Below are positions 1 to 47,231 of a stretch of DNA of 47,231 nucleotides, in pieces. The stretch is from Chloroflexota bacterium (lineage in GTDB: Bacteria; Chloroflexota; Limnocylindria; P2-11E). A program made the position numbers and the translations under genes. The stretch lies in the NCBI GenBank assembly GCA_005889405.1, contig VBFY01000036.1:1-47231 (forward strand). The letters run 5' to 3'. The notes below the pieces were generated by a model. The model ran no database searches, was not told the DNA's origin, and saw nothing but the letters and a program-made list of their open reading frames with translations. How positions within the stretch are numbered: the first letter of the stretch is position 1; every line of letters begins with the position of its first letter.

Positions 1-189
1 GGTACGCCGCGTGCCGCTCGTTTCCAAGACGACCATCGACTCGGCGGTGCAGGTCGGGCAGGCCACCACGACGATGCAGCGGCGCGCGGTCCATTCGACC
101 TGACGCATCACCCCGCCGGCCAGGCCGCGCTGACAGCTCGGGCACGCGAGCCTGGCGAGGCGATCGACATCGACGAGCGACCAGTCCAT
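1..189 (-). CDS. Small zinc-ribbon protein, C-terminus cut off
   Basis: An open frame starts with ATG at 189 and runs off the left edge of the window, giving 63 residues. It has two CxxC knuckles, CPSC near residue 17 and CPTC near residue 45, spaced as in a treble-clef or zinc-ribbon finger, so it probably binds one zinc ion. No other domain is visible. It lies 34 bases downstream of the DUF72 gene on the same strand and could share its transcript. The product cannot be named from this fragment; it may be a short stand-alone zinc ribbon or the start of a longer protein. Confidence 0.55.
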   Translation of the reverse strand, partial: MDWSLVDVDRLARLACPSCQRGLAGGVMRQVEWTARRCIVVVACPTCTAESMVVLETSGTRRT

Positions 190-223
190 GCCGCAGTCGG
201 AAGCAGGCAGCGTGCCAGCCTGC

Positions 224-952
224 TCACCCGACAAGCTCGCGCAGTCGTAATGCGTTGCGGGGCGCATATGCGCGTTCGTCATTGTTGAAGTAGGCATAGA
301 CATCGAGGCCCGTGTCGCGCCAGCCGCGGATCCGTTCGGCCCAGGCACCCAGCGCGCCGTCGTCATAGCTCGAGCCATACAGCCGGGTCTGTCCGTGAAA
401 GCGCAGGTATACGAAGTCGGCGGTCACGGCCCCGCGCGTCGGCCACTTTGGCGTGTCGATGATGCACAAACCGACGCGCCGCGCGCGGAGCATGGCGATC
501 GCCTCGTCCGTGAGCCAGCTCGAGTCGCGCGGCTCGAGCGCGTGTCGCCGCCGACGCGGCGCAACGGCCGTGAAGAACCGCGCAACGCGTTCCGCGTCGA
601 AGCGAAACCGCGCCGGCAGCTGCACCAGAACGACCGCCGCCTTCGGCCCGAGCCCGGCCATGGTGTCGTACGACCGCGCGACCATCGCGCGGTCCACGTT
701 GAGTCGCTTCAGGTGCGTCAGAAAACGATTGAGCTTCACCGCATAGACGAAATCGTCGGGCACCGCTCGTCGCCAGCGTTCGAAGGTCGCGCGCTCCGGT
801 TGCCGATAGAAGGGACTGTTGAGCTCGACGGTGTCGAATCGCGAGGCGTAGTGCTCGAGCCAGCGTGACTGCGGCAGGCTCTTCGGATAGAAGGTCTCGC
901 GCCAGTGCGGATAGACCCAGCCGGACGTTCCGATGCGCACCTCGCCGGCCAC
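224..952 (-). CDS. DUF72 family protein (YecE-like TIM barrel)
   Basis: The 242-residue protein is a full-length DUF72 member. It has the family's opening GTSGWVYPHW, the FDTVELNSPFYR strand, the FVYAVKLNRFLTH strand, the ALEPRDSSW motif and the late VYLRFHG and VYAYFNND motifs. The family folds as a TIM barrel; its reaction is not established. The GTG start at 952 is chosen because a TAGGCT -10 box lies 7 nt upstream and there is no Shine-Dalgarno sequence, so the mRNA is probably leaderless. It is divergent from the chromate-transporter genes across only 19 bp. Confidence 0.9.
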   Translation of the reverse strand: MAGEVRIGTSGWVYPHWRETFYPKSLPQSRWLEHYASRFDTVELNSPFYRQPERATFERWRRAVPDDFVYAVKLNRFLTHLKRLNVDRAMVARSYDTMAGLGPKAAVVLVQLPARFRFDAERVARFFTAVAPRRRRHALEPRDSSWLTDEAIAMLRARRVGLCIIDTPKWPTRGAVTADFVYLRFHGQTRLYGSSYDDGALGAWAERIRGWRDTGLDVYAYFNNDERAYAPRNALRLRELVG

Positions 953-957
953 TTCCG

Positions 958-964
958 TAGCCTA
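958..964. promoter_or_regulatory. Symmetric -10 element serving two divergent genes
   Basis: The 7-mer TAGCCTA reads as TAGCCT on the plus strand (958-963, 9 nt before the ATG at 972) and as TAGGCT on the minus strand (964-959, 7 nt before the GTG at 952). Both match the TANNNT core of a -10 box, and both genes lack a ribosome-binding site, so each transcript would begin at or next to its start codon. No convincing -35 hexamer is visible on either side. Confidence 0.5.
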
Positions 965-971
965 GGTCGCG

Positions 972-1535
972 ATGCGTGAGCTCGCGAAGATCTTTCTCGC
1001 GGTCGGCACGCAATCGGTGGGCGGCGGGACCAGCACGCTCTTCCTTCTTCGCCGCTTCCTCGTCGAGCGCGAAGCTCGCATCAGCGAGCGTGAGTTCACC
1101 GAGGCGTGGGCGCTGTGCCAGCTGAGCCCTGGCATACATCTCGTCGCGCTCGCGGGCCTCCTCGGCCAACGCATCGCGGGCTGGCGCGGTGTCCTCGTCG
1201 CCGTGTCGGGGATGATGGTCCCGGCCGCGGTCATCACCGCCGTGATGACCGCCGCGTACGGCGTGATCGCGGATCAGCCGCTCGCGCACGCGGCGCTCGC
1301 CGGCATGGCGCCGGCGACCGGCGGCATGACGCTCGGTCTCTCGATCGTTCTCGTCCGCGGCGCGCGCCGACATGGATTGCGAGCGGTTGTCGACATCGGG
1401 CTCGTGATGACGGCGTTCGCCGTCCTGCTGCTCACGACGATCTCGAGCGTCGCCGTCATCGTGGGCGCGGCGACCTTTGGCGCGGTGTTCCTCGGTCGCG
1501 AACGACCGACGTCGCGCGAGGGCGCGAGCGAGTAG
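972..1535 (+). CDS. chrA: Chromate transporter, first half (short-chain ChrA type)
   Basis: This 187-residue membrane protein matches one ChrA domain: FLAVGTQSVGGG near the N-terminus, an LSPGIHLVALAGLLGQRIAGWRG-like segment around residues 52-72, then hydrophobic helices to residue 175. ChrA proteins move chromate out of the cell; many bacteria encode the two homologous halves as separate genes that work as a pair. The second half follows after 3 bases. Start at ATG 972 is backed by a TAGCCT -10 box and a leaderless layout. The substrate is a family inference; some ChrA-like pairs may move other anions. Confidence 0.85.
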   Translation: MRELAKIFLAVGTQSVGGGTSTLFLLRRFLVEREARISEREFTEAWALCQLSPGIHLVALAGLLGQRIAGWRGVLVAVSGMMVPAAVITAVMTAAYGVIADQPLAHAALAGMAPATGGMTLGLSIVLVRGARRHGLRAVVDIGLVMTAFAVLLLTTISSVAVIVGAATFGAVFLGRERPTSREGASE

Positions 1536-1538
1536 CGG

Positions 1539-2054
1539 ATGGATCCCCTGGCGCTGTTCGTGGTGTTGCTCAAGGACTCCGCGCTCGCGCTCGGTGGGCT
1601 CGGCTCGCTGCCGCTCCTGCGACAGGATCTCGTCGCGACCGGCGTGGTGACCGACACGCAGCTGGTGGAAGCTCTCGCGATCGGCCGACTCTCGACCGGT
1701 CCGAACGGACTCTGGATCGTCAGCCTCGGCTATCAGCTGGCCGGACCGCTCGGCGCGGCGATGGCACTCCTCGCGTCGAGTCTTCCACCGCTCGCCATCC
1801 TCCCGGCGACCGCGGTCGCGCGACGCTGGCTTCTCTCAGTCCCGTTCGCCGGCCTGGTGCGCGGCGCGGCGCTGGCGACGGCGGGCCTACTCTGCGCGAC
1901 CGGCGCCTTGCTCATCATGCCGGCCGGCGACGCGCCGTCATGGTGGCAGCTCGCACTCGGTATCGTGGCCGCGGCGCTCACGTATCAAGGCCGTTTGCAT
2001 CCCGCTGCAGTGGTCATCGGCGGTGCCGCGCTCGGTCTCTTACTAGCTCGGTAG
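1539..2054 (+). CDS. chrA: Chromate transporter, second half (short-chain ChrA type)
   Basis: This 171-residue protein is the partner half of the split ChrA transporter. It opens with FVVLLKDSALALGGLGSLP, contains IGRLSTGPNGLWIVSLGYQLAGPLG (compare the SPGP motif of ChrA) and ends in several hydrophobic helices. The two halves would sit in the membrane in opposite orientation as a heterodimer. It starts 3 bases after the stop of the first half, so the two are translated together. A Shine-Dalgarno sequence is not evident; coupling to the upstream gene probably drives initiation. Confidence 0.83.
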   Translation: MDPLALFVVLLKDSALALGGLGSLPLLRQDLVATGVVTDTQLVEALAIGRLSTGPNGLWIVSLGYQLAGPLGAAMALLASSLPPLAILPATAVARRWLLSVPFAGLVRGAALATAGLLCATGALLIMPAGDAPSWWQLALGIVAAALTYQGRLHPAAVVIGGAALGLLLAR

Positions 2055-2059
2055 GTCCA

Positions 2060-2065
2060 TAGAAT
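2060..2065 (+). promoter_or_regulatory. Likely -10 box of the histidine kinase gene
   Basis: TAGAAT (five of six bases of TATAAT) ends 9 nt before the TTG start at 2074. No Shine-Dalgarno sequence intervenes, so a leaderless transcript is likely. Confidence 0.4.
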
Positions 2066-2073
2066 CACCGGAC

Positions 2074-3909
2074 TTGAACGCACTCGATCTCATCTCGCTT
2101 GTCACGCAGCTCATTTACGTTCTCATCTTCGTCAGCGTGGCGCTCCGTACGGTTCGGCAGCCGACAGGTGCGCACAGCGACATGACGCTCTTCTTCGGCG
2201 CGGTGGCCTTCATCATCTTGGCGTCGCGGGTGGCGGCGCTTATCGGGACCGCCGCCCCGCCGTGGCTCACGACGGTCGAGATCGCGGTGCTCATGGCGCT
2301 GCCGTATCTCCTGCTGAGGCTTGTCGACGACTTCACCAACGTGCGCAGCGCGATCAAGCGCGCGGCCGAGCTCGGCCTCGCGGCCGGGATCGTCGCGACG
2401 TACGCGACTGCGCCGACGCCGCCGACACCGGTGATCCTCTACGTGGTCCTGTACTTCTTCGTGGTCTCGCTCTACTGCGCCCTCGCCTTCATCCGGTCGG
2501 CGCGGCGCTCGCGCGGGGTCACGCGCCGCCGCATGGAGGCGATCTCGCTTGGCTCGATCCTGCTAGGCACCGACATCCTCATCACCGGGCTGACCCCGCT
2601 CGCGGGGCCCGACGATCGGGCGGTGCTGCAGGCGCTCGGGCAATTGCTCGGCCTCGGCTCCGGCGTCGCGTACTACCTCGGCTTCGCGCCGCCGGCCATC
2701 CTCCGTAGGGCCTGGCAGGAGCCGGAGCTGCGCGCCTTCCTCGCGCGCGCGGCGAGCCTGCCACGACTACCCGCGACCCTAGACATCGTGCGCGAGCTGG
2801 AGCGCGGCGCGGCCAACAGCACCGGTACCGAAGCGCGGATCGGACTGTGGCACGACGAGACCTCGAACCTGCGTTTCTGGGAGGACGACGGCACGACCGT
2901 CGATGTCGAACCTGGCAAGCACTTCGCGGGCCGTGCGTTCGAGCTGCAGCGCCCGATCTTCAGCACGAACCCGGTCCGCGACAATCCCGATGGCGCCACG
3001 AATTACCGCGCGCGCAATGTCGGCGCCGTGCTCGCGGCACCGATCACCGCCGGCGAGCGCCGTCTCGGCGTGCTGACCCTCACCGCGGTGCGTCCGCCGA
3101 TCTTCGCGATCAGCGACATCGAGCTGGCGAGCCTCATTGCCGATCAGGCCGCGGTCATCCTGGAGAGCCGAGCGCTGATCGACCACGCCGCCCGCGTCAG
3201 AGCGCGCGAGGAGGCCACACGTCTCAAAGAGGACTTCCTCTCGGCGGCCGCGCACGATCTCAAGACGCCGCTCACCACGGTCGTCGCGCAGGCCGAGTTC
3301 CTCGAGCGGCGTGCGACACGCGACCCAAGCGCACCGGCCGACCTCGCCGGCATCAAGCGCGTCGTGCGAGAGAGCAAGCGCCTCGCTGGGCTGGTCGGGG
3401 ACCTGCTCGATGCGACGCGGCTCGAGCAAGGCCGGCTCGTTGGCGAGCGAGAGCCGGTGGACATTGCAACCCTCGCACAGGAGATCTGCAGTCACGACAC
3501 AAGCGACCTGACCCTCTGTCAGGTCGAGGCGAGCGCACCGGTCGTCGGCGTGTACGATCGCCGTCGCATCGAACAGTTGCTGCAGAACCTTCTCGAAAAT
3601 GCGAAGAAGTACAGCCCCGAGCAGACGCCCATAACGATCAAGGTCTGGCAGGAAGATGGAAAGGCGCGCGTGGCCGTCACGGACTCCGGCATCGGGATCC
3701 CGGCGGCCGATCTACCGCGGATCTTCGAGCGCTTCTCGCGCGCATCGAACGTCGACGATCGGCGTTTTCACGGCATGGGTCTCGGACTGTTCATCTGCCG
3801 CGGGATCGTCGAGGAGCATGGTGGTCGCATCTGGGTGGAAAGCGAGGTCGGCAAGGGTTCGACGTTCCACGTCGAATTGCCGATCGCGGATGGAAGGAGG
3901 CTCAATTAG
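2074..3909 (+). CDS. Membrane sensor histidine kinase with GAF domain
   Basis: This is a 611-residue hybrid of membrane sensor and kinase. Residues 1-215 form about seven hydrophobic helices, residues 235-365 resemble a GAF domain, and the kinase core follows: the H-box AAAHDLKTPLTTVV with phospho-acceptor His394, the N-box NLLENAKKYSPEQ, the G1 box DSGIGIP and the G2 box GMGLGLFICRG. It would autophosphorylate and pass phosphate to the response regulator encoded next. The signal is unknown; the membrane helices may sense something in the bilayer and the GAF domain a small ligand. The start is a TTG, supported by a well-placed -10 box. Confidence 0.9.
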   Translation: MNALDLISLVTQLIYVLIFVSVALRTVRQPTGAHSDMTLFFGAVAFIILASRVAALIGTAAPPWLTTVEIAVLMALPYLLLRLVDDFTNVRSAIKRAAELGLAAGIVATYATAPTPPTPVILYVVLYFFVVSLYCALAFIRSARRSRGVTRRRMEAISLGSILLGTDILITGLTPLAGPDDRAVLQALGQLLGLGSGVAYYLGFAPPAILRRAWQEPELRAFLARAASLPRLPATLDIVRELERGAANSTGTEARIGLWHDETSNLRFWEDDGTTVDVEPGKHFAGRAFELQRPIFSTNPVRDNPDGATNYRARNVGAVLAAPITAGERRLGVLTLTAVRPPIFAISDIELASLIADQAAVILESRALIDHAARVRAREEATRLKEDFLSAAAHDLKTPLTTVVAQAEFLERRATRDPSAPADLAGIKRVVRESKRLAGLVGDLLDATRLEQGRLVGEREPVDIATLAQEICSHDTSDLTLCQVEASAPVVGVYDRRRIEQLLQNLLENAKKYSPEQTPITIKVWQEDGKARVAVTDSGIGIPAADLPRIFERFSRASNVDDRRFHGMGLGLFICRGIVEEHGGRIWVESEVGKGSTFHVELPIADGRRLN

Positions 3910-4008
3910 GTGAGGGACGTGTGGGCAGGAGGTCCCCCGCGCGACGGAATGCCGCCGTCGTCGTCCGGCGCGGCGAGTTCGGTCGCGCGAGGAGAGGAAC
4001 AGCGCGGC

Positions 4009-4371
4009 ATGGTGCTCGTGGTGGACGACGACACCTCGATCCTCGACACGGTGAGCTCGATCCTGTCGGGCGAGGGCTACGACGTCGTGAGCGCGTCGAG
4101 CGGCCAGGAAGCGCTCGACGCCGTCGCGCGGAAGCTGCCGCTCCTCATCCTGCTCGACATGCGCATGCCGGTGATGGACGGCTGGGCCGTCGCGCGCGCG
4201 CTTCGTGGCAAGGGCATCACCGTGCCGATCGTCGTCATGACGGCGGCCGAGAGCGCACAGCGCTGGGCCGATGAGGTGGGCGCCGAGGGCTATCTTGCGA
4301 AGCCGTTCGGCCTCGATGAGCTGCTGACGGCGGTGGAGCGCTTTCGCGAATCAGGAGGGCGAGCGAACTAG
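4009..4371 (+). CDS. Single-domain response regulator (CheY-like)
   Basis: The protein is a bare receiver domain. It has the acidic pair in VLVVDDD, the phosphorylated aspartate in LLDMRMPVMDG, the conserved threonine in VVMTAAE and the lysine in YLAKPFG. There is no output domain, so it acts by protein contact or as a phosphate relay. It follows the GAF kinase, its probable partner. A GTG at 3910, directly after and in frame with the kinase stop codon, would add 33 Gly/Ser/Pro-rich residues; I prefer ATG 4009 because the receiver fold begins there and a GAGGAGAGG stretch lies upstream, though its spacing is long. Confidence 0.85.
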   Translation: MVLVVDDDTSILDTVSSILSGEGYDVVSASSGQEALDAVARKLPLLILLDMRMPVMDGWAVARALRGKGITVPIVVMTAAESAQRWADEVGAEGYLAKPFGLDELLTAVERFRESGGRAN

Positions 4372-4386
4372 GGCTACTGCGGCGTG

Positions 4387-5400
4387 CTATGGACCTTCTT
4401 CCGAGCCACCGACGGCCGCGGCGAACGCCAGATCCTGCGGTCGCACCTTCTTCGGCTCGAAGGCACGCACGTTCTTCGTCATGCGCGTGAGCGCCTCGGC
4501 CACCGACATGGGCGGCCCGGCACCCTTCTTCGATGGGATCCAGCGAACGGGATTGCACCGTGCGACGACGACTGCGCGCAGATACGGGCTCTTCATCCCC
4601 ATCTCCTGCAGCGCCTTCACGTGCGCGCTCACACGGTCGTCGATATCGAGCAGGCGGACCGCCCACTGCTCCCGCTGCCGCAGCGCAGCGGGCAGCGTCT
4701 GATCGAGGAATAGCTCGACCCGACGCAGCATCGAGTTGTACGACGAACCGGAGAAGCGATCGCGTTTCTCGTACGCGCAACCAAGCGTGAGGAACGCCGG
4801 CGATTCGAAGGACGTCGCGTGATCCTTCTCTTTCGAGCGCGGCTGCTCCTTCGCGAGGGAGCGTGCCATGCGGATGACCTCGAGACTCCGATCGCGCAGG
4901 TTGTGGGCCTTCTCGGTGTTCAGCGCGAGGATCCGGTAGGCGAGCGCGGGGTCCGCGGTCGCGAGCACCGTGATCGAGCGCTGACCGAGCTGGCGCGCCG
5001 CCGCGATGCGGTGCCGCCCGTTCGGTGAGAGGAATCCGTCCTTCGATGGGATTGCGATGACCGGATCGAGGAATGCGCCGGCGTCTCCGATCGCCGTCGC
5101 GAGCCGGTCCGCATGGGTGCGCGAGAGGTCGCGCTGGAATGACGTCGCTTCGACGGCGCCGACGGGCACGGATGCGAACACCAGCGGTGTGCCGCCGTAC
5201 GGGTCGCGGAACGCGCCGATCACCGCGCCGCGTGAGGAACGGATGTGCGCGACGAGCTCGCCGATCTCAGCGTCGTCGGACGCGATCGCGCTCTGCTGCG
5301 GCTCCGGCCCGCGCGCCTCCGCCGGACCCCTGCGCTTGCGGGTCGTCTTCCGCGTGGTCTTGGCGGTGGTCTTCTTGGCCGTCGTCCTCTTCGCTGGCAT
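4387..5400 (-). CDS. ParB-fold nuclease-like protein with basic N-terminal tail
   Basis: The 337-residue protein starts with a Lys/Thr/Arg-rich tail of about 25 residues (repeated KKTTAKTTRK pattern) that could bind DNA. Residues 78-150 form a ParB/Srx-like domain with the hallmark SPNGRHRIAAA, whose GRHR is the nucleotide-binding box. The rest is helical and unlike the ParB helix-turn-helix of chromosome partitioning. No parA or parS lies beside it, so it is probably not the partition ParB. A TAAAGT -10 box (5414-5409) sits 9 nt before the ATG. It follows the RIO kinase gene by 11 bases and ends 15 bases from the convergent response regulator. Confidence 0.75.
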   Translation of the reverse strand: MPAKRTTAKKTTAKTTRKTTRKRRGPAEARGPEPQQSAIASDDAEIGELVAHIRSSRGAVIGAFRDPYGGTPLVFASVPVGAVEATSFQRDLSRTHADRLATAIGDAGAFLDPVIAIPSKDGFLSPNGRHRIAAARQLGQRSITVLATADPALAYRILALNTEKAHNLRDRSLEVIRMARSLAKEQPRSKEKDHATSFESPAFLTLGCAYEKRDRFSGSSYNSMLRRVELFLDQTLPAALRQREQWAVRLLDIDDRVSAHVKALQEMGMKSPYLRAVVVARCNPVRWIPSKKGAGPPMSVAEALTRMTKNVRAFEPKKVRPQDLAFAAAVGGSEEGP

Positions 5401-5411
5401 GGGCGCTCACT

Positions 5412-6197
5412 TTAGTCGCGCCAGCGCTCCGGCGCTCTTCTGCCGGCAACGTGGACGTCGCCCAGCTGTCGCGTGAAGCGATGGACGTCCGCGCCGATCC
5501 GCTCCAGGATCCGATCGATGTCGACCTCGACGCCCCGTCGCACGAAGTAGCGCGCGAGCGCGGCGATGTCGCGCGTCAGGAGATCGTGAGCGGCGGGATG
5601 CGTGACGATCTCGACCGTCTGCGAGAAGTCGATCAGCACCGCACGCTCGCGCCACCACAGCACGTTGAACGCGGAGAGATCGCCGTGCACGCGGTCGACC
5701 GAGACGAGAAGTGAGACCTCGTCGAGCAGCTCGTCCCAGACTCGACGCGCGACCGCTGGCGAGAGGTCGATCTCCGAGAGACGCGGTGCCGCGCGCTCGC
5801 CATCGCCGACGAACGCCATGAGGTAGCCGTCGTCCAGTCGCTCGACCGGCGGCGGGACGGTGATGCCGGCGTTATGGAACAGCACGAGACTGTCCCACTC
5901 GTGCCCGATCCATCGCCCGTGCGCCACCTCGTGGCCGAAGCGCGTGTTCTTCTTCATCGCGCGACTCTCGCGGAACGTTCCTTCACCCCACACGCCGCGA
6001 TACGTGTAGTTGTTCTGGAACGATCGGCGATCGCGCGCCTTGAAGCGTTTTTCGGCGAGCAGCGTCGTCCGGTCGCTCCCCGTACGGGCGACGAGATGGA
6101 CCTCGCTCTCCTTGCCGGTCTTGATGACGCCCAGGCGCGTATCCCGGTACGCGCCGGTGACGAGCCAGTCGCTGGGAAACAGGTCGCGTGAGGGCAT
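5412..6197 (-). CDS. RIO-family serine protein kinase-like protein
   Basis: This 261-residue protein carries the RIO1-type kinase core: the ATP-loop GKESEVHLV (residues 28-36), the beta-3 lysine in LAEKRFK (Lys50), the catalytic loop VHGDLSAFNVLWW (Asp173) and the metal-binding LIDFSQTVE (Asp190). RIO proteins are atypical kinases or ATPases; the eukaryotic and archaeal ones act in ribosome maturation, while the bacterial role is little known. The start at 6197 is fixed by a GGAGGA Shine-Dalgarno sequence four bases upstream. An open frame continues upstream to 6317 but lacks such support. A tiny ORF and hairpin precede the gene. Confidence 0.87.
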   Translation of the reverse strand: MPSRDLFPSDWLVTGAYRDTRLGVIKTGKESEVHLVARTGSDRTTLLAEKRFKARDRRSFQNNYTYRGVWGEGTFRESRAMKKNTRFGHEVAHGRWIGHEWDSLVLFHNAGITVPPPVERLDDGYLMAFVGDGERAAPRLSEIDLSPAVARRVWDELLDEVSLLVSVDRVHGDLSAFNVLWWRERAVLIDFSQTVEIVTHPAAHDLLTRDIAALARYFVRRGVEVDIDRILERIGADVHRFTRQLGDVHVAGRRAPERWRD

Positions 6198-6258
6198 GCG
6201 TCCTCCGAGGAGGAGGGCATGAGCGATAGAGCACCGCGCGCGGCGTGCTGCGGCGGCC

Positions 6259-6321
6259 TTAGGCCGCGGACACCACGGCAGGGAGGCCGGCGCTGCGGTC
6301 GCGTGCGGTGCAAACACTCAT
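6259..6321 (-). CDS. Putative 20-residue upstream (leader) ORF
   Basis: A strong Shine-Dalgarno sequence, AAGGAGG, lies 6 nt before an ATG at 6321. The ORF encodes MSVCTARDRSAGLPAVVSAA and stops with TAA. It is followed by a GC-rich inverted repeat (AGCA...TGCT enclosing CCGCGCGCGG, about 6233-6252) and then the Shine-Dalgarno sequence of the RIO kinase gene. The layout looks like a translated leader that could tune the downstream gene. The peptide has one Cys at position 4 and no run of a single amino acid, so a classic attenuation signal is not obvious. It may alternatively be a non-functional upstream ORF. Confidence 0.45.
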   Translation of the reverse strand: MSVCTARDRSAGLPAVVSAA

Positions 6322-6364
6322 GTCCGGCCTCCTTGAACTTTCGTCGCCCGATGGGCGCGGCTGG

Positions 6365-6370
6365 ATCGTA
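6365..6370 (-). promoter_or_regulatory. Possible -10 box for the leader ORF and RIO kinase gene
   Basis: TACGAT on the minus strand would start a transcript near 6358. The resulting 5' UTR of about 37 nt contains a small perfect hairpin, CGCCC-ATC-GGGCG, before the AAGGAGG ribosome site. No clear -35 box is visible. Confidence 0.35.
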
Positions 6371-6440
6371 CACGCTGGCAGCGCTCCTGCCTATGGGACG
6401 CCGTGGCCACTGCTGCGCGCCCGATCGAACGCGGCGATCG

Positions 6441-7385
6441 TCAGGTGCGGGGCGACGGACTCGGGAAGCCGCGCTGTTGCGGGACGACGAGGTCCTCTCC
6501 GAAGATCTTCGAACGCGGCACCTCGTCGAGGAACCGTTGGATCCCGTTGACGATCGCCGTCGCGACGCCGTCCGCCTTGTCGACCATGAGCTCGCGGTCG
6601 TAGTCGTTTGAGAGGAAGCCCATCTCCAGGATCGCCGCCGGGGTATGCGGCGCGGCGGCATGCTGATAACGGCCCCAATTGAAAGCAAAGTACGCGAGCA
6701 TGTTGCGACTTATCCCAAGGGCATCCCAGTCAAGACCAGTCGCTTTGCCGTACTCGTCGCGTAAGAGGCTGACAAGCTTGTCTTCGTAGGGGCCGCGACG
6801 AGATCCGTGCGCGATCTTGAAGCCGCTTTTCTCACCAGTACCGTCGCTGTCCGCGTGTAGCGCGACGAACACATCGGCGATGTACCCCACCGGCACCGTG
6901 GTTGGAAGGATATCGACGATGTAGCCGCGCGCGGTGAGCTGCGCTTTGACCCGCTCGGCGACGTCCATGTTCACGTCCACTTCATCGACGCCGTCCCAGC
7001 TCGCTCCGGTCTGGAACGTGATGCGCTTTCCGAGCTCGGCCGGCACCTGATCGGTCATCCAGTGTCCGACCTGGATGCCGATGCGCCGTGGACCCGTCGG
7101 CATCGCGGGCTTTGGTATGCGGATCCCATTCGACTGGACGATCGCGCCACCGGGCGGCGCCAGAGCGACGGGCGGGACCCCGGGGATGTCGCGGGCGGGA
7201 TCGAGATCCTCGGGATCGATGTCCTGCAACATTGGCAGTGGCGCTCCGGGCCTCACCGCGATCCCGCCGGCGACGCCAGGGGCGAAGGGCACGCTACCCG
7301 GAGCCACGACGCCGCACGCGATTACGGCCGCCGCGACGACGGCGAGACCGGCGACGGCGACCATGAACAGACGGCGCATCGTCAT
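6441..7385 (-). CDS. N-acetylmuramoyl-L-alanine amidase (Amidase_3), probable lipoprotein
   Basis: The 314-residue enzyme cleaves the amide bond between muramic acid and the stem peptide of peptidoglycan. Residues 1-24 form a lipoprotein signal with lipobox VIAC (Cys24). A Pro-rich linker runs to about residue 98, then the zinc-dependent catalytic domain with the expected ligands His108 (IQVGHW), Glu135 (DGVDEVD) and His177 (ALHADSD) and the catalytic Glu254 (AILEMGFLSN). It would act on the outer face of the membrane in wall turnover or cell separation. The gene starts 3 bases after the stop of the cytochrome b/sulfite-oxidase gene and is probably cotranscribed with it. Confidence 0.9.
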   Translation of the reverse strand: MTMRRLFMVAVAGLAVVAAAVIACGVVAPGSVPFAPGVAGGIAVRPGAPLPMLQDIDPEDLDPARDIPGVPPVALAPPGGAIVQSNGIRIPKPAMPTGPRRIGIQVGHWMTDQVPAELGKRITFQTGASWDGVDEVDVNMDVAERVKAQLTARGYIVDILPTTVPVGYIADVFVALHADSDGTGEKSGFKIAHGSRRGPYEDKLVSLLRDEYGKATGLDWDALGISRNMLAYFAFNWGRYQHAAAPHTPAAILEMGFLSNDYDRELMVDKADGVATAIVNGIQRFLDEVPRSKIFGEDLVVPQQRGFPSPSPRT

Positions 7386-7388
7386 AGG

Positions 7389-8381
7389 CTACGCGACACG
7401 CACGCGGCTGACCCACTTGATCCACTGGAATCCGCGATGGTCGGGTGCAACAAGACGCGCGGGATACCCGTGTCCCGCGCCGATGGTTTCGCCGCCGACG
7501 TGGGTCGCGATCAGAAGGCGGTCAGCTTCCGTGATCGGGAACGACCAAGCGTGCCCGGTCAGCGACACGATGTCGATTCGCTGGGCTGACGCGCGCACAG
7601 CATGCCGATCGAGCAGATGCGCGAGCGTGACACCTCGCCAGCGCTGCTCGGTCCACCAGCCGCCCGTACAGTCGAGCACCGCATCGCGCTCGGTCGACGG
7701 AAGAGCGAGCAACTCGCCATAGTCAATTGAACCCGGCGACGCGACGCTTCCATCGACCCGCAGGCGCCAGGTGGCAAGGTCGATCGTCGGCACCGCGTCG
7801 AACGCCCAGATCGTCAGCGGAAAGTCGTTTGCGCTGAGGGCCGCCGCGGCGCGCGATCCCGTCGCGCGACGTGCGAGGCCGACGCGATCGAGCGCGGCCG
7901 TTGCGACGACCGCGCCGACGCCGACCGCCAGGGCGCGCACGACGACGCGACGACGGCCGAGATCCGCCAGGGCCGGCCGCGACTCCCACCGCCCCGCGGC
8001 GTGGGCGACCATCAGCGGAACGAGCGCGACGCCGACGAACACGTGCACATTGAGGAGCGAGTACGCCAGCGGCCGGTCGAAGGAAACGATGCCGATCGAC
8101 CATGCGAGACCGAGTCCCAGCACCACGAGAAGCGCGAGCGACGCGAGCGCGCCGACCGCCAGTGTCAGATCGACGCCGGCGCGCGTGCGGCGACGGACCG
8201 AGCGCCGCGCGATGCCGTACTTCCACGCGAGTGCCAGCACCAGCGCGACGCCGGCGATCCGGTGCAGCACGACGAGCGCATCCGCGATCGGTGGGGAGGC
8301 GATCCACGCCAGCAGGCCCGTCGCGACGAGGCTCGGAACGACGACGAGGAGCGCGAGGTTCACCACCCGCCGCGGCATCAT
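7389..8381 (-). CDS. Membrane cytochrome b domain fused to sulfite-oxidase-type molybdopterin domain
   Basis: The N-terminal 160 residues form about four transmembrane helices with likely haem-ligand histidines (His40 in VVLHRIAG, His113 in LLNVHVFVG, His127 in MVAHAAG), as in cytochrome b561-like anchors. A further hydrophobic helix leads to an external molybdopterin domain of about 150 residues with the cofactor-binding Cys238 in VLDCTGGWW and the motifs WRGVTL and GYPARLVAPDH. Electrons from the molybdenum site could thus pass to the membrane quinone pool. Substrate unknown. Start at ATG 8381 is chosen from the TAGGAT -10 box 6 nt upstream; an upstream extension to 8534 would overlap the divergent gene. 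Confidence 0.82.
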   Translation of the reverse strand: MMPRRVVNLALLVVVPSLVATGLLAWIASPPIADALVVLHRIAGVALVLALAWKYGIARRSVRRRTRAGVDLTLAVGALASLALLVVLGLGLAWSIGIVSFDRPLAYSLLNVHVFVGVALVPLMVAHAAGRWESRPALADLGRRRVVVRALAVGVGAVVATAALDRVGLARRATGSRAAAALSANDFPLTIWAFDAVPTIDLATWRLRVDGSVASPGSIDYGELLALPSTERDAVLDCTGGWWTEQRWRGVTLAHLLDRHAVRASAQRIDIVSLTGHAWSFPITEADRLLIATHVGGETIGAGHGYPARLVAPDHRGFQWIKWVSRVRVA

Positions 8382-8386
8382 CGGAA

Positions 8387-8396
8387 ATCCTAGTCC
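8387..8396. promoter_or_regulatory. Overlapping divergent -10 elements in a 21-bp gap
   Basis: The intergenic stretch between the divergent starts at 8381 and 8403 is only 21 bp. The minus strand shows TAGGAT (8392-8387) 6 nt before its ATG. The plus strand shows the weaker TAGTCC (8391-8396) 7 nt before its ATG. Neither start has a Shine-Dalgarno sequence, so both transcripts are probably leaderless. Confidence 0.35.
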
Positions 8397-8402
8397 CGAG
8401 CG

Positions 8403-9434
8403 ATGACCGAGACTGGCCGCATGAACGCGGACGAGCTGGTCTATCTGAGCCGCGATCCGCTCAACGCGGAAACGCCGCTCGAACGACAGATCGGCGTCAT
8501 CACGCCCGCGTCGCGGCACTACGTCCGCGATCATTTCGCGATACCCGCAGCCCCCGAACGTCTCGCGATCGAGGGAGCGGTGCGCACGCCACTACAGCTG
8601 GATCTGGACGACGTCCGATCGCTGCCGCGGAGGTCGCTCGTCGTGACGCTCGAGTGCGCCGGGAACGGGCGGGCCTTCCTCGACCCTCCGGCCGCAGGGG
8701 AGCAGTGGCGCACCGGCGCCGTGGGCACGGCGGAATGGACCGGCGCGTCACTCCGTACGGTCCTCGAGATGGCGGGACCGCTTGCGAACGCGGTCGAGTT
8801 GGTCTGCGTTGGCGCAGACGCGGGCCCATCCGCGGACGCGAAGGCGCGCATCGCGTACGAACGATCGCTGCCACTGGCCGACGCGATGCGAGACGACGTG
8901 TTGCTCGCGTACGCGATGAACGGCGTGGACCTTCCGCGCGAGCATGGAGCGCCGCTGCGCCTGCTGGTGCCGGGTTGGTACGGTATGGCGTCGGTGAAAT
9001 GGCTCGCTCGGCTGCGTCTGGCCGAGCGGAGGTTCGAAGGTTTCTTCCAGGCACGGCGCTACGTCGTTGGCGACCGCCCGCTGCGCGAGATCGCCCCACG
9101 CGCCCTGATCGCGTGGCCGCGCGACGGCGAGCGACTACCGGCGCGTCCGTTTGTCGCACGTGGCTACGCGTGGAGCGGCCGCGGCGATCTCGCTCGCGTC
9201 GCCGTTTCCGCGGACGGCGGCCGGAGCTGGCGGGACGCGACGCTCGATGACGCGCTGTCGCGTTACGCCTGGCGGCAGTGGCACGCCGCCGTCGCGCCCA
9301 GTGCGAGCGGCGATCTGGTCCTCATGGCGCGCGCGGCCACGACGGATGGGGCCCAAGAGCCGCTTGAGGAAGTGCGGAACGACCTCGGATACGCGAATAA
9401 CGCCGTGCGGCCCGTGCGAATCGAGATCGCCTAG
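8403..9434 (+). CDS. Sulfite oxidase-type molybdopterin oxidoreductase
   Basis: The 343-residue protein has the full two-domain sulfite-oxidase layout: a molybdopterin domain (residues about 20-220) with the family opening ITPASRHYVRDHF, the cofactor Cys85 in LECAGNGR, and LRLLVPGWYGMASVKWL; then an Ig-like dimerisation domain (about 235-340) with VAVSADGGRSW. No haem domain and no signal peptide are seen, so electrons must go to a separate carrier and the enzyme may be cytoplasmic. It is divergent from the cytochrome b fusion, which makes the two a paired molybdoenzyme locus. It ends in a CTAG shared with the convergent gene. Confidence 0.88.
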   Translation: MTETGRMNADELVYLSRDPLNAETPLERQIGVITPASRHYVRDHFAIPAAPERLAIEGAVRTPLQLDLDDVRSLPRRSLVVTLECAGNGRAFLDPPAAGEQWRTGAVGTAEWTGASLRTVLEMAGPLANAVELVCVGADAGPSADAKARIAYERSLPLADAMRDDVLLAYAMNGVDLPREHGAPLRLLVPGWYGMASVKWLARLRLAERRFEGFFQARRYVVGDRPLREIAPRALIAWPRDGERLPARPFVARGYAWSGRGDLARVAVSADGGRSWRDATLDDALSRYAWRQWHAAVAPSASGDLVLMARAATTDGAQEPLEEVRNDLGYANNAVRPVRIEIA

Positions 9435-10531
9435 CTGGAACGCGCCGCGGCCATCGTGCCGAGACGCTCTCGCACATCAGGCGCGAAGCAGGTCTCGATC
9501 AGCGGCGCGAGCAGCGGCGCGGTGCGGATGACCTGATCGAGCAGGGCCTGCGCCCCGACCACGTTCGACTCCGCTCCGGAGTGGACGTTCATTACGCCCT
9601 CGTCGATGCCGTCGTAGACGCGCCCTTCCTGACGGTCATATAACGCGCGTCGCGCCGAGTTGCGACCGTCGAACCAGCCCCGCGCCATACGCCAGAGCTC
9701 GTCGAACCGAGGTTCGTTCGTCAGCGCGCGCAGTCGCTCCATGGAATACACCGCTGACGCAACGCCATATGGCTGTACGGTCGGTTCGTCGAAGCCGGCG
9801 TCGATCAGCGGCGCGAGGTAAGCGAGCGCGCTCTGCCGCGCGACGGCGGTGAGATCGTCACGGGCGAGGAAGGCTCCGGCCTCGGCCAGGACGCCCTCCT
9901 GTTGATGACCCCACAGGTGTGGCGCGGACTGATCGGGGTTGTCGAAGAGCACGCCGCCATGTCGACACGCCGCGATCTCGTCGCACCAGGTCTCGAGCTC
10001 CGCGCGAAGCTCAGGGAATTCACCCGCGCGCGCGAGCTCGATCGCCATAAGGACGTGGATCGAGCGCACATCGGCCGGCACGTCACGCGCGGCACGAATG
10101 TGAGCGAGTCCCCGCTCGAGGCCGAGGCGCGCGCGATCTTCTCTGAATGTCACCACAGCGCGAGCCAGCGCCCGTACGCCTCGCGCGTGCCAGAACCCGC
10201 CACCCGGCAAGGACGTGACGCCGGTTTCGTTGCGCTGACCGGACCGATCCGAAACGAAGTTCACGAAGCGACCGTCGTCCAGCTGCATGTACAAGAGAAA
10301 GTCGAGCAGCCCGAGGGCCCACTCGCGCACGCGAGGCACGCCGGTCGCCGACCAGACGTCGCTGAGGAGAATGAGCGCGCGCGCCGCGTCGTCGACGCAG
10401 GCCACGCCTTCGAATCCGCGCTCCGCCGCGGGAAACGTGCGATCGGCCGCGTCGGCGTAGACCGCGATCGCGCAGGCGCGCTCTCCCGCGGACTCGACCG
10501 GGATGGTGAGTCGAGCAAGCTGGCGCAGCAC
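9431..10531 (-). CDS. (alpha/alpha)6-barrel-type protein of a GT4-GH130 operon
   Basis: I recognise no named family with certainty. The 366-residue protein is helical, with repeated segments such as GFEGVACVDDAARALILL, LDFLLYMQLDDGRFVNFV and a GHQQEGVLAEAGAFL segment, the pattern of an (alpha/alpha)6 barrel like those of glycoside hydrolases or phosphorylases. Its Asp-rich CVDDAAR and QLDDGRF segments would line the central cavity. It is the last gene of a three-gene operon, 2 bases after the GH130 gene, so it probably acts on the same mannose- or glucose-type glycan. No signal peptide. Its stop codon shares CTAG with the facing gene. Confidence 0.7.
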   Translation of the reverse strand: MLRQLARLTIPVESAGERACAIAVYADAADRTFPAAERGFEGVACVDDAARALILLSDVWSATGVPRVREWALGLLDFLLYMQLDDGRFVNFVSDRSGQRNETGVTSLPGGGFWHARGVRALARAVVTFREDRARLGLERGLAHIRAARDVPADVRSIHVLMAIELARAGEFPELRAELETWCDEIAACRHGGVLFDNPDQSAPHLWGHQQEGVLAEAGAFLARDDLTAVARQSALAYLAPLIDAGFDEPTVQPYGVASAVYSMERLRALTNEPRFDELWRMARGWFDGRNSARRALYDRQEGRVYDGIDEGVMNVHSGAESNVVGAQALLDQVIRTAPLLAPLIETCFAPDVRERLGTMAAARSS

Positions 10532-10533
10532 GA

Positions 10534-11745
10534 CTACACCCGCACGAGCTGTCCGGCGCCGCGCCAGGGCTCGAGGCTGTTCACGATGTCGCGCACGTCG
10601 AAGTCCGCAGCCGCGACGACCGAGTCAGCGGCGCCGTAGTACAAGCGGATGCGGCCGTCCCCGAGCACGACGTGCCCGCAGGAGAAGATCGTCTCGTTGA
10701 ACAGGCCCGTCCGCTCGAATGGCTCGAGCGGCTCGAGGATCGGTTGCGCGGAGCGCGCGAGGATCTTGCGCGGATCGTCGGCGTCGAGGAGCAGCGCGCC
10801 CATCGCGTAGCGCGAATCGCGGTCCACGCCGTGGTACAACTCGAGCCAACCGTCGTCGACCCGGAACGGCACGGCCGAGCCGCCGGTGCGCAGCTCGTCC
10901 CAGTAGTCCGGGCGCGGCAGGCACAGCCTCTCGTGGCCACCCCATGACAGCAGGTCCTCACTGAAGGCGATCCAGATGCCGAAGATCCGACTGAAGGACT
11001 GCGGCATCGGTCGCGTGAGCGCGACATAACGGCCTCCGACCCTCTCGGGAAAGATCACGACGTCCTTGTGATCGGGAAGGAAGATCACGCCCCTCCGCTC
11101 GAAGCTTCGGAAGTCGCTGGTCGTCGCGAGGCTGGTGGTGATCCCCCAGCGAGACACAGAGACATACGTGATGTGCCATGTGCCGTCGATGAACGTCGCA
11201 CGCGGATCCTCGACGCCGTACTCCTCCATGTCCGTGTGCGGCGCGATCGCCGGCGTCTCGTCGATGGTGAAGTTCACACCGTCGCTACTGCGCGCGACGC
11301 GCAGATGCGAGATCTGCGCGAGGAAGTCGATATACCCCTCGTTCGCCATGCGCAGGCTGCCGCTCGCGTTGCGATAGCGGATCGACCGCGGGTCCCGGAG
11401 GTCGAGGCCCGGTAGGTTCGCGGGTATGTACGCGACGACGACACGCGGCGCGCTCCCGTTACGCGTATCCAGGAAGGCCATGCCGACGAGCTGCTCCTTC
11501 CGATAGTGGGCGGGCATAGGACGGAGCATCGGATGAGGCGCGGCGAGATCGAGCGTGAGGGCGTCGGGGCCGGGTGCGATGTCGCTCCGCGGCCGTTCGG
11601 CGACGCGCAACAGCAGGATGATCTCGTTTCCCACCCGCGCCGCCGCGGAGTTGAAGACCGATACGACCTCGAGCGTGGGCAGCGACGGCTTCACATCGCG
11701 TGCCGTGATGAGCGGGTTCTGTCGGAGTCGCTCGCCGAGATTCAT
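10534..11745 (-). CDS. GH130-like beta-mannoside phosphorylase or hydrolase
   Basis: The 403-residue protein is a five-bladed beta-propeller-type glycosidase of the GH130 group. The diagnostic motif GVEDPRATFIDGTWHITYV carries the catalytic aspartate; other blades show PERVGGRYVALTRP and GWLELYHGVD, followed by FNETIFSCG. Known GH130 enzymes cleave beta-mannosides by phosphorolysis or hydrolysis; which applies here cannot be told. ATG 11745 is preferred because it overlaps the upstream glycosyltransferase stop in an ATGA. An in-frame extension to 11850 would lie inside that gene. Cytoplasmic, no signal peptide. Confidence 0.82.
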   Translation of the reverse strand: MNLGERLRQNPLITARDVKPSLPTLEVVSVFNSAAARVGNEIILLLRVAERPRSDIAPGPDALTLDLAAPHPMLRPMPAHYRKEQLVGMAFLDTRNGSAPRVVVAYIPANLPGLDLRDPRSIRYRNASGSLRMANEGYIDFLAQISHLRVARSSDGVNFTIDETPAIAPHTDMEEYGVEDPRATFIDGTWHITYVSVSRWGITTSLATTSDFRSFERRGVIFLPDHKDVVIFPERVGGRYVALTRPMPQSFSRIFGIWIAFSEDLLSWGGHERLCLPRPDYWDELRTGGSAVPFRVDDGWLELYHGVDRDSRYAMGALLLDADDPRKILARSAQPILEPLEPFERTGLFNETIFSCGHVVLGDGRIRLYYGAADSVVAAADFDVRDIVNSLEPWRGAGQLVRV

Positions 11746-12938
11746 GCGATCGGTGTCGGCTCCTCGAACAGCTCTTCCGCGTGCGCGGCGACCGGATGGT
11801 CGAGGACGTCGCGCATCAATGCCAGCACGCGGCGGCCGATGGCGGGCCACGCCATCTCCTTCCCGTACTCATAGGCGCGGATCTCGAGCTCGCGTTTGCG
11901 CTGCGGGTCGCCCAAGACCGAGTTCACCGCCGACGCGATGGCGGCGGCGTCGCGGAATGGCACGAGGATGCCGCGACCGTGTTCCAGCACCTCCTGCGCG
12001 TGCAGGTAGGGCGTCGACACGATCGCCTTACCGGCTCCGAGCGCGTAGGCGAGCGTGCCGCTGGTGATCTGGTTCGGGTCGAGATATGGCGTGACGTAGA
12101 CGTCGGTCGCGAGGAGGTAATCGACGACCTCGCGCTGCGTCAGGTATTGATTCACGAACTTGACGTGGTCGCGCAGACCGAGGCGCGCCGACGACGCGAC
12201 GAGCGAGTTGCGATAGGCCTCGCCTTCCCGCTTCTGCAGCTCGGGATGTGTTTGGCCGACGACGAGATACAGCGCGCGCGGTTGAAGGGAGACGATCTCG
12301 GGCATCGCTTCGATCACGTACTCGAGCCCCTTCCGCGGATCGACGAGACCGAACGTCGACACGATCGGCCGGTCCTCGACGCCGAGCTGACGCTTCAGGC
12401 GATGCCGCCCGCGAGGTTCGATCGCCGGCATGCCGTGCTCGATGACCACGGGCGGCCTGGTCACTCCATACACGTCGCGAAGCAGACGCGCCGCTGTGGT
12501 GCCCATGACGACGATCTGTTCGCTGTGGTCCGAGGCGAAACGCACGGTTGCCAGTGCCCACGGCTCGGGCTTCGGCGCGACCGTGTGCAGTGTCGTGACG
12601 ACGGGCTTCGTGCAGTTCTCGAGAAACACGCGCAGGTGATCGTCATAGGTGCCGTCGTGCCACACGCCGTAGAGGCCGAACTCGTGCTGCACATTGACGA
12701 TGTCGACGTTCGACGCGCTGATCGCAACAGCGGCGTCGCGGTAGGTGCTCGCGTCCTCCTGCTGGATGCGCCACCGCACCTCGGGTCCGTACGCGCGTGC
12801 GGCGCCCGGTTCGTTGATCGCGGCAGCGAAGATCCGCGCCGACGGATCGGCCGACTTCACGGCGGCCTCGAGATCCGCGGTGAACGTGGCGATGCCACAG
12901 CGGCGCGGCACGGAGGAAGCGACAAAGGCAATGCGCAT
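11742..12938 (-). CDS. GT4 family glycosyltransferase
   Basis: The 398-residue protein is a GT-B fold retaining glycosyltransferase. Its N-terminal domain opens with MRIAFVASSVPRRCGIATFT, includes NVQHEFGLYG and VVTTLHTV; the C-terminal domain has STFGLVDPRKGLEYVIEAMP and the donor-binding region DVYVTPYLDPNQITSGTLAYALGAGKAIVSTPY. GT4 enzymes transfer a sugar from a nucleotide donor, often mannose or glucose. It is first in an operon with GH130 and an (alpha/alpha)6 protein, suggesting a short storage or compatible glycan that is made and recycled by neighbours. Start at 12938 matches the first beta strand; an upstream in-frame extension to 13013 lacks motif support. Confidence 0.88.
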   Translation of the reverse strand: MRIAFVASSVPRRCGIATFTADLEAAVKSADPSARIFAAAINEPGAARAYGPEVRWRIQQEDASTYRDAAVAISASNVDIVNVQHEFGLYGVWHDGTYDDHLRVFLENCTKPVVTTLHTVAPKPEPWALATVRFASDHSEQIVVMGTTAARLLRDVYGVTRPPVVIEHGMPAIEPRGRHRLKRQLGVEDRPIVSTFGLVDPRKGLEYVIEAMPEIVSLQPRALYLVVGQTHPELQKREGEAYRNSLVASSARLGLRDHVKFVNQYLTQREVVDYLLATDVYVTPYLDPNQITSGTLAYALGAGKAIVSTPYLHAQEVLEHGRGILVPFRDAAAIASAVNSVLGDPQRKRELEIRAYEYGKEMAWPAIGRRVLALMRDVLDHPVAAHAEELFEEPTPIA

Positions 12939-13043
12939 GACACATTTCCCATCTGGGCGCTCGTCTGGAGGAACGCTGGCCACCCATGAGGGCGCCGTTG
13001 GGGAGAGTTTCATCGAAGGGGAGTGCCCGAGGTCAGTGTACCG

Positions 13044-14399
13044 CTAATGCGACTCCTCGATAGGCAGCCCTGCGTTCCGCCAAGCGTTCAATCCCCCACG
13101 CAGGTTCGCCGCGACGATGCCGTGACGTTCGAAGATGCTCGTCGCGAGGCTCGAACGGACCCCACTGGCGCAGTACACGACGAGCATTCGCTCGTGCGGC
13201 ACCTCATCGACACGCTGCTCGAGCTGCTCATAGGGGATGTGTCGCGCGCCGGGCACATGACCTTCGACATACTCGGATCGTTCGCGGACGTCCAGAAACG
13301 GCGCGCCCTCGTCCGCGAGCCGCCCTGCGGTCCGCGCATCGAGCTGCTGCGTCGTCGCGGTCGCGGCGTCCGATGCCGCGATCGGCTCCGCGTATCCGCG
13401 CACGTCGTCGAAGCCAATGAGTGCGAGCTGCGCCCGCAGTCGCTCCGCCTGCTCTTCGTCGCGCGTGAGGAGCACGAGCGACGTCCCGTACCCGACGACG
13501 GCGCCACATCGCACGGCGAAGCCGTCGTTCCCGACGATGTTGAGCGCACCGCGGCGATGGGTCGCGCCGTAGAGATGTGGCGGGCGAGGGTCGAGAAGCG
13601 CAGCACCTCTGGGTAGCGGATCGCTCAGCAGCGGCAACGGGCGGCGATCCGCGAGCGCCACGCCACGATGGTTGAGCGCGCGCACGTGAGGGTAATAGGC
13701 GGGCGCCACCGGCAGGCCCTGCGCGATCGTCTCTCGGAACACGCGGAAGTCACCGGTGGCGGCACGTGCGACATCGTTGTGGCGACGTTCGAAGCCGAGC
13801 GTCGTCCACCGCGACCCCGCGACGCTCGCGGTGCAGGCGCTTCCGCCGCCGTGCGTCGGGAACACAGCGACGTAGTCGGCCAAGCTCAGCACCTTGTCGC
13901 GCAGTGTCGCGTACGCGTCGCGCGCGAGCCGCTCCTCGAGCTCGGGGCCAAGGAGATCGACGCGCGCGATGTGTCCGACGAGCAGCGCGCCCCCGCTGAA
14001 GAGGTACTGCGGATCTTCGGTGCGGCGCAGGTCGCTGACGAGGAAGGCCACGTGCTCGGGCGTGTGCCCCGGCGTCGCGACGCAGCGCACGCGCAGCGCG
14101 CCGACATCGAGACTCTCTCCGTCATGCAGCGCTGTGTGCGGGTACTCGACCCTCGCGTCGGGCCCCGACACGACCGCGATCGGTCGCAGCTCGGCGAGCG
14201 CGCGCGATCCCGACAGGTAGTCGTTGTGGACGTGTGTCTCGAACGAGTGCGTGATGAGGACGTCCATCTTCGAAGCGGCCGCGAGATACGTGTCGACGGC
14301 GCGATCGGGATCGACCAGGAAGGCCACGCCGGCATCGGGATCCGCGACGAGGTAGCTCGCATGACCGAGACCCGCGTCGAAGAACTGCTGCAGCAGCAC
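13044..14399 (-). CDS. Metallo-beta-lactamase/rhodanese fusion (persulfide dioxygenase-like)
   Basis: The 451-residue protein begins with an ETHE1-like metallo-beta-lactamase domain: THVHNDYLSG (His56, His58, Asp60), ATPGHTPEHVAF, FPTHGGGSAC. Two rhodanese-like domains follow; the first lacks a catalytic cysteine, the second has it in VVYCASGVRS at about residue 410. Such proteins oxidise persulfide sulfur with a non-haem iron and move sulfane sulfur between carriers. The GTG at 14399 is chosen because the fold begins there (VLLQQFFDAGLGHASYL), 10 bases after the VIT stop; the longer frame to 14462 would overlap it. Part of a sulfur/metal operon with VIT and a single rhodanese. Confidence 0.85.
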   Translation of the reverse strand: MLLQQFFDAGLGHASYLVADPDAGVAFLVDPDRAVDTYLAAASKMDVLITHSFETHVHNDYLSGSRALAELRPIAVVSGPDARVEYPHTALHDGESLDVGALRVRCVATPGHTPEHVAFLVSDLRRTEDPQYLFSGGALLVGHIARVDLLGPELEERLARDAYATLRDKVLSLADYVAVFPTHGGGSACTASVAGSRWTTLGFERRHNDVARAATGDFRVFRETIAQGLPVAPAYYPHVRALNHRGVALADRRPLPLLSDPLPRGAALLDPRPPHLYGATHRRGALNIVGNDGFAVRCGAVVGYGTSLVLLTRDEEQAERLRAQLALIGFDDVRGYAEPIAASDAATATTQQLDARTAGRLADEGAPFLDVRERSEYVEGHVPGARHIPYEQLEQRVDEVPHERMLVVYCASGVRSSLATSIFERHGIVAANLRGGLNAWRNAGLPIEESH

Positions 14400-14409
14400 A
14401 GCCTGAGCG

Positions 14410-15186
14410 CTAGACCGCGCCGAGTCCCGCGAAGCCGAGCAAGCCCGGCAACACCGAACCAAAGAGGTACCCCGCGATCCCGGCGAACGCGGCGAGAGCG
14501 ACGACCTCGAGGCCGGAGCGCACCGGGTTGCGCTTCGTCCATCTGCTCTTCACCACGCCGATCCCGAAGACGACAGCGCCGCAGAGCAGCAGCGATGCGA
14601 CAGGCGCGCTGGCGATCGGGAGAAAGAGATACGGCAGGATCGGCACGAGCGACGCCAGCCCGAACGAACCCCCCATGACCAGGGCGCCCTGCAGGGCGCC
14701 GGGACCCTCCTCGATAACGAGGCCGAGCTCCTTCTCGACCATCGTCTTGAGGAGCACGGTCGGCTCGCGCGCGAGCTCCGCGGCGACGCGCCGCGCCGCG
14801 GCCTCTGAGAGGCCCTCCGACTCGAGCATGTACGCGACCTCCGCCTCGGCCTCGGCCGGACGGTCCCGCACCTCATCACGCTCGTTCTCGATCTGCGCGA
14901 CGAAGATCTCGCGCTGGCTCTTCGAGGACAGGTACTCACCCGCGGCCATCGAGAAGACACCCGCCAGCGCCGACGCGATACCCGCAACGAGCACCGCGAA
15001 GCGATTGCCACTCGCCGCGCCCACGGTGCTGACGACCGCGAGCGTGCTCACCAGCCCGTCCTGCATGCCGAACAGCGCCTCGCGGATCTCACCGAGCCAC
15101 TCCGCTTCCTTGCGCTCGTCGGCGAGGTGCTGGGCCAGCCATTCGCGGTCGAGGTGTCGCGCGTGGTCGGGGGCAGGCTCGGCCAT
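14410..15186 (-). CDS. VIT1/CCC1-type iron or manganese transporter
   Basis: The 258-residue membrane protein has the VIT1/CCC1 pattern: an N-terminal segment ending in GEIREALFGMQDGLVSTLAVV, the SMAAGEYLSSKSQ motif, a cytoplasmic acidic helical metal-binding stretch (ENERDEVRDRPAEAEAEV), and three further C-terminal helices. The family moves Fe2+ or Mn2+ out of the cytosol in exchange for protons. ATG 15186 is chosen as the start; upstream frame to 15351 reads through the preceding rhodanese gene. It sits between two sulfur-transfer genes 14 and 10 bases away, so the unit may handle iron-sulfur or sulfide stress; that is inference. Confidence 0.88.
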   Translation of the reverse strand: MAEPAPDHARHLDREWLAQHLADERKEAEWLGEIREALFGMQDGLVSTLAVVSTVGAASGNRFAVLVAGIASALAGVFSMAAGEYLSSKSQREIFVAQIENERDEVRDRPAEAEAEVAYMLESEGLSEAAARRVAAELAREPTVLLKTMVEKELGLVIEEGPGALQGALVMGGSFGLASLVPILPYLFLPIASAPVASLLLCGAVVFGIGVVKSRWTKRNPVRSGLEVVALAAFAGIAGYLFGSVLPGLLGFAGLGAV

Positions 15187-15200
15187 CCCCGGTAGCGTAC

Positions 15201-15518
15201 TCAGATGACCCGGCCGCGCCCGCCGCTGCCATCGACGAGGGGGAGCTTGGCGCGATCCCACGCGTTCACGCCGCCCTCGAGGTTCTCCGCTTGGAAGCCC
15301 ATCTTCCGGAGTCCGCGAACAGCGGCTTCGCTGCGGCCGCCGCTGCGACACACCGCCACGATGGTCCGCTCCTTCGGTAACTCACTGAGTCGTGCCAAGA
15401 GCTCGCCGAGCGGAATGTGCTGCGCGCCGTCGATGTGACCGGCGGCCCACTCGTCATCCTCGCGGACGTCGAGGAGATGGAAGTCCGCCCGCCGCCTGCT
15501 GAATTCGTCCGCTTGCAC
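15201..15518 (-). CDS. Single-domain rhodanese (sulfurtransferase)
   Basis: A complete rhodanese domain of 105 residues: FHLLDVREDDEWAAGHIDGAQHIPLGEL, the active-site loop VAVCRSGGRS with the persulfide-forming cysteine, and LEGGVNAWDRAKLP at the end. It would carry sulfane sulfur between a donor and an acceptor. The start is uncertain: GTG 15518 is the only start codon close to the fold, but family members often carry a few more residues, and the frame is open to a GTG at 15662, which would overlap the divergent pilus gene. First gene of the sulfur/metal operon on this strand. Confidence 0.8.
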   Translation of the reverse strand: MQADEFSRRRADFHLLDVREDDEWAAGHIDGAQHIPLGELLARLSELPKERTIVAVCRSGGRSEAAVRGLRKMGFQAENLEGGVNAWDRAKLPLVDGSGGRGRVI

Positions 15519-15592
15519 CTCTGGATTCTGCTCCGACGCGCCGGGTCGCGGATTTGCGACCGCCGCGAGCCGAGATACAGGACATCCACCGG

Positions 15593-15598
15593 CACAAT
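15593..15598 (+). promoter_or_regulatory. Likely -10 box of the Tad minor pilin operon
   Basis: CACAAT (one base off TACAAT) ends 7 nt before the GTG start at 15605. There is no Shine-Dalgarno sequence, so the transcript probably begins at the start codon. Confidence 0.4.
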
Positions 15599-15604
15599 GG
15601 GCGC

Positions 15605-16027
15605 GTGACCAAAGATCGCACGCACCCAAACGGTCGTCACGAGCACGACAGCGGACAGGCACTGGTGGAGACCGCGCTCACGCTGTCGCTCCTTGTGTTC
15701 ACGATCCTCGGGGGCGCGGACATGGCGCGCGCGTTCGCCGCGCAGCTCGGGGTGCAGAACGCCGCGCGGGCCGGCGCGGAGGCTTGGGTGACGCGCGCCG
15801 CCACGACCGACGCGCAGGCGATCGCTTACGCCACCGACGAGCTCGGCCGCATCGCCGGCGTCGACTCCGCCGCGACGACGATCACGGTCACCCATACCAC
15901 CGGCGCCGGTGGCGAGTCGCTGGCGAACGTGCGCGTGCAGTACACGTACCGAACGCTCGCGCCCTGGCCATTCGTCCCGAACACGCTCAATCTCGACAAG
16001 ACCGCGACGTTCCGGAACTACCCGTGA
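15605..16027 (+). CDS. TadE-like minor pilin
   Basis: This 140-residue protein has the TadE signature: a short basic/polar head, then SGQALVETALTLSLLVFTILG with the Glu at position +5 of a type IV prepilin-like site, followed by a hydrophobic helix and an extracellular domain of about 90 residues. TadE-like pseudopilins are exported and processed by a prepilin peptidase and help assemble Flp pili. The GTG start at 15605 is backed by a -10 box 7 nt upstream. It is the first of three cotranscribed genes; its stop overlaps a GTG in a GTGA. Confidence 0.83.
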   Translation: MTKDRTHPNGRHEHDSGQALVETALTLSLLVFTILGGADMARAFAAQLGVQNAARAGAEAWVTRAATTDAQAIAYATDELGRIAGVDSAATTITVTHTTGAGGESLANVRVQYTYRTLAPWPFVPNTLNLDKTATFRNYP

Positions 16028-16047
16028 CGCGCCTGCTTTGCGGCGCT

Positions 16048-16164
16048 GGCACCGAAACCCTCTCTACGACGGGACAGCGTGCTGCCCCGGAGCCGCTCTG
16101 CGGTACGCGCGAAACCCCGTCCCTACGGGACGGGGACCCCTGGCGCGCGGGGGCCCTCGGTGCC
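16048..16164 (+). other. Strongly self-complementary 117-nt segment (candidate structured RNA or palindromic insert)
   Basis: The segment is closed by an 8-bp perfect arm, GGCACCGA (16048-16055) with TCGGTGCC (16157-16164). Inside, CGCGCG (16106-16111) pairs with CGCGCG (16144-16149) and encloses a perfect 9-bp hairpin, CCCCGTCCC (16115-16123), loop TAC, GGGACGGGG (16127-16135). A smaller hairpin CCGC-TCT-GCGG lies at 16093-16103, and GCGT/ACGC could extend it. Either it is an RNA element in the leader of the second TadE-like gene (start 16189), or a palindromic insert carried in frame near the N-terminus if translation begins at 16024. I could not match it to a known riboswitch class. Confidence 0.5.
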
Positions 16165-16188
16165 AACGCCGGTCTCAGCACTCGACCC

Positions 16189-16656
16189 GTGATAGGTCCG
16201 CGTCGATCTGTCGACTCCGCGATCCGGAACGACCGGGCGCAAGCGTTGGTCGAGACCGCGCTCGTTCTACCGCTCCTCTTGTTACTCATCGTGGGTCTCT
16301 TCGACATCGGGCGCGCGATATGGCTCAGCAATACGCTGGCGACCGCGGTGCGCGAGGGCTCGCGCTACGGCGTCGTGCACGGCGCGCTCAGCGGATCGCC
16401 GACCGGTCCGGGCGCCGCCTCGTACACGGCACCGGACACCGACACGGCGATCACGGCGCAGGTGCGGGCGTACGCCACCGGAGTCCCGAACAACCTCACG
16501 GTCCAATCGACGTGGCCCGACGGCAACGCGAATCGTGGCAGCCGCATCGTCGTGAGCGCAAGCTTCCCGTTCACGCCGATCCTCGCCCAGGTGTTCCTCG
16601 GAGGTGGACTGGGCATCACGCTGCGATCGAGCTCGACGCTGGTGATCGAGCAATGA
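16189..16656 (+). CDS. Second TadE-like minor pilin
   Basis: The core of this 155-residue protein is RAQALVETALVLPLLLLLIVGLFDIGRAIW, the TadE-type prepilin segment with Glu at +5, then an external domain ending in a beta-rich stretch (SRIVVSASFPFTPILAQVF). It would be a pseudopilin of the Tad system. The start is not settled: GTG 16189 puts a short basic head before the helix, as in other TadE proteins; GTG 16024 overlaps the preceding stop as GTGA but adds 55 low-complexity residues encoded by the self-complementary segment. Its stop overlaps the next start in ATGA. Confidence 0.8.
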   Translation: MIGPRRSVDSAIRNDRAQALVETALVLPLLLLLIVGLFDIGRAIWLSNTLATAVREGSRYGVVHGALSGSPTGPGAASYTAPDTDTAITAQVRAYATGVPNNLTVQSTWPDGNANRGSRIVVSASFPFTPILAQVFLGGGLGITLRSSSTLVIEQ

Positions 16657-17897
16657 GGCGCTGGTCGCGCGACGACGGCGGGCAGGCGCTGATCCTCATC
16701 GCTGTCGCGCTCGGCGGATTGCTCCTCGGCATCGGGCTCGCGCTCGACACCGGCCAGCTCTTCGTGTCGCGGCGGGCAGCGCAAACAGCGGCGGACGCCG
16801 GCGCGTGGGCGGGCGCGGCGGTGCTGTATGCCGGCGGCAGCGCGGCGCAGGCCCGGACGGCGGCCACGGACGACGCGACGCGCAACGGCTACACCGACGG
16901 GGGCTACATCACCGTGGCGAGCGCCTCCCCGCCCGCGAGCGGTACCTACTCCGGCGATCCCGGCTACATCGAGGTGACGATCACCGAGCAGGTGCTCACG
17001 CGATTCCTCTTCGGCGCCAGCTCCGGCCGCACCGCCATATCAGTTCGCGCCGTGGCGGGACTCGCTCGTTCCGGCAGCGGCGAGGCCATCGTCGTTACCC
17101 ATGGGTCCACTTCCAGCACGTTGACCCTGAATGGCAGCACACGCTTGACCGTCGTCGGCGGTGGCACGAGCACGAACTCCACCAGCAACACCGCCGTCAA
17201 CATCGGTAGCGGGGGACTGCTGACCGGCACCTTCCACCGCGTCACCGGAAACGTCTCCGGAACCGTCGCGGCACGTATGAGCCCCGCACCATCCGTGGGC
17301 GTGGCCGCCACCGCGGATCCTTTCGCCGCGGTCGCAGGTCCTTCGACGAACGGCCTGCCTGTATTCGCGGGACAGACGATCACGACGCCTGTGACGCTGA
17401 GTCCGGGGATCTACACCGGCCTCATCACCGTGGGAAACAGCGGGGTCGCGAGTCTGAACGCCGGGAACTACATATTCCGCGCGGGCCTCAGAACGACGGG
17501 CACCGGCTCCCTCGTGCTCGCGGGCAGCAGCGGCGTTCTCCTCTACAACGCGAACGCGAGTTATCCGGCAGCTGGTGGAGCGTGCGGAAACATCTCCCTC
17601 GCCGGGACAGGGACGATGACTCTGTCCGCGAGCAAAACGGGCTCGTACGCAGGGATGCTGCTGTTCCAGGACCGCAGCTGCGCGAACGGCGCGGCGATCA
17701 GTGTGCGGACCGGCACGACTCTCAGCGGAACGCTTTACCTGCCCGCGGCGGCGCTCACGCTCACGCTGGTGAACAGCGTCACGATCGCGTCGCAGATCGT
17801 GGCCTACGAGCTCACGGTGACCGGAAACAACACCCTCACGATGAACTTCACGCCGGCTTCGATCACAGGCACGCGGGTGCCGTCGCTCGTCGAGTGA
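16653..17897 (+). CDS. TadG-like pilus protein with beta-rich surface domain
   Basis: The 414-residue protein opens with the Tad N-terminal segment RDDGGQALILIAVALGGLLLGIGLALDTG and the downstream RRAAQTAADAGAWAGA motif typical of TadG-like proteins, which anchor in the membrane by this helix. From about residue 145 the sequence is rich in Thr, Ser, Gly and Ala with regular short beta strands (for example GSLVLAGSSGVLLYN, YAGMLLFQDR, SGTLYLPAAALTL), as in the beta-helical C-terminal domains of actinobacterial and chloroflexal TadG relatives. Two cysteines (GGACGN and RSCANG) could form a disulfide outside the cell. Last gene of the three-gene pilin operon; it ends 12 bases from the convergent cpaB. 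Confidence 0.78.
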   Translation: MRRWSRDDGGQALILIAVALGGLLLGIGLALDTGQLFVSRRAAQTAADAGAWAGAAVLYAGGSAAQARTAATDDATRNGYTDGGYITVASASPPASGTYSGDPGYIEVTITEQVLTRFLFGASSGRTAISVRAVAGLARSGSGEAIVVTHGSTSSTLTLNGSTRLTVVGGGTSTNSTSNTAVNIGSGGLLTGTFHRVTGNVSGTVAARMSPAPSVGVAATADPFAAVAGPSTNGLPVFAGQTITTPVTLSPGIYTGLITVGNSGVASLNAGNYIFRAGLRTTGTGSLVLAGSSGVLLYNANASYPAAGGACGNISLAGTGTMTLSASKTGSYAGMLLFQDRSCANGAAISVRTGTTLSGTLYLPAAALTLTLVNSVTIASQIVAYELTVTGNNTLTMNFTPASITGTRVPSLVE

Positions 17898-17909
17898 CGA
17901 GCGGCCGAC

Positions 17910-18662
17910 CTAGGGCCGCTGGATCCGCTGCGCCTCGTTCGTGAAGCTCGCGCCCGCGGTCCCCGCCGGCCGCGCGTCACCCGGCGCGCGCAGGAGCAGC
18001 GCCAGGTTCCCGCCCGATGCTTGAAGCGCCGCGATCCGCTCCGCGGTCGTGGCGTCGACGCGCAGCGTGTACACGGTGATGGTCTTCGCGAGCACCGGCA
18101 CGTCCTGGATCACGATGCGTCCGATGAAGTCCTGCTTCGGCTCGGCCACGGCCAGCGTGTAGAGGATGTCCACGTGATCGCCGGCCGCGATCGCGCCGCC
18201 CGCCGCGTTCGCGTCGGGGATGTTGAGCGACATGGCGCGGAAGCCGATCGAGTTCGCGACCGTCGCGCCCGGGGGCAGTACCGCGATGTGCCCTTCGCTG
18301 CCGGTCTGCGCGAGCTTCGTCGGCAGCACCGGCTCGTTCTTGGAGAGCGCGACGGTCGTGATCATGCCGGTCGCGGTGTTCGCGTCGTGCAGCGCGTTCG
18401 CGGGTGCGGCGTCGCGCGGCAGCTGGACGATCTTCAGGTCGCTCGCGCCGAGCGCGGACCGCGGCTCGATGTCGCGCGTGGCGACGACCACGTCGACCAT
18501 GGCGACGTCGGTCGGGGGCGCGCTGCGTGCGGCGACGCCGTAGAGGTAGGTGCCGGCGCCAGCGACGATCGCGATGATCACGCCGAGCGCAAGAAGGGCG
18601 CGAGACAGCAGCCGTGAGCGCGATGGTCTGTACGGGTCTCCGAGGTTGATTCCCGTACTCAC
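17910..18662 (-). CDS. cpaB: CpaB family Flp pilus assembly protein
   Basis: The 250-residue protein has one N-terminal transmembrane helix (residues about 19-45), then a SAF domain (VDVVVATRDIEPRSALGASDL...), and an RcpC/CpaB-type domain with GFRAMSLNIPDANAAGG and GDHVDILYTL. CpaB/RcpC proteins sit outside the membrane and support Flp pilus assembly. The GTG start at 18662 has an AAGG ribosome site 5 nt upstream. It is divergent from the cpaE-like gene across 70 bp and convergent with the pilin operon, so it is transcribed on its own. Confidence 0.87.
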   Translation of the reverse strand: MSTGINLGDPYRPSRSRLLSRALLALGVIIAIVAGAGTYLYGVAARSAPPTDVAMVDVVVATRDIEPRSALGASDLKIVQLPRDAAPANALHDANTATGMITTVALSKNEPVLPTKLAQTGSEGHIAVLPPGATVANSIGFRAMSLNIPDANAAGGAIAAGDHVDILYTLAVAEPKQDFIGRIVIQDVPVLAKTITVYTLRVDATTAERIAALQASGGNLALLLRAPGDARPAGTAGASFTNEAQRIQRP

Positions 18663-18732
18663 GAAAGCCTTAATGTTTCGCAGCGGCGCACTGCGGCGAG
18701 TCTAGCGGCGCTTGGAAGACCGAAAGGAAGGC

Positions 18733-19881
18733 ATGGCGGGCGAGAAGATCCTCTGCGTCGATGACGAGGACGCGATCCGCAAGCTCTGCACGGTCTATCT
18801 CGCGAAGCGCGGATACCTCGTCGAGGCGGTCGCGAACGGTGTCGAAGCCTTGCGGCTCGTCGAAACCAAGGGGCCGCCCGACCTCGTCGTGACCGACGTG
18901 AACATGCCGCTCATGAACGGCCTCGAGCTCGTCAAACGCCTTCGCGAGGATCGCCGCACCGCCCGCACGCCGATCATCGTCCTCTCCGCCGCCAAACAGG
19001 AGCAGGACATCCTTGCCGGGTACTCCCACGGCGCCGACGACTACATCGGTAAGCCGATCGACCTGGCGGTCCTTGCCGCGAAGATCGAGACGATCCTGCG
19101 ACAGACGCGGGGCGTGACAGAGGTGATCGCGGCGCCGCGCAAGCTGGCCGTCGTCATCGCGTTCGCGCACGGCAAGGGCGGCGTCGGAGCGACGACTCTC
19201 GCCGCCAACGTCGCCTCAGCCCTCGCCGCCGAAGGCAAGTCGGTCGTGCTCCTTGATCTGAATCTGCAGTTCGGGAACGCTGCGATGTTCTTCGATCTCC
19301 GTCCGCGCACGACGATCGTTGACTACGCGCGCGCTGACATCACCCGTGTCACCGAGGAGGATTTCGCGCTGTACCTCGCTGACCACAAGAGCGGCGTACG
19401 GATCCTTGCCGCCCCGCCGTCCCCCGAGGAGGCGGAGCTCGTCAGCATCGCGGCCGTACAACAGGCCATCGATCTCGCTCGCGGTGGACGCGATGTGGTC
19501 GTGCTCGACCTGGCGACGAAGCTGGACGAGGTCACGCTCGCGTCGCTCGACGTCAGCGACGTCGTCTGCGTGGTCACAGCGCCGCATCTCGCGGCGCTGC
19601 GCAGTACGTCAGACACCCTCGCGATGCTGACGCGGATCGGCATCTCCGACGAGCGGATCCTGGTCACGCTCGTCCGCAACACGCCGAAGGGCATCGACGA
19701 CGCGGGTGTCGCGAAATTCCTGAAACGCAAGGCAGACGTCATCGTGCCGTACGCCGAGAAGGCCGATGCGGCCGCGGACCTCGGCGTGCCATATGTGCTG
19801 GCCGAGCCCAACGACAAGATCGCGGTCTCCCTCCGGCAGCTCGCGGTGCGGCTCGCGACGCGGAAAGCCGTCCCCGCGTGA
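18733..19881 (+). CDS. cpaE: Response-regulator/ParA fusion, CpaE/TadZ-like pilus localisation ATPase
   Basis: Residues 1-125 form a receiver domain that keeps the full phosphorylation site: VDDED, Asp55 in VVTDVNMP, VLSAAK and IGKPID. Residues 138-375 form a MinD/ParA ATPase with the deviant Walker A AHGKGGVGATTLA (147-155), LLDLNLQFG and the switch region VVVLDLATKLDEV. CpaE/TadZ proteins position the pilus machine at the cell pole; many have a degenerate receiver, so an intact Asp suggests phospho-control here. ATG 18733 follows an AAAGGAAGG ribosome site; a TTG 21 bases earlier is less likely. Its stop overlaps the next gene as GTGA. Confidence 0.86.
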   Translation: MAGEKILCVDDEDAIRKLCTVYLAKRGYLVEAVANGVEALRLVETKGPPDLVVTDVNMPLMNGLELVKRLREDRRTARTPIIVLSAAKQEQDILAGYSHGADDYIGKPIDLAVLAAKIETILRQTRGVTEVIAAPRKLAVVIAFAHGKGGVGATTLAANVASALAAEGKSVVLLDLNLQFGNAAMFFDLRPRTTIVDYARADITRVTEEDFALYLADHKSGVRILAAPPSPEEAELVSIAAVQQAIDLARGGRDVVVLDLATKLDEVTLASLDVSDVVCVVTAPHLAALRSTSDTLAMLTRIGISDERILVTLVRNTPKGIDDAGVAKFLKRKADVIVPYAEKADAAADLGVPYVLAEPNDKIAVSLRQLAVRLATRKAVPA

Positions 19882-20750
19882 GGCCGCCTTATCCGCTCGA
19901 GCTCGTTCCGCTTTTCCCCGAGTTCCTGAACAAGCGGCGCACGAAGTTCACGCTCCCGCTCCGCCTCATGGAGGAGCTCAAGATCGATCGGCCCAGCCTG
20001 TTCTTCGCCATCGGTGGTGTCGCACCGCAGGGCGGTGGACGACCGAACGAGATGTGGAACCCGTACGCCACGCAGTGGGACCAGTACCAGGCCGCCTCGG
20101 CGGCGGCGCGCGACGCCGGCCTCGTCCACGAGAAGGACGGGCGCTGGGATCTGACCCCTGCGGGTCGCGACCTGGTGCAGCGCGTGCGGCGTGAGGCCGA
20201 CGCCTATCTGGCGGCGCTGCCTTCGCCGCTGCGAGCCAGCGACCTCGCGCGCCTCGCGTCCCTGCTCGGACGCGCCTTCGAGGCGACGGCGGCGAGCCTC
20301 GATCAACGCTGGCATGTGCACATCCCGCGGGCTCGGCGCATGGCGGGCAGCGCTGCGCATCCGATGGTCGCCCTCGAGAACGCGATCTACGGTCTCTGGC
20401 AGGCGCGCGACGATTGCCACATGGCGGCGTGGCGGCAGGCCGGCCTGGATGGCCCAACGCTCGACACACTCACGCGCATCTGGCGAGGTGAAGCCGCGAC
20501 CGAGGCGGACCTTTCCGCGAAGCTCACGACGCAGCGACCTGCCGATGTCGCCGCGGAGCTCGGGCGCCTGCGTCAGGGCGGCCTCGTCGCCTCCGACGGG
20601 GCGCTGCGTACGACCGACAAAGGAGCGCAGACGCGCCAGGCGATCGAGGACGAGACGGACCGCCTCTTCTTCTCGGGATGGCCCGACGACGTCGGATCCA
20701 CGGCGCCCTGGATCGCTGAGAAGCTCGCGGCGGTGAACGCCTCCTTCTAA
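19878..20750 (+). CDS. Winged-helix protein, SCO6745-like
   Basis: The 290-residue protein resembles the SCO6745 group of helical, winged-helix-containing proteins. Two helix-turn-helix-like parts are visible: residues 10-110 (TLPLRLMEELKI ... GLVHEKDGRWDLTPAGRDLV) and 205-265 (TRIWRGEAATEADLSAKL ... GLVASDGALRTTDKG), with a conserved IYGLWQARDDCHMAAWRQAGL between them and a TDRLFFSGW tail. The role is unknown; DNA binding is likely from the fold. It is translated with the cpaE-like gene through a GTGA overlap, so it may regulate the pilus locus, though the family is not known for that. Confidence 0.65.
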   Translation: MRPPYPLELVPLFPEFLNKRRTKFTLPLRLMEELKIDRPSLFFAIGGVAPQGGGRPNEMWNPYATQWDQYQAASAAARDAGLVHEKDGRWDLTPAGRDLVQRVRREADAYLAALPSPLRASDLARLASLLGRAFEATAASLDQRWHVHIPRARRMAGSAAHPMVALENAIYGLWQARDDCHMAAWRQAGLDGPTLDTLTRIWRGEAATEADLSAKLTTQRPADVAAELGRLRQGGLVASDGALRTTDKGAQTRQAIEDETDRLFFSGWPDDVGSTAPWIAEKLAAVNASF

Positions 20751-20767
20751 GGGCCGTATCAGTCAAT

Positions 20768-20832
20768 GGCGTGTCAACGGATGCGTCGTTACTGCGGCGT
20801 GGGCGCGAGCCCGAAGGGCGAGCCGACACGCC
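20768..20832. repeat. Intergenic inverted repeat
   Basis: GGCGTGTC (20768-20775) and GACACGCC (20825-20832) are perfect 8-bp inverted repeats 49 bases apart, beginning 18 bases after the winged-helix gene. No T-tract follows, so it is not a clear intrinsic terminator. Confidence 0.3.
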
Positions 20833-20838
20833 TGGCAG

Positions 20839-20865
20839 AACGATCGAGCCGTAGGCGAGATCGTT
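20839..20865. promoter_or_regulatory. Hairpin with tandem G-A internal loop
   Basis: AACGATC, GA, GCC, loop GTA, GGC, GA, GATCGTT: a 7-bp stem and a 3-bp stem joined by a symmetric GA/GA loop, which in RNA forms sheared G-A pairs. It ends 37 bases before the response-regulator start. It may be a terminator without U-tract, an mRNA leader structure or, as DNA, a dyad operator. Confidence 0.4.
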
Positions 20866-20902
20866 ACATGTGGCACGGCAAATGCGATACAGGACCGTCA
20901 CG

Positions 20903-21646
20903 ATGATCGAGCAGCGGCCGTCGGCCGCTACGGCACCCTCCCGCACCGGCTCGCGGGTCATGATCGTCGAGGACGACCGCGATATCGCGATGCTGCTCTC
21001 GAGCATCCTCGCCGAGGAGGGCTACGGGACGCACGTGGTCACCGACTCGCGCCAGGCCCTTGAAACGTTCGAGCGCGTCCGGCCCGACGTCGTCACGCTC
21101 GACGTGATGATGCCGAGCCTCGATGGTATCAGCCTCTGCCTCGAGCTCCGTCGCAACACGGACATCCCGATCCTGTTCATCTCCGCCAAGAAGGAGCCGC
21201 CGGACCGTGTCGTCGGCCTGCGTGTCGGCGCGGACGACTACATCGGCAAGCCCTTCGACAACGACGAGCTGCTCGCGCGCATCGAAGCGCTGCTCCGCCG
21301 GGCGCAGATGTCGCACGACACCAGTGGCGCCAAGCAGCTTCGCTTCGGCCGGTTCGTGATCGACAGCGGCAGCGTGCAGGCCATCGCCGGTGACCGGCAG
21401 GTCCAGCTGACCCCCACCGAGTTCAAGCTCCTGCGCACGCTCGCGAGCGAGCCTGGCCGCGTGTTCACACGCGATGACCTGCTCACCGGGGTCTGGGGCT
21501 ACGAGCCGGGAAGCGACACTCGGTTGGTCGACGTCCACGTTGGCCGCCTCCGCAAGAAGCTGGAAGACGCAACCGTGGCCGAGGTCGCGATCGAAACCGC
21601 ACGGGGTTTCGGCTATCGCTTGGTTGACACGACCCGCGGGCGCTGA
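20903..21646 (+). CDS. OmpR/PhoB-type response regulator
   Basis: The 247-residue protein has a receiver domain (residues 17-130; VEDDRD, Asp67 in VVTLDVMMP, FISAKK, IGKPFD) and an OmpR-type winged-helix DNA-binding domain (about 145-240; QLTPTEFKLLRTLASEPGRVFTRDDLL, VHVGRLRKKLED, TARGFGYRL). It controls transcription by dimer binding to direct repeats. No histidine kinase gene is next to it, so it is an orphan here. ATG 20903 is chosen from the AGGA ribosome site 8 nt upstream; an in-frame GTG at 20870 is less likely. Its last 34 bases overlap the convergent DAHP synthase gene. Confidence 0.9.
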   Translation: MIEQRPSAATAPSRTGSRVMIVEDDRDIAMLLSSILAEEGYGTHVVTDSRQALETFERVRPDVVTLDVMMPSLDGISLCLELRRNTDIPILFISAKKEPPDRVVGLRVGADDYIGKPFDNDELLARIEALLRRAQMSHDTSGAKQLRFGRFVIDSGSVQAIAGDRQVQLTPTEFKLLRTLASEPGRVFTRDDLLTGVWGYEPGSDTRLVDVHVGRLRKKLEDATVAEVAIETARGFGYRLVDTTRGR

Positions 21647-22704
21647 CCCGCACGTTGCGTGCGACGCTCGCGCGCCGCCGATGCCAACAGGCCGAGCACC
21701 GTCACCGTCTCGTCCCACCCGATGCATGCGTCCGTGATGCTCTGTCCGTAGACGAGCCGCGACGGATCGGTGAGCTCCTGACGTCCGGCGACGATGAAGC
21801 TTTCGATCATCACGCCCGCGATACCGCGCTCGCCGGCGGCGATCTGGCTGGCGATGTCCGTCGCGACAGCGGGCTGGCGCAGGTGATCCCGCTCGCTGTT
21901 CCCGTGGCTCGCGTCGATGATGAGCCGCTCCGGGAGCCCCGCCTCCCGCAGCGCGTCGAGCGCGCCGCGCACGCTCGCGCGGTCGTAGTTCGGGCCGCGC
22001 GCACCGCCGCGCAGGATCACGTGGCCGTACGGATTGCCGCGCGTGCTCACGAAAGCCGCCAGGCCCTGCTCGGTCACGCCGATGAAGCTGTGCGGATGCG
22101 CGGTCGCGCGCACGGCGTCGATCGCGATCTGCACCGTGCCGCCGGTGCCGTTCTTGAACCCGACCGGCATGGAGAGACCTGAAGCGAGCTCCCGGTGCAC
22201 CTGGCTCTCCGTCGTGCGCGCGCCGATCGCGCCCCAGCTCACGAGGTCTGAGGTGTACTGCGGCGAGACGGGGTCGAGGAACTCGCAGCCCGCGGGCACG
22301 CCGAGCTCAGCGAGATCGAGCAACAGACGGCGCGCGAGGCGGAGGCCATCGTTGATGCGGAAGCTGCCGTCGAGGCCGGGATCGTTGATGAGACCCTTCC
22401 AGCCCACCGTGGTGCGCGGCTTCTCGAAGTAGACGCGCATCACGATGCGCAGATCGGCCGCGAGTTCCTTCGCGACCGTCGCGAGCCGGCGCGCGTAGTC
22501 CATCGCCGCCTCGACGTCGTGCACCGAACACGGTCCGACGACAACGATGAGCCGATCGTCCTCGCGATCGAGGATGCGCACGAGCTCCTCGCGCGCGGTC
22601 GCCACGGTCCGCGAGCCCGCCTCGGAGAGCGGAAGCTCGTCGAGCAGGATCGCCGGCGGGATGAGCGGCCGGTAGCCTTCGACGCGGAGGTCGCGGGTCT
22701 TCAT
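21613..22704 (-). CDS. aroG: 3-deoxy-7-phosphoheptulonate (DAHP) synthase, class I
   Basis: The 363-residue enzyme joins phosphoenolpyruvate and erythrose 4-phosphate, the first step of the shikimate pathway to aromatic amino acids. It is the AroF/AroG/AroH type: VVGPCSVHD with the metal-ligand Cys, MRVYFEKPRTTVGWKGLINDP, GCEFLDP, WGAIGARTTESQ, MPVGFKNGTGG, LRGG and IDASHGNS. The C-terminal extension past residue 345 is Arg-rich and overlaps the facing response regulator. Which aromatic acid inhibits it cannot be told by eye, so the aroG symbol is used generically. ATG 22704 is divergent from the carbonic anhydrase gene by 23 bp. Confidence 0.92.
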   Translation of the reverse strand: MKTRDLRVEGYRPLIPPAILLDELPLSEAGSRTVATAREELVRILDREDDRLIVVVGPCSVHDVEAAMDYARRLATVAKELAADLRIVMRVYFEKPRTTVGWKGLINDPGLDGSFRINDGLRLARRLLLDLAELGVPAGCEFLDPVSPQYTSDLVSWGAIGARTTESQVHRELASGLSMPVGFKNGTGGTVQIAIDAVRATAHPHSFIGVTEQGLAAFVSTRGNPYGHVILRGGARGPNYDRASVRGALDALREAGLPERLIIDASHGNSERDHLRQPAVATDIASQIAAGERGIAGVMIESFIVAGRQELTDPSRLVYGQSITDACIGWDETVTVLGLLASAARERRTQRAGQRPRVVSTKR

Positions 22705-22713
22705 CGCGCCACC

Positions 22714-22720
22714 TACTCTA
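22714..22720. promoter_or_regulatory. Symmetric -10 element between two divergent genes
   Basis: TACTCTA reads as TACTCT on the plus strand, ending 9 nt before the GTG at 22728, and as TAGAGT on the minus strand, ending 11 nt before the ATG at 22704. The whole gap is 23 bp. It repeats the TANNNTA arrangement seen at 958-964. Confidence 0.45.
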
Positions 22721-22727
22721 CGGAGCC

Positions 22728-23252
22728 GTGCCGCTCTACGGCTACCGCGGCAAGCGACCGACGGTGGCGCCCGATGCGTTCGTCGCGCCCACCGCCGTTC
22801 TCATCGGCGACGTGACGGTGCGGTCCGGCGCGTCGGTGTGGTTCGGGTCGGTCCTGCGCGGCGATATGGACCGCATCGAGATCGGCGAGCGCTCCAACGT
22901 GCAGGACAACTGCACCATCCACACCGACACGGGCGAGCCGACGATCATCGGGGCGGAGTGCACGATCGGTCACGGGGCCATCGTCCATTCGTCGATCGTC
23001 GAACGGAACGTTCTCATCGGGTCCGCCGCGGTCCTCGTCGGCGCCAACACCGTCGGCGAACGCACCATCGTCGGCGCGGGCGCCGTCCTCCCGGAGCGTT
23101 TCGCCGCGCCGGCGCGGTCGCTGGTGCTCGGCGTACCGGCACGAGTCGTCCGCGAGGTGCGCCCCGAAGATGACCGCTGGACGAGCGGCGCGGCGCACCA
23201 CTACGCCGACCTCTCCGCGTGGTACCGGGAGAACCTGAAGGAGACCGAGTAG
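22728..23252 (+). CDS. Gamma-class carbonic anhydrase-like protein
   Basis: The 174-residue protein folds as a left-handed beta-helix with hexapeptide repeats (PTAVLIGDVTVRSGASVWFGSVLRGDMDRIEIG). It has the gamma-carbonic-anhydrase features NVQDNCTIHTD (first zinc His), IGHGAIVHS (the other two His), and a C-terminal helix ending in YADLSAWYREN. The family forms trimers with metal at the subunit interface; several members are active only in part, so catalysis of CO2 hydration is likely but not certain. GTG start with a TACTCT -10 box. Ends 5 bases before histidine ammonia-lyase and is probably cotranscribed. Confidence 0.88.
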   Translation: MPLYGYRGKRPTVAPDAFVAPTAVLIGDVTVRSGASVWFGSVLRGDMDRIEIGERSNVQDNCTIHTDTGEPTIIGAECTIGHGAIVHSSIVERNVLIGSAAVLVGANTVGERTIVGAGAVLPERFAAPARSLVLGVPARVVREVRPEDDRWTSGAAHHYADLSAWYRENLKETE

Positions 23253-23257
23253 CCCCG

Positions 23258-24787
23258 GTGCCGACGCTGCGCCTCTCCGGAATGGATCTCAGCATCGCCG
23301 ACGTTCTCGCGGTCGCCCGGCGTCGGACGGCCGTCGCGCTCGATCGGCAGGCGGAACGACGCATGTCGGAGTCCGCGAAGGTCGTCGCCGAGCTCGCGGC
23401 GCACGACGCGCCCGTGTACGGCGTGAACACCGGCTTCGGCGATCTCGCGACGGTCCGCATCCCCATTGCCGAGCTCAAGGCGTTGCAGCGCAACCTCATC
23501 CGGAGCCACGCCGCGGGCGTCGGCGATCCCCTCCCCGTCGACGTCGTCCGGGCGGTGCTTCTGCTGCGCGCCAACACGCTCGCCTCTGGACGCTCCGGTG
23601 TGCGCCCGGGGCTCGCCGAGATGCTTCTCGAGATGCTCGACCGCGGGGTGCATCCGGTGATCCCGATGCATGGGAGTGTCGGCGCGTCAGGTGATCTCGC
23701 GCCACTCGCGCACGCGGCGCTCGTCGTGATCGGCGAAGGCGAAGCCTACGTCGACGACGTCCGAATGTCGGGCGCCGATGCGCTGAAGAAGGTCGGCCTG
23801 AAGCCCGTCGAGCTCGGGCCGAAAGAAGGCGTTGCGCTGATCAACGGGACGCAGGTCATGACCGCCATCGGCTGTCTCGCGCTCCACGATGCCGCGGTGC
23901 TGGCCTCGACGGCTGACATCGTCGGCGCCATGTCGGCCGAAGCGCTTCGGGCGACCGACAGCGCGTGGGATGTCGCGCTGCACGCGGCGCGTCCGCATCC
24001 CGGGCAGCAGACCGTGGCCGCGAACCTGCGTTCGCTCATGGAGGGAAGCGCGAACGTCGCGTCGCATCGCGTCGGCGACACGCGCGTCCAGGATCCGTAC
24101 TCGATCCGCTGCATGCCGCAGGTCCACGGCGCGACGCGCGACGCGCTGGATTACGCGCGGCGCGTGATCGAGATCGAGATCAACTCCGTGACCGACAACC
24201 CGCTCGTCTTCGCCGAGCAGCGGCGCGTCGTGAGCGGCGGCAATTTCCACGGCCAGCCAGTGGCGATCGCTCTGGACCTCGCCACGATCGCCGTCGCGGA
24301 GCTCGCCGATATCAGCGAGGCGCGTGTTGACCGGCTCACGAACGCGCACACGAGCGGGCTCCCGCCATTCCTCAGTCCGGCGGCGGGCACGAACTCCGGC
24401 TTCATGGTCGCGCAGTACACGAGCGCCGCGCTGGTCACGGAGAACCGGCTCCGCGCGTTCCCCGCGTCGGTCGAGTCGCTACCGACGTCGGCGGGTATGG
24501 AGGATCACGTGAGCATGGGAGTGCATGCGGCGCTGAAGCTCGCGGCGGTCGTGCGCAACACGCGCGACGCGCTCGCTATCGAGGCGCTCTGCGGCGCACA
24601 GGGCCTCGACCTTCTCGGGACGACGACCGCGCCAGGAGTGGAGGAGGCCCGGCGCGTCGTGCGCGAGCACGTGCCGATGCTCGAGACAGACCGCGCGCTC
24701 GCCCCCGACATCGCCGTCGTCGCAGATCTCATCGAGCGCGAGATCCTCCTGGCGGCCGTGCGGTCGCGCATCTCCGATCTCGCGTGA
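23258..24787 (+). CDS. hutH: Histidine ammonia-lyase
   Basis: The 509-residue enzyme removes ammonia from histidine to give urocanate, first step of histidine breakdown. The self-made MIO cofactor comes from Ala143-Ser144-Gly145 in GSVGASGDLAPL, and the catalytic Tyr54 lies in VYGVNTGFGDL; both numbers match the well-studied HutH when GTG 23258 is the start. Other family marks are NGTQVM, QDPYSIRCMPQVHG, SGGNFHGQPV and SLPTSAGMEDHVSMG. No ammonia-lyase for another amino acid is suggested. The next enzyme, urocanate hydratase, begins at 46351, far away. Overlaps the HAD gene in GTGA. Confidence 0.93.
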   Translation: MPTLRLSGMDLSIADVLAVARRRTAVALDRQAERRMSESAKVVAELAAHDAPVYGVNTGFGDLATVRIPIAELKALQRNLIRSHAAGVGDPLPVDVVRAVLLLRANTLASGRSGVRPGLAEMLLEMLDRGVHPVIPMHGSVGASGDLAPLAHAALVVIGEGEAYVDDVRMSGADALKKVGLKPVELGPKEGVALINGTQVMTAIGCLALHDAAVLASTADIVGAMSAEALRATDSAWDVALHAARPHPGQQTVAANLRSLMEGSANVASHRVGDTRVQDPYSIRCMPQVHGATRDALDYARRVIEIEINSVTDNPLVFAEQRRVVSGGNFHGQPVAIALDLATIAVAELADISEARVDRLTNAHTSGLPPFLSPAAGTNSGFMVAQYTSAALVTENRLRAFPASVESLPTSAGMEDHVSMGVHAALKLAAVVRNTRDALAIEALCGAQGLDLLGTTTAPGVEEARRVVREHVPMLETDRALAPDIAVVADLIEREILLAAVRSRISDLA

Positions 24788-25521
24788 CCGCGCCGCGCGC
24801 CGTCGTGTTCGACCTCGGCGGCACGCTGGTCCAGTGGGACGACTGGGAAGGCGGCGCGCCGGTGAAGTGGGGCCTCGCATACGACGCGCTCCGCGCCGCC
24901 CAAGGGGGCATCGGCACGTCGCGCGAGGAATTCGTCGCCGCGATGCGCGCGGCCGAAAAGGCGCACTGGGAGCGCGTGGACCGCGACCACTGGAGCGGCC
25001 CGCCCACGAGCGTCGTGAGCGACGGCTTCCGGCGGCTCGGCGCGAACGCCGACGAAGGCGCGCTGCTCGCCGCGCTCGACGGATACGCGCGCGCGGTGGC
25101 GGGGTGGTGCACCGTTTTCGCGGATACGCGCGAGACCCTGGCGACGCTGCGTGAGCGCGGATACCGGCTCGGCCTTCTCTCGAACACCTGGTGGGCGGCG
25201 GAATGGCACAACGCCGACCTCGCCGCGCACGGCCTCGCGGATCTACTCGACGAGCTGGTCTACACCTCGGACCTCGAATGTTCGAAGCCGCATCCGTCGG
25301 TCTTCCGCGAGATCGCGTCGCGGCTCGGCGTCAGTCCGGCGATGTGCGTGATGATCGGCGACCGTCAGGTCGACGATGTGTCGGGCGCGCGGGCGGTCGG
25401 GATGCGCGCGATCTGGCGCCGCAACGACTCGGGATTCCCGACCTCCGACGTCGCGCCCGACGCGATCGTAGATTCGCTCGCGGAGCTGCCGCTGCTGCTG
25501 CGGTCGTGGGGTGGCGCATGA
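24784..25521 (+). CDS. HAD-superfamily hydrolase
   Basis: The 245-residue protein is a haloacid-dehalogenase-type hydrolase with a helical cap. Motif I is VVFDLGGTLV, with nucleophile Asp but glycine in place of the second, acid/base Asp; motif II is LLSNT, motif III CSKPHPSVF, motif IV MIGDRQVDDVSGA. Several HAD groups carry GG in motif I, so activity is possible but may be altered. The substrate is unknown, probably a small phosphate ester. It is translated together with hutH and the glycosylase gene (GTGA and ATGA overlaps). Confidence 0.85.
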   Translation: MTAPRAVVFDLGGTLVQWDDWEGGAPVKWGLAYDALRAAQGGIGTSREEFVAAMRAAEKAHWERVDRDHWSGPPTSVVSDGFRRLGANADEGALLAALDGYARAVAGWCTVFADTRETLATLRERGYRLGLLSNTWWAAEWHNADLAAHGLADLLDELVYTSDLECSKPHPSVFREIASRLGVSPAMCVMIGDRQVDDVSGARAVGMRAIWRRNDSGFPTSDVAPDAIVDSLAELPLLLRSWGGA

Positions 25522-26027
25522 AGCGCTGCGCCTGGGCCACACGCGAGCCGCTCCTCACCTACCACGACAAGGAGTGGGGCACGCCGCGGCACGACGAGCG
25601 CACGCTCTTCGAGTTCCTGGTCCTCGAAGGTGCGCAGGCCGGGCTCTCATGGGAGACGATCCTCCGCAAACGCGCGGCGTACCGCAAAGCGTTCGCGCGT
25701 TTCGATCCGAAGAAGGTCGCGCGGTTCGGGCCTCGCGACGTGGCGCGGCTCACGGCCGACGCAGGGATCGTGCGCAACCGCGCCAAGATCACCTCGGCGA
25801 TAACGAATGCGAAAGCATTCATCACCGTGGCAGAGGAGCACGGCAGCTTCGACGCGTACGTCACGCCCTTCCGCGATCCAGTGGAGCTGTCCCGTGATCT
25901 TCGGAAGCGCGGCTTCCGTTTTGTCGGACCGACGATCACACAGTCGTTCATGGAGGCCGTCGGCCTCTTGAACCATCATGAAAAGGGCTGCTATCGCCGT
26001 TCCGCCGGGCGCAGAACACCCGTGTAG
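25518..26027 (+). CDS. tag: DNA-3-methyladenine glycosylase I
   Basis: The 169-residue enzyme excises 3-methyladenine from alkylated DNA. It starts with MKRCAWATREPLLTYHDKEWG, has the EGAQAGLSWETILRKRAAYRKAF core and the IVRNRAKI motif, and ends in FMEAVGLLNHHEKGC. The zinc-binding set of TagI (Cys4, His17 and the His/Cys of NHHEKGC) is present. Start at ATG 25518 overlaps the HAD stop in ATGA; the frame is open further upstream but only as a shadow of the HAD gene. Cytoplasmic base-excision repair. Confidence 0.93.
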   Translation: MKRCAWATREPLLTYHDKEWGTPRHDERTLFEFLVLEGAQAGLSWETILRKRAAYRKAFARFDPKKVARFGPRDVARLTADAGIVRNRAKITSAITNAKAFITVAEEHGSFDAYVTPFRDPVELSRDLRKRGFRFVGPTITQSFMEAVGLLNHHEKGCYRRSAGRRTPV

Positions 26028-26053
26028 GGGACTTCCGGGCGCGGACGTCGGCC

Positions 26054-26059
26054 TAAACT
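26054..26059 (+). promoter_or_regulatory. Likely -10 box of the Flp pilin gene
   Basis: TAAACT would start transcription near 26066, leaving a leader of about 27 nt that contains the AAGGAGGT ribosome site (26079-26086). No clear -35 box; an activator may be needed. Confidence 0.45.
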
Positions 26060-26092
26060 TCGCTCCAGTACGCAACGAAAGGAGGTTCACTC

Positions 26093-26245
26093 ATGATCGC
26101 TTTTTTCCGTGACGAAGAGGGTCAGGGCCTCGTCGAATATGCACTCATCATCGCCGTCATCGCCATTGCCGTCATCGTCGCGATGATCTTCCTGCGCGGC
26201 CAGATCCAGAACATCTTCAGCAACATCGGCAACAACCTGACGTAA
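26093..26245 (+). CDS. flp: Flp/Fap-type major pilin
   Basis: A 50-residue pilin of the class IVb Flp type. The head MIAFFRDEEG is followed by QGLVEYALIIAVIAIAVIVA; cleavage after Gly10 would put Glu at +5 and Tyr at +6, the Flp hallmark, and leave a 40-residue mature subunit with one long hydrophobic helix and a polar tail (FSNIGNNLT). It has an unusually good Shine-Dalgarno sequence (AAGGAGGT), its own -10 box and a strong terminator, consistent with high expression as the main fibre subunit. It lies 6 kb from the TadE/CpaB/CpaE genes. Confidence 0.92.
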   Translation: MIAFFRDEEGQGLVEYALIIAVIAIAVIVAMIFLRGQIQNIFSNIGNNLT

Positions 26246-26268
26246 GCGTCTGCGATATCGCAGCGAGC

Positions 26269-26301
26269 GAGCGGCCCGGGCAACCGGGCCGCTCGTCTTT
26301 T
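26269..26301 (+). terminator. Rho-independent terminator after the pilin gene
   Basis: A perfect 11-bp stem, GAGCGGCCCGG with CCGGGCCGCTC, is closed by a GCAA tetraloop and followed by GTCTTTT. It lies 23 bases past the pilin stop and is the clearest intrinsic terminator in the window. Confidence 0.9.
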
Positions 26302-26367
26302 CGACAGCACCACGCCCGCCACGAGGGCGGGCGCAGCGCAAGGAGGGAGGGAGACGGAAAGGCTGTC

Positions 26368-27069
26368 TTAGGGGCGGGGTCCCCGACCCGGGAAGCCGGG
26401 ACCACCCGCGGGTCGGGTCGCGTCGACCTGGGCGGTGACGCGCGTGGTGAGTGAAGCCTTCTGCGCGGTGGCCTGCGCCGCCGTGATCTTCCCAGCCGCG
26501 AGGGCTGCTTCGATCTTGGTGTTGCCGTCGGCCACCAGCGCGGCGATCAGCCCGTCACGGGTCTTGCCCGCGGCGGTCGCGATCTGGGCGAGGGTCTGAC
26601 CGGCCTGGAGCTTGGTGCGCAGGTCCGCCTCGGTCGTACCGATGTACGCCGCGGCGGCGGCTTCGTCATTGAACTCGCGGAATCCCGGACCACCGCCACG
26701 GCCACCGGGGCCGGAGAAGTTCGTGCCCGGCTGGTCGACGGCGGTCGTGATCTGCTTCGTCGCCTCGGCCGACAGCGCGGCGATGAGACCGTCTCTGGTC
26801 TTGCCGTGCGCGACGGCGATCTGCGCGAGCGTCTGACCGGTCTGGAGGGCGGTCCTCAGGTCGGCCTCGGTGATGCCGATGTACGTCGCGGCGGTCGCGA
26901 GGATGTTCGGCGAGCCGAAGGGCCCGTTGGACGCGAAGATCGCGACGTCGCCCGGGAGCTGAGTGATCACGGCGTCGGCGCTGCTCGGCGTGAGCGCTGC
27001 GGCCGCGACCCCGCCGGTGAGCAGGAGCGTGACGCCGCTCGCGATGAGCATCTTGTCGATGTACTTCAT
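26368..27069 (-). CDS. Secreted protein with two 45-residue helical repeats
   Basis: Of unknown function. Residues 1-32 look like a signal peptide (MKYIDKMLIASGVTLLLTGG, then VAAAAL). Two repeats follow, at about residues 58-105 and 137-185: each reads YIG(I/T)TEADLRT.LQ.GQTLAQIA.A.GKTRDGLIAAL, a short helical module. A Gly-rich linker (GPGGRGGGPG) separates them, and a second Gly/Pro/Arg-rich stretch ends the protein. Similar TEADLR/TLAQIA repeats occur in exported proteins of Actinobacteria and Chloroflexota without known role. ATG 27069 has an AAGGAA ribosome site. Divergent from the two-component genes and probably under their control. Confidence 0.75.
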   Translation of the reverse strand: MKYIDKMLIASGVTLLLTGGVAAAALTPSSADAVITQLPGDVAIFASNGPFGSPNILATAATYIGITEADLRTALQTGQTLAQIAVAHGKTRDGLIAALSAEATKQITTAVDQPGTNFSGPGGRGGGPGFREFNDEAAAAAYIGTTEADLRTKLQAGQTLAQIATAAGKTRDGLIAALVADGNTKIEAALAAGKITAAQATAQKASLTTRVTAQVDATRPAGGPGFPGRGPRP

Positions 27070-27151
27070 GTCGGGTTCCTTTCTCGGAGTGGCTGACATG
27101 AGAACAACATCCGCGGCGCCGCGCTTCATGAAAGGGCCTTAAGAAGCGCTC

Positions 27152-27181
27152 ACCGGCGCCGGTTTCTTACCCAATTCTTAG
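27152..27181. promoter_or_regulatory. Candidate operator: 12-bp palindrome plus 11-bp-spaced direct repeats
   Basis: ACCGGCGCCGGT (27152-27163) is a perfect palindrome. It is followed by TTCTTA (27164-27169) and again TTCTTA (27175-27180), repeated with an 11-bp period, the usual spacing for OmpR/PhoB-type regulators. An inverted copy, TAAGAA, lies at 27140-27145. The site sits between the divergent secreted-repeat gene and the response regulator, so autoregulation and control of both directions are plausible. Confidence 0.55.
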
Positions 27182-27192
27182 CCGCGCGCCCA

Positions 27193-27198
27193 TACACT
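27193..27198 (+). promoter_or_regulatory. Likely -10 box of the two-component operon
   Basis: TACACT ends 7 nt before the GTG start at 27205, with no Shine-Dalgarno sequence, giving a leaderless transcript. The TTCTTA repeats end 12 bases upstream, over the -35 position, as expected for an OmpR-class activator. Confidence 0.45.
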
Positions 27199-27204
27199 CG
27201 GCTC

Positions 27205-27873
27205 GTGAACGTCCTCCTCGTCGAGGACGATCCCGGAGTGCGGGGGGCCGTGGAGCGGGCGCTTCGCGGCGCCGGCCACCGGACCGAGACCGCCGCCAAC
27301 GGCGTCAAGGCGCTCGAGGTGGCGACGGCAAGCCCCTACGACGCGATCGTCCTGGACCTTGGTCTGCCCGGGCTCGACGGCCTCGAAGTCTGCCGCCGCC
27401 TGCGCTCGACCGGCAACGCCGTGCCGGTGCTCATGCTGACCGCCCGCGCCGCCGTGACCGAGCGGGTCGAGGGCCTGGACGCCGGCGCCGACGACTACCT
27501 CGTGAAGCCGTTCGCGCTCGACGAGCTGCTGGCGCGGCTGCGCGCGTTCGAGCGCCGCGCGCCGCAGACCGGCCAGACTCGCGGCACGCTCCGCTTCGGC
27601 GATGTCGTGCTCGACCGCGATGCGATGACCTGCCGGCGCGGCGATCGGACGATCCAGCTGTCGCGCACCGAGTACCAGCTGCTCGAGCTGTTCCTCGCCA
27701 ATCCGAAGCGCGTGCTGAGCCGCGACGTCATCTTCGACCGCGTCTGGGGCTACGACTTCGGTCCGGATTCGAACTCGCTCGACGTGTACATCGGGTACCT
27801 GCGGCGAAAGCTCGGCGAGCCGCGGATCATCCACACCATGCGCAGCGTCGGCTACGTGCTCCGGGAACCGTGA
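27205..27873 (+). CDS. OmpR-family response regulator (MprA/TctD-like)
   Basis: The 222-residue protein has a receiver domain (VEDDPG, Asp51 in IVLDLGLPGLDG, MLTARA, LVKPFA) and an OmpR-type winged helix (about 125-220; IQLSRTEYQLLELFLANPKRVLSRDVIFDRVWGYDF, DVYIGYLRRKL, IHTMRSVGYVLRE). The kinase gene follows with a GTGA overlap, so the pair is a complete two-component system. Direct repeats of 11-bp period lie just upstream of its own promoter, and a matching site lies past the kinase gene, pointing to autoregulation and control of the downstream redox genes. Confidence 0.93.
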   Translation: MNVLLVEDDPGVRGAVERALRGAGHRTETAANGVKALEVATASPYDAIVLDLGLPGLDGLEVCRRLRSTGNAVPVLMLTARAAVTERVEGLDAGADDYLVKPFALDELLARLRAFERRAPQTGQTRGTLRFGDVVLDRDAMTCRRGDRTIQLSRTEYQLLELFLANPKRVLSRDVIFDRVWGYDFGPDSNSLDVYIGYLRRKLGEPRIIHTMRSVGYVLREP

Positions 27874-29216
27874 GCTTCCGCCTTCGCGTGACCATCCTCA
27901 CCGCGGCTGCCGTGGCCGTCGCCGCGATCGCTGCCGGTGCGGTGATGTATCTGATGGTGCAACAGCAGATCCAGACCGCGTTCGATGACACGCTTCAGAC
28001 CACCGCAAGAACGGCGACCCAGGGCGGGCCGCGTCCGGACGACCGCTTCGGAGGCCGCGGTGGCGGTGGCGCGGTATACCTCTCCGGCCGCGCCGACATC
28101 TTCGCCCAGATCGTGGACACGTCCGGCACCATCGTCGGCGCGGACCTGCAAGTCGGTAAGTCTCCGGAACTGGTCACCAACGAAGTGCTCGCCGTCGCGA
28201 ACGGCAAGAGTGCGGATGGCTGGTCCGAGGTGACCACATCGACGGGCCATTGGCGCGTTTATGCGCTTCCCTTCGGCCCTGGTCGCGCACTCGAGGTGGC
28301 CCGACCCCTCAATGAGATCGATGCGGCGCTCGCGAGCACGCGCTTCGCGCTCATCGGCCTCGCGATCACCGCGGCGGTCCTGGCGGCGCTCATGGGAGCG
28401 CTCATCGGCCGGGCCGTCCTGGGGCCCCTGCGCCGCCTCAACGAGACGGTGAACGACGTGACGCGCACGCGGGATCTGTCCCGCCGCGTTGCCATGACCG
28501 GGGGCGACGAGATCGCGAACCTCGCCGCATCCTTCGACAGCATGCTCGGCGCGCTCGAGATCTCGCTGCGCCAGCAGCGTCAGCTCGTGGCCGACGCTTC
28601 GCACGAGCTGCGCACTCCGCTCACCAGCCTGCGCACCAATCTCGAGCTGCTCGCGCGCGGTCAGCCGACCGATCCGAGTGAGCGGCAGCAGGTGCTCGTG
28701 GAGCTCGTCGGTCAGATGGAGCGGCTCTCGACGCTCGTCGCCGACCTCATCGATCTCGCGCGCGACGAACAGGCGACGCTGCCGATCGAGGACGTCCGGC
28801 TCGACGAGGTCGTCGCCGACGCGATCACCGACGTCCGCGGCCGTTACCCGCACGTGCGCTTCGAAGCCACGTTGGAAGAGGCGGCGGTGCGCGGCGTCCG
28901 GTCGCGCATCGCACGCGCCGTCACGAATCTCCTCGACAACGCCGGTAAGTGGAGTCCCGCGGGTGGCGTCGTCGAGGTCACCGTGCACGGCGGCGAGGTG
29001 AGCGTCCGCGATCACGGGCCGGGCGTCGCGCCCGAGGACGCGCCGCGCGTCTTCGACCGCTTCTGGCGCGCGAGCAACGCGCGCTCGCTCCCTGGCTCGG
29101 GCCTCGGTCTTTCGATCGTGAAAGACGTCGCCGAATCGCACGGCGGATCGGTCAGCGTCGAGCACGCCACGGGCGGCGGCGCGCGCTTCCGCCTGCGGCT
29201 TGCGGCAGGCTCCTAA
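27870..29216 (+). CDS. HAMP-HisKA sensor histidine kinase
   Basis: A 448-residue membrane kinase. A first helix (about 8-30), an external sensor region (31-155, with Gly/Arg-rich part at 51-68), a second helix (157-182), a HAMP domain (183-235), the H-box ADASHELRTPLTSLRTN (His245), N-box NLLDNAGKWSPAG, G1 box RDHGPGVAP, F-box VFDRFWRAS and G2 box GSGLGLSIVKDV. It would phosphorylate the regulator encoded just before. The external signal is unknown; the neighbouring exported and redox proteins suggest an envelope or redox cue, which is inference only. Confidence 0.92.
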   Translation: MSFRLRVTILTAAAVAVAAIAAGAVMYLMVQQQIQTAFDDTLQTTARTATQGGPRPDDRFGGRGGGGAVYLSGRADIFAQIVDTSGTIVGADLQVGKSPELVTNEVLAVANGKSADGWSEVTTSTGHWRVYALPFGPGRALEVARPLNEIDAALASTRFALIGLAITAAVLAALMGALIGRAVLGPLRRLNETVNDVTRTRDLSRRVAMTGGDEIANLAASFDSMLGALEISLRQQRQLVADASHELRTPLTSLRTNLELLARGQPTDPSERQQVLVELVGQMERLSTLVADLIDLARDEQATLPIEDVRLDEVVADAITDVRGRYPHVRFEATLEEAAVRGVRSRIARAVTNLLDNAGKWSPAGGVVEVTVHGGEVSVRDHGPGVAPEDAPRVFDRFWRASNARSLPGSGLGLSIVKDVAESHGGSVSVEHATGGGARFRLRLAAGS

Positions 29217-29227
29217 CCCCTTCTTAG
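29211..29227. promoter_or_regulatory. Second copy of the candidate response-regulator operator
   Basis: TCCTAACCCCTTCTTAG matches TCTTACCCAATTCTTAG at 27165-27181 in 13 of 17 positions without gaps, with both followed by CCG. It overlaps the kinase stop codon and lies 45 bases before the small exported protein gene, so the same regulator probably controls what follows. Confidence 0.5.
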
Positions 29228-29271
29228 CCGGCTTTCATGCTCCCGCGGCGCGCGGATGTTCCCCTATCCAC

Positions 29272-29547
29272 ATGACAGACCGACCCCGGCGGCGCAGGCC
29301 GCTCATCACCTCGACGCTCGCCCTCCGCGTGCTCGCGAGCGCGATCACGCTCAGCAGCTTCGGAGGCATGACGGTCTTCGCGAGCGAGAACCTGCACGCC
29401 TCGAACGCGCCGCTGCAACCCGCGGCCGCCACCGCCACGCCCACGCCGAGTGCCGCGGCGACCGTCACAACCTCGCGCATGACGACGACGCGGCGTTCCG
29501 TGACGACCACGAGCACCGCGGCGCTCACGCGCACCAAGCAGTCCTAG
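29272..29547 (+). CDS. Small exported or membrane-anchored Thr/Ala-rich protein
   Basis: A 91-residue protein that I do not recognise. An Arg-rich head (MTDRPRRRRP) precedes one hydrophobic helix (about 11-37, LITSTLALRVLASAITLSSFGG), which could be a signal anchor. The rest is low complexity, rich in Thr, Ala, Ser and Pro with Arg and Lys (TATPTPSAAATVTTSRMTTTRR), like a wall-spanning stalk. It lies between the two-component genes and a ferric-reductase-like membrane protein, 7 bases before the latter, so it is probably part of that transcript and may be a small partner of it. Confidence 0.6.
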   Translation: MTDRPRRRRPLITSTLALRVLASAITLSSFGGMTVFASENLHASNAPLQPAAATATPTPSAAATVTTSRMTTTRRSVTTTSTAALTRTKQS

Positions 29548-29554
29548 CCGCGCC

Positions 29555-30115
29555 GTGACCTTCAACACCGACCTCATCTGGATCATCGCGCGCTCGACCG
29601 GCGTCGGCTCGCTCGTCGCGCTCACGCTTTCGGTCCTCACCGGTATCGCGCTGCGCACGGGCAGCTTCGCCTGGCTGTCGCACAACCGCGGCGTCCGGGT
29701 GGTGCACGGTTTCCTCACCGTGCTGTGGATCCCGCTCGGTCTCGCGCACGTGATCGCGCTGCTCTTCGACCGCTATGCGCAGATCGGGCTGCTCGACCTC
29801 CTTGTCCCCTTCGGTGTCTCGTACGGGCGCTTCGCGATCGGGCTCGGCACGATCGCCGCGCAGCTCATCGTGGTCGTCCTCATTTCGACCTGGATGCGCT
29901 CGTCGCTCACGCTGGGCCAATGGCAGGCCTTCCACCGTCTCTCGTACGTCGCCTTCGTCGCTGCGTTCGCGCACGGCATCCTGTCGGGAACGGATCTGGC
30001 GAATCCGGTCGTCGCCGCGCTGGCGTGGGTCACGGCCGCGGCGGTCGCCCTCGTCGCGCTCCGTCGCATCACGCGCGTTCGCCTCGCGCAAAAGAGCACC
30101 GCCCGCCCGGCCTAG
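29555..30115 (+). CDS. Ferric-reductase-like transmembrane protein
   Basis: The 186-residue protein has about five transmembrane helices and matches the ferric-reductase-like membrane domain (MsrQ/YedZ type). Histidines suited to bind haem lie in helices: VVHGFLTVLW, GLAHVIALL, FHRLSYVAF and FAHGILSGT. Such domains pass electrons across the membrane between quinones or flavin and an external partner. No flavin/NAD domain follows. It starts at GTG 29555, 7 bases past the small exported protein, and is followed by a molybdopterin oxidoreductase whose electrons it might carry; that link is inference from position. Confidence 0.82.
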   Translation: MTFNTDLIWIIARSTGVGSLVALTLSVLTGIALRTGSFAWLSHNRGVRVVHGFLTVLWIPLGLAHVIALLFDRYAQIGLLDLLVPFGVSYGRFAIGLGTIAAQLIVVVLISTWMRSSLTLGQWQAFHRLSYVAFVAAFAHGILSGTDLANPVVAALAWVTAAAVALVALRRITRVRLAQKSTARPA

Positions 30116-30116
30116 G

Positions 30117-30122
30117 TACGCT
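30117..30122 (+). promoter_or_regulatory. Possible -10 box before the 2Fe-2S subunit gene
   Basis: TACGCT ends 9 nt before the ATG at 30131, matching the leaderless pattern seen elsewhere, so the oxidoreductase genes may have their own start as well as read-through from upstream. Confidence 0.35.
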
Positions 30123-30130
30123 GGACGGCC

Positions 30131-30625
30131 ATGCGGCTCGTCCTTACCGTCAACGGCGCGAGGCGCGAGGTCGATCCACCGCCGGCGGCCCCGCTCCTCA
30201 GCGTCCTGCGCGACGACCTCGGGCTGACCGGCACCCGTTTCGGCTGCGGCAGCGGCCAGTGCGGCGCGTGTTACGTCATCGTCGACGGCCGAGCCGTCGC
30301 GTCATGCCTCATGCCCGTTCGCCAGACGGCTGACCGCGAGATCACCACGATCGAGGGCCTCGCGAACGGCGAGACGCTGCATCCGGTGCAGGAGGCGTTC
30401 ATCGCGGAGGACGCGATGCAGTGCGGGTACTGCACGAGCGGAATGATCATCTCGGCCGCTGCGCTGCTGGCGCGCGACGCCGCGCCGGACGAGGCCGCGA
30501 TCCGCGACGCGCTCGCCGGCAATCTCTGCCGCTGCGGCGTGTACGGCCGCGCGATCCGCGCGGTGCAGCGGGCAGCCGGAACAATGGCGGTTGCAGTGGG
30601 TTCTCCCCCTGCGATGCACCGATGA
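30131..30625 (+). CDS. 2Fe-2S subunit of a xanthine-oxidase-family oxidoreductase
   Basis: The 164-residue protein carries two [2Fe-2S] clusters. The plant-type ferredoxin domain has CGSGQCGACYV (and the later ASC), and the helical domain has QCGYCTSGMI and GNLCRCGVY. It is the small subunit of an IorA/CoxS-type molybdenum hydroxylase, passing electrons from the molybdenum site. The molybdopterin subunit follows with an ATGA overlap. There is no FAD-subunit gene nearby, as in two-subunit isoquinoline-oxidoreductase-like enzymes. Confidence 0.92.
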   Translation: MRLVLTVNGARREVDPPPAAPLLSVLRDDLGLTGTRFGCGSGQCGACYVIVDGRAVASCLMPVRQTADREITTIEGLANGETLHPVQEAFIAEDAMQCGYCTSGMIISAAALLARDAAPDEAAIRDALAGNLCRCGVYGRAIRAVQRAAGTMAVAVGSPPAMHR

Positions 30626-32595
30626 AGCTCGAGGAGCGCATCCGCATCGAGCCCGATGGGTCGGTGACCGCGTTCTCCGGCAAGATCGAGTTCGGTCAGG
30701 GCATCCGCACCGCCTTCGCGCAGCTCGTCGCGAACGAGCTCGACGTCCCGGTGGAGCGCGTGCGCGTCGTCCTCGGCGACACCGCGCAGGTGCCGTTCGA
30801 CTTCGGGACCTTCGGAAGCAACTCCGTCGCACAGGAGGCGCCCGCGCTGCGCCTCGCGGCGGCGTTCGCGCGGCGCAGCTTGATCAGGCGAGCGTCCGCG
30901 CATCTCGGCCTGCCCGCGGCGCGACTCGACACGCGGGGCGGCACCATCGGCGACGGCGACGGCAAACGGGTGAGCTACGCCGACCTCGTGCGCGACGCGC
31001 CGCTGACGGGCGCCGTCCCGGACAACGAGCCGCTGCTGCCGCCGGAACGCTGGGGGTCCATCGGCAAGCCGCTTTCGCGGGTCGAGGCGCGCGACATCGT
31101 CACCGGACGGGCGCGCTACTCGGCTGACGTCCGGCCGGCCCGCTTGGCGCGCGGCGCGATCGCGCGCCCCCCGGCGCGCGGCGGTCGCGCGACACGCGTG
31201 GACGATCAGGCCGCGCGCGCCATGCCCGGCGTCATTGCGGTCGTGCACGACGGCGACATCGTCGGCGTCGTCGCCGAGCGCGAGGAGCAGGCGCGCGCCG
31301 CCGCGGATGCGCTCGAGATCGATTGGGAGATGCCGAAATCCGAGCCCTCGGAGACACAGGTCGTAGCGATGCGCGAGGACGCCGGCACCGATGCCGCACT
31401 CGCATCCGCCGCGCTCACACGCTCCGCGACGTATACGCTGCCGTCGATCGCGAGCGCCTCGATCGGTCCAAGTGCCGCGGTCGTCGACGTGCGGCCCGAC
31501 GGCGCCACGGTCTACGCCGGGACGCACCGTCCGTTCGGACTGCGCGATGCCGTCGCCGGTTCCGTGGGACTCCCCAAGGAAAGCGTGCGCGTCATGCCGC
31601 AGATGTCGAGCGGCACGTACGGCCGCAGCAGCGCGCCCGACGTGTCGGTCGAGGCCGCGGTCCTGTCCAAGCACGCGCGCCGTCCGGTGCTCGTGCAGTG
31701 GTCGCGGGCGGAGGAGTTCGCGTACTCCCCCAGCCGGCCAGAGGCGGTCCTCGAGGTCACGGCCGGGCTCGACGCGAGCGGGAACATGGTCGCGTGGCGC
31801 TACGACGAGCACACCAACGTCCACACCGCCGCGGGTCCGGATCCGCGCGTCGCGGCGATGACCTCGGGCCGCAACGCCGTGCCCCCGTACACGATCCCGA
31901 GCGCGCGTGTCGTCCTGTTTGTCGAGCCGACGCCGCTGCGCACCGCGAACTTCCGCTCGCTCGCGGCAGCGGAGAACGTCTTCGCGATCGAGTCGTTCGT
32001 CGATGAGCTGGCTCACGCCTCGCAGCAGGACCCGCTCGCGTTCCGGCTGCGTCACTCGGGTGACCCGCGCCTGCGCCGCGTGATGGAGCGGGTCGCGGAC
32101 GTGAGCGGGTATGGGAAGAAGCTCCCCGCGCGGCGGGGGCACGGCTTCGCGTGCACCCTCTATCACGGCACCTACGTCGCGCAGGTCGCCGAGGTCGAGG
32201 TCGCTGCCTCCGGCGCGGTGCGCGTGCTGCGCGTGTGGTGTGTCGTCGATCCGGGCCTGGTGATCAATCCCGACGGCGTGCGCAATCAGGTCGAGGGCGG
32301 CATCCAGCAATCGGCGTCGTGGACCCTGCTCGAGGAGCTCCGTCACAAGAACGGTCGTGTCGCCACGACGTCCTGGGACACCTACCCGATCGCGACCTTC
32401 CGCGACGCGCCGGAGTCGATCGCGGTGCTGGTCGAGGGCGACTCGGGCGCGCCGTCGACCGGCGTTGGCGAGCCGGGCGCGGTGCCGACCCCGGCCGCGA
32501 TCGCGAACGCGGTCTTCGCCGCCTGCGGAGCGCGCGTTCGGGACGTGCCGCTCACGCCCCAGCGCGTGCGGAAGGCGGCTCAGCCGGTCGCGTAG
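30622..32595 (+). CDS. Molybdopterin subunit of a xanthine-oxidase-family oxidoreductase (IorB-like)
   Basis: A 657-residue molybdenum hydroxylase subunit. Visible are GKIEFGQGIRTAFAQLVANEL near the N-terminus, GSNSVAQEAPALRLAA, the hammerhead-type GSIGKPLSRVEARDIVTGRARYSADV, MPQMSSGTYGRSSAPDVSVEAA, and the catalytic-glutamate loop STGVGEPGAVPTPAAIANA near the C-terminus. The early placement of the GQGI motif is that of the IorB group rather than CoxL. The substrate, an aldehyde or N-heterocycle, cannot be told. No Tat signal is present, unlike many IorB proteins. Its last 16 bases overlap the convergent amidohydrolase gene. Confidence 0.87.
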   Translation: MKLEERIRIEPDGSVTAFSGKIEFGQGIRTAFAQLVANELDVPVERVRVVLGDTAQVPFDFGTFGSNSVAQEAPALRLAAAFARRSLIRRASAHLGLPAARLDTRGGTIGDGDGKRVSYADLVRDAPLTGAVPDNEPLLPPERWGSIGKPLSRVEARDIVTGRARYSADVRPARLARGAIARPPARGGRATRVDDQAARAMPGVIAVVHDGDIVGVVAEREEQARAAADALEIDWEMPKSEPSETQVVAMREDAGTDAALASAALTRSATYTLPSIASASIGPSAAVVDVRPDGATVYAGTHRPFGLRDAVAGSVGLPKESVRVMPQMSSGTYGRSSAPDVSVEAAVLSKHARRPVLVQWSRAEEFAYSPSRPEAVLEVTAGLDASGNMVAWRYDEHTNVHTAAGPDPRVAAMTSGRNAVPPYTIPSARVVLFVEPTPLRTANFRSLAAAENVFAIESFVDELAHASQQDPLAFRLRHSGDPRLRRVMERVADVSGYGKKLPARRGHGFACTLYHGTYVAQVAEVEVAASGAVRVLRVWCVVDPGLVINPDGVRNQVEGGIQQSASWTLLEELRHKNGRVATTSWDTYPIATFRDAPESIAVLVEGDSGAPSTGVGEPGAVPTPAAIANAVFAACGARVRDVPLTPQRVRKAAQPVA

Positions 32596-34268
32596 ATCAC
32601 GCGCCCGCCGAGGATCGTTCGGTCCACCTCGGTGGCGCGTATGTCCGACGCCGACGCGCGGAGGATGTCCCGTGACAGCACGACGAGATCCGCGAGCTTG
32701 CCGACGGTGATGCTGCCCTTCCGCTGCTCCTCGTGCGACGCGTACGCCGGCGTGATCGTGTACGCGGCGATCGCTTCCTCGACGCTGAGCCGCTGCTCCG
32801 GATGCCAGCCGCCAGCGGGGAGGCCGTCCGCGGATTGCCGCGTGATCGCGAGCGCGATGTTCTCGAGCGGGGCAAGCGGCGTCGCCTTCTGTTCGTTGTA
32901 GCTGCCGGGCCAGTCCGACACGATGTCCAGCCGCGCGCCGGCGTCGGCGAAGGAGCGCCAGGCGTGCGCGGTCATCGCACGGTCCGCGCCGAGCTTGCGC
33001 TCGACAGAGGATAGGTCGTTCACGAGCTGCTGCGGCGTGATGTCCACGTAGAGCCCGAGCCGCCCGATCCGCCCGATCTCGCGCGCGCTCGGGTACCAGG
33101 CGTGGATCACGCGGAAGCGCCGATCGCGAGGACCGTTCCGGCGGATCGCCGCCTCGTACCAGTCCAGGAGCAGCCGGTGCGCCTTGTCACCGACGGTGTG
33201 CACGACCGGGTCGAACCCGGCCGCGTCCGCACCCGCGATGTCCGCGGCCATCGTCGCTTCGTCGACGAAGCGGAAGGTGAAGCTGCCGCCGAAGCCGGGC
33301 ATATTCAGGTACGGCGCATCCATGAGGAAGCCGTCGATGAACGCCTTCATCGCGCCGAACCGGATGAGCCCGTCGTCGCTCCGCGGTCGGATGCCAGCGT
33401 CGACGGCGTCGCGCCAGGTGGGCAGCGACAAGAAAGCGTAGACACGAACGGTGAGCTCGCCACGACGCTGGAGCTCGCGGAAGAGCTCGAGGTCCGTCCC
33501 GCTTCGCTCGACGTTGGTGTGGAAGATATGGCGCTGCGTCGCGGCGTCGAGACGCGCGACGTCATGGATCGACGTGATGCCGACGCGACGCAGCTCGTCG
33601 AGCGCGACCCGCGCGCCGACGAGCTTCAGCTCGAGCGTGTCCGGCGGCACGAGCTCGACCATCCGCTCGCCGGCGCGACCGTGCATGACGCCGTTCAGAT
33701 CACCGGCCGCGTCGCGCTCGTTCCGACCGCCGCGCGGATCGGGCGCCTCCCGCGTCAGGCGCGCGCGCGCCAGCGCGAGCGAATTGGCGACATAGGCGCC
33801 GTCGACGCGCCGCAGGAGGACCGGATGCCGCGGTGCGGCGGCGTCGAGCGCGCGACGATCGATCGCCATCGGCGCTGGCCGCGCGCGTCCAAGCGCGTCG
33901 GCCTCCCAGGCCGCGGCGGCGCCAAGGTCACCGCCACCGATCCAGAGGCCCTCGGGCACACGCTCGGCGACCGCGGCGACGGCATCGGTGACCTCGCGCG
34001 GATCGCGAAGCTCGTACAGCGCGGCGCGGAAGGCCCACGCCGCGGCGTTTCCAAAGTGGGTGTGCGCGTCGATGAAGCCGGGCAGGAGGAGCCGGCCGGC
34101 GATATCGATGACCTCGGTGTGTGAGGCGCGGAGCGCAAGGGCGTCCGCGGCGGATCCGACGTGGACGATCCGGTCGCCGCGGACGGCGATGGCCTGCGCC
34201 TCGGGTAACGCCGGATCGACGGTCCAGACCCGTCCGCCATGGATGACGAGGTCGGCTGCTTCGGCCGT
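32580..34268 (-). CDS. Amidohydrolase family protein (YtcJ-like) with non-canonical start
   Basis: A 562-residue metal-dependent hydrolase of the Amidohydro_3/YtcJ group. It has the N-terminal beta strand pattern ADLVIHGGRVWTVDP, the metal site PGFIDAHTHFG (His69, His71), VHTVGDKAH, RVIHAWYP and SDWPGS. These enzymes cut amide or related C-N bonds in small molecules. The complete fold reaches back to 34268, but no ATG, GTG or TTG occurs in frame before GTG 33959, which would remove the metal-binding histidines. The likely start is ACG at 34268, 3 bases after the stop of the preceding gene. An ATC/GTC start or a sequencing error is possible. Confidence 0.78.
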   Translation of the reverse strand, partial: TAEAADLVIHGGRVWTVDPALPEAQAIAVRGDRIVHVGSAADALALRASHTEVIDIAGRLLLPGFIDAHTHFGNAAAWAFRAALYELRDPREVTDAVAAVAERVPEGLWIGGGDLGAAAAWEADALGRARPAPMAIDRRALDAAAPRHPVLLRRVDGAYVANSLALARARLTREAPDPRGGRNERDAAGDLNGVMHGRAGERMVELVPPDTLELKLVGARVALDELRRVGITSIHDVARLDAATQRHIFHTNVERSGTDLELFRELQRRGELTVRVYAFLSLPTWRDAVDAGIRPRSDDGLIRFGAMKAFIDGFLMDAPYLNMPGFGGSFTFRFVDEATMAADIAGADAAGFDPVVHTVGDKAHRLLLDWYEAAIRRNGPRDRRFRVIHAWYPSAREIGRIGRLGLYVDITPQQLVNDLSSVERKLGADRAMTAHAWRSFADAGARLDIVSDWPGSYNEQKATPLAPLENIALAITRQSADGLPAGGWHPEQRLSVEEAIAAYTITPAYASHEEQRKGSITVGKLADLVVLSRDILRASASDIRATEVDRTILGGRVIYATG

Positions 34269-34271
34269 GGG

Positions 34272-34502
34272 CTAGCTGATGCGGCGCCGCGCGTTGCGGC
34301 CGGCGCGATAGAGATTCGCTACGACGAGAACGACGACGAGCGCGAGAAGGAGCCAGCCGGCGTTCTCACGGACCGCGTCCGTCCCCGACGACGCGACGAG
34401 CCACGTGATCGCGAGCGCGACGATCGCGCCCACCGCGAGCTGCCCGTCGTCGACCAGGAGGCCGTAGGTGTTGTCCCAGATACCGCGGAGGGCGCTAAAC
34501 AT
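34272..34502 (-). CDS. Small two-helix membrane protein
   Basis: A 76-residue protein that I do not recognise. It has two hydrophobic helices (about 22-40, LAVGAIVALAITWLVAS, and 48-66, GWLLLALVVVLVVANLY) and a basic tail (RAGRNARRR). It overlaps the end of the larger membrane protein gene by 8 bases and its stop TAG is 3 bases from the presumed ACG start of the amidohydrolase, in the same frame. It may be a partner subunit of the larger membrane protein. Confidence 0.65.
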   Translation of the reverse strand: MFSALRGIWDNTYGLLVDDGQLAVGAIVALAITWLVASSGTDAVRENAGWLLLALVVVLVVANLYRAGRNARRRIS

Positions 34503-35262
34503 TGCGCGCCTCCACCCGCGCGCCCTCGGGGAGGAGCCAACGCAGCATACGGGCGGCGAGCCAGCTCGCCGCGAGGAACACGCCGAGGATGATCGGGATC
34601 GACGCGGCGTCGCCTGGCCACTCGGCGCCGATACCCTCGCCGAACCAGAACACCCCGAACGACGAGAGCATCGCGCCGACGCCGAACTTCATCCAGTTCT
34701 CGGGGACCGCCGTGAGCGGGTGGCGGAGCGCGGCGGCGATAGCGGTCACGATGATGCCGGCGACGATCGCGCCGACGATCGCCGCGTTCATCGCCGCGAC
34801 CCCCTTCGCGCCGAACGCGATGACGATGAACGCGACCTCGGTACCCTCGAGTAGCACGGCCTTGTACGCGACGATGGTGCCGATCCAGTCCCACTCGGTC
34901 TTCTTCAGGCCCTGCGAACGCAGCTGTGCGACTTCTCGCCGGTAGATCTCCTCCTCGTCGTGTAGGGCAACGATGCCCGCGAAGCGAAGCACCGCTTTGC
35001 GCAGCCAGCGCAGGCCGAAGAGGAGGAGCAGCGTTCCGACCACGCCGAGCAGGAGCTTCTCCGGGACGACGGTAACGAGCGCAACGCCAAGGGTGACGAC
35101 GATCACCGCGAGGGTGAGCGCGGCGAGCGCGGTGCCGACCAGCGGAGCGCGCCAGCCGCGCGTGATGCCGACCGCGAGCACGATGGTGGTCGCCTCCACG
35201 AACTCGACCGCGCTCGCGATGAACGCCGGGGTCGCGGCGATCGCGAGTGTGACGAGATCCAT
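34495..35262 (-). CDS. Predicted integral membrane protein (COG4280-like, transporter-type repeats)
   Basis: A 255-residue protein with six to seven helices. Two similar segments, SAVEFVEATTIVLAVG (about 17-32) and LLEGTEVAFIVIAFG (about 137-151), each place acidic residues inside a helix in an E-x-x-E-type pattern, as in inverted- or direct-repeat metal/cation transporters (compare TMEM165- and FTR1-type motifs). A charged cytoplasmic stretch (HDEEEIYRREVAQLRSQG) separates the halves. Likely a metal or cation carrier, but substrate and family are not secure. It shares a base with the binding-protein stop upstream. Confidence 0.65.
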   Translation of the reverse strand: MDLVTLAIAATPAFIASAVEFVEATTIVLAVGITRGWRAPLVGTALAALTLAVIVVTLGVALVTVVPEKLLLGVVGTLLLLFGLRWLRKAVLRFAGIVALHDEEEIYRREVAQLRSQGLKKTEWDWIGTIVAYKAVLLEGTEVAFIVIAFGAKGVAAMNAAIVGAIVAGIIVTAIAAALRHPLTAVPENWMKFGVGAMLSSFGVFWFGEGIGAEWPGDAASIPIILGVFLAASWLAARMLRWLLPEGARVEARNV

Positions 35263-36920
35263 TATTTATCCACCCAGACGTCGTTCAGTGGTGCACCGGT
35301 GAGACCGTCCGGGCCGGGTTTGAAGCCGTGGACCTTCGTCGACATCGCCTCGACCCGCACCTGGCTCATGACTCCGACATACGGAAGGATCTCCATGACC
35401 TTGCGCTGCGCGTCCTCATAGGTCTTCTTGCGGTCGGCGGTCCCGAGCTCCTGGCCCTGACCCTTTACGAGGAGCGCGTCGAGCGCGGGATCGTTGACAT
35501 TCGCGAAGTTGCTCCCGGACCCGCGGCCAGACGAGTGGTAGACGATGCGAAGCACACCATCAGGATCGACACTCGTCGACGCGGTCGCGGCCATGTTGTG
35601 CTTGTACGCGCGGACGTAGTCGAGATACGGACCGCGCTCCATCTTCTGGACTTTCAGGTCGATGCCGACGTCGCGCAGCTGCGACTGCATCGCTTCCGCG
35701 ATCTCGCTCCACGGGCTGCGGAACGTCGCGAGCAGGATCTCGAGCTTCTGCCCGCTCTTTTCGCGGATCGGCGCGGAGGCCCCGACCTTCCAGCCGGCGT
35801 TCTCGAGGAGCGTCTTCGCCTTCGCAGGATCGAAGTTGAAGCTGGTCTCGATCTCCTGCAGGCGCGCCCAGACGCCCTCGGAGAGCGGACCGACCGAGAC
35901 CTTGTGAACGCCGAAGAACAGCTTCTCGACGATCGACTTGCGGTCGATGGCCCAGTTCACGGCCTCACGCACGGCCTTGTCGTCGGTCGGCGCGCGCGTG
36001 ACGTTCATGAAGAACCCGAGGGTGTGGCTCGCCCGCGGCGAGTTGACGAACGTGAAGCGGCTGTCCGTCTTGAGGCGCGCGTAGTCCGCCTCGGTGACTT
36101 CGTCGATGACCAGGTTCTCGCCCGACTCGAGCGTCGCGACGCGCGTGGACGCGTCGGTGATCGCGCGGAACTTGACCGTCTGGAGGAAGGGCACGGCCTT
36201 GTTGACCGTGAGGTCGTTCCCCCAGTTGTAGTCGGCAAACTGCTCGAGAGTGACGACGCCGTCGGCGGAGCGGTTCACGAATTTGAACGGCCCCGAGCCG
36301 ACCGGCGCGACGGCCGAGTCGCCCGGCTTGAGCGTGTCGAGGTACTTCGGCGACAGGATGCCGAAGAAATATCGCCAGATCTGAAGCATGAACGCGTAAT
36401 ACGACTGCTTGAAGGTGAAGACCACGGTCTTCGTGTCCGGCGTCGTGATCATGTCGAGCGGGCCTACGAGCGACACGACCGCACCAGCCTTCAGCTTCGG
36501 GTCGAGGATGCGCTCGAACGAGCGTTTCACGGCATCGGCGGTGATGGTGCCGCCGTCGTGCGTCTTCACGCCGTCGCGAAGGGTGAAGGTGAACTTCTTG
36601 CCGCTGTCCTCGATCGTCCACTTGGACGCGAGCGCCGGGTAGAACTTCTGGTCAGCGTCCATCGTGACGAGCGTATCGAGGATGTTCTGCGCGACCTCAC
36701 CCGCGGCCGCGCCGGTGGTGAGCGCTGGGTCGATCGAATCGATCTTGTCCCACTGACCGAACGTGAGCGTGCCACCGCGCACCGGCGATGCCGACGGCTT
36801 GACCGTCGGCGACGCGGTCGTCAGGCCCGACGGCGTGCAGGACAGGACGGCGACGCCGGCCGCCGCCAGCGCCGAGCGGCGCAGGAATTCACGTCGGTAG
36901 AGCAGCGTGCGATCAGCCAT
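35262..36920 (-). CDS. Peptide/nickel-type ABC substrate-binding lipoprotein, Tat-exported
   Basis: A 552-residue family-5 solute-binding protein. The N-terminus has a twin-arginine signal, YRREFLRRSALAAAG, ending in a lipobox AVLSC, so it is probably exported folded and anchored by lipid. The family marks follow: GGTLTFGQWDKIDSIDPAL, LASKWTIEDSGKKFTFTLRDGVKTHDG, VGSGPF, and the C-terminal domain with VREAVNWAIDRKSI. The ligand is probably a short peptide or other amide-containing compound. ATG 36920 has a GGAGGG ribosome site 8 nt upstream and overlaps the aminotransferase stop by 8 bases. DppB/DppC permeases lie at 42.6-44.5 kb on the other strand. Confidence 0.9.
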   Translation of the reverse strand: MADRTLLYRREFLRRSALAAAGVAVLSCTPSGLTTASPTVKPSASPVRGGTLTFGQWDKIDSIDPALTTGAAAGEVAQNILDTLVTMDADQKFYPALASKWTIEDSGKKFTFTLRDGVKTHDGGTITADAVKRSFERILDPKLKAGAVVSLVGPLDMITTPDTKTVVFTFKQSYYAFMLQIWRYFFGILSPKYLDTLKPGDSAVAPVGSGPFKFVNRSADGVVTLEQFADYNWGNDLTVNKAVPFLQTVKFRAITDASTRVATLESGENLVIDEVTEADYARLKTDSRFTFVNSPRASHTLGFFMNVTRAPTDDKAVREAVNWAIDRKSIVEKLFFGVHKVSVGPLSEGVWARLQEIETSFNFDPAKAKTLLENAGWKVGASAPIREKSGQKLEILLATFRSPWSEIAEAMQSQLRDVGIDLKVQKMERGPYLDYVRAYKHNMAATASTSVDPDGVLRIVYHSSGRGSGSNFANVNDPALDALLVKGQGQELGTADRKKTYEDAQRKVMEILPYVGVMSQVRVEAMSTKVHGFKPGPDGLTGAPLNDVWVDK

Positions 36921-38247
36921 CGAGCGATCCCTCCAAGATGTCAATGCCCTCGGTGAGCTGCGCGTCGCTGATCGTCAGGGGTACGAGGGTGCGGATCACG
37001 TTGCTGTAAAGGCCGGCGCGCAGCAGCAGGAGCCCGCGGTCGCAGGCGCGCTTAATCGCCGCCTCTACCAGCTCGGGCGCCGGCTTCTTCGTCGCGCGAT
37101 CGCGCACGAGCTCGATCGCCTGCATCGCGCCGATGCCGCGAACCTCGCCGATGGTCGTGTTCCGCGCCGCGATGGCGTCAAAGCGTCGGCGGAGCGTCGC
37201 GCCGATCGCCGTCGCGCGCTCCGCGATGCGGTCACGTTCGATGATCTCGATCGTCTTGAGCGCGGCGACGCACGCGATCGGGTGGCCGCCGAAGGTGCTC
37301 CCGAGCGTGCCCGGCCCGAGCGCGTCGAACAGCTCGGCCCGACCGGTGACCGCGCCGATCGGAAAGCCGGCGCCGAGTGACTTGGAGGTGACGAGCAGAT
37401 CCGGCGTCACGCCTGCGTGCTCGATGGCGAACATCCGGCCGGTGCGAGCCAGGCCCGTCTGGATCTCGTCGGCGATGAACAGGATGTCGTGCCGGCGGCA
37501 GATCGCGGCGATGCGCTTCAGGAAGCGCGCCGGGGGAACGACGAACCCGCCCTCGCCCTGCACCGGCTCGATGATCACCGCGGCGACATGCTCGGGCGCG
37601 AGATTCGTTTCGAGCGCCTGCTCGAAGAGTCGCACGTGCAGCTCGGCGAGCTCCTCTTCACCCACGTCCGCGATCGGCCGGTACGGATAGGGGTACGGGA
37701 GGTGGGCGATGTTCGGCGTCGTCGAGCGCATGAAGGCCATCCGGGAGTTCTTCGTCTTTCCGGTGGCGGTCATCGCCGTGTAGGTGCGGCCGTGGAACGA
37801 GTTCTGGAACGCGATGATCCACTCACGCCCGGTCGCGACGCGGCCGATCTTGATCGCGTTCTCCACCGCTTCGGCGCCGCTGTTGGCGAAGACGCTCTTC
37901 GTCGCGACGGTCGAGCCCACCGCGCGCGGAAAGATCCGGTCGAGCTCCTGCGCGAGTCGGACATACGGTTCGTAGGTCACGACCTGGGCCGACACGTGCG
38001 CGTACCGCTCGAGCTGCTCGCGCACGGCCGCGATGATCTCGGGGTGCTGGTGGCCGAGGTTGAGCGCACCGATGCCGGCCACGAAGTCGAGGTAACGCTT
38101 GCCCTCGGGATCGAAGACCTCGGCGCCCGATGCGCGCGCGACGACGACAGGCGTGCCGACGTTCAGACCCTTCGGGACGTACTGCTCCCGAAGGCGGCGG
38201 ATCTCCGAGCTCGAAAGACCGGTGCGTGTCTCCGTGAGCGTGCTCAT
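36913..38247 (-). CDS. gabT: Class III pyridoxal-phosphate aminotransferase (GabT-like)
   Basis: The 444-residue enzyme matches class III omega-aminotransferases. It has FVAGIGALNLGHQHPE, the phosphate-binding ANSGAEAVENAIKI, SFHGRTYTAM, VIIEPVQGEGGF, Asp260 in LFIADEIQTGLARTG that contacts the pyridinium nitrogen, and Lys289 in LLVTSKSLGAG that binds pyridoxal phosphate. Closest in look to 4-aminobutyrate aminotransferase, which moves an amino group to 2-oxoglutarate, but the true substrate may be another omega-amino acid. It is translated after the RpiR regulator (ATGA overlap) and before the binding protein, forming one operon. Confidence 0.87.
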   Translation of the reverse strand: MSTLTETRTGLSSSEIRRLREQYVPKGLNVGTPVVVARASGAEVFDPEGKRYLDFVAGIGALNLGHQHPEIIAAVREQLERYAHVSAQVVTYEPYVRLAQELDRIFPRAVGSTVATKSVFANSGAEAVENAIKIGRVATGREWIIAFQNSFHGRTYTAMTATGKTKNSRMAFMRSTTPNIAHLPYPYPYRPIADVGEEELAELHVRLFEQALETNLAPEHVAAVIIEPVQGEGGFVVPPARFLKRIAAICRRHDILFIADEIQTGLARTGRMFAIEHAGVTPDLLVTSKSLGAGFPIGAVTGRAELFDALGPGTLGSTFGGHPIACVAALKTIEIIERDRIAERATAIGATLRRRFDAIAARNTTIGEVRGIGAMQAIELVRDRATKKPAPELVEAAIKRACDRGLLLLRAGLYSNVIRTLVPLTISDAQLTEGIDILEGSLDG

Positions 38248-39188
38248 TCCACTCTCCCCAGCGCGCGCTTGTCGATGCGTGCGCGCAGTTCTTGAAGCTC
38301 CTCGGCGGCCGCGAGCGCCGCCGCACGATCCTGACCCGCGAGACCGAACAACAGCGCGTCGAGTACGACGATCGTCAGCGCCGACAGATGGAACATGCCG
38401 CCGCCGGCGCGGCGCGCCGAGAGCGCGACCGTGAATTGCCCCGCGAGCGCGAGGCCCAGCGTGTCGGTGACGAGGATCGAGGGCAGCCTCAGCTCGCGCG
38501 CCCGTTCGAGCGTGAGCTCGGCCTCGGGGCTCGATCGGTCGTACGCCAGGACGATCACGACGTCGCCCCGGCGCATGTCGATCAGCGCGTCCGCCAACGC
38601 CTGGCCCCGCGCGCCGACCGCGACGGCTGGACGCCGCATGCGTCGCAGGCGCGCCGCGAAGTACTCACCGAGCGGAGCGTTCGGCCCGAGGCCCTGGATC
38701 ACGACGCGCTGCGCGCCGCCGAGCAGCCTCAGCGCTTTCGCGAAATCGGCGCCGCGCAGCGTCTCTCGCGCGTCCTGCAGCAACTGCATCTCGGTCGCGA
38801 GTACGTGCTCCAGAACGACCGCAGGGTCGTCGCCGAGATCCTCGATGCTCCGGCCCAGGCGCAGCGTTGGCGTCGCGCGCGTGCGGAGGGCGTCCTGTAG
38901 CTCGCTCTTGAGTGCGGGGAGTCCGCTGTAGCCAAGCGACTGAACGGCGCGGATCACCGTGGCGTCGCTCGTCTCGAGCTGCCGCGCGATGTCGACCGCG
39001 GACAGGAACACCGCCTCTTCGCGGTGCTGATCCAGGAACGTCGCGACGCGGTCTTCCGCCGGGCTTAGGCTGGGCCTGCTGGCGGCGATCCGTTCGTCGA
39101 GTGACGCCGCGAGCTTCTCTTCGCGCTTTCGGGCTGGCGCACCCTCGCGCCTGCGGCCGCTCATCGTAGCGTTTACTGCCGCTGCCAT
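38244..39188 (-). CDS. RpiR/MurR-family transcriptional regulator
   Basis: The 314-residue protein has an N-terminal helix-turn-helix of the RpiR type (residues about 30-105; SLSPAEDRVATFLDQH, FLSAVDIARQLETSDATVIRAVQSLGYSGLPAL) and a C-terminal SIS domain (about 150-290; GAQRVVIQGLGPNAPLGEYFAARL, DMRRGDVVIVLAYDRSS), which in other members binds a sugar phosphate. It heads the operon with the aminotransferase and binding protein and is divergent from the C45 hydrolase gene, so it probably governs both. ATG 39188 is favoured by a TACACT -10 box 12 nt upstream; ATG 39164 is an alternative. Confidence 0.87.
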   Translation of the reverse strand: MAAAVNATMSGRRREGAPARKREEKLAASLDERIAASRPSLSPAEDRVATFLDQHREEAVFLSAVDIARQLETSDATVIRAVQSLGYSGLPALKSELQDALRTRATPTLRLGRSIEDLGDDPAVVLEHVLATEMQLLQDARETLRGADFAKALRLLGGAQRVVIQGLGPNAPLGEYFAARLRRMRRPAVAVGARGQALADALIDMRRGDVVIVLAYDRSSPEAELTLERARELRLPSILVTDTLGLALAGQFTVALSARRAGGGMFHLSALTIVVLDALLFGLAGQDRAAALAAAEELQELRARIDKRALGRVE

Positions 39189-39198
39189 CGCTGGACTG

Positions 39199-39209
39199 TA
39201 GTGTATGCT
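39199..39209. promoter_or_regulatory. Symmetric divergent -10 region of the RpiR/C45 locus
   Basis: TAGTGTA (39199-39205) reads TAGTGT on the plus strand and TACACT on the minus strand; the overlapping TATGCT (39204-39209) is a better plus-strand -10. The plus transcript keeps a leader with an AAGGGGG ribosome site; the minus one would begin about 5 nt before ATG 39188. Confidence 0.45.
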
Positions 39210-39237
39210 GCGGGCACATTTCAAGGGGGTCGGTGCG

Positions 39238-40389
39238 ATGGAACTGCCAGTGATCGAGGTCAGCGGCGATCGTCGGGAGGTGGGGCGCCAGCACGGCGAG
39301 GCCGCCCGCACGCAGATCCGAACCTCGATCGCCTTCTACCAGCAGAGCTTCAAACGAGCCTCCGGCCTGACCTGGGACGAGATACTCCGACAGGCACCGC
39401 GGTGGACGCCGATCGTCGAGGACTTCCTCCCAGGCATCAGCGAGGAGCTGCGGGGCATCGCCGAGGGCGCCGGCATCCGGTTTGAGGAAGTTCTCGCCCT
39501 GAACGCCCGAGGCGAGCTATCGCACAGCAACCCGTTCGCGGAGTCCGAGGAGAACGCCGAGGGCTGCTCGTCGTACGCGATCCTCCCGGAGGCGTCGGCC
39601 GACGGCCACACCTACGCCGGGCAGAACTGGGACTGGCTCGCCGAGACCGGCGAGACCGTGATCCTGCTGAAGGTCACGCAGCCGGGAAAGCCGACGATCT
39701 TCATGCAGACCGAGGCGGGCCAGATCGGTCGTCACGGCGCGAACTCCGCGGGCATCGCGCTCAACGCCAACGGACTCGGGGCGCGCTTCGGGAAGGGCGT
39801 CGCGATCCCGCAGCCGTTCATCCGACGCAAGATCCTCGAGTCGACCGAGATGCAGGGCGCGCTGAAGGCGGTCTTCGATGCGAAGCAGTCGGTGTGCACG
39901 AACCTCGTGATCACCCACCGCGACGGCTTCAGCATCGATCTCGAGACGACGCCGGCGCGTCACGGCTGGATGTACGCGACCGACGGGATCCTCGTTCACA
40001 CCAACCACTTCATCGCGTTCGTTCCCGAGCAGATCGCGGCAACCTACCGTCCGTTCTCGGTGAACTCGCTGTGGCGCCTCGATCGACTGCAGCGCGGGCT
40101 GCAGGCTGTCCGACACGCGAAGGGCTCCGACGGCGCGCGCATCGCGATCGCCACCGCGCTCCGCGACCACTTCGGCCACCCGAACTCGCTCTGCAAGCAC
40201 GACGACGATCGACACGGGACCGGCGATCGCTACCACACGATCGCGTCGAGCATCGTCGACCTCACGACCGGCGATTACTGGCTCGCCGCGGGTCCGCCGT
40301 GCCAGGGCGAGTACCGGCGGATCTGGAACATCTACGAGGAAGCGACACAGCGGCTCCGACCGGTGGCCACCGCGGCCAGCCCCGCGTAA
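39238..40389 (+). CDS. C45 family acyltransferase/peptidase (penicillin acyltransferase-like)
   Basis: A 383-residue Ntn-hydrolase of the isopenicillin-N acyltransferase group. The nucleophile is Cys110 in EGCSSYAILPE; self-cleavage before it would free the catalytic amine, as known for the family. Further marks are GHTYAGQNWDWL, GQIGRHGANSAGIALNANGL and NSLCKHDD near the C-terminus. Bacterial members usually cut amide bonds of acyl-amino compounds rather than make penicillin. No signal peptide. ATG 39238 has AAGGGGG 8 nt upstream; an in-frame TTG/ATG further up lies in the promoter. The binding-protein gene follows directly (TAA then ATG). Confidence 0.88.
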   Translation: MELPVIEVSGDRREVGRQHGEAARTQIRTSIAFYQQSFKRASGLTWDEILRQAPRWTPIVEDFLPGISEELRGIAEGAGIRFEEVLALNARGELSHSNPFAESEENAEGCSSYAILPEASADGHTYAGQNWDWLAETGETVILLKVTQPGKPTIFMQTEAGQIGRHGANSAGIALNANGLGARFGKGVAIPQPFIRRKILESTEMQGALKAVFDAKQSVCTNLVITHRDGFSIDLETTPARHGWMYATDGILVHTNHFIAFVPEQIAATYRPFSVNSLWRLDRLQRGLQAVRHAKGSDGARIAIATALRDHFGHPNSLCKHDDDRHGTGDRYHTIASSIVDLTTGDYWLAAGPPCQGEYRRIWNIYEEATQRLRPVATAASPA

Positions 40390-41343
40390 ATGGCGCGCGC
40401 GACCCTTCGGATCTATTCCGGGCGTAACCGCCCGGACTTGACGCCGATCTATCGGCTCTTCGAAGGTCTGACCGATACGAAGGTCGAGGTCGAGATGATC
40501 TATCACCTCGACGTCGAGCGGCGTCTTATCGACGAGCGCGACGATCCGCAGGCGGACGTTCTCATCACGAACAGCCAGGTCGCCGTCGAGGCGGTGCGTG
40601 GCACGGACATCTTCGAGCCGTACCGCGCCGAGGTCGCGCTCGCCTACGACGAGTGGCTGCGCGCGCCGGACTATTCCTGGCTGTCGTTCACAGCGTGGCC
40701 CCGCACGGCGATGGTCAACCGTCGCGTGCTCCCCGACCCCGCGTCGTGGCCACGTTCGCTCGAGGACCTCGCAACGGGGCGATTCCGCGGCAAGATCTCG
40801 ATGGCGACGACGAACGAGGAGACGACGGTCTCTCAGATCAGCTCGATCCGTGCGGCGAAGGGTGACGACTACGCCTGGGGCCTCATCGATAGGCTTCTCG
40901 CCAACGGACTGCGAACCTACGAATCGAACAAGGCGACGCGCGAGGCGCTCATCCGCGACCGCAACGCGGTGGCGCTCGTGAACTCCTCCAACTTCCATGT
41001 GTTCCTCATGGAGGGCAATCCCGTCGGCGAAGCGTGGCTCGACCAAGATCCCGGCGGACTCGGCACGCACATCGAGGCTCATGTCGTCGCGCTGGTGAAG
41101 GGCGCGAAGAGTCAGGGCGCTGGAAAGGCATTCATCGACTTCCTGCTTTCCGCCGACACTCAGACACTCCTCGCGCGCATGTTCGGAGAGACGCCGGTGA
41201 ACCCAAGCGCGGTCACCGGGACGGTCCGGCCGCTCGCGGAGATCCGACGCACCCCGGTCTCCGTCGCGAAGATCACCGAGCTGCGCGACAGCACGCGCGC
41301 GCATCTCGCGAAGAAGGGCTTCGCGCCACCCGCGCGCGACTAG
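40390..41343 (+). CDS. Family-1 (iron/spermidine-type) solute-binding protein lacking a signal peptide
   Basis: The 317-residue protein looks like the mature part of an FbpA/AfuA-type binding protein: TLRIYSGRNRPDLTPIYRLFEGLTDTKVEVEM at the start, ADVLITNSQVAVEAVRGTDIFEPY, FRGKISMATTNEETT, and GKAFIDFLLSADTQTLLARMFGETPVNP near the end. There is no signal peptide, and none can be hidden upstream, because the start ATG follows the previous gene's TAA in the same frame. It may work in the cytoplasm, leave by another route, or have lost export. No iron-type permease lies beside it. Confidence 0.8.
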   Translation: MARATLRIYSGRNRPDLTPIYRLFEGLTDTKVEVEMIYHLDVERRLIDERDDPQADVLITNSQVAVEAVRGTDIFEPYRAEVALAYDEWLRAPDYSWLSFTAWPRTAMVNRRVLPDPASWPRSLEDLATGRFRGKISMATTNEETTVSQISSIRAAKGDDYAWGLIDRLLANGLRTYESNKATREALIRDRNAVALVNSSNFHVFLMEGNPVGEAWLDQDPGGLGTHIEAHVVALVKGAKSQGAGKAFIDFLLSADTQTLLARMFGETPVNPSAVTGTVRPLAEIRRTPVSVAKITELRDSTRAHLAKKGFAPPARD

Positions 41344-41351
41344 GAGGCAGC

Positions 41352-42593
41352 GTGTTCGACTGGCTCAGCCTCGACGGCAAAAAGCTCCTCGTCACGCGCA
41401 TCCTCCGCACATTCGCGTACGGATATCTCGCCGTTGTCCTCGGGCTGTATCTCGATCGGCTCGGCATGGATCCCACACAGATCGGGGTCGTCTTCACCGC
41501 CGCGATCGCGGGCTCGGCGGTGATGACCGTGTTCTGGTCGCTCGTGGCCGACCGCGTCGGCCGCCGGCGGACCGTGGCGATCATGGCCGCGCTCATGGCC
41601 CTCGGCGGCATCGTGTTCGCGCTTACGGACAACTTCTGGGTGCTCCTGCTCGGCGCGTTCACCGGGACGATCAGCGCTACGAGCTCCGAGGTCGGAGTGT
41701 TCCAGACCGTGGAACAGGCGGTGCTTCCGCAGACCGCGCCGAATGAGAAGCGGACCTGGCTCTTCTCCATCTACAACACCGCCGCCTACTTCGCGGGCGC
41801 GCTCGGGTCACTGGCCGCGGCGAGCGTCGCGTTCTTCGCGTCGCTCGGCCTTCAGGGCGCCGACGCATATCGCCCACTGTTCGTCCTCTACGCGCTCGTC
41901 GGACTGGTGAACCTCCTGATCTTCCTGACGCTCAGCGCCAAGGTGGAGCTCGTGCATGTGGCGGGCGAGCGGCGATTCCTCGGCATCCACCGCAGCACCG
42001 GCACCGTTGCGAGGCTGTCGGGGCTGTTCGCGATCGATGCGTTCGCCGGCGGGCTCGTCGTGCAGTCGGTCGTGTCGTACTGGTTCTACCTGCGCTGGGG
42101 CCTTTCGATCGGCGAGCTCGCTGTCGTCTTCTTCTGGGTCGGGATCATCTCGGGGCTATCGCTTCTGGCCGCGGGCTGGCTGGCGCAGCGGATCGGCCTG
42201 CTGAACACGATGGTGTTCACACACCTGCCGTCCAACGTGCTGCTCGTCCTCGTACCCCTCGCGCCGACCGCGTGGCTCGCGGTGGCGTTCTTCCTTCTTC
42301 GCCAGACCGTGTCACAGATGGACGTGCCCACGCGGCAGTCGTACACGATGGCCGTGGTCGACCCCGACGAGCGCACCGCGACGGCCGGCATCACCAACGT
42401 CGCGCGGACGACCGCAAGCGCGATCTCGCCGACGTTCGCGGGCATGGCGCTCTCGGCGGCGGCCTTTGGACTGCCGTTCTTTATCGCGGGCGGGCTCAAG
42501 ATCCTGTACGACGGGCTCGTGTACCTCACCTTCCGGAACGTCCATCCGCCCGAGGAGATCGAGCGGAGAAGACGCGGCCGCGACGCGGCGTAG
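41352..42593 (+). CDS. Major facilitator superfamily transporter
   Basis: The 413-residue protein has twelve hydrophobic helices and the MFS loop 2-3 motif LVADRVGRRRTVAI (about residues 65-78), with a related segment in the second half (GWLAQRIGLLNTMVF). The segment DVPTRQSYTMAVVDPDERTATAGITNVART is typical of a branch of uncharacterised drug- or solute-type carriers. GTG 41352 is chosen because AGGAGG lies 4 nt upstream; the frame extends further up only as a shadow. It sits between the binding-protein gene and the Dpp-type permeases, so it may move a related compound or a breakdown product. Confidence 0.87.
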   Translation: MFDWLSLDGKKLLVTRILRTFAYGYLAVVLGLYLDRLGMDPTQIGVVFTAAIAGSAVMTVFWSLVADRVGRRRTVAIMAALMALGGIVFALTDNFWVLLLGAFTGTISATSSEVGVFQTVEQAVLPQTAPNEKRTWLFSIYNTAAYFAGALGSLAAASVAFFASLGLQGADAYRPLFVLYALVGLVNLLIFLTLSAKVELVHVAGERRFLGIHRSTGTVARLSGLFAIDAFAGGLVVQSVVSYWFYLRWGLSIGELAVVFFWVGIISGLSLLAAGWLAQRIGLLNTMVFTHLPSNVLLVLVPLAPTAWLAVAFFLLRQTVSQMDVPTRQSYTMAVVDPDERTATAGITNVARTTASAISPTFAGMALSAAAFGLPFFIAGGLKILYDGLVYLTFRNVHPPEEIERRRRGRDAA

Positions 42594-42602
42594 AAGCGAG
42601 AC

Positions 42603-43550
42603 GTGGCGAAGTTCGTCCTCACGCGCCTGATCGAGACGATCCCGGTACTGCTGTTGGCGTCGCTGCTCGTCTTCGCGATCCTCCATCTCATCCCTGGCGA
42701 TCCGATCGACGCGATGCTGGGCGCGGCCGCGTTCGGCGTGGGCGATCCGGCGGAGCATCAGCGGCTGGTCGTGCAGATCCGCGCGCAGCTCGGCCTCGAC
42801 GACCCGCTGTGGCAGCAATACGTGCGCTGGCTATTCGGCGCGATGCGCCTCGATCTCGGCGAGTCCTTCATCCGGCATGCAGCCGTGACCGAGCTGATCG
42901 CAGCGCGGCTGCCGAGCACGATCGAGCTCGCCTTCGCGGCGCTGCTGATCAGCGTCGTGATCGGCATCAGCTCCGGCATCATCGCGGCGCTCCGTCGCAA
43001 CACGCCCGTCGACGGTGCGGTGATGATCGTGTCCCTGGCGGGTGTCTCGCTCCCGAGCTTCTGGTCCGCGATGATCCTCATCCTCGTCTTCTCCGTGTCG
43101 CTCAACTTCGTTCCCGCGACCGGCTCCGGCGGGTTCGATCGCCTCATCCTGCCAGCGGTCGTGCTTGGCTACGAGGGCGCGGCGCTCATCGCGCGTCTGA
43201 CGCGTGCGTCGCTGCTCGAAGTGATGTCGCGTGAATACATCCGCACCGCGCGCGCGAAGGGCCTGCCGAACCGCTCCGTCGTGCTCGGTCACGCGCTGCG
43301 CAACGCGATGATCCCGGTCGTGACCGTGGTCGGACTCCAGCTCGGCCGCCTCCTCGCGGGAAGCGTGATCGTCGAGACCGTCTTCGCACGGCAGGGCGTC
43401 GGCCAGCTCGCCGTCGACGCGATCCTGTCGAAGGACTATCCGCTCGTGCAGGGGATCATCCTTCTCACCGCCATCACCTACGTGTTCGCGAATCTGCTCG
43501 TGGACGTGTCGTATGGCTTCCTCAACCCCCGGATCCGTACCGCCTCCTGA
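42603..43550 (+). CDS. Dpp/Opp-type ABC permease, DppB-like
   Basis: The 315-residue protein is the first permease of a peptide/nickel ABC importer. It opens with FVLTRLIETIPVLLLASLLVFAILHLIPGDP, has six helices and the coupling-helix motif EYIRTARAKGLPNRSVVLGHALRNAMIP. It starts at GTG 42603, 9 bases past the MFS gene. The partner permease follows with a 38-base overlap. The ATPase genes (dppD/dppF type) are not in the window; the most likely binding protein is the Tat lipoprotein encoded at 35.3-36.9 kb on the other strand. Confidence 0.9.
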   Translation: MAKFVLTRLIETIPVLLLASLLVFAILHLIPGDPIDAMLGAAAFGVGDPAEHQRLVVQIRAQLGLDDPLWQQYVRWLFGAMRLDLGESFIRHAAVTELIAARLPSTIELAFAALLISVVIGISSGIIAALRRNTPVDGAVMIVSLAGVSLPSFWSAMILILVFSVSLNFVPATGSGGFDRLILPAVVLGYEGAALIARLTRASLLEVMSREYIRTARAKGLPNRSVVLGHALRNAMIPVVTVVGLQLGRLLAGSVIVETVFARQGVGQLAVDAILSKDYPLVQGIILLTAITYVFANLLVDVSYGFLNPRIRTAS

Positions 43551-44472
43551 TATCGCGCGCTCGCCGATCGTGTCGGCGGTCATTGCCGATCAGCGCCGGC
43601 TGCCCAAGCTGTCGACGCCCGCCGGTCCGTATCGCCGCGCGTGGTGGCGACTGCGTCGCGACCGGGTCGCGATGGCCGCGCTATTCGTGCTCGCACTGCT
43701 CGTCGTGATCGCGTACCTCGTGCCGCTGGCCATCGCCATCGATCCGTATCAGCAGAGCCTGCGCGACTCGCTGCTGCCACCCGGGACGGCAGGTCATGCG
43801 CTCGGGACGGACCACTTCGGCCGCGACGTGCTGTTGCGACTGATCGATGGTGGGCGAGTGTCGCTCTCGGTCGGCATCCTCGCGGTCGTCATCTCGGCGT
43901 CGATCGGCGGACTCATCGGACTGGTCGCGGGTTACTTCGGCGGCTGGCCGGATCGCATCCTCATGCGGTTCATCGACGTGAAGCTCGCGTTCCCCGGGAT
44001 CCTCCTCGCGCTCGTGATCGTCACCGTGCTCGGCACTGGTCTCGAGAAGGTCATGATCGCGGTCGGCATCGGTGGTATCCCCCGCTTCGCGCGCGTCGTG
44101 CGCGGCTCCGTGCTGAACACGAAGAACGAGCTCTACGTCGAAGCTGCGCGCAGCATCGGCGCGGCGGACCTGCGGATCATGTTCGTGCATCTGGTCCCGC
44201 AGGTGCTCGGACCCGCGATCACCATCGCGACCTTCGGCCTCGCGACCGCGATCCTCTCGATCGCCTCGCTGTCTTTCCTCGGTCTCGGCGCGCAGCCGCC
44301 GACGGCGGAGTGGGGCCTGATGCTCTCGGAGGCGCGCAAGTACTTGCGCGTTGCGTGGTGGCTCTCGGTATTCCCGGGTCTCGCGATCGTGACCGTCGTG
44401 CTGAGCGTGAACCTGCTTGGCGACGCCGTGCGCGACGCGCTCGACCCGCGGATCCCGAGCGTCAGCGACTAG
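43513..44472 (+). CDS. Dpp/Opp-type ABC permease, DppC-like
   Basis: The 319-residue protein is the second permease. The head has AWWRLRRDRVAMAALFVLALLVVIA, then HALGTDHFGRDVLLRLIDGGRVSLSVG, which is diagnostic for DppC, and the coupling motif YVEAARSIGAADLRIMFVHLVPQVLGP. It ends in DALDPRIPS as is usual. ATG 43513 overlaps dppB by 38 bases; a start slightly downstream cannot be excluded. Last gene of the transcript: the 157 bases to the next coding region hold no ATPase gene. Confidence 0.9.
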   Translation: MASSTPGSVPPPDIARSPIVSAVIADQRRLPKLSTPAGPYRRAWWRLRRDRVAMAALFVLALLVVIAYLVPLAIAIDPYQQSLRDSLLPPGTAGHALGTDHFGRDVLLRLIDGGRVSLSVGILAVVISASIGGLIGLVAGYFGGWPDRILMRFIDVKLAFPGILLALVIVTVLGTGLEKVMIAVGIGGIPRFARVVRGSVLNTKNELYVEAARSIGAADLRIMFVHLVPQVLGPAITIATFGLATAILSIASLSFLGLGAQPPTAEWGLMLSEARKYLRVAWWLSVFPGLAIVTVVLSVNLLGDAVRDALDPRIPSVSD

Positions 44473-44617
44473 CTCGGACCCCAAGACCGCCGAGATCGCA
44501 CGCGTTCAGAAGCTCCGGCCAAACGAGGTGTCGATCCAAGGATCCTCCGCGCTCGCCTGATGAGGGAGCCGCGCAGTATCCGCGCACAAGAACCCCAAAA
44601 GAACAGTCTTGTTGCGT

Positions 44618-44623
44618 GATAAT
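44618..44623 (+). promoter_or_regulatory. Likely -10 box of the HTH gene
   Basis: GATAAT (five of six bases of TATAAT) ends 7 nt before GTG 44630. The surrounding 60 bases are clearly more A/T-rich than the rest of the window. No Shine-Dalgarno sequence follows. Confidence 0.5.
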
Positions 44624-44629
44624 GAATTC

Positions 44630-44953
44630 GTGATCACTCCACGCGGTCTGTACCCAGATCTACTCTTCGCGGTGCGCCGTACCGCCGGCTTATCGCAGCG
44701 ACAACTTGCGCAGCGCACCGGGGTGCCTCAGCCGACGATCGCTGCGATTGAAGCCGGTCGTCGAGATCCGCGGGTCGGAACGCTGGCGAGGCTCGTCGAT
44801 GGTTGCGGCTGGACGCTGACGATGGTCCGCCTGAAGGGAAAGGGCATCGACAGGGCGCAGCTACGGAGACTGCTGGCCCTCACTCCGGAGGAGCGTCTTC
44901 GCCGCGGCGTTGCCGAGGCTAATCGTCGGATGATCGTCGACAGGCGGCGCTAG
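44630..44953 (+). CDS. XRE-type helix-turn-helix protein, solitary antitoxin-like
   Basis: The 107-residue protein has an XRE helix-turn-helix at about residues 8-60 (LLFAVRRTAGLSQRQLAQRTGVPQPTIAAIEAGRRDPRVGTLARLVDGCG) and an Arg-rich C-terminal segment with LTPEERLRRGVAEANRRM. This second part is often seen in antitoxins paired with nucleotidyltransferase-like toxins. No such toxin is encoded on either side, so it may be a solitary regulator or the remainder of a lost pair. GTG 44630 is chosen from the -10 box; two TTG codons at 44609 and 44612 are in frame but would lie upstream of the transcript start. Confidence 0.75.
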   Translation: MITPRGLYPDLLFAVRRTAGLSQRQLAQRTGVPQPTIAAIEAGRRDPRVGTLARLVDGCGWTLTMVRLKGKGIDRAQLRRLLALTPEERLRRGVAEANRRMIVDRRR

Positions 44954-44976
44954 CCGGCCCAGGTCTGCTTCAGACC

Positions 44977-45486
44977 CTACGGCTTCCAGGCTTTTCGAGA
45001 GACGTGCGCGCCGACGCTCGAGTCAGCCGCGGCAGGGTACTGCTCCATCCGGTCGTAGAGCCATTCGAACCACTCGAACGCCGTGGGGGTGACCGAACGG
45101 AACTGCCCGATGTACCCGCGGCACTTGCGCCAAGTGAGCCGGACCATCCCACCGATGAGATCGTCGGCCATATGCAGGGGGATCGCGCGCGAGTACACGA
45201 GGTAGCCGAGGTTCTCGAACTTCACGAACGTCTCGATGAGCGCCTGCTCGAGCTCGGGCCCGAGCGCATGGATCGCCTCCGCCGGCGCGGCGTCGGGCAG
45301 CTCGAAGATCTTGCGGACCGATCGCGAGAAGAGCTCCGGTGGCTGTGTCGTCTTCATGAGCGTGAGCGCGGTCTCCTGACGCCGCTGCCGCACGAAGGCC
45401 ACGAACTGGTACGCGGCGAAGACGAATCCCCCGACCACCGTGGCCGTCGAGATCAAGGCGAAGGCGATCTGCAGCTCGGCTGGCAT
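44977..45486 (-). CDS. Membrane-anchored DUF4760-like protein
   Basis: The 169-residue protein has one N-terminal helix (about 5-32, IAFALISTATVVGGFVFAAYQFVAFV), then a cytoplasmic-type helical domain with FVKFENLGYLVYSRAIPLHMADDLIGG and WRKCRGYIGQFR, as in DUF4760-type proteins of unknown role. The start has a GGAGGG ribosome site 5 nt upstream. It is divergent from the alpha/beta hydrolase across 34 bp and convergent with the HTH gene. Confidence 0.72.
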   Translation of the reverse strand: MPAELQIAFALISTATVVGGFVFAAYQFVAFVRQRRQETALTLMKTTQPPELFSRSVRKIFELPDAAPAEAIHALGPELEQALIETFVKFENLGYLVYSRAIPLHMADDLIGGMVRLTWRKCRGYIGQFRSVTPTAFEWFEWLYDRMEQYPAAADSSVGAHVSRKAWKP

Positions 45487-45520
45487 CGCGTCCCTCCCGC
45501 GTTTCCAGGATGATGCGCCG

Positions 45521-46350
45521 ATGCCACGCGTCGCGGCGAGAGACGTCGAGCTCTACTACGAGTCGCTCGGCGAAGGCACGCCGATGGTGCTCCAGGCGCA
45601 CGACCACACGCCCTGGCTCTTCTGCCAAGCGCCGGTGTTCTCGCTGCGGTACCGCTTCCTCACCTACGACCGCCGCGGGACCGGCCGCTCCTCCAGCCCG
45701 CCCGGCGACTGGACCGCCGCCGATCTCGCGAACGACCTCGCTGGACTGCTCGACGCGCTCGACATCGACAAGGCGATCGTCGGCGGCTCGAGCCTCGGCG
45801 GCGTGGTCACGGCACAGTTCGCCGTCGACCATCCGGGACGAGCGCTCGCGCTCGTGATCGGACACACCGTCCCTTACGTCGACGCGGAAGGACGCGCGTG
45901 GCTGGAAGAGGAGATCGCGACGGCGCGCGCGGGCCGGCCGCCGATCGTGCGCCAACCGCGGTCCGGCCCCGATGAGAAGGAGGGGCCGCTCACGACGGAT
46001 CCCGAGTTCGCCGCCTCGGCGTGGGGGAAGATGATCGCCGCCACCGGCACCGGCCTCGGGCGCACTGGCGACGAGCGCGCCCGCGCGATCGCGGTGCTGC
46101 GCGACTGGGACCAGCGCCCGAGAAAAGTCGACCTCGCGAAGATCCAGGTGCCGACGCTCCTCATCGTCGGCGAGCGCGAGCCGCGTTCGACCATCGAAGG
46201 CTCGCGCGAGTGGGCGTCGTGGATCCCCGGCGCCGAGCTGCTGGTCCTGCCGGGCGCGCACCACGCCGCGCCGCGCGAGGCCGCGCCGGCCTGGAACGCG
46301 GCGGTGCAGGGTTTCCTCGATCGGCACGGCCTGGGTGGACAATCGAGGCG

Positions 46351-46354
<4 letters not shown>
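45521..46354 (+). CDS. Alpha/beta-fold hydrolase
   Basis: A 277-residue alpha/beta hydrolase. It has the oxyanion region in VLQAHDH, the strand [12 protein letters not shown], the nucleophile Ser91 in [10 protein letters not shown], and the catalytic His in LPGAHHAAP near residue 248. The acidic residue is probably within VGEREPRS. The substrate is unknown. ATG 45521 is chosen because the family's first strands begin there; the ribosome site (AGGA) is rather far. It overlaps the urocanate hydratase start in ATGA, so the two are translated together and it may act on a histidine-related ester or amide, which is speculative. Confidence 0.85.

Positions 46355-47231
<877 letters not shown>

Follow-up and report, generated by a model that had tools for sequence, protein, structure and literature searches.

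A probable family of small imperfect-palindrome repeats in soil Chloroflexota, with a member at a TadE gene junction

Where two TadE-like genes meet in a Chloroflexota contig lies a set of nested inverted repeats, and the question it raises is whether this DNA encodes a riboswitch-like leader RNA for the second gene or is a palindrome lodged in that gene's own reading frame, the two readings put forward in an initial annotation. From the window (the whole stretch of DNA analysed, 47,231 nt) and related genomes, we conclude that the segment very probably belongs to a family of small imperfect-palindrome DNA repeats, not listed before and confined to one soil Chloroflexota family, that would be selfish or near-neutral and maintained by template switching. 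Copies share a core, are dispersed, and occupy orthologous sites that are empty in other genomes; cores are inverted or replaced between arms that are specific to each locus, and some copies reside in frame within genes.

Anatomy of the inverted repeat at the TadE junction

The inverted repeats described in the initial annotation are real: the 8-bp closing arm and the perfect 9-bp hairpin are both present (Table 1), and the closing stem extends outward to 15 nt (16041-16055/16157-16171) with 93% complementarity. The 117-nt segment between the ends of the closing arm folds at −67.5 kcal/mol, compared with a mean of −52.8 kcal/mol for shuffled sequences (z = −4.2), and none of 200 dinucleotide shuffles folded as well. 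Over the 133-nt element, the + strand had a fold z-score of −5.4 and the − strand one of −5.6. The window copy was also matched, at 16038-16174 (E = 1.6e-5), by a covariance model derived from 65 copies. The extra hairpin found only in the window copy has a counterpart in position: L005 (G000:C114) carries an unrelated 51-nt insert at the matching point. Rfam covariance models, run on the window and on eight loci with other copies, returned nothing at the gathering threshold and, at E values up to 10, chance-level matches only; no known RNA family matches any of these loci.

Table 1. Features of the window copy and of the flanking TadE-like genes (window coordinates).
Feature	Coordinates	Strand	Remarks
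First TadE-like gene	15563..16027	+	5' end putative; stop TGA 16025-16027; PF07811, E 2e-8; from ORF list
Second TadE-like gene	16024..16656	+	GTGA-coupled GTG; Pfam PF07811, E 6.5e-14; open frame
Whole element	16040..16172	+	133 nt, 12-bp outer arms plus core; element + strand given by CCGAAACCC
5' outer arm, GCGGCGCTGGCA	16040..16051	+	Locus-specific; 10/12 positions pair with 16161-16172
3' outer arm, TGCCAACGCCGG	16161..16172	+	Complements 16040-16051
Core of window copy	16052-16160		109 nt, enclosed by the 12-bp outer arms
8-bp closing arm, GGCACCGA / TCGGTGCC	16048-16055 / 16157-16164		Perfect in the initial annotation; present
Conserved 5' block, CCGAAACCCTCTCTAC	16052..16067	+	Near-invariant across the 65-copy alignment
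39-nt extra hairpin insert	16068..16106	+	Only in the window copy; missing in 70-nt cores of the same subtype
Conserved 3' block, GCGCGAAACCCC...CGCGCGGGGGCCCTCGG	16107..16160	+	P2, P3 and constant closing half; five other same-genome copies, 86-98% identical
P3 hairpin	16115..16135	+	Perfect 9-bp stem (16115-16123/16127-16135), 3-nt loop

Dispersed copies, exchanged cores and empty sites

A search of the genome itself with 16028-16190 recovered five more copies of the 60-bp stretch 16105-16164 at 86-98% identity, so the arrangement is not due to chance; all five also bear the 5' block, as CCGAAACCCTCTCWAC or in a closely similar form. The core common to the copies runs CCGAAACCCTCTYWAC...GGGGGCCCTCGG and is typically 70-78 nt long, giving an element of about 95 bp, compared with 133 bp in the window. 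Matches to the consensus were found in 18 of 28 family genomes, and the covariance model put the total at about 128 copies, spread over 17 of these genomes; G013 and G014 have none, and 149 further genomes of the class gave no hit. When genome_contigs (84,980 species) was scanned for the exact pattern, the only matches were soil MAGs named ‘Chloroflexi bacterium isolate CF_xx’, and the same kind of scan gave no copies in viral contigs. One 71-nt core is shared unchanged by seven copies, and identical cores sit at unrelated loci, as the initial annotation had expected of a mobile palindrome.

Copies lie upstream of, downstream of, inside and between unrelated genes, in both orientations (24 sense and 15 antisense between co-directional genes), and only two intergenic copies fall between convergent genes. 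The riboswitch-like leader is not supported, given this variety of orientation and position, the inversion of the core at orthologous sites (below) and the absence of Rfam matches. The copies do not fit a cis-regulatory leader, there being no consistent orientation upstream of one gene class and the positions and genes being varied, and a terminator-like role was rejected, given only two convergent copies.

Several copies depart from the typical form. In genus g5, L103, L053 and L054 (G018, G019) have cores of 116-122 nt in which the P3 loop is extended; they make up a distinct subtype, with members residing in PurL and in an ABC-F gene. At about 1873-2070 of G004:C261 (L087), a full copy is followed by a second, convergent CCGAAACCCTCT half-element. 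One MAG, G003, contains two nuo junctions (L199 on C150 and L044 on C117), each with a copy of a different subtype; because this MAG has 5% contamination, the two may stem from two organisms.

Grouping the copies gave about 17 loci, shared by up to seven genomes. Between orthologous sites, the core can be inverted while the arms are kept (L006 vs. L067, 22 of 24 arm bases equal; L039 and L055 vs. L004), or exchanged for another subtype within kept arms (L046 vs. L086, again 22/24). A compensated arm change distinguishes L093 (GGTTCGGCCCGA) from L094 (GGCTCGGCCCGA). Cores of genus g1 are 93% identical from locus to locus, higher than the 82% seen between genera g1 and g2 at a given locus (15 pairs), and cores thus undergo concerted evolution. 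The persistence of copies at orthologous loci in two genera could reflect selection for a function.

Empty sites were compared at the nuo, methyltransferase, TPP and TadE loci. In several genomes the nuo genes overlap or abut without the element, and at the TadE junction G015, G005, G023 and G022 lack it and keep the GTGA overlap (ATGA in G023). Decayed remnants remain in the TadE locus of G012, the nuo locus of G011 and FtsK of G005, G002 and G009. In the TPP enzyme, the element substitutes for linker DNA instead of being cleanly added. No new insertion event was caught among the occupied and empty sites compared, which are about 80-90% identical, and at that divergence a target-site duplication would not be visible. 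One further reading is that hairpins already in place, such as terminators, receive the element and that their stems turn into the variable arms; the empty TadE ortholog of G015 does have a 7-bp hairpin (CGCGGCG-CTCGT-CGCCGCG) at the element's place. However, 17% of random windows match or exceed this hairpin, stem length was significantly above background in 0 of 18 empty sites examined, hardly any copies lie between convergent genes, and the empty sites at gene overlaps are too tight for a hairpin. We regard such an origin as very improbable.

Two junctions differ in other ways. At the nuo junction of a same-genus genome without the element (L220, G013:C221:43840-44445) there is a different palindromic insert, GGGGCAGGGGCCCCTGTTCAGCGAG..., with two related halves, possibly a second repeat family. 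At the orthologous TadE junction of G012 (L008, G012:C17), a rearranged copy has its 5' half forward and its 3' half (CCGAGGGCCCC) inverted, and the frame with the coupled GTG is still open.

Arm pairing, strand asymmetry and candidate enzymes

Moving outward from the core, the arms pair at 72-98% over positions 1-12 and at background beyond, which gives an arm length of about 12 bp, drawn from 66-109 copies. Combining arms of two separate copies gives about 45-50% pairing, the chance level, and the identical-core copies inspected carry quite different arms, the outermost 12 bp being locus-specific. The arm pairs of 109 copies comprise 1156 Watson-Crick, 13 G-T and 139 other pairs, so that G-T makes up 8.6% of non-Watson-Crick pairs, compared with 12.5% under random pairing. 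As a selected RNA helix should show G-U enrichment, the arms appear to be DNA copied from DNA and not RNA-selected. The initial annotation held that compensatory changes in the arms would prove an RNA; pairing is indeed conserved, but the near absence of G-T pairs favours DNA copying over RNA selection. Subtype-4 copies in E2 and FtsK (L132, L184, L119, L101 and L179) have similar arms (about GCGGCTCAGGCG), unlike other loci, for which coding constraint or transfer together with the arms is a possible cause.

In 102 of 104 copies, the more stable fold is that of the complement of the CCGAAACC strand (mean −75.6 vs. −69.1 kcal/mol). Among the P3 mismatches on this complement strand, 29 are G-T and 60 purine-purine, whereas A-C accounts for 1 and pyrimidine pairs for 3; many share ancestry and so are not independent events. 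The bias points to some importance of one strand as a single-stranded fold as well, and together with long persistence at orthologous loci it would fit a structured RNA, either a cis-regulatory leader or a small RNA, from this best-folding strand with its pairing under selection. We nevertheless consider an RNA of this kind quite unlikely: the arms lack G-U enrichment, the core inverts at fixed loci, orientation relative to genes has no clear bias, about 20 copies are in frame within genes, and none of the loci searched matches Rfam. The strand asymmetry is not fully accounted for by either pure DNA neutrality or RNA selection.

A folded DNA strand might instead be the substrate of a putative recombinase or transposase that moves or exchanges cores between arms, as in integron attC sites or REP hairpins. 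Such a single-stranded recombination site would agree with the strand-asymmetric mismatches, with the exchange and inversion of cores inside kept arms and with the near-constant arm length, but it is unlikely, since inspection by eye revealed no attC R boxes and no partner gene was found. The RAYT/Y1 transposase (PF01797) occurs in 0 of 28 family genomes, with control genomes positive, and the integron integrase (TIGR02249) likewise in 0 of 28. Reverse transcriptase (RVT_1) is found among the 28 only in G026 (L257 and L258, on C69 and C59), a genome with no copies. Identical cores at unrelated loci would be expected if an RNA element had been retrotransposed by such an enzyme, but with RVT_1 restricted to a copy-free genome this is hardly credible. 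All three enzymes were rejected as partners, being absent or uncorrelated with copies in the 28 genomes.

The preferred reading is therefore framed around replication. When a polymerase switches template between inverted repeats, the signature reported in the literature is homogenised arms together with an inverted spacer (PMC8604942; see also PMC8794818 and PMC7202029). We infer that the element is a hairpin of selfish or nearly neutral character that would persist where it is harmless, either in intergenic DNA or in frame within linkers and leaders. Template switching in replication would keep the arms complementary and flip the core, and recombination among copies would homogenise the cores. 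The near-constant arm length is not predicted by template switching alone. It is conceivable, though not probable, that only the core of roughly 70 bp is mobile or homogenised, flipping and swapping within fixed-length, locus-specific arms by a strand-specific mechanism that acts on folded DNA (or RNA) through a putative enzyme, and could in this way enter essential genes in frame.

Residence within genes and relation to known repeats

About 20 copies lie in frame within coding sequences, several of them essential and nearly always in inter-domain linkers, as called by direct translation and Pfam; a codon-score test, which proved too strict, gave 3 hits. The linker peptides predicted in the E2 and FtsK proteins follow the pattern PKPSxPGG..GPSE. 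By Pfam, the seven kinds of host gene are two paralogous E2 acyltransferases (element between the lipoyl and E3-binding domains), FtsK (between FtsK_4TM and FtsK_alpha), a UbiE-like methyltransferase (immediately past the methyltransferase domain), a TPP enzyme (between TPP_M and TPP_C), PurL (past the best-scoring AIRS_C stretch) and an ABC-F ATPase (between the ABC and CTD domains), the last with copies in two genera. Copies inside genes are read in frames 0 and 2 in both the sense and the antisense orientation. At the methyltransferase locus, one genome has the element inverted with the reading frame intact, and orthologous intragenic copies differ in length by multiples of three (73/70, 75/78). 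The element is not a stop-poor coding cassette: on average 4.7 of 6 frames are open, compared with 4.4 in composition shuffles, which is not special.

For the window copy, the frame from GTG 16024 stays open up to the stop at 16654, as the second initial reading requires, and leads into the TadE domain. Since orthologs without the element have the same GTGA-coupled start for the second TadE, the likeliest reading of the sequence is that the copy is an in-frame insert in the leader of that gene, ahead of the domain. The second of the two initial proposals, an in-frame palindromic insert, is supported: the insert would amount to roughly 45 codons and occupy about residues 6-50 of a protein whose TadE domain spans residues 73-114. 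GTG 16189 may be used as the start instead. If the element did enter the N-terminal leader codons, then the protein would tolerate roughly 45 extra residues, and the mRNA would gain a strong hairpin.

In function, the closest analogues are the palindromic elements of Rickettsia (RPE; Ogata et al. 2000, 2002), which the review PMC10969869 summarises as palindromes some 150 bp long that occur between genes as well as, often in frame, inside unrelated metabolic genes, each coding a conserved peptide. The Chloroflexota element is similarly in frame in seven kinds of unrelated gene and in the TadE leader. Compared by description only, it differs from RPE in its host lineage, its locus-specific arms and its flipping, subtype-exchanged core; moreover, it has no conserved peptide, several frames and both strands being used. 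REP/BIME/REPIN with RAYT are short dispersed palindromes that are mostly extragenic (PMC3116915, PMC3733652), REPs being 20-40 bp long (PMC3733652). Our element is likewise short, dispersed and mostly extragenic, but it is about 95 bp long, has variable arms and comes with no Y1 transposase in the 28 genomes. ERIC, RU-1 and other MITE-like repeats are dispersed palindromes of about 100 bp, sometimes intragenic (PMC2759123, PMC10969869). The element resembles them in size, dispersal and occasional intragenic residence. In MITEs the terminal inverted repeats are conserved, whereas here they differ by locus even when the cores are identical. Integron attC sites conserve stem pairing and not sequence, and one strand folds. 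The Chloroflexota stems share both properties, but the copies are single and dispersed, no cassette arrays were seen, and no family genome has the integron integrase. Locus-specific arms with exchangeable, invertible cores are the unusual feature of this element.

The best-known palindromic elements that reside in frame are those of Rickettsia, a reduced bacterium living inside cells. That soil Chloroflexota have a second family, apparently unrelated to the first, suggests that linker peptides of essential proteins can arise repeatedly from small hairpins. In genomes of this kind, a hairpin that is strong and seems to covary is not necessarily an RNA, and caution is warranted; here, the near absence of G-U pairs makes the correction of a DNA palindrome separable from RNA selection. 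Finally, kept arms with flipped and swapped cores offer a test case for the copying, correction and spread of short palindromes where no transposase is obvious.
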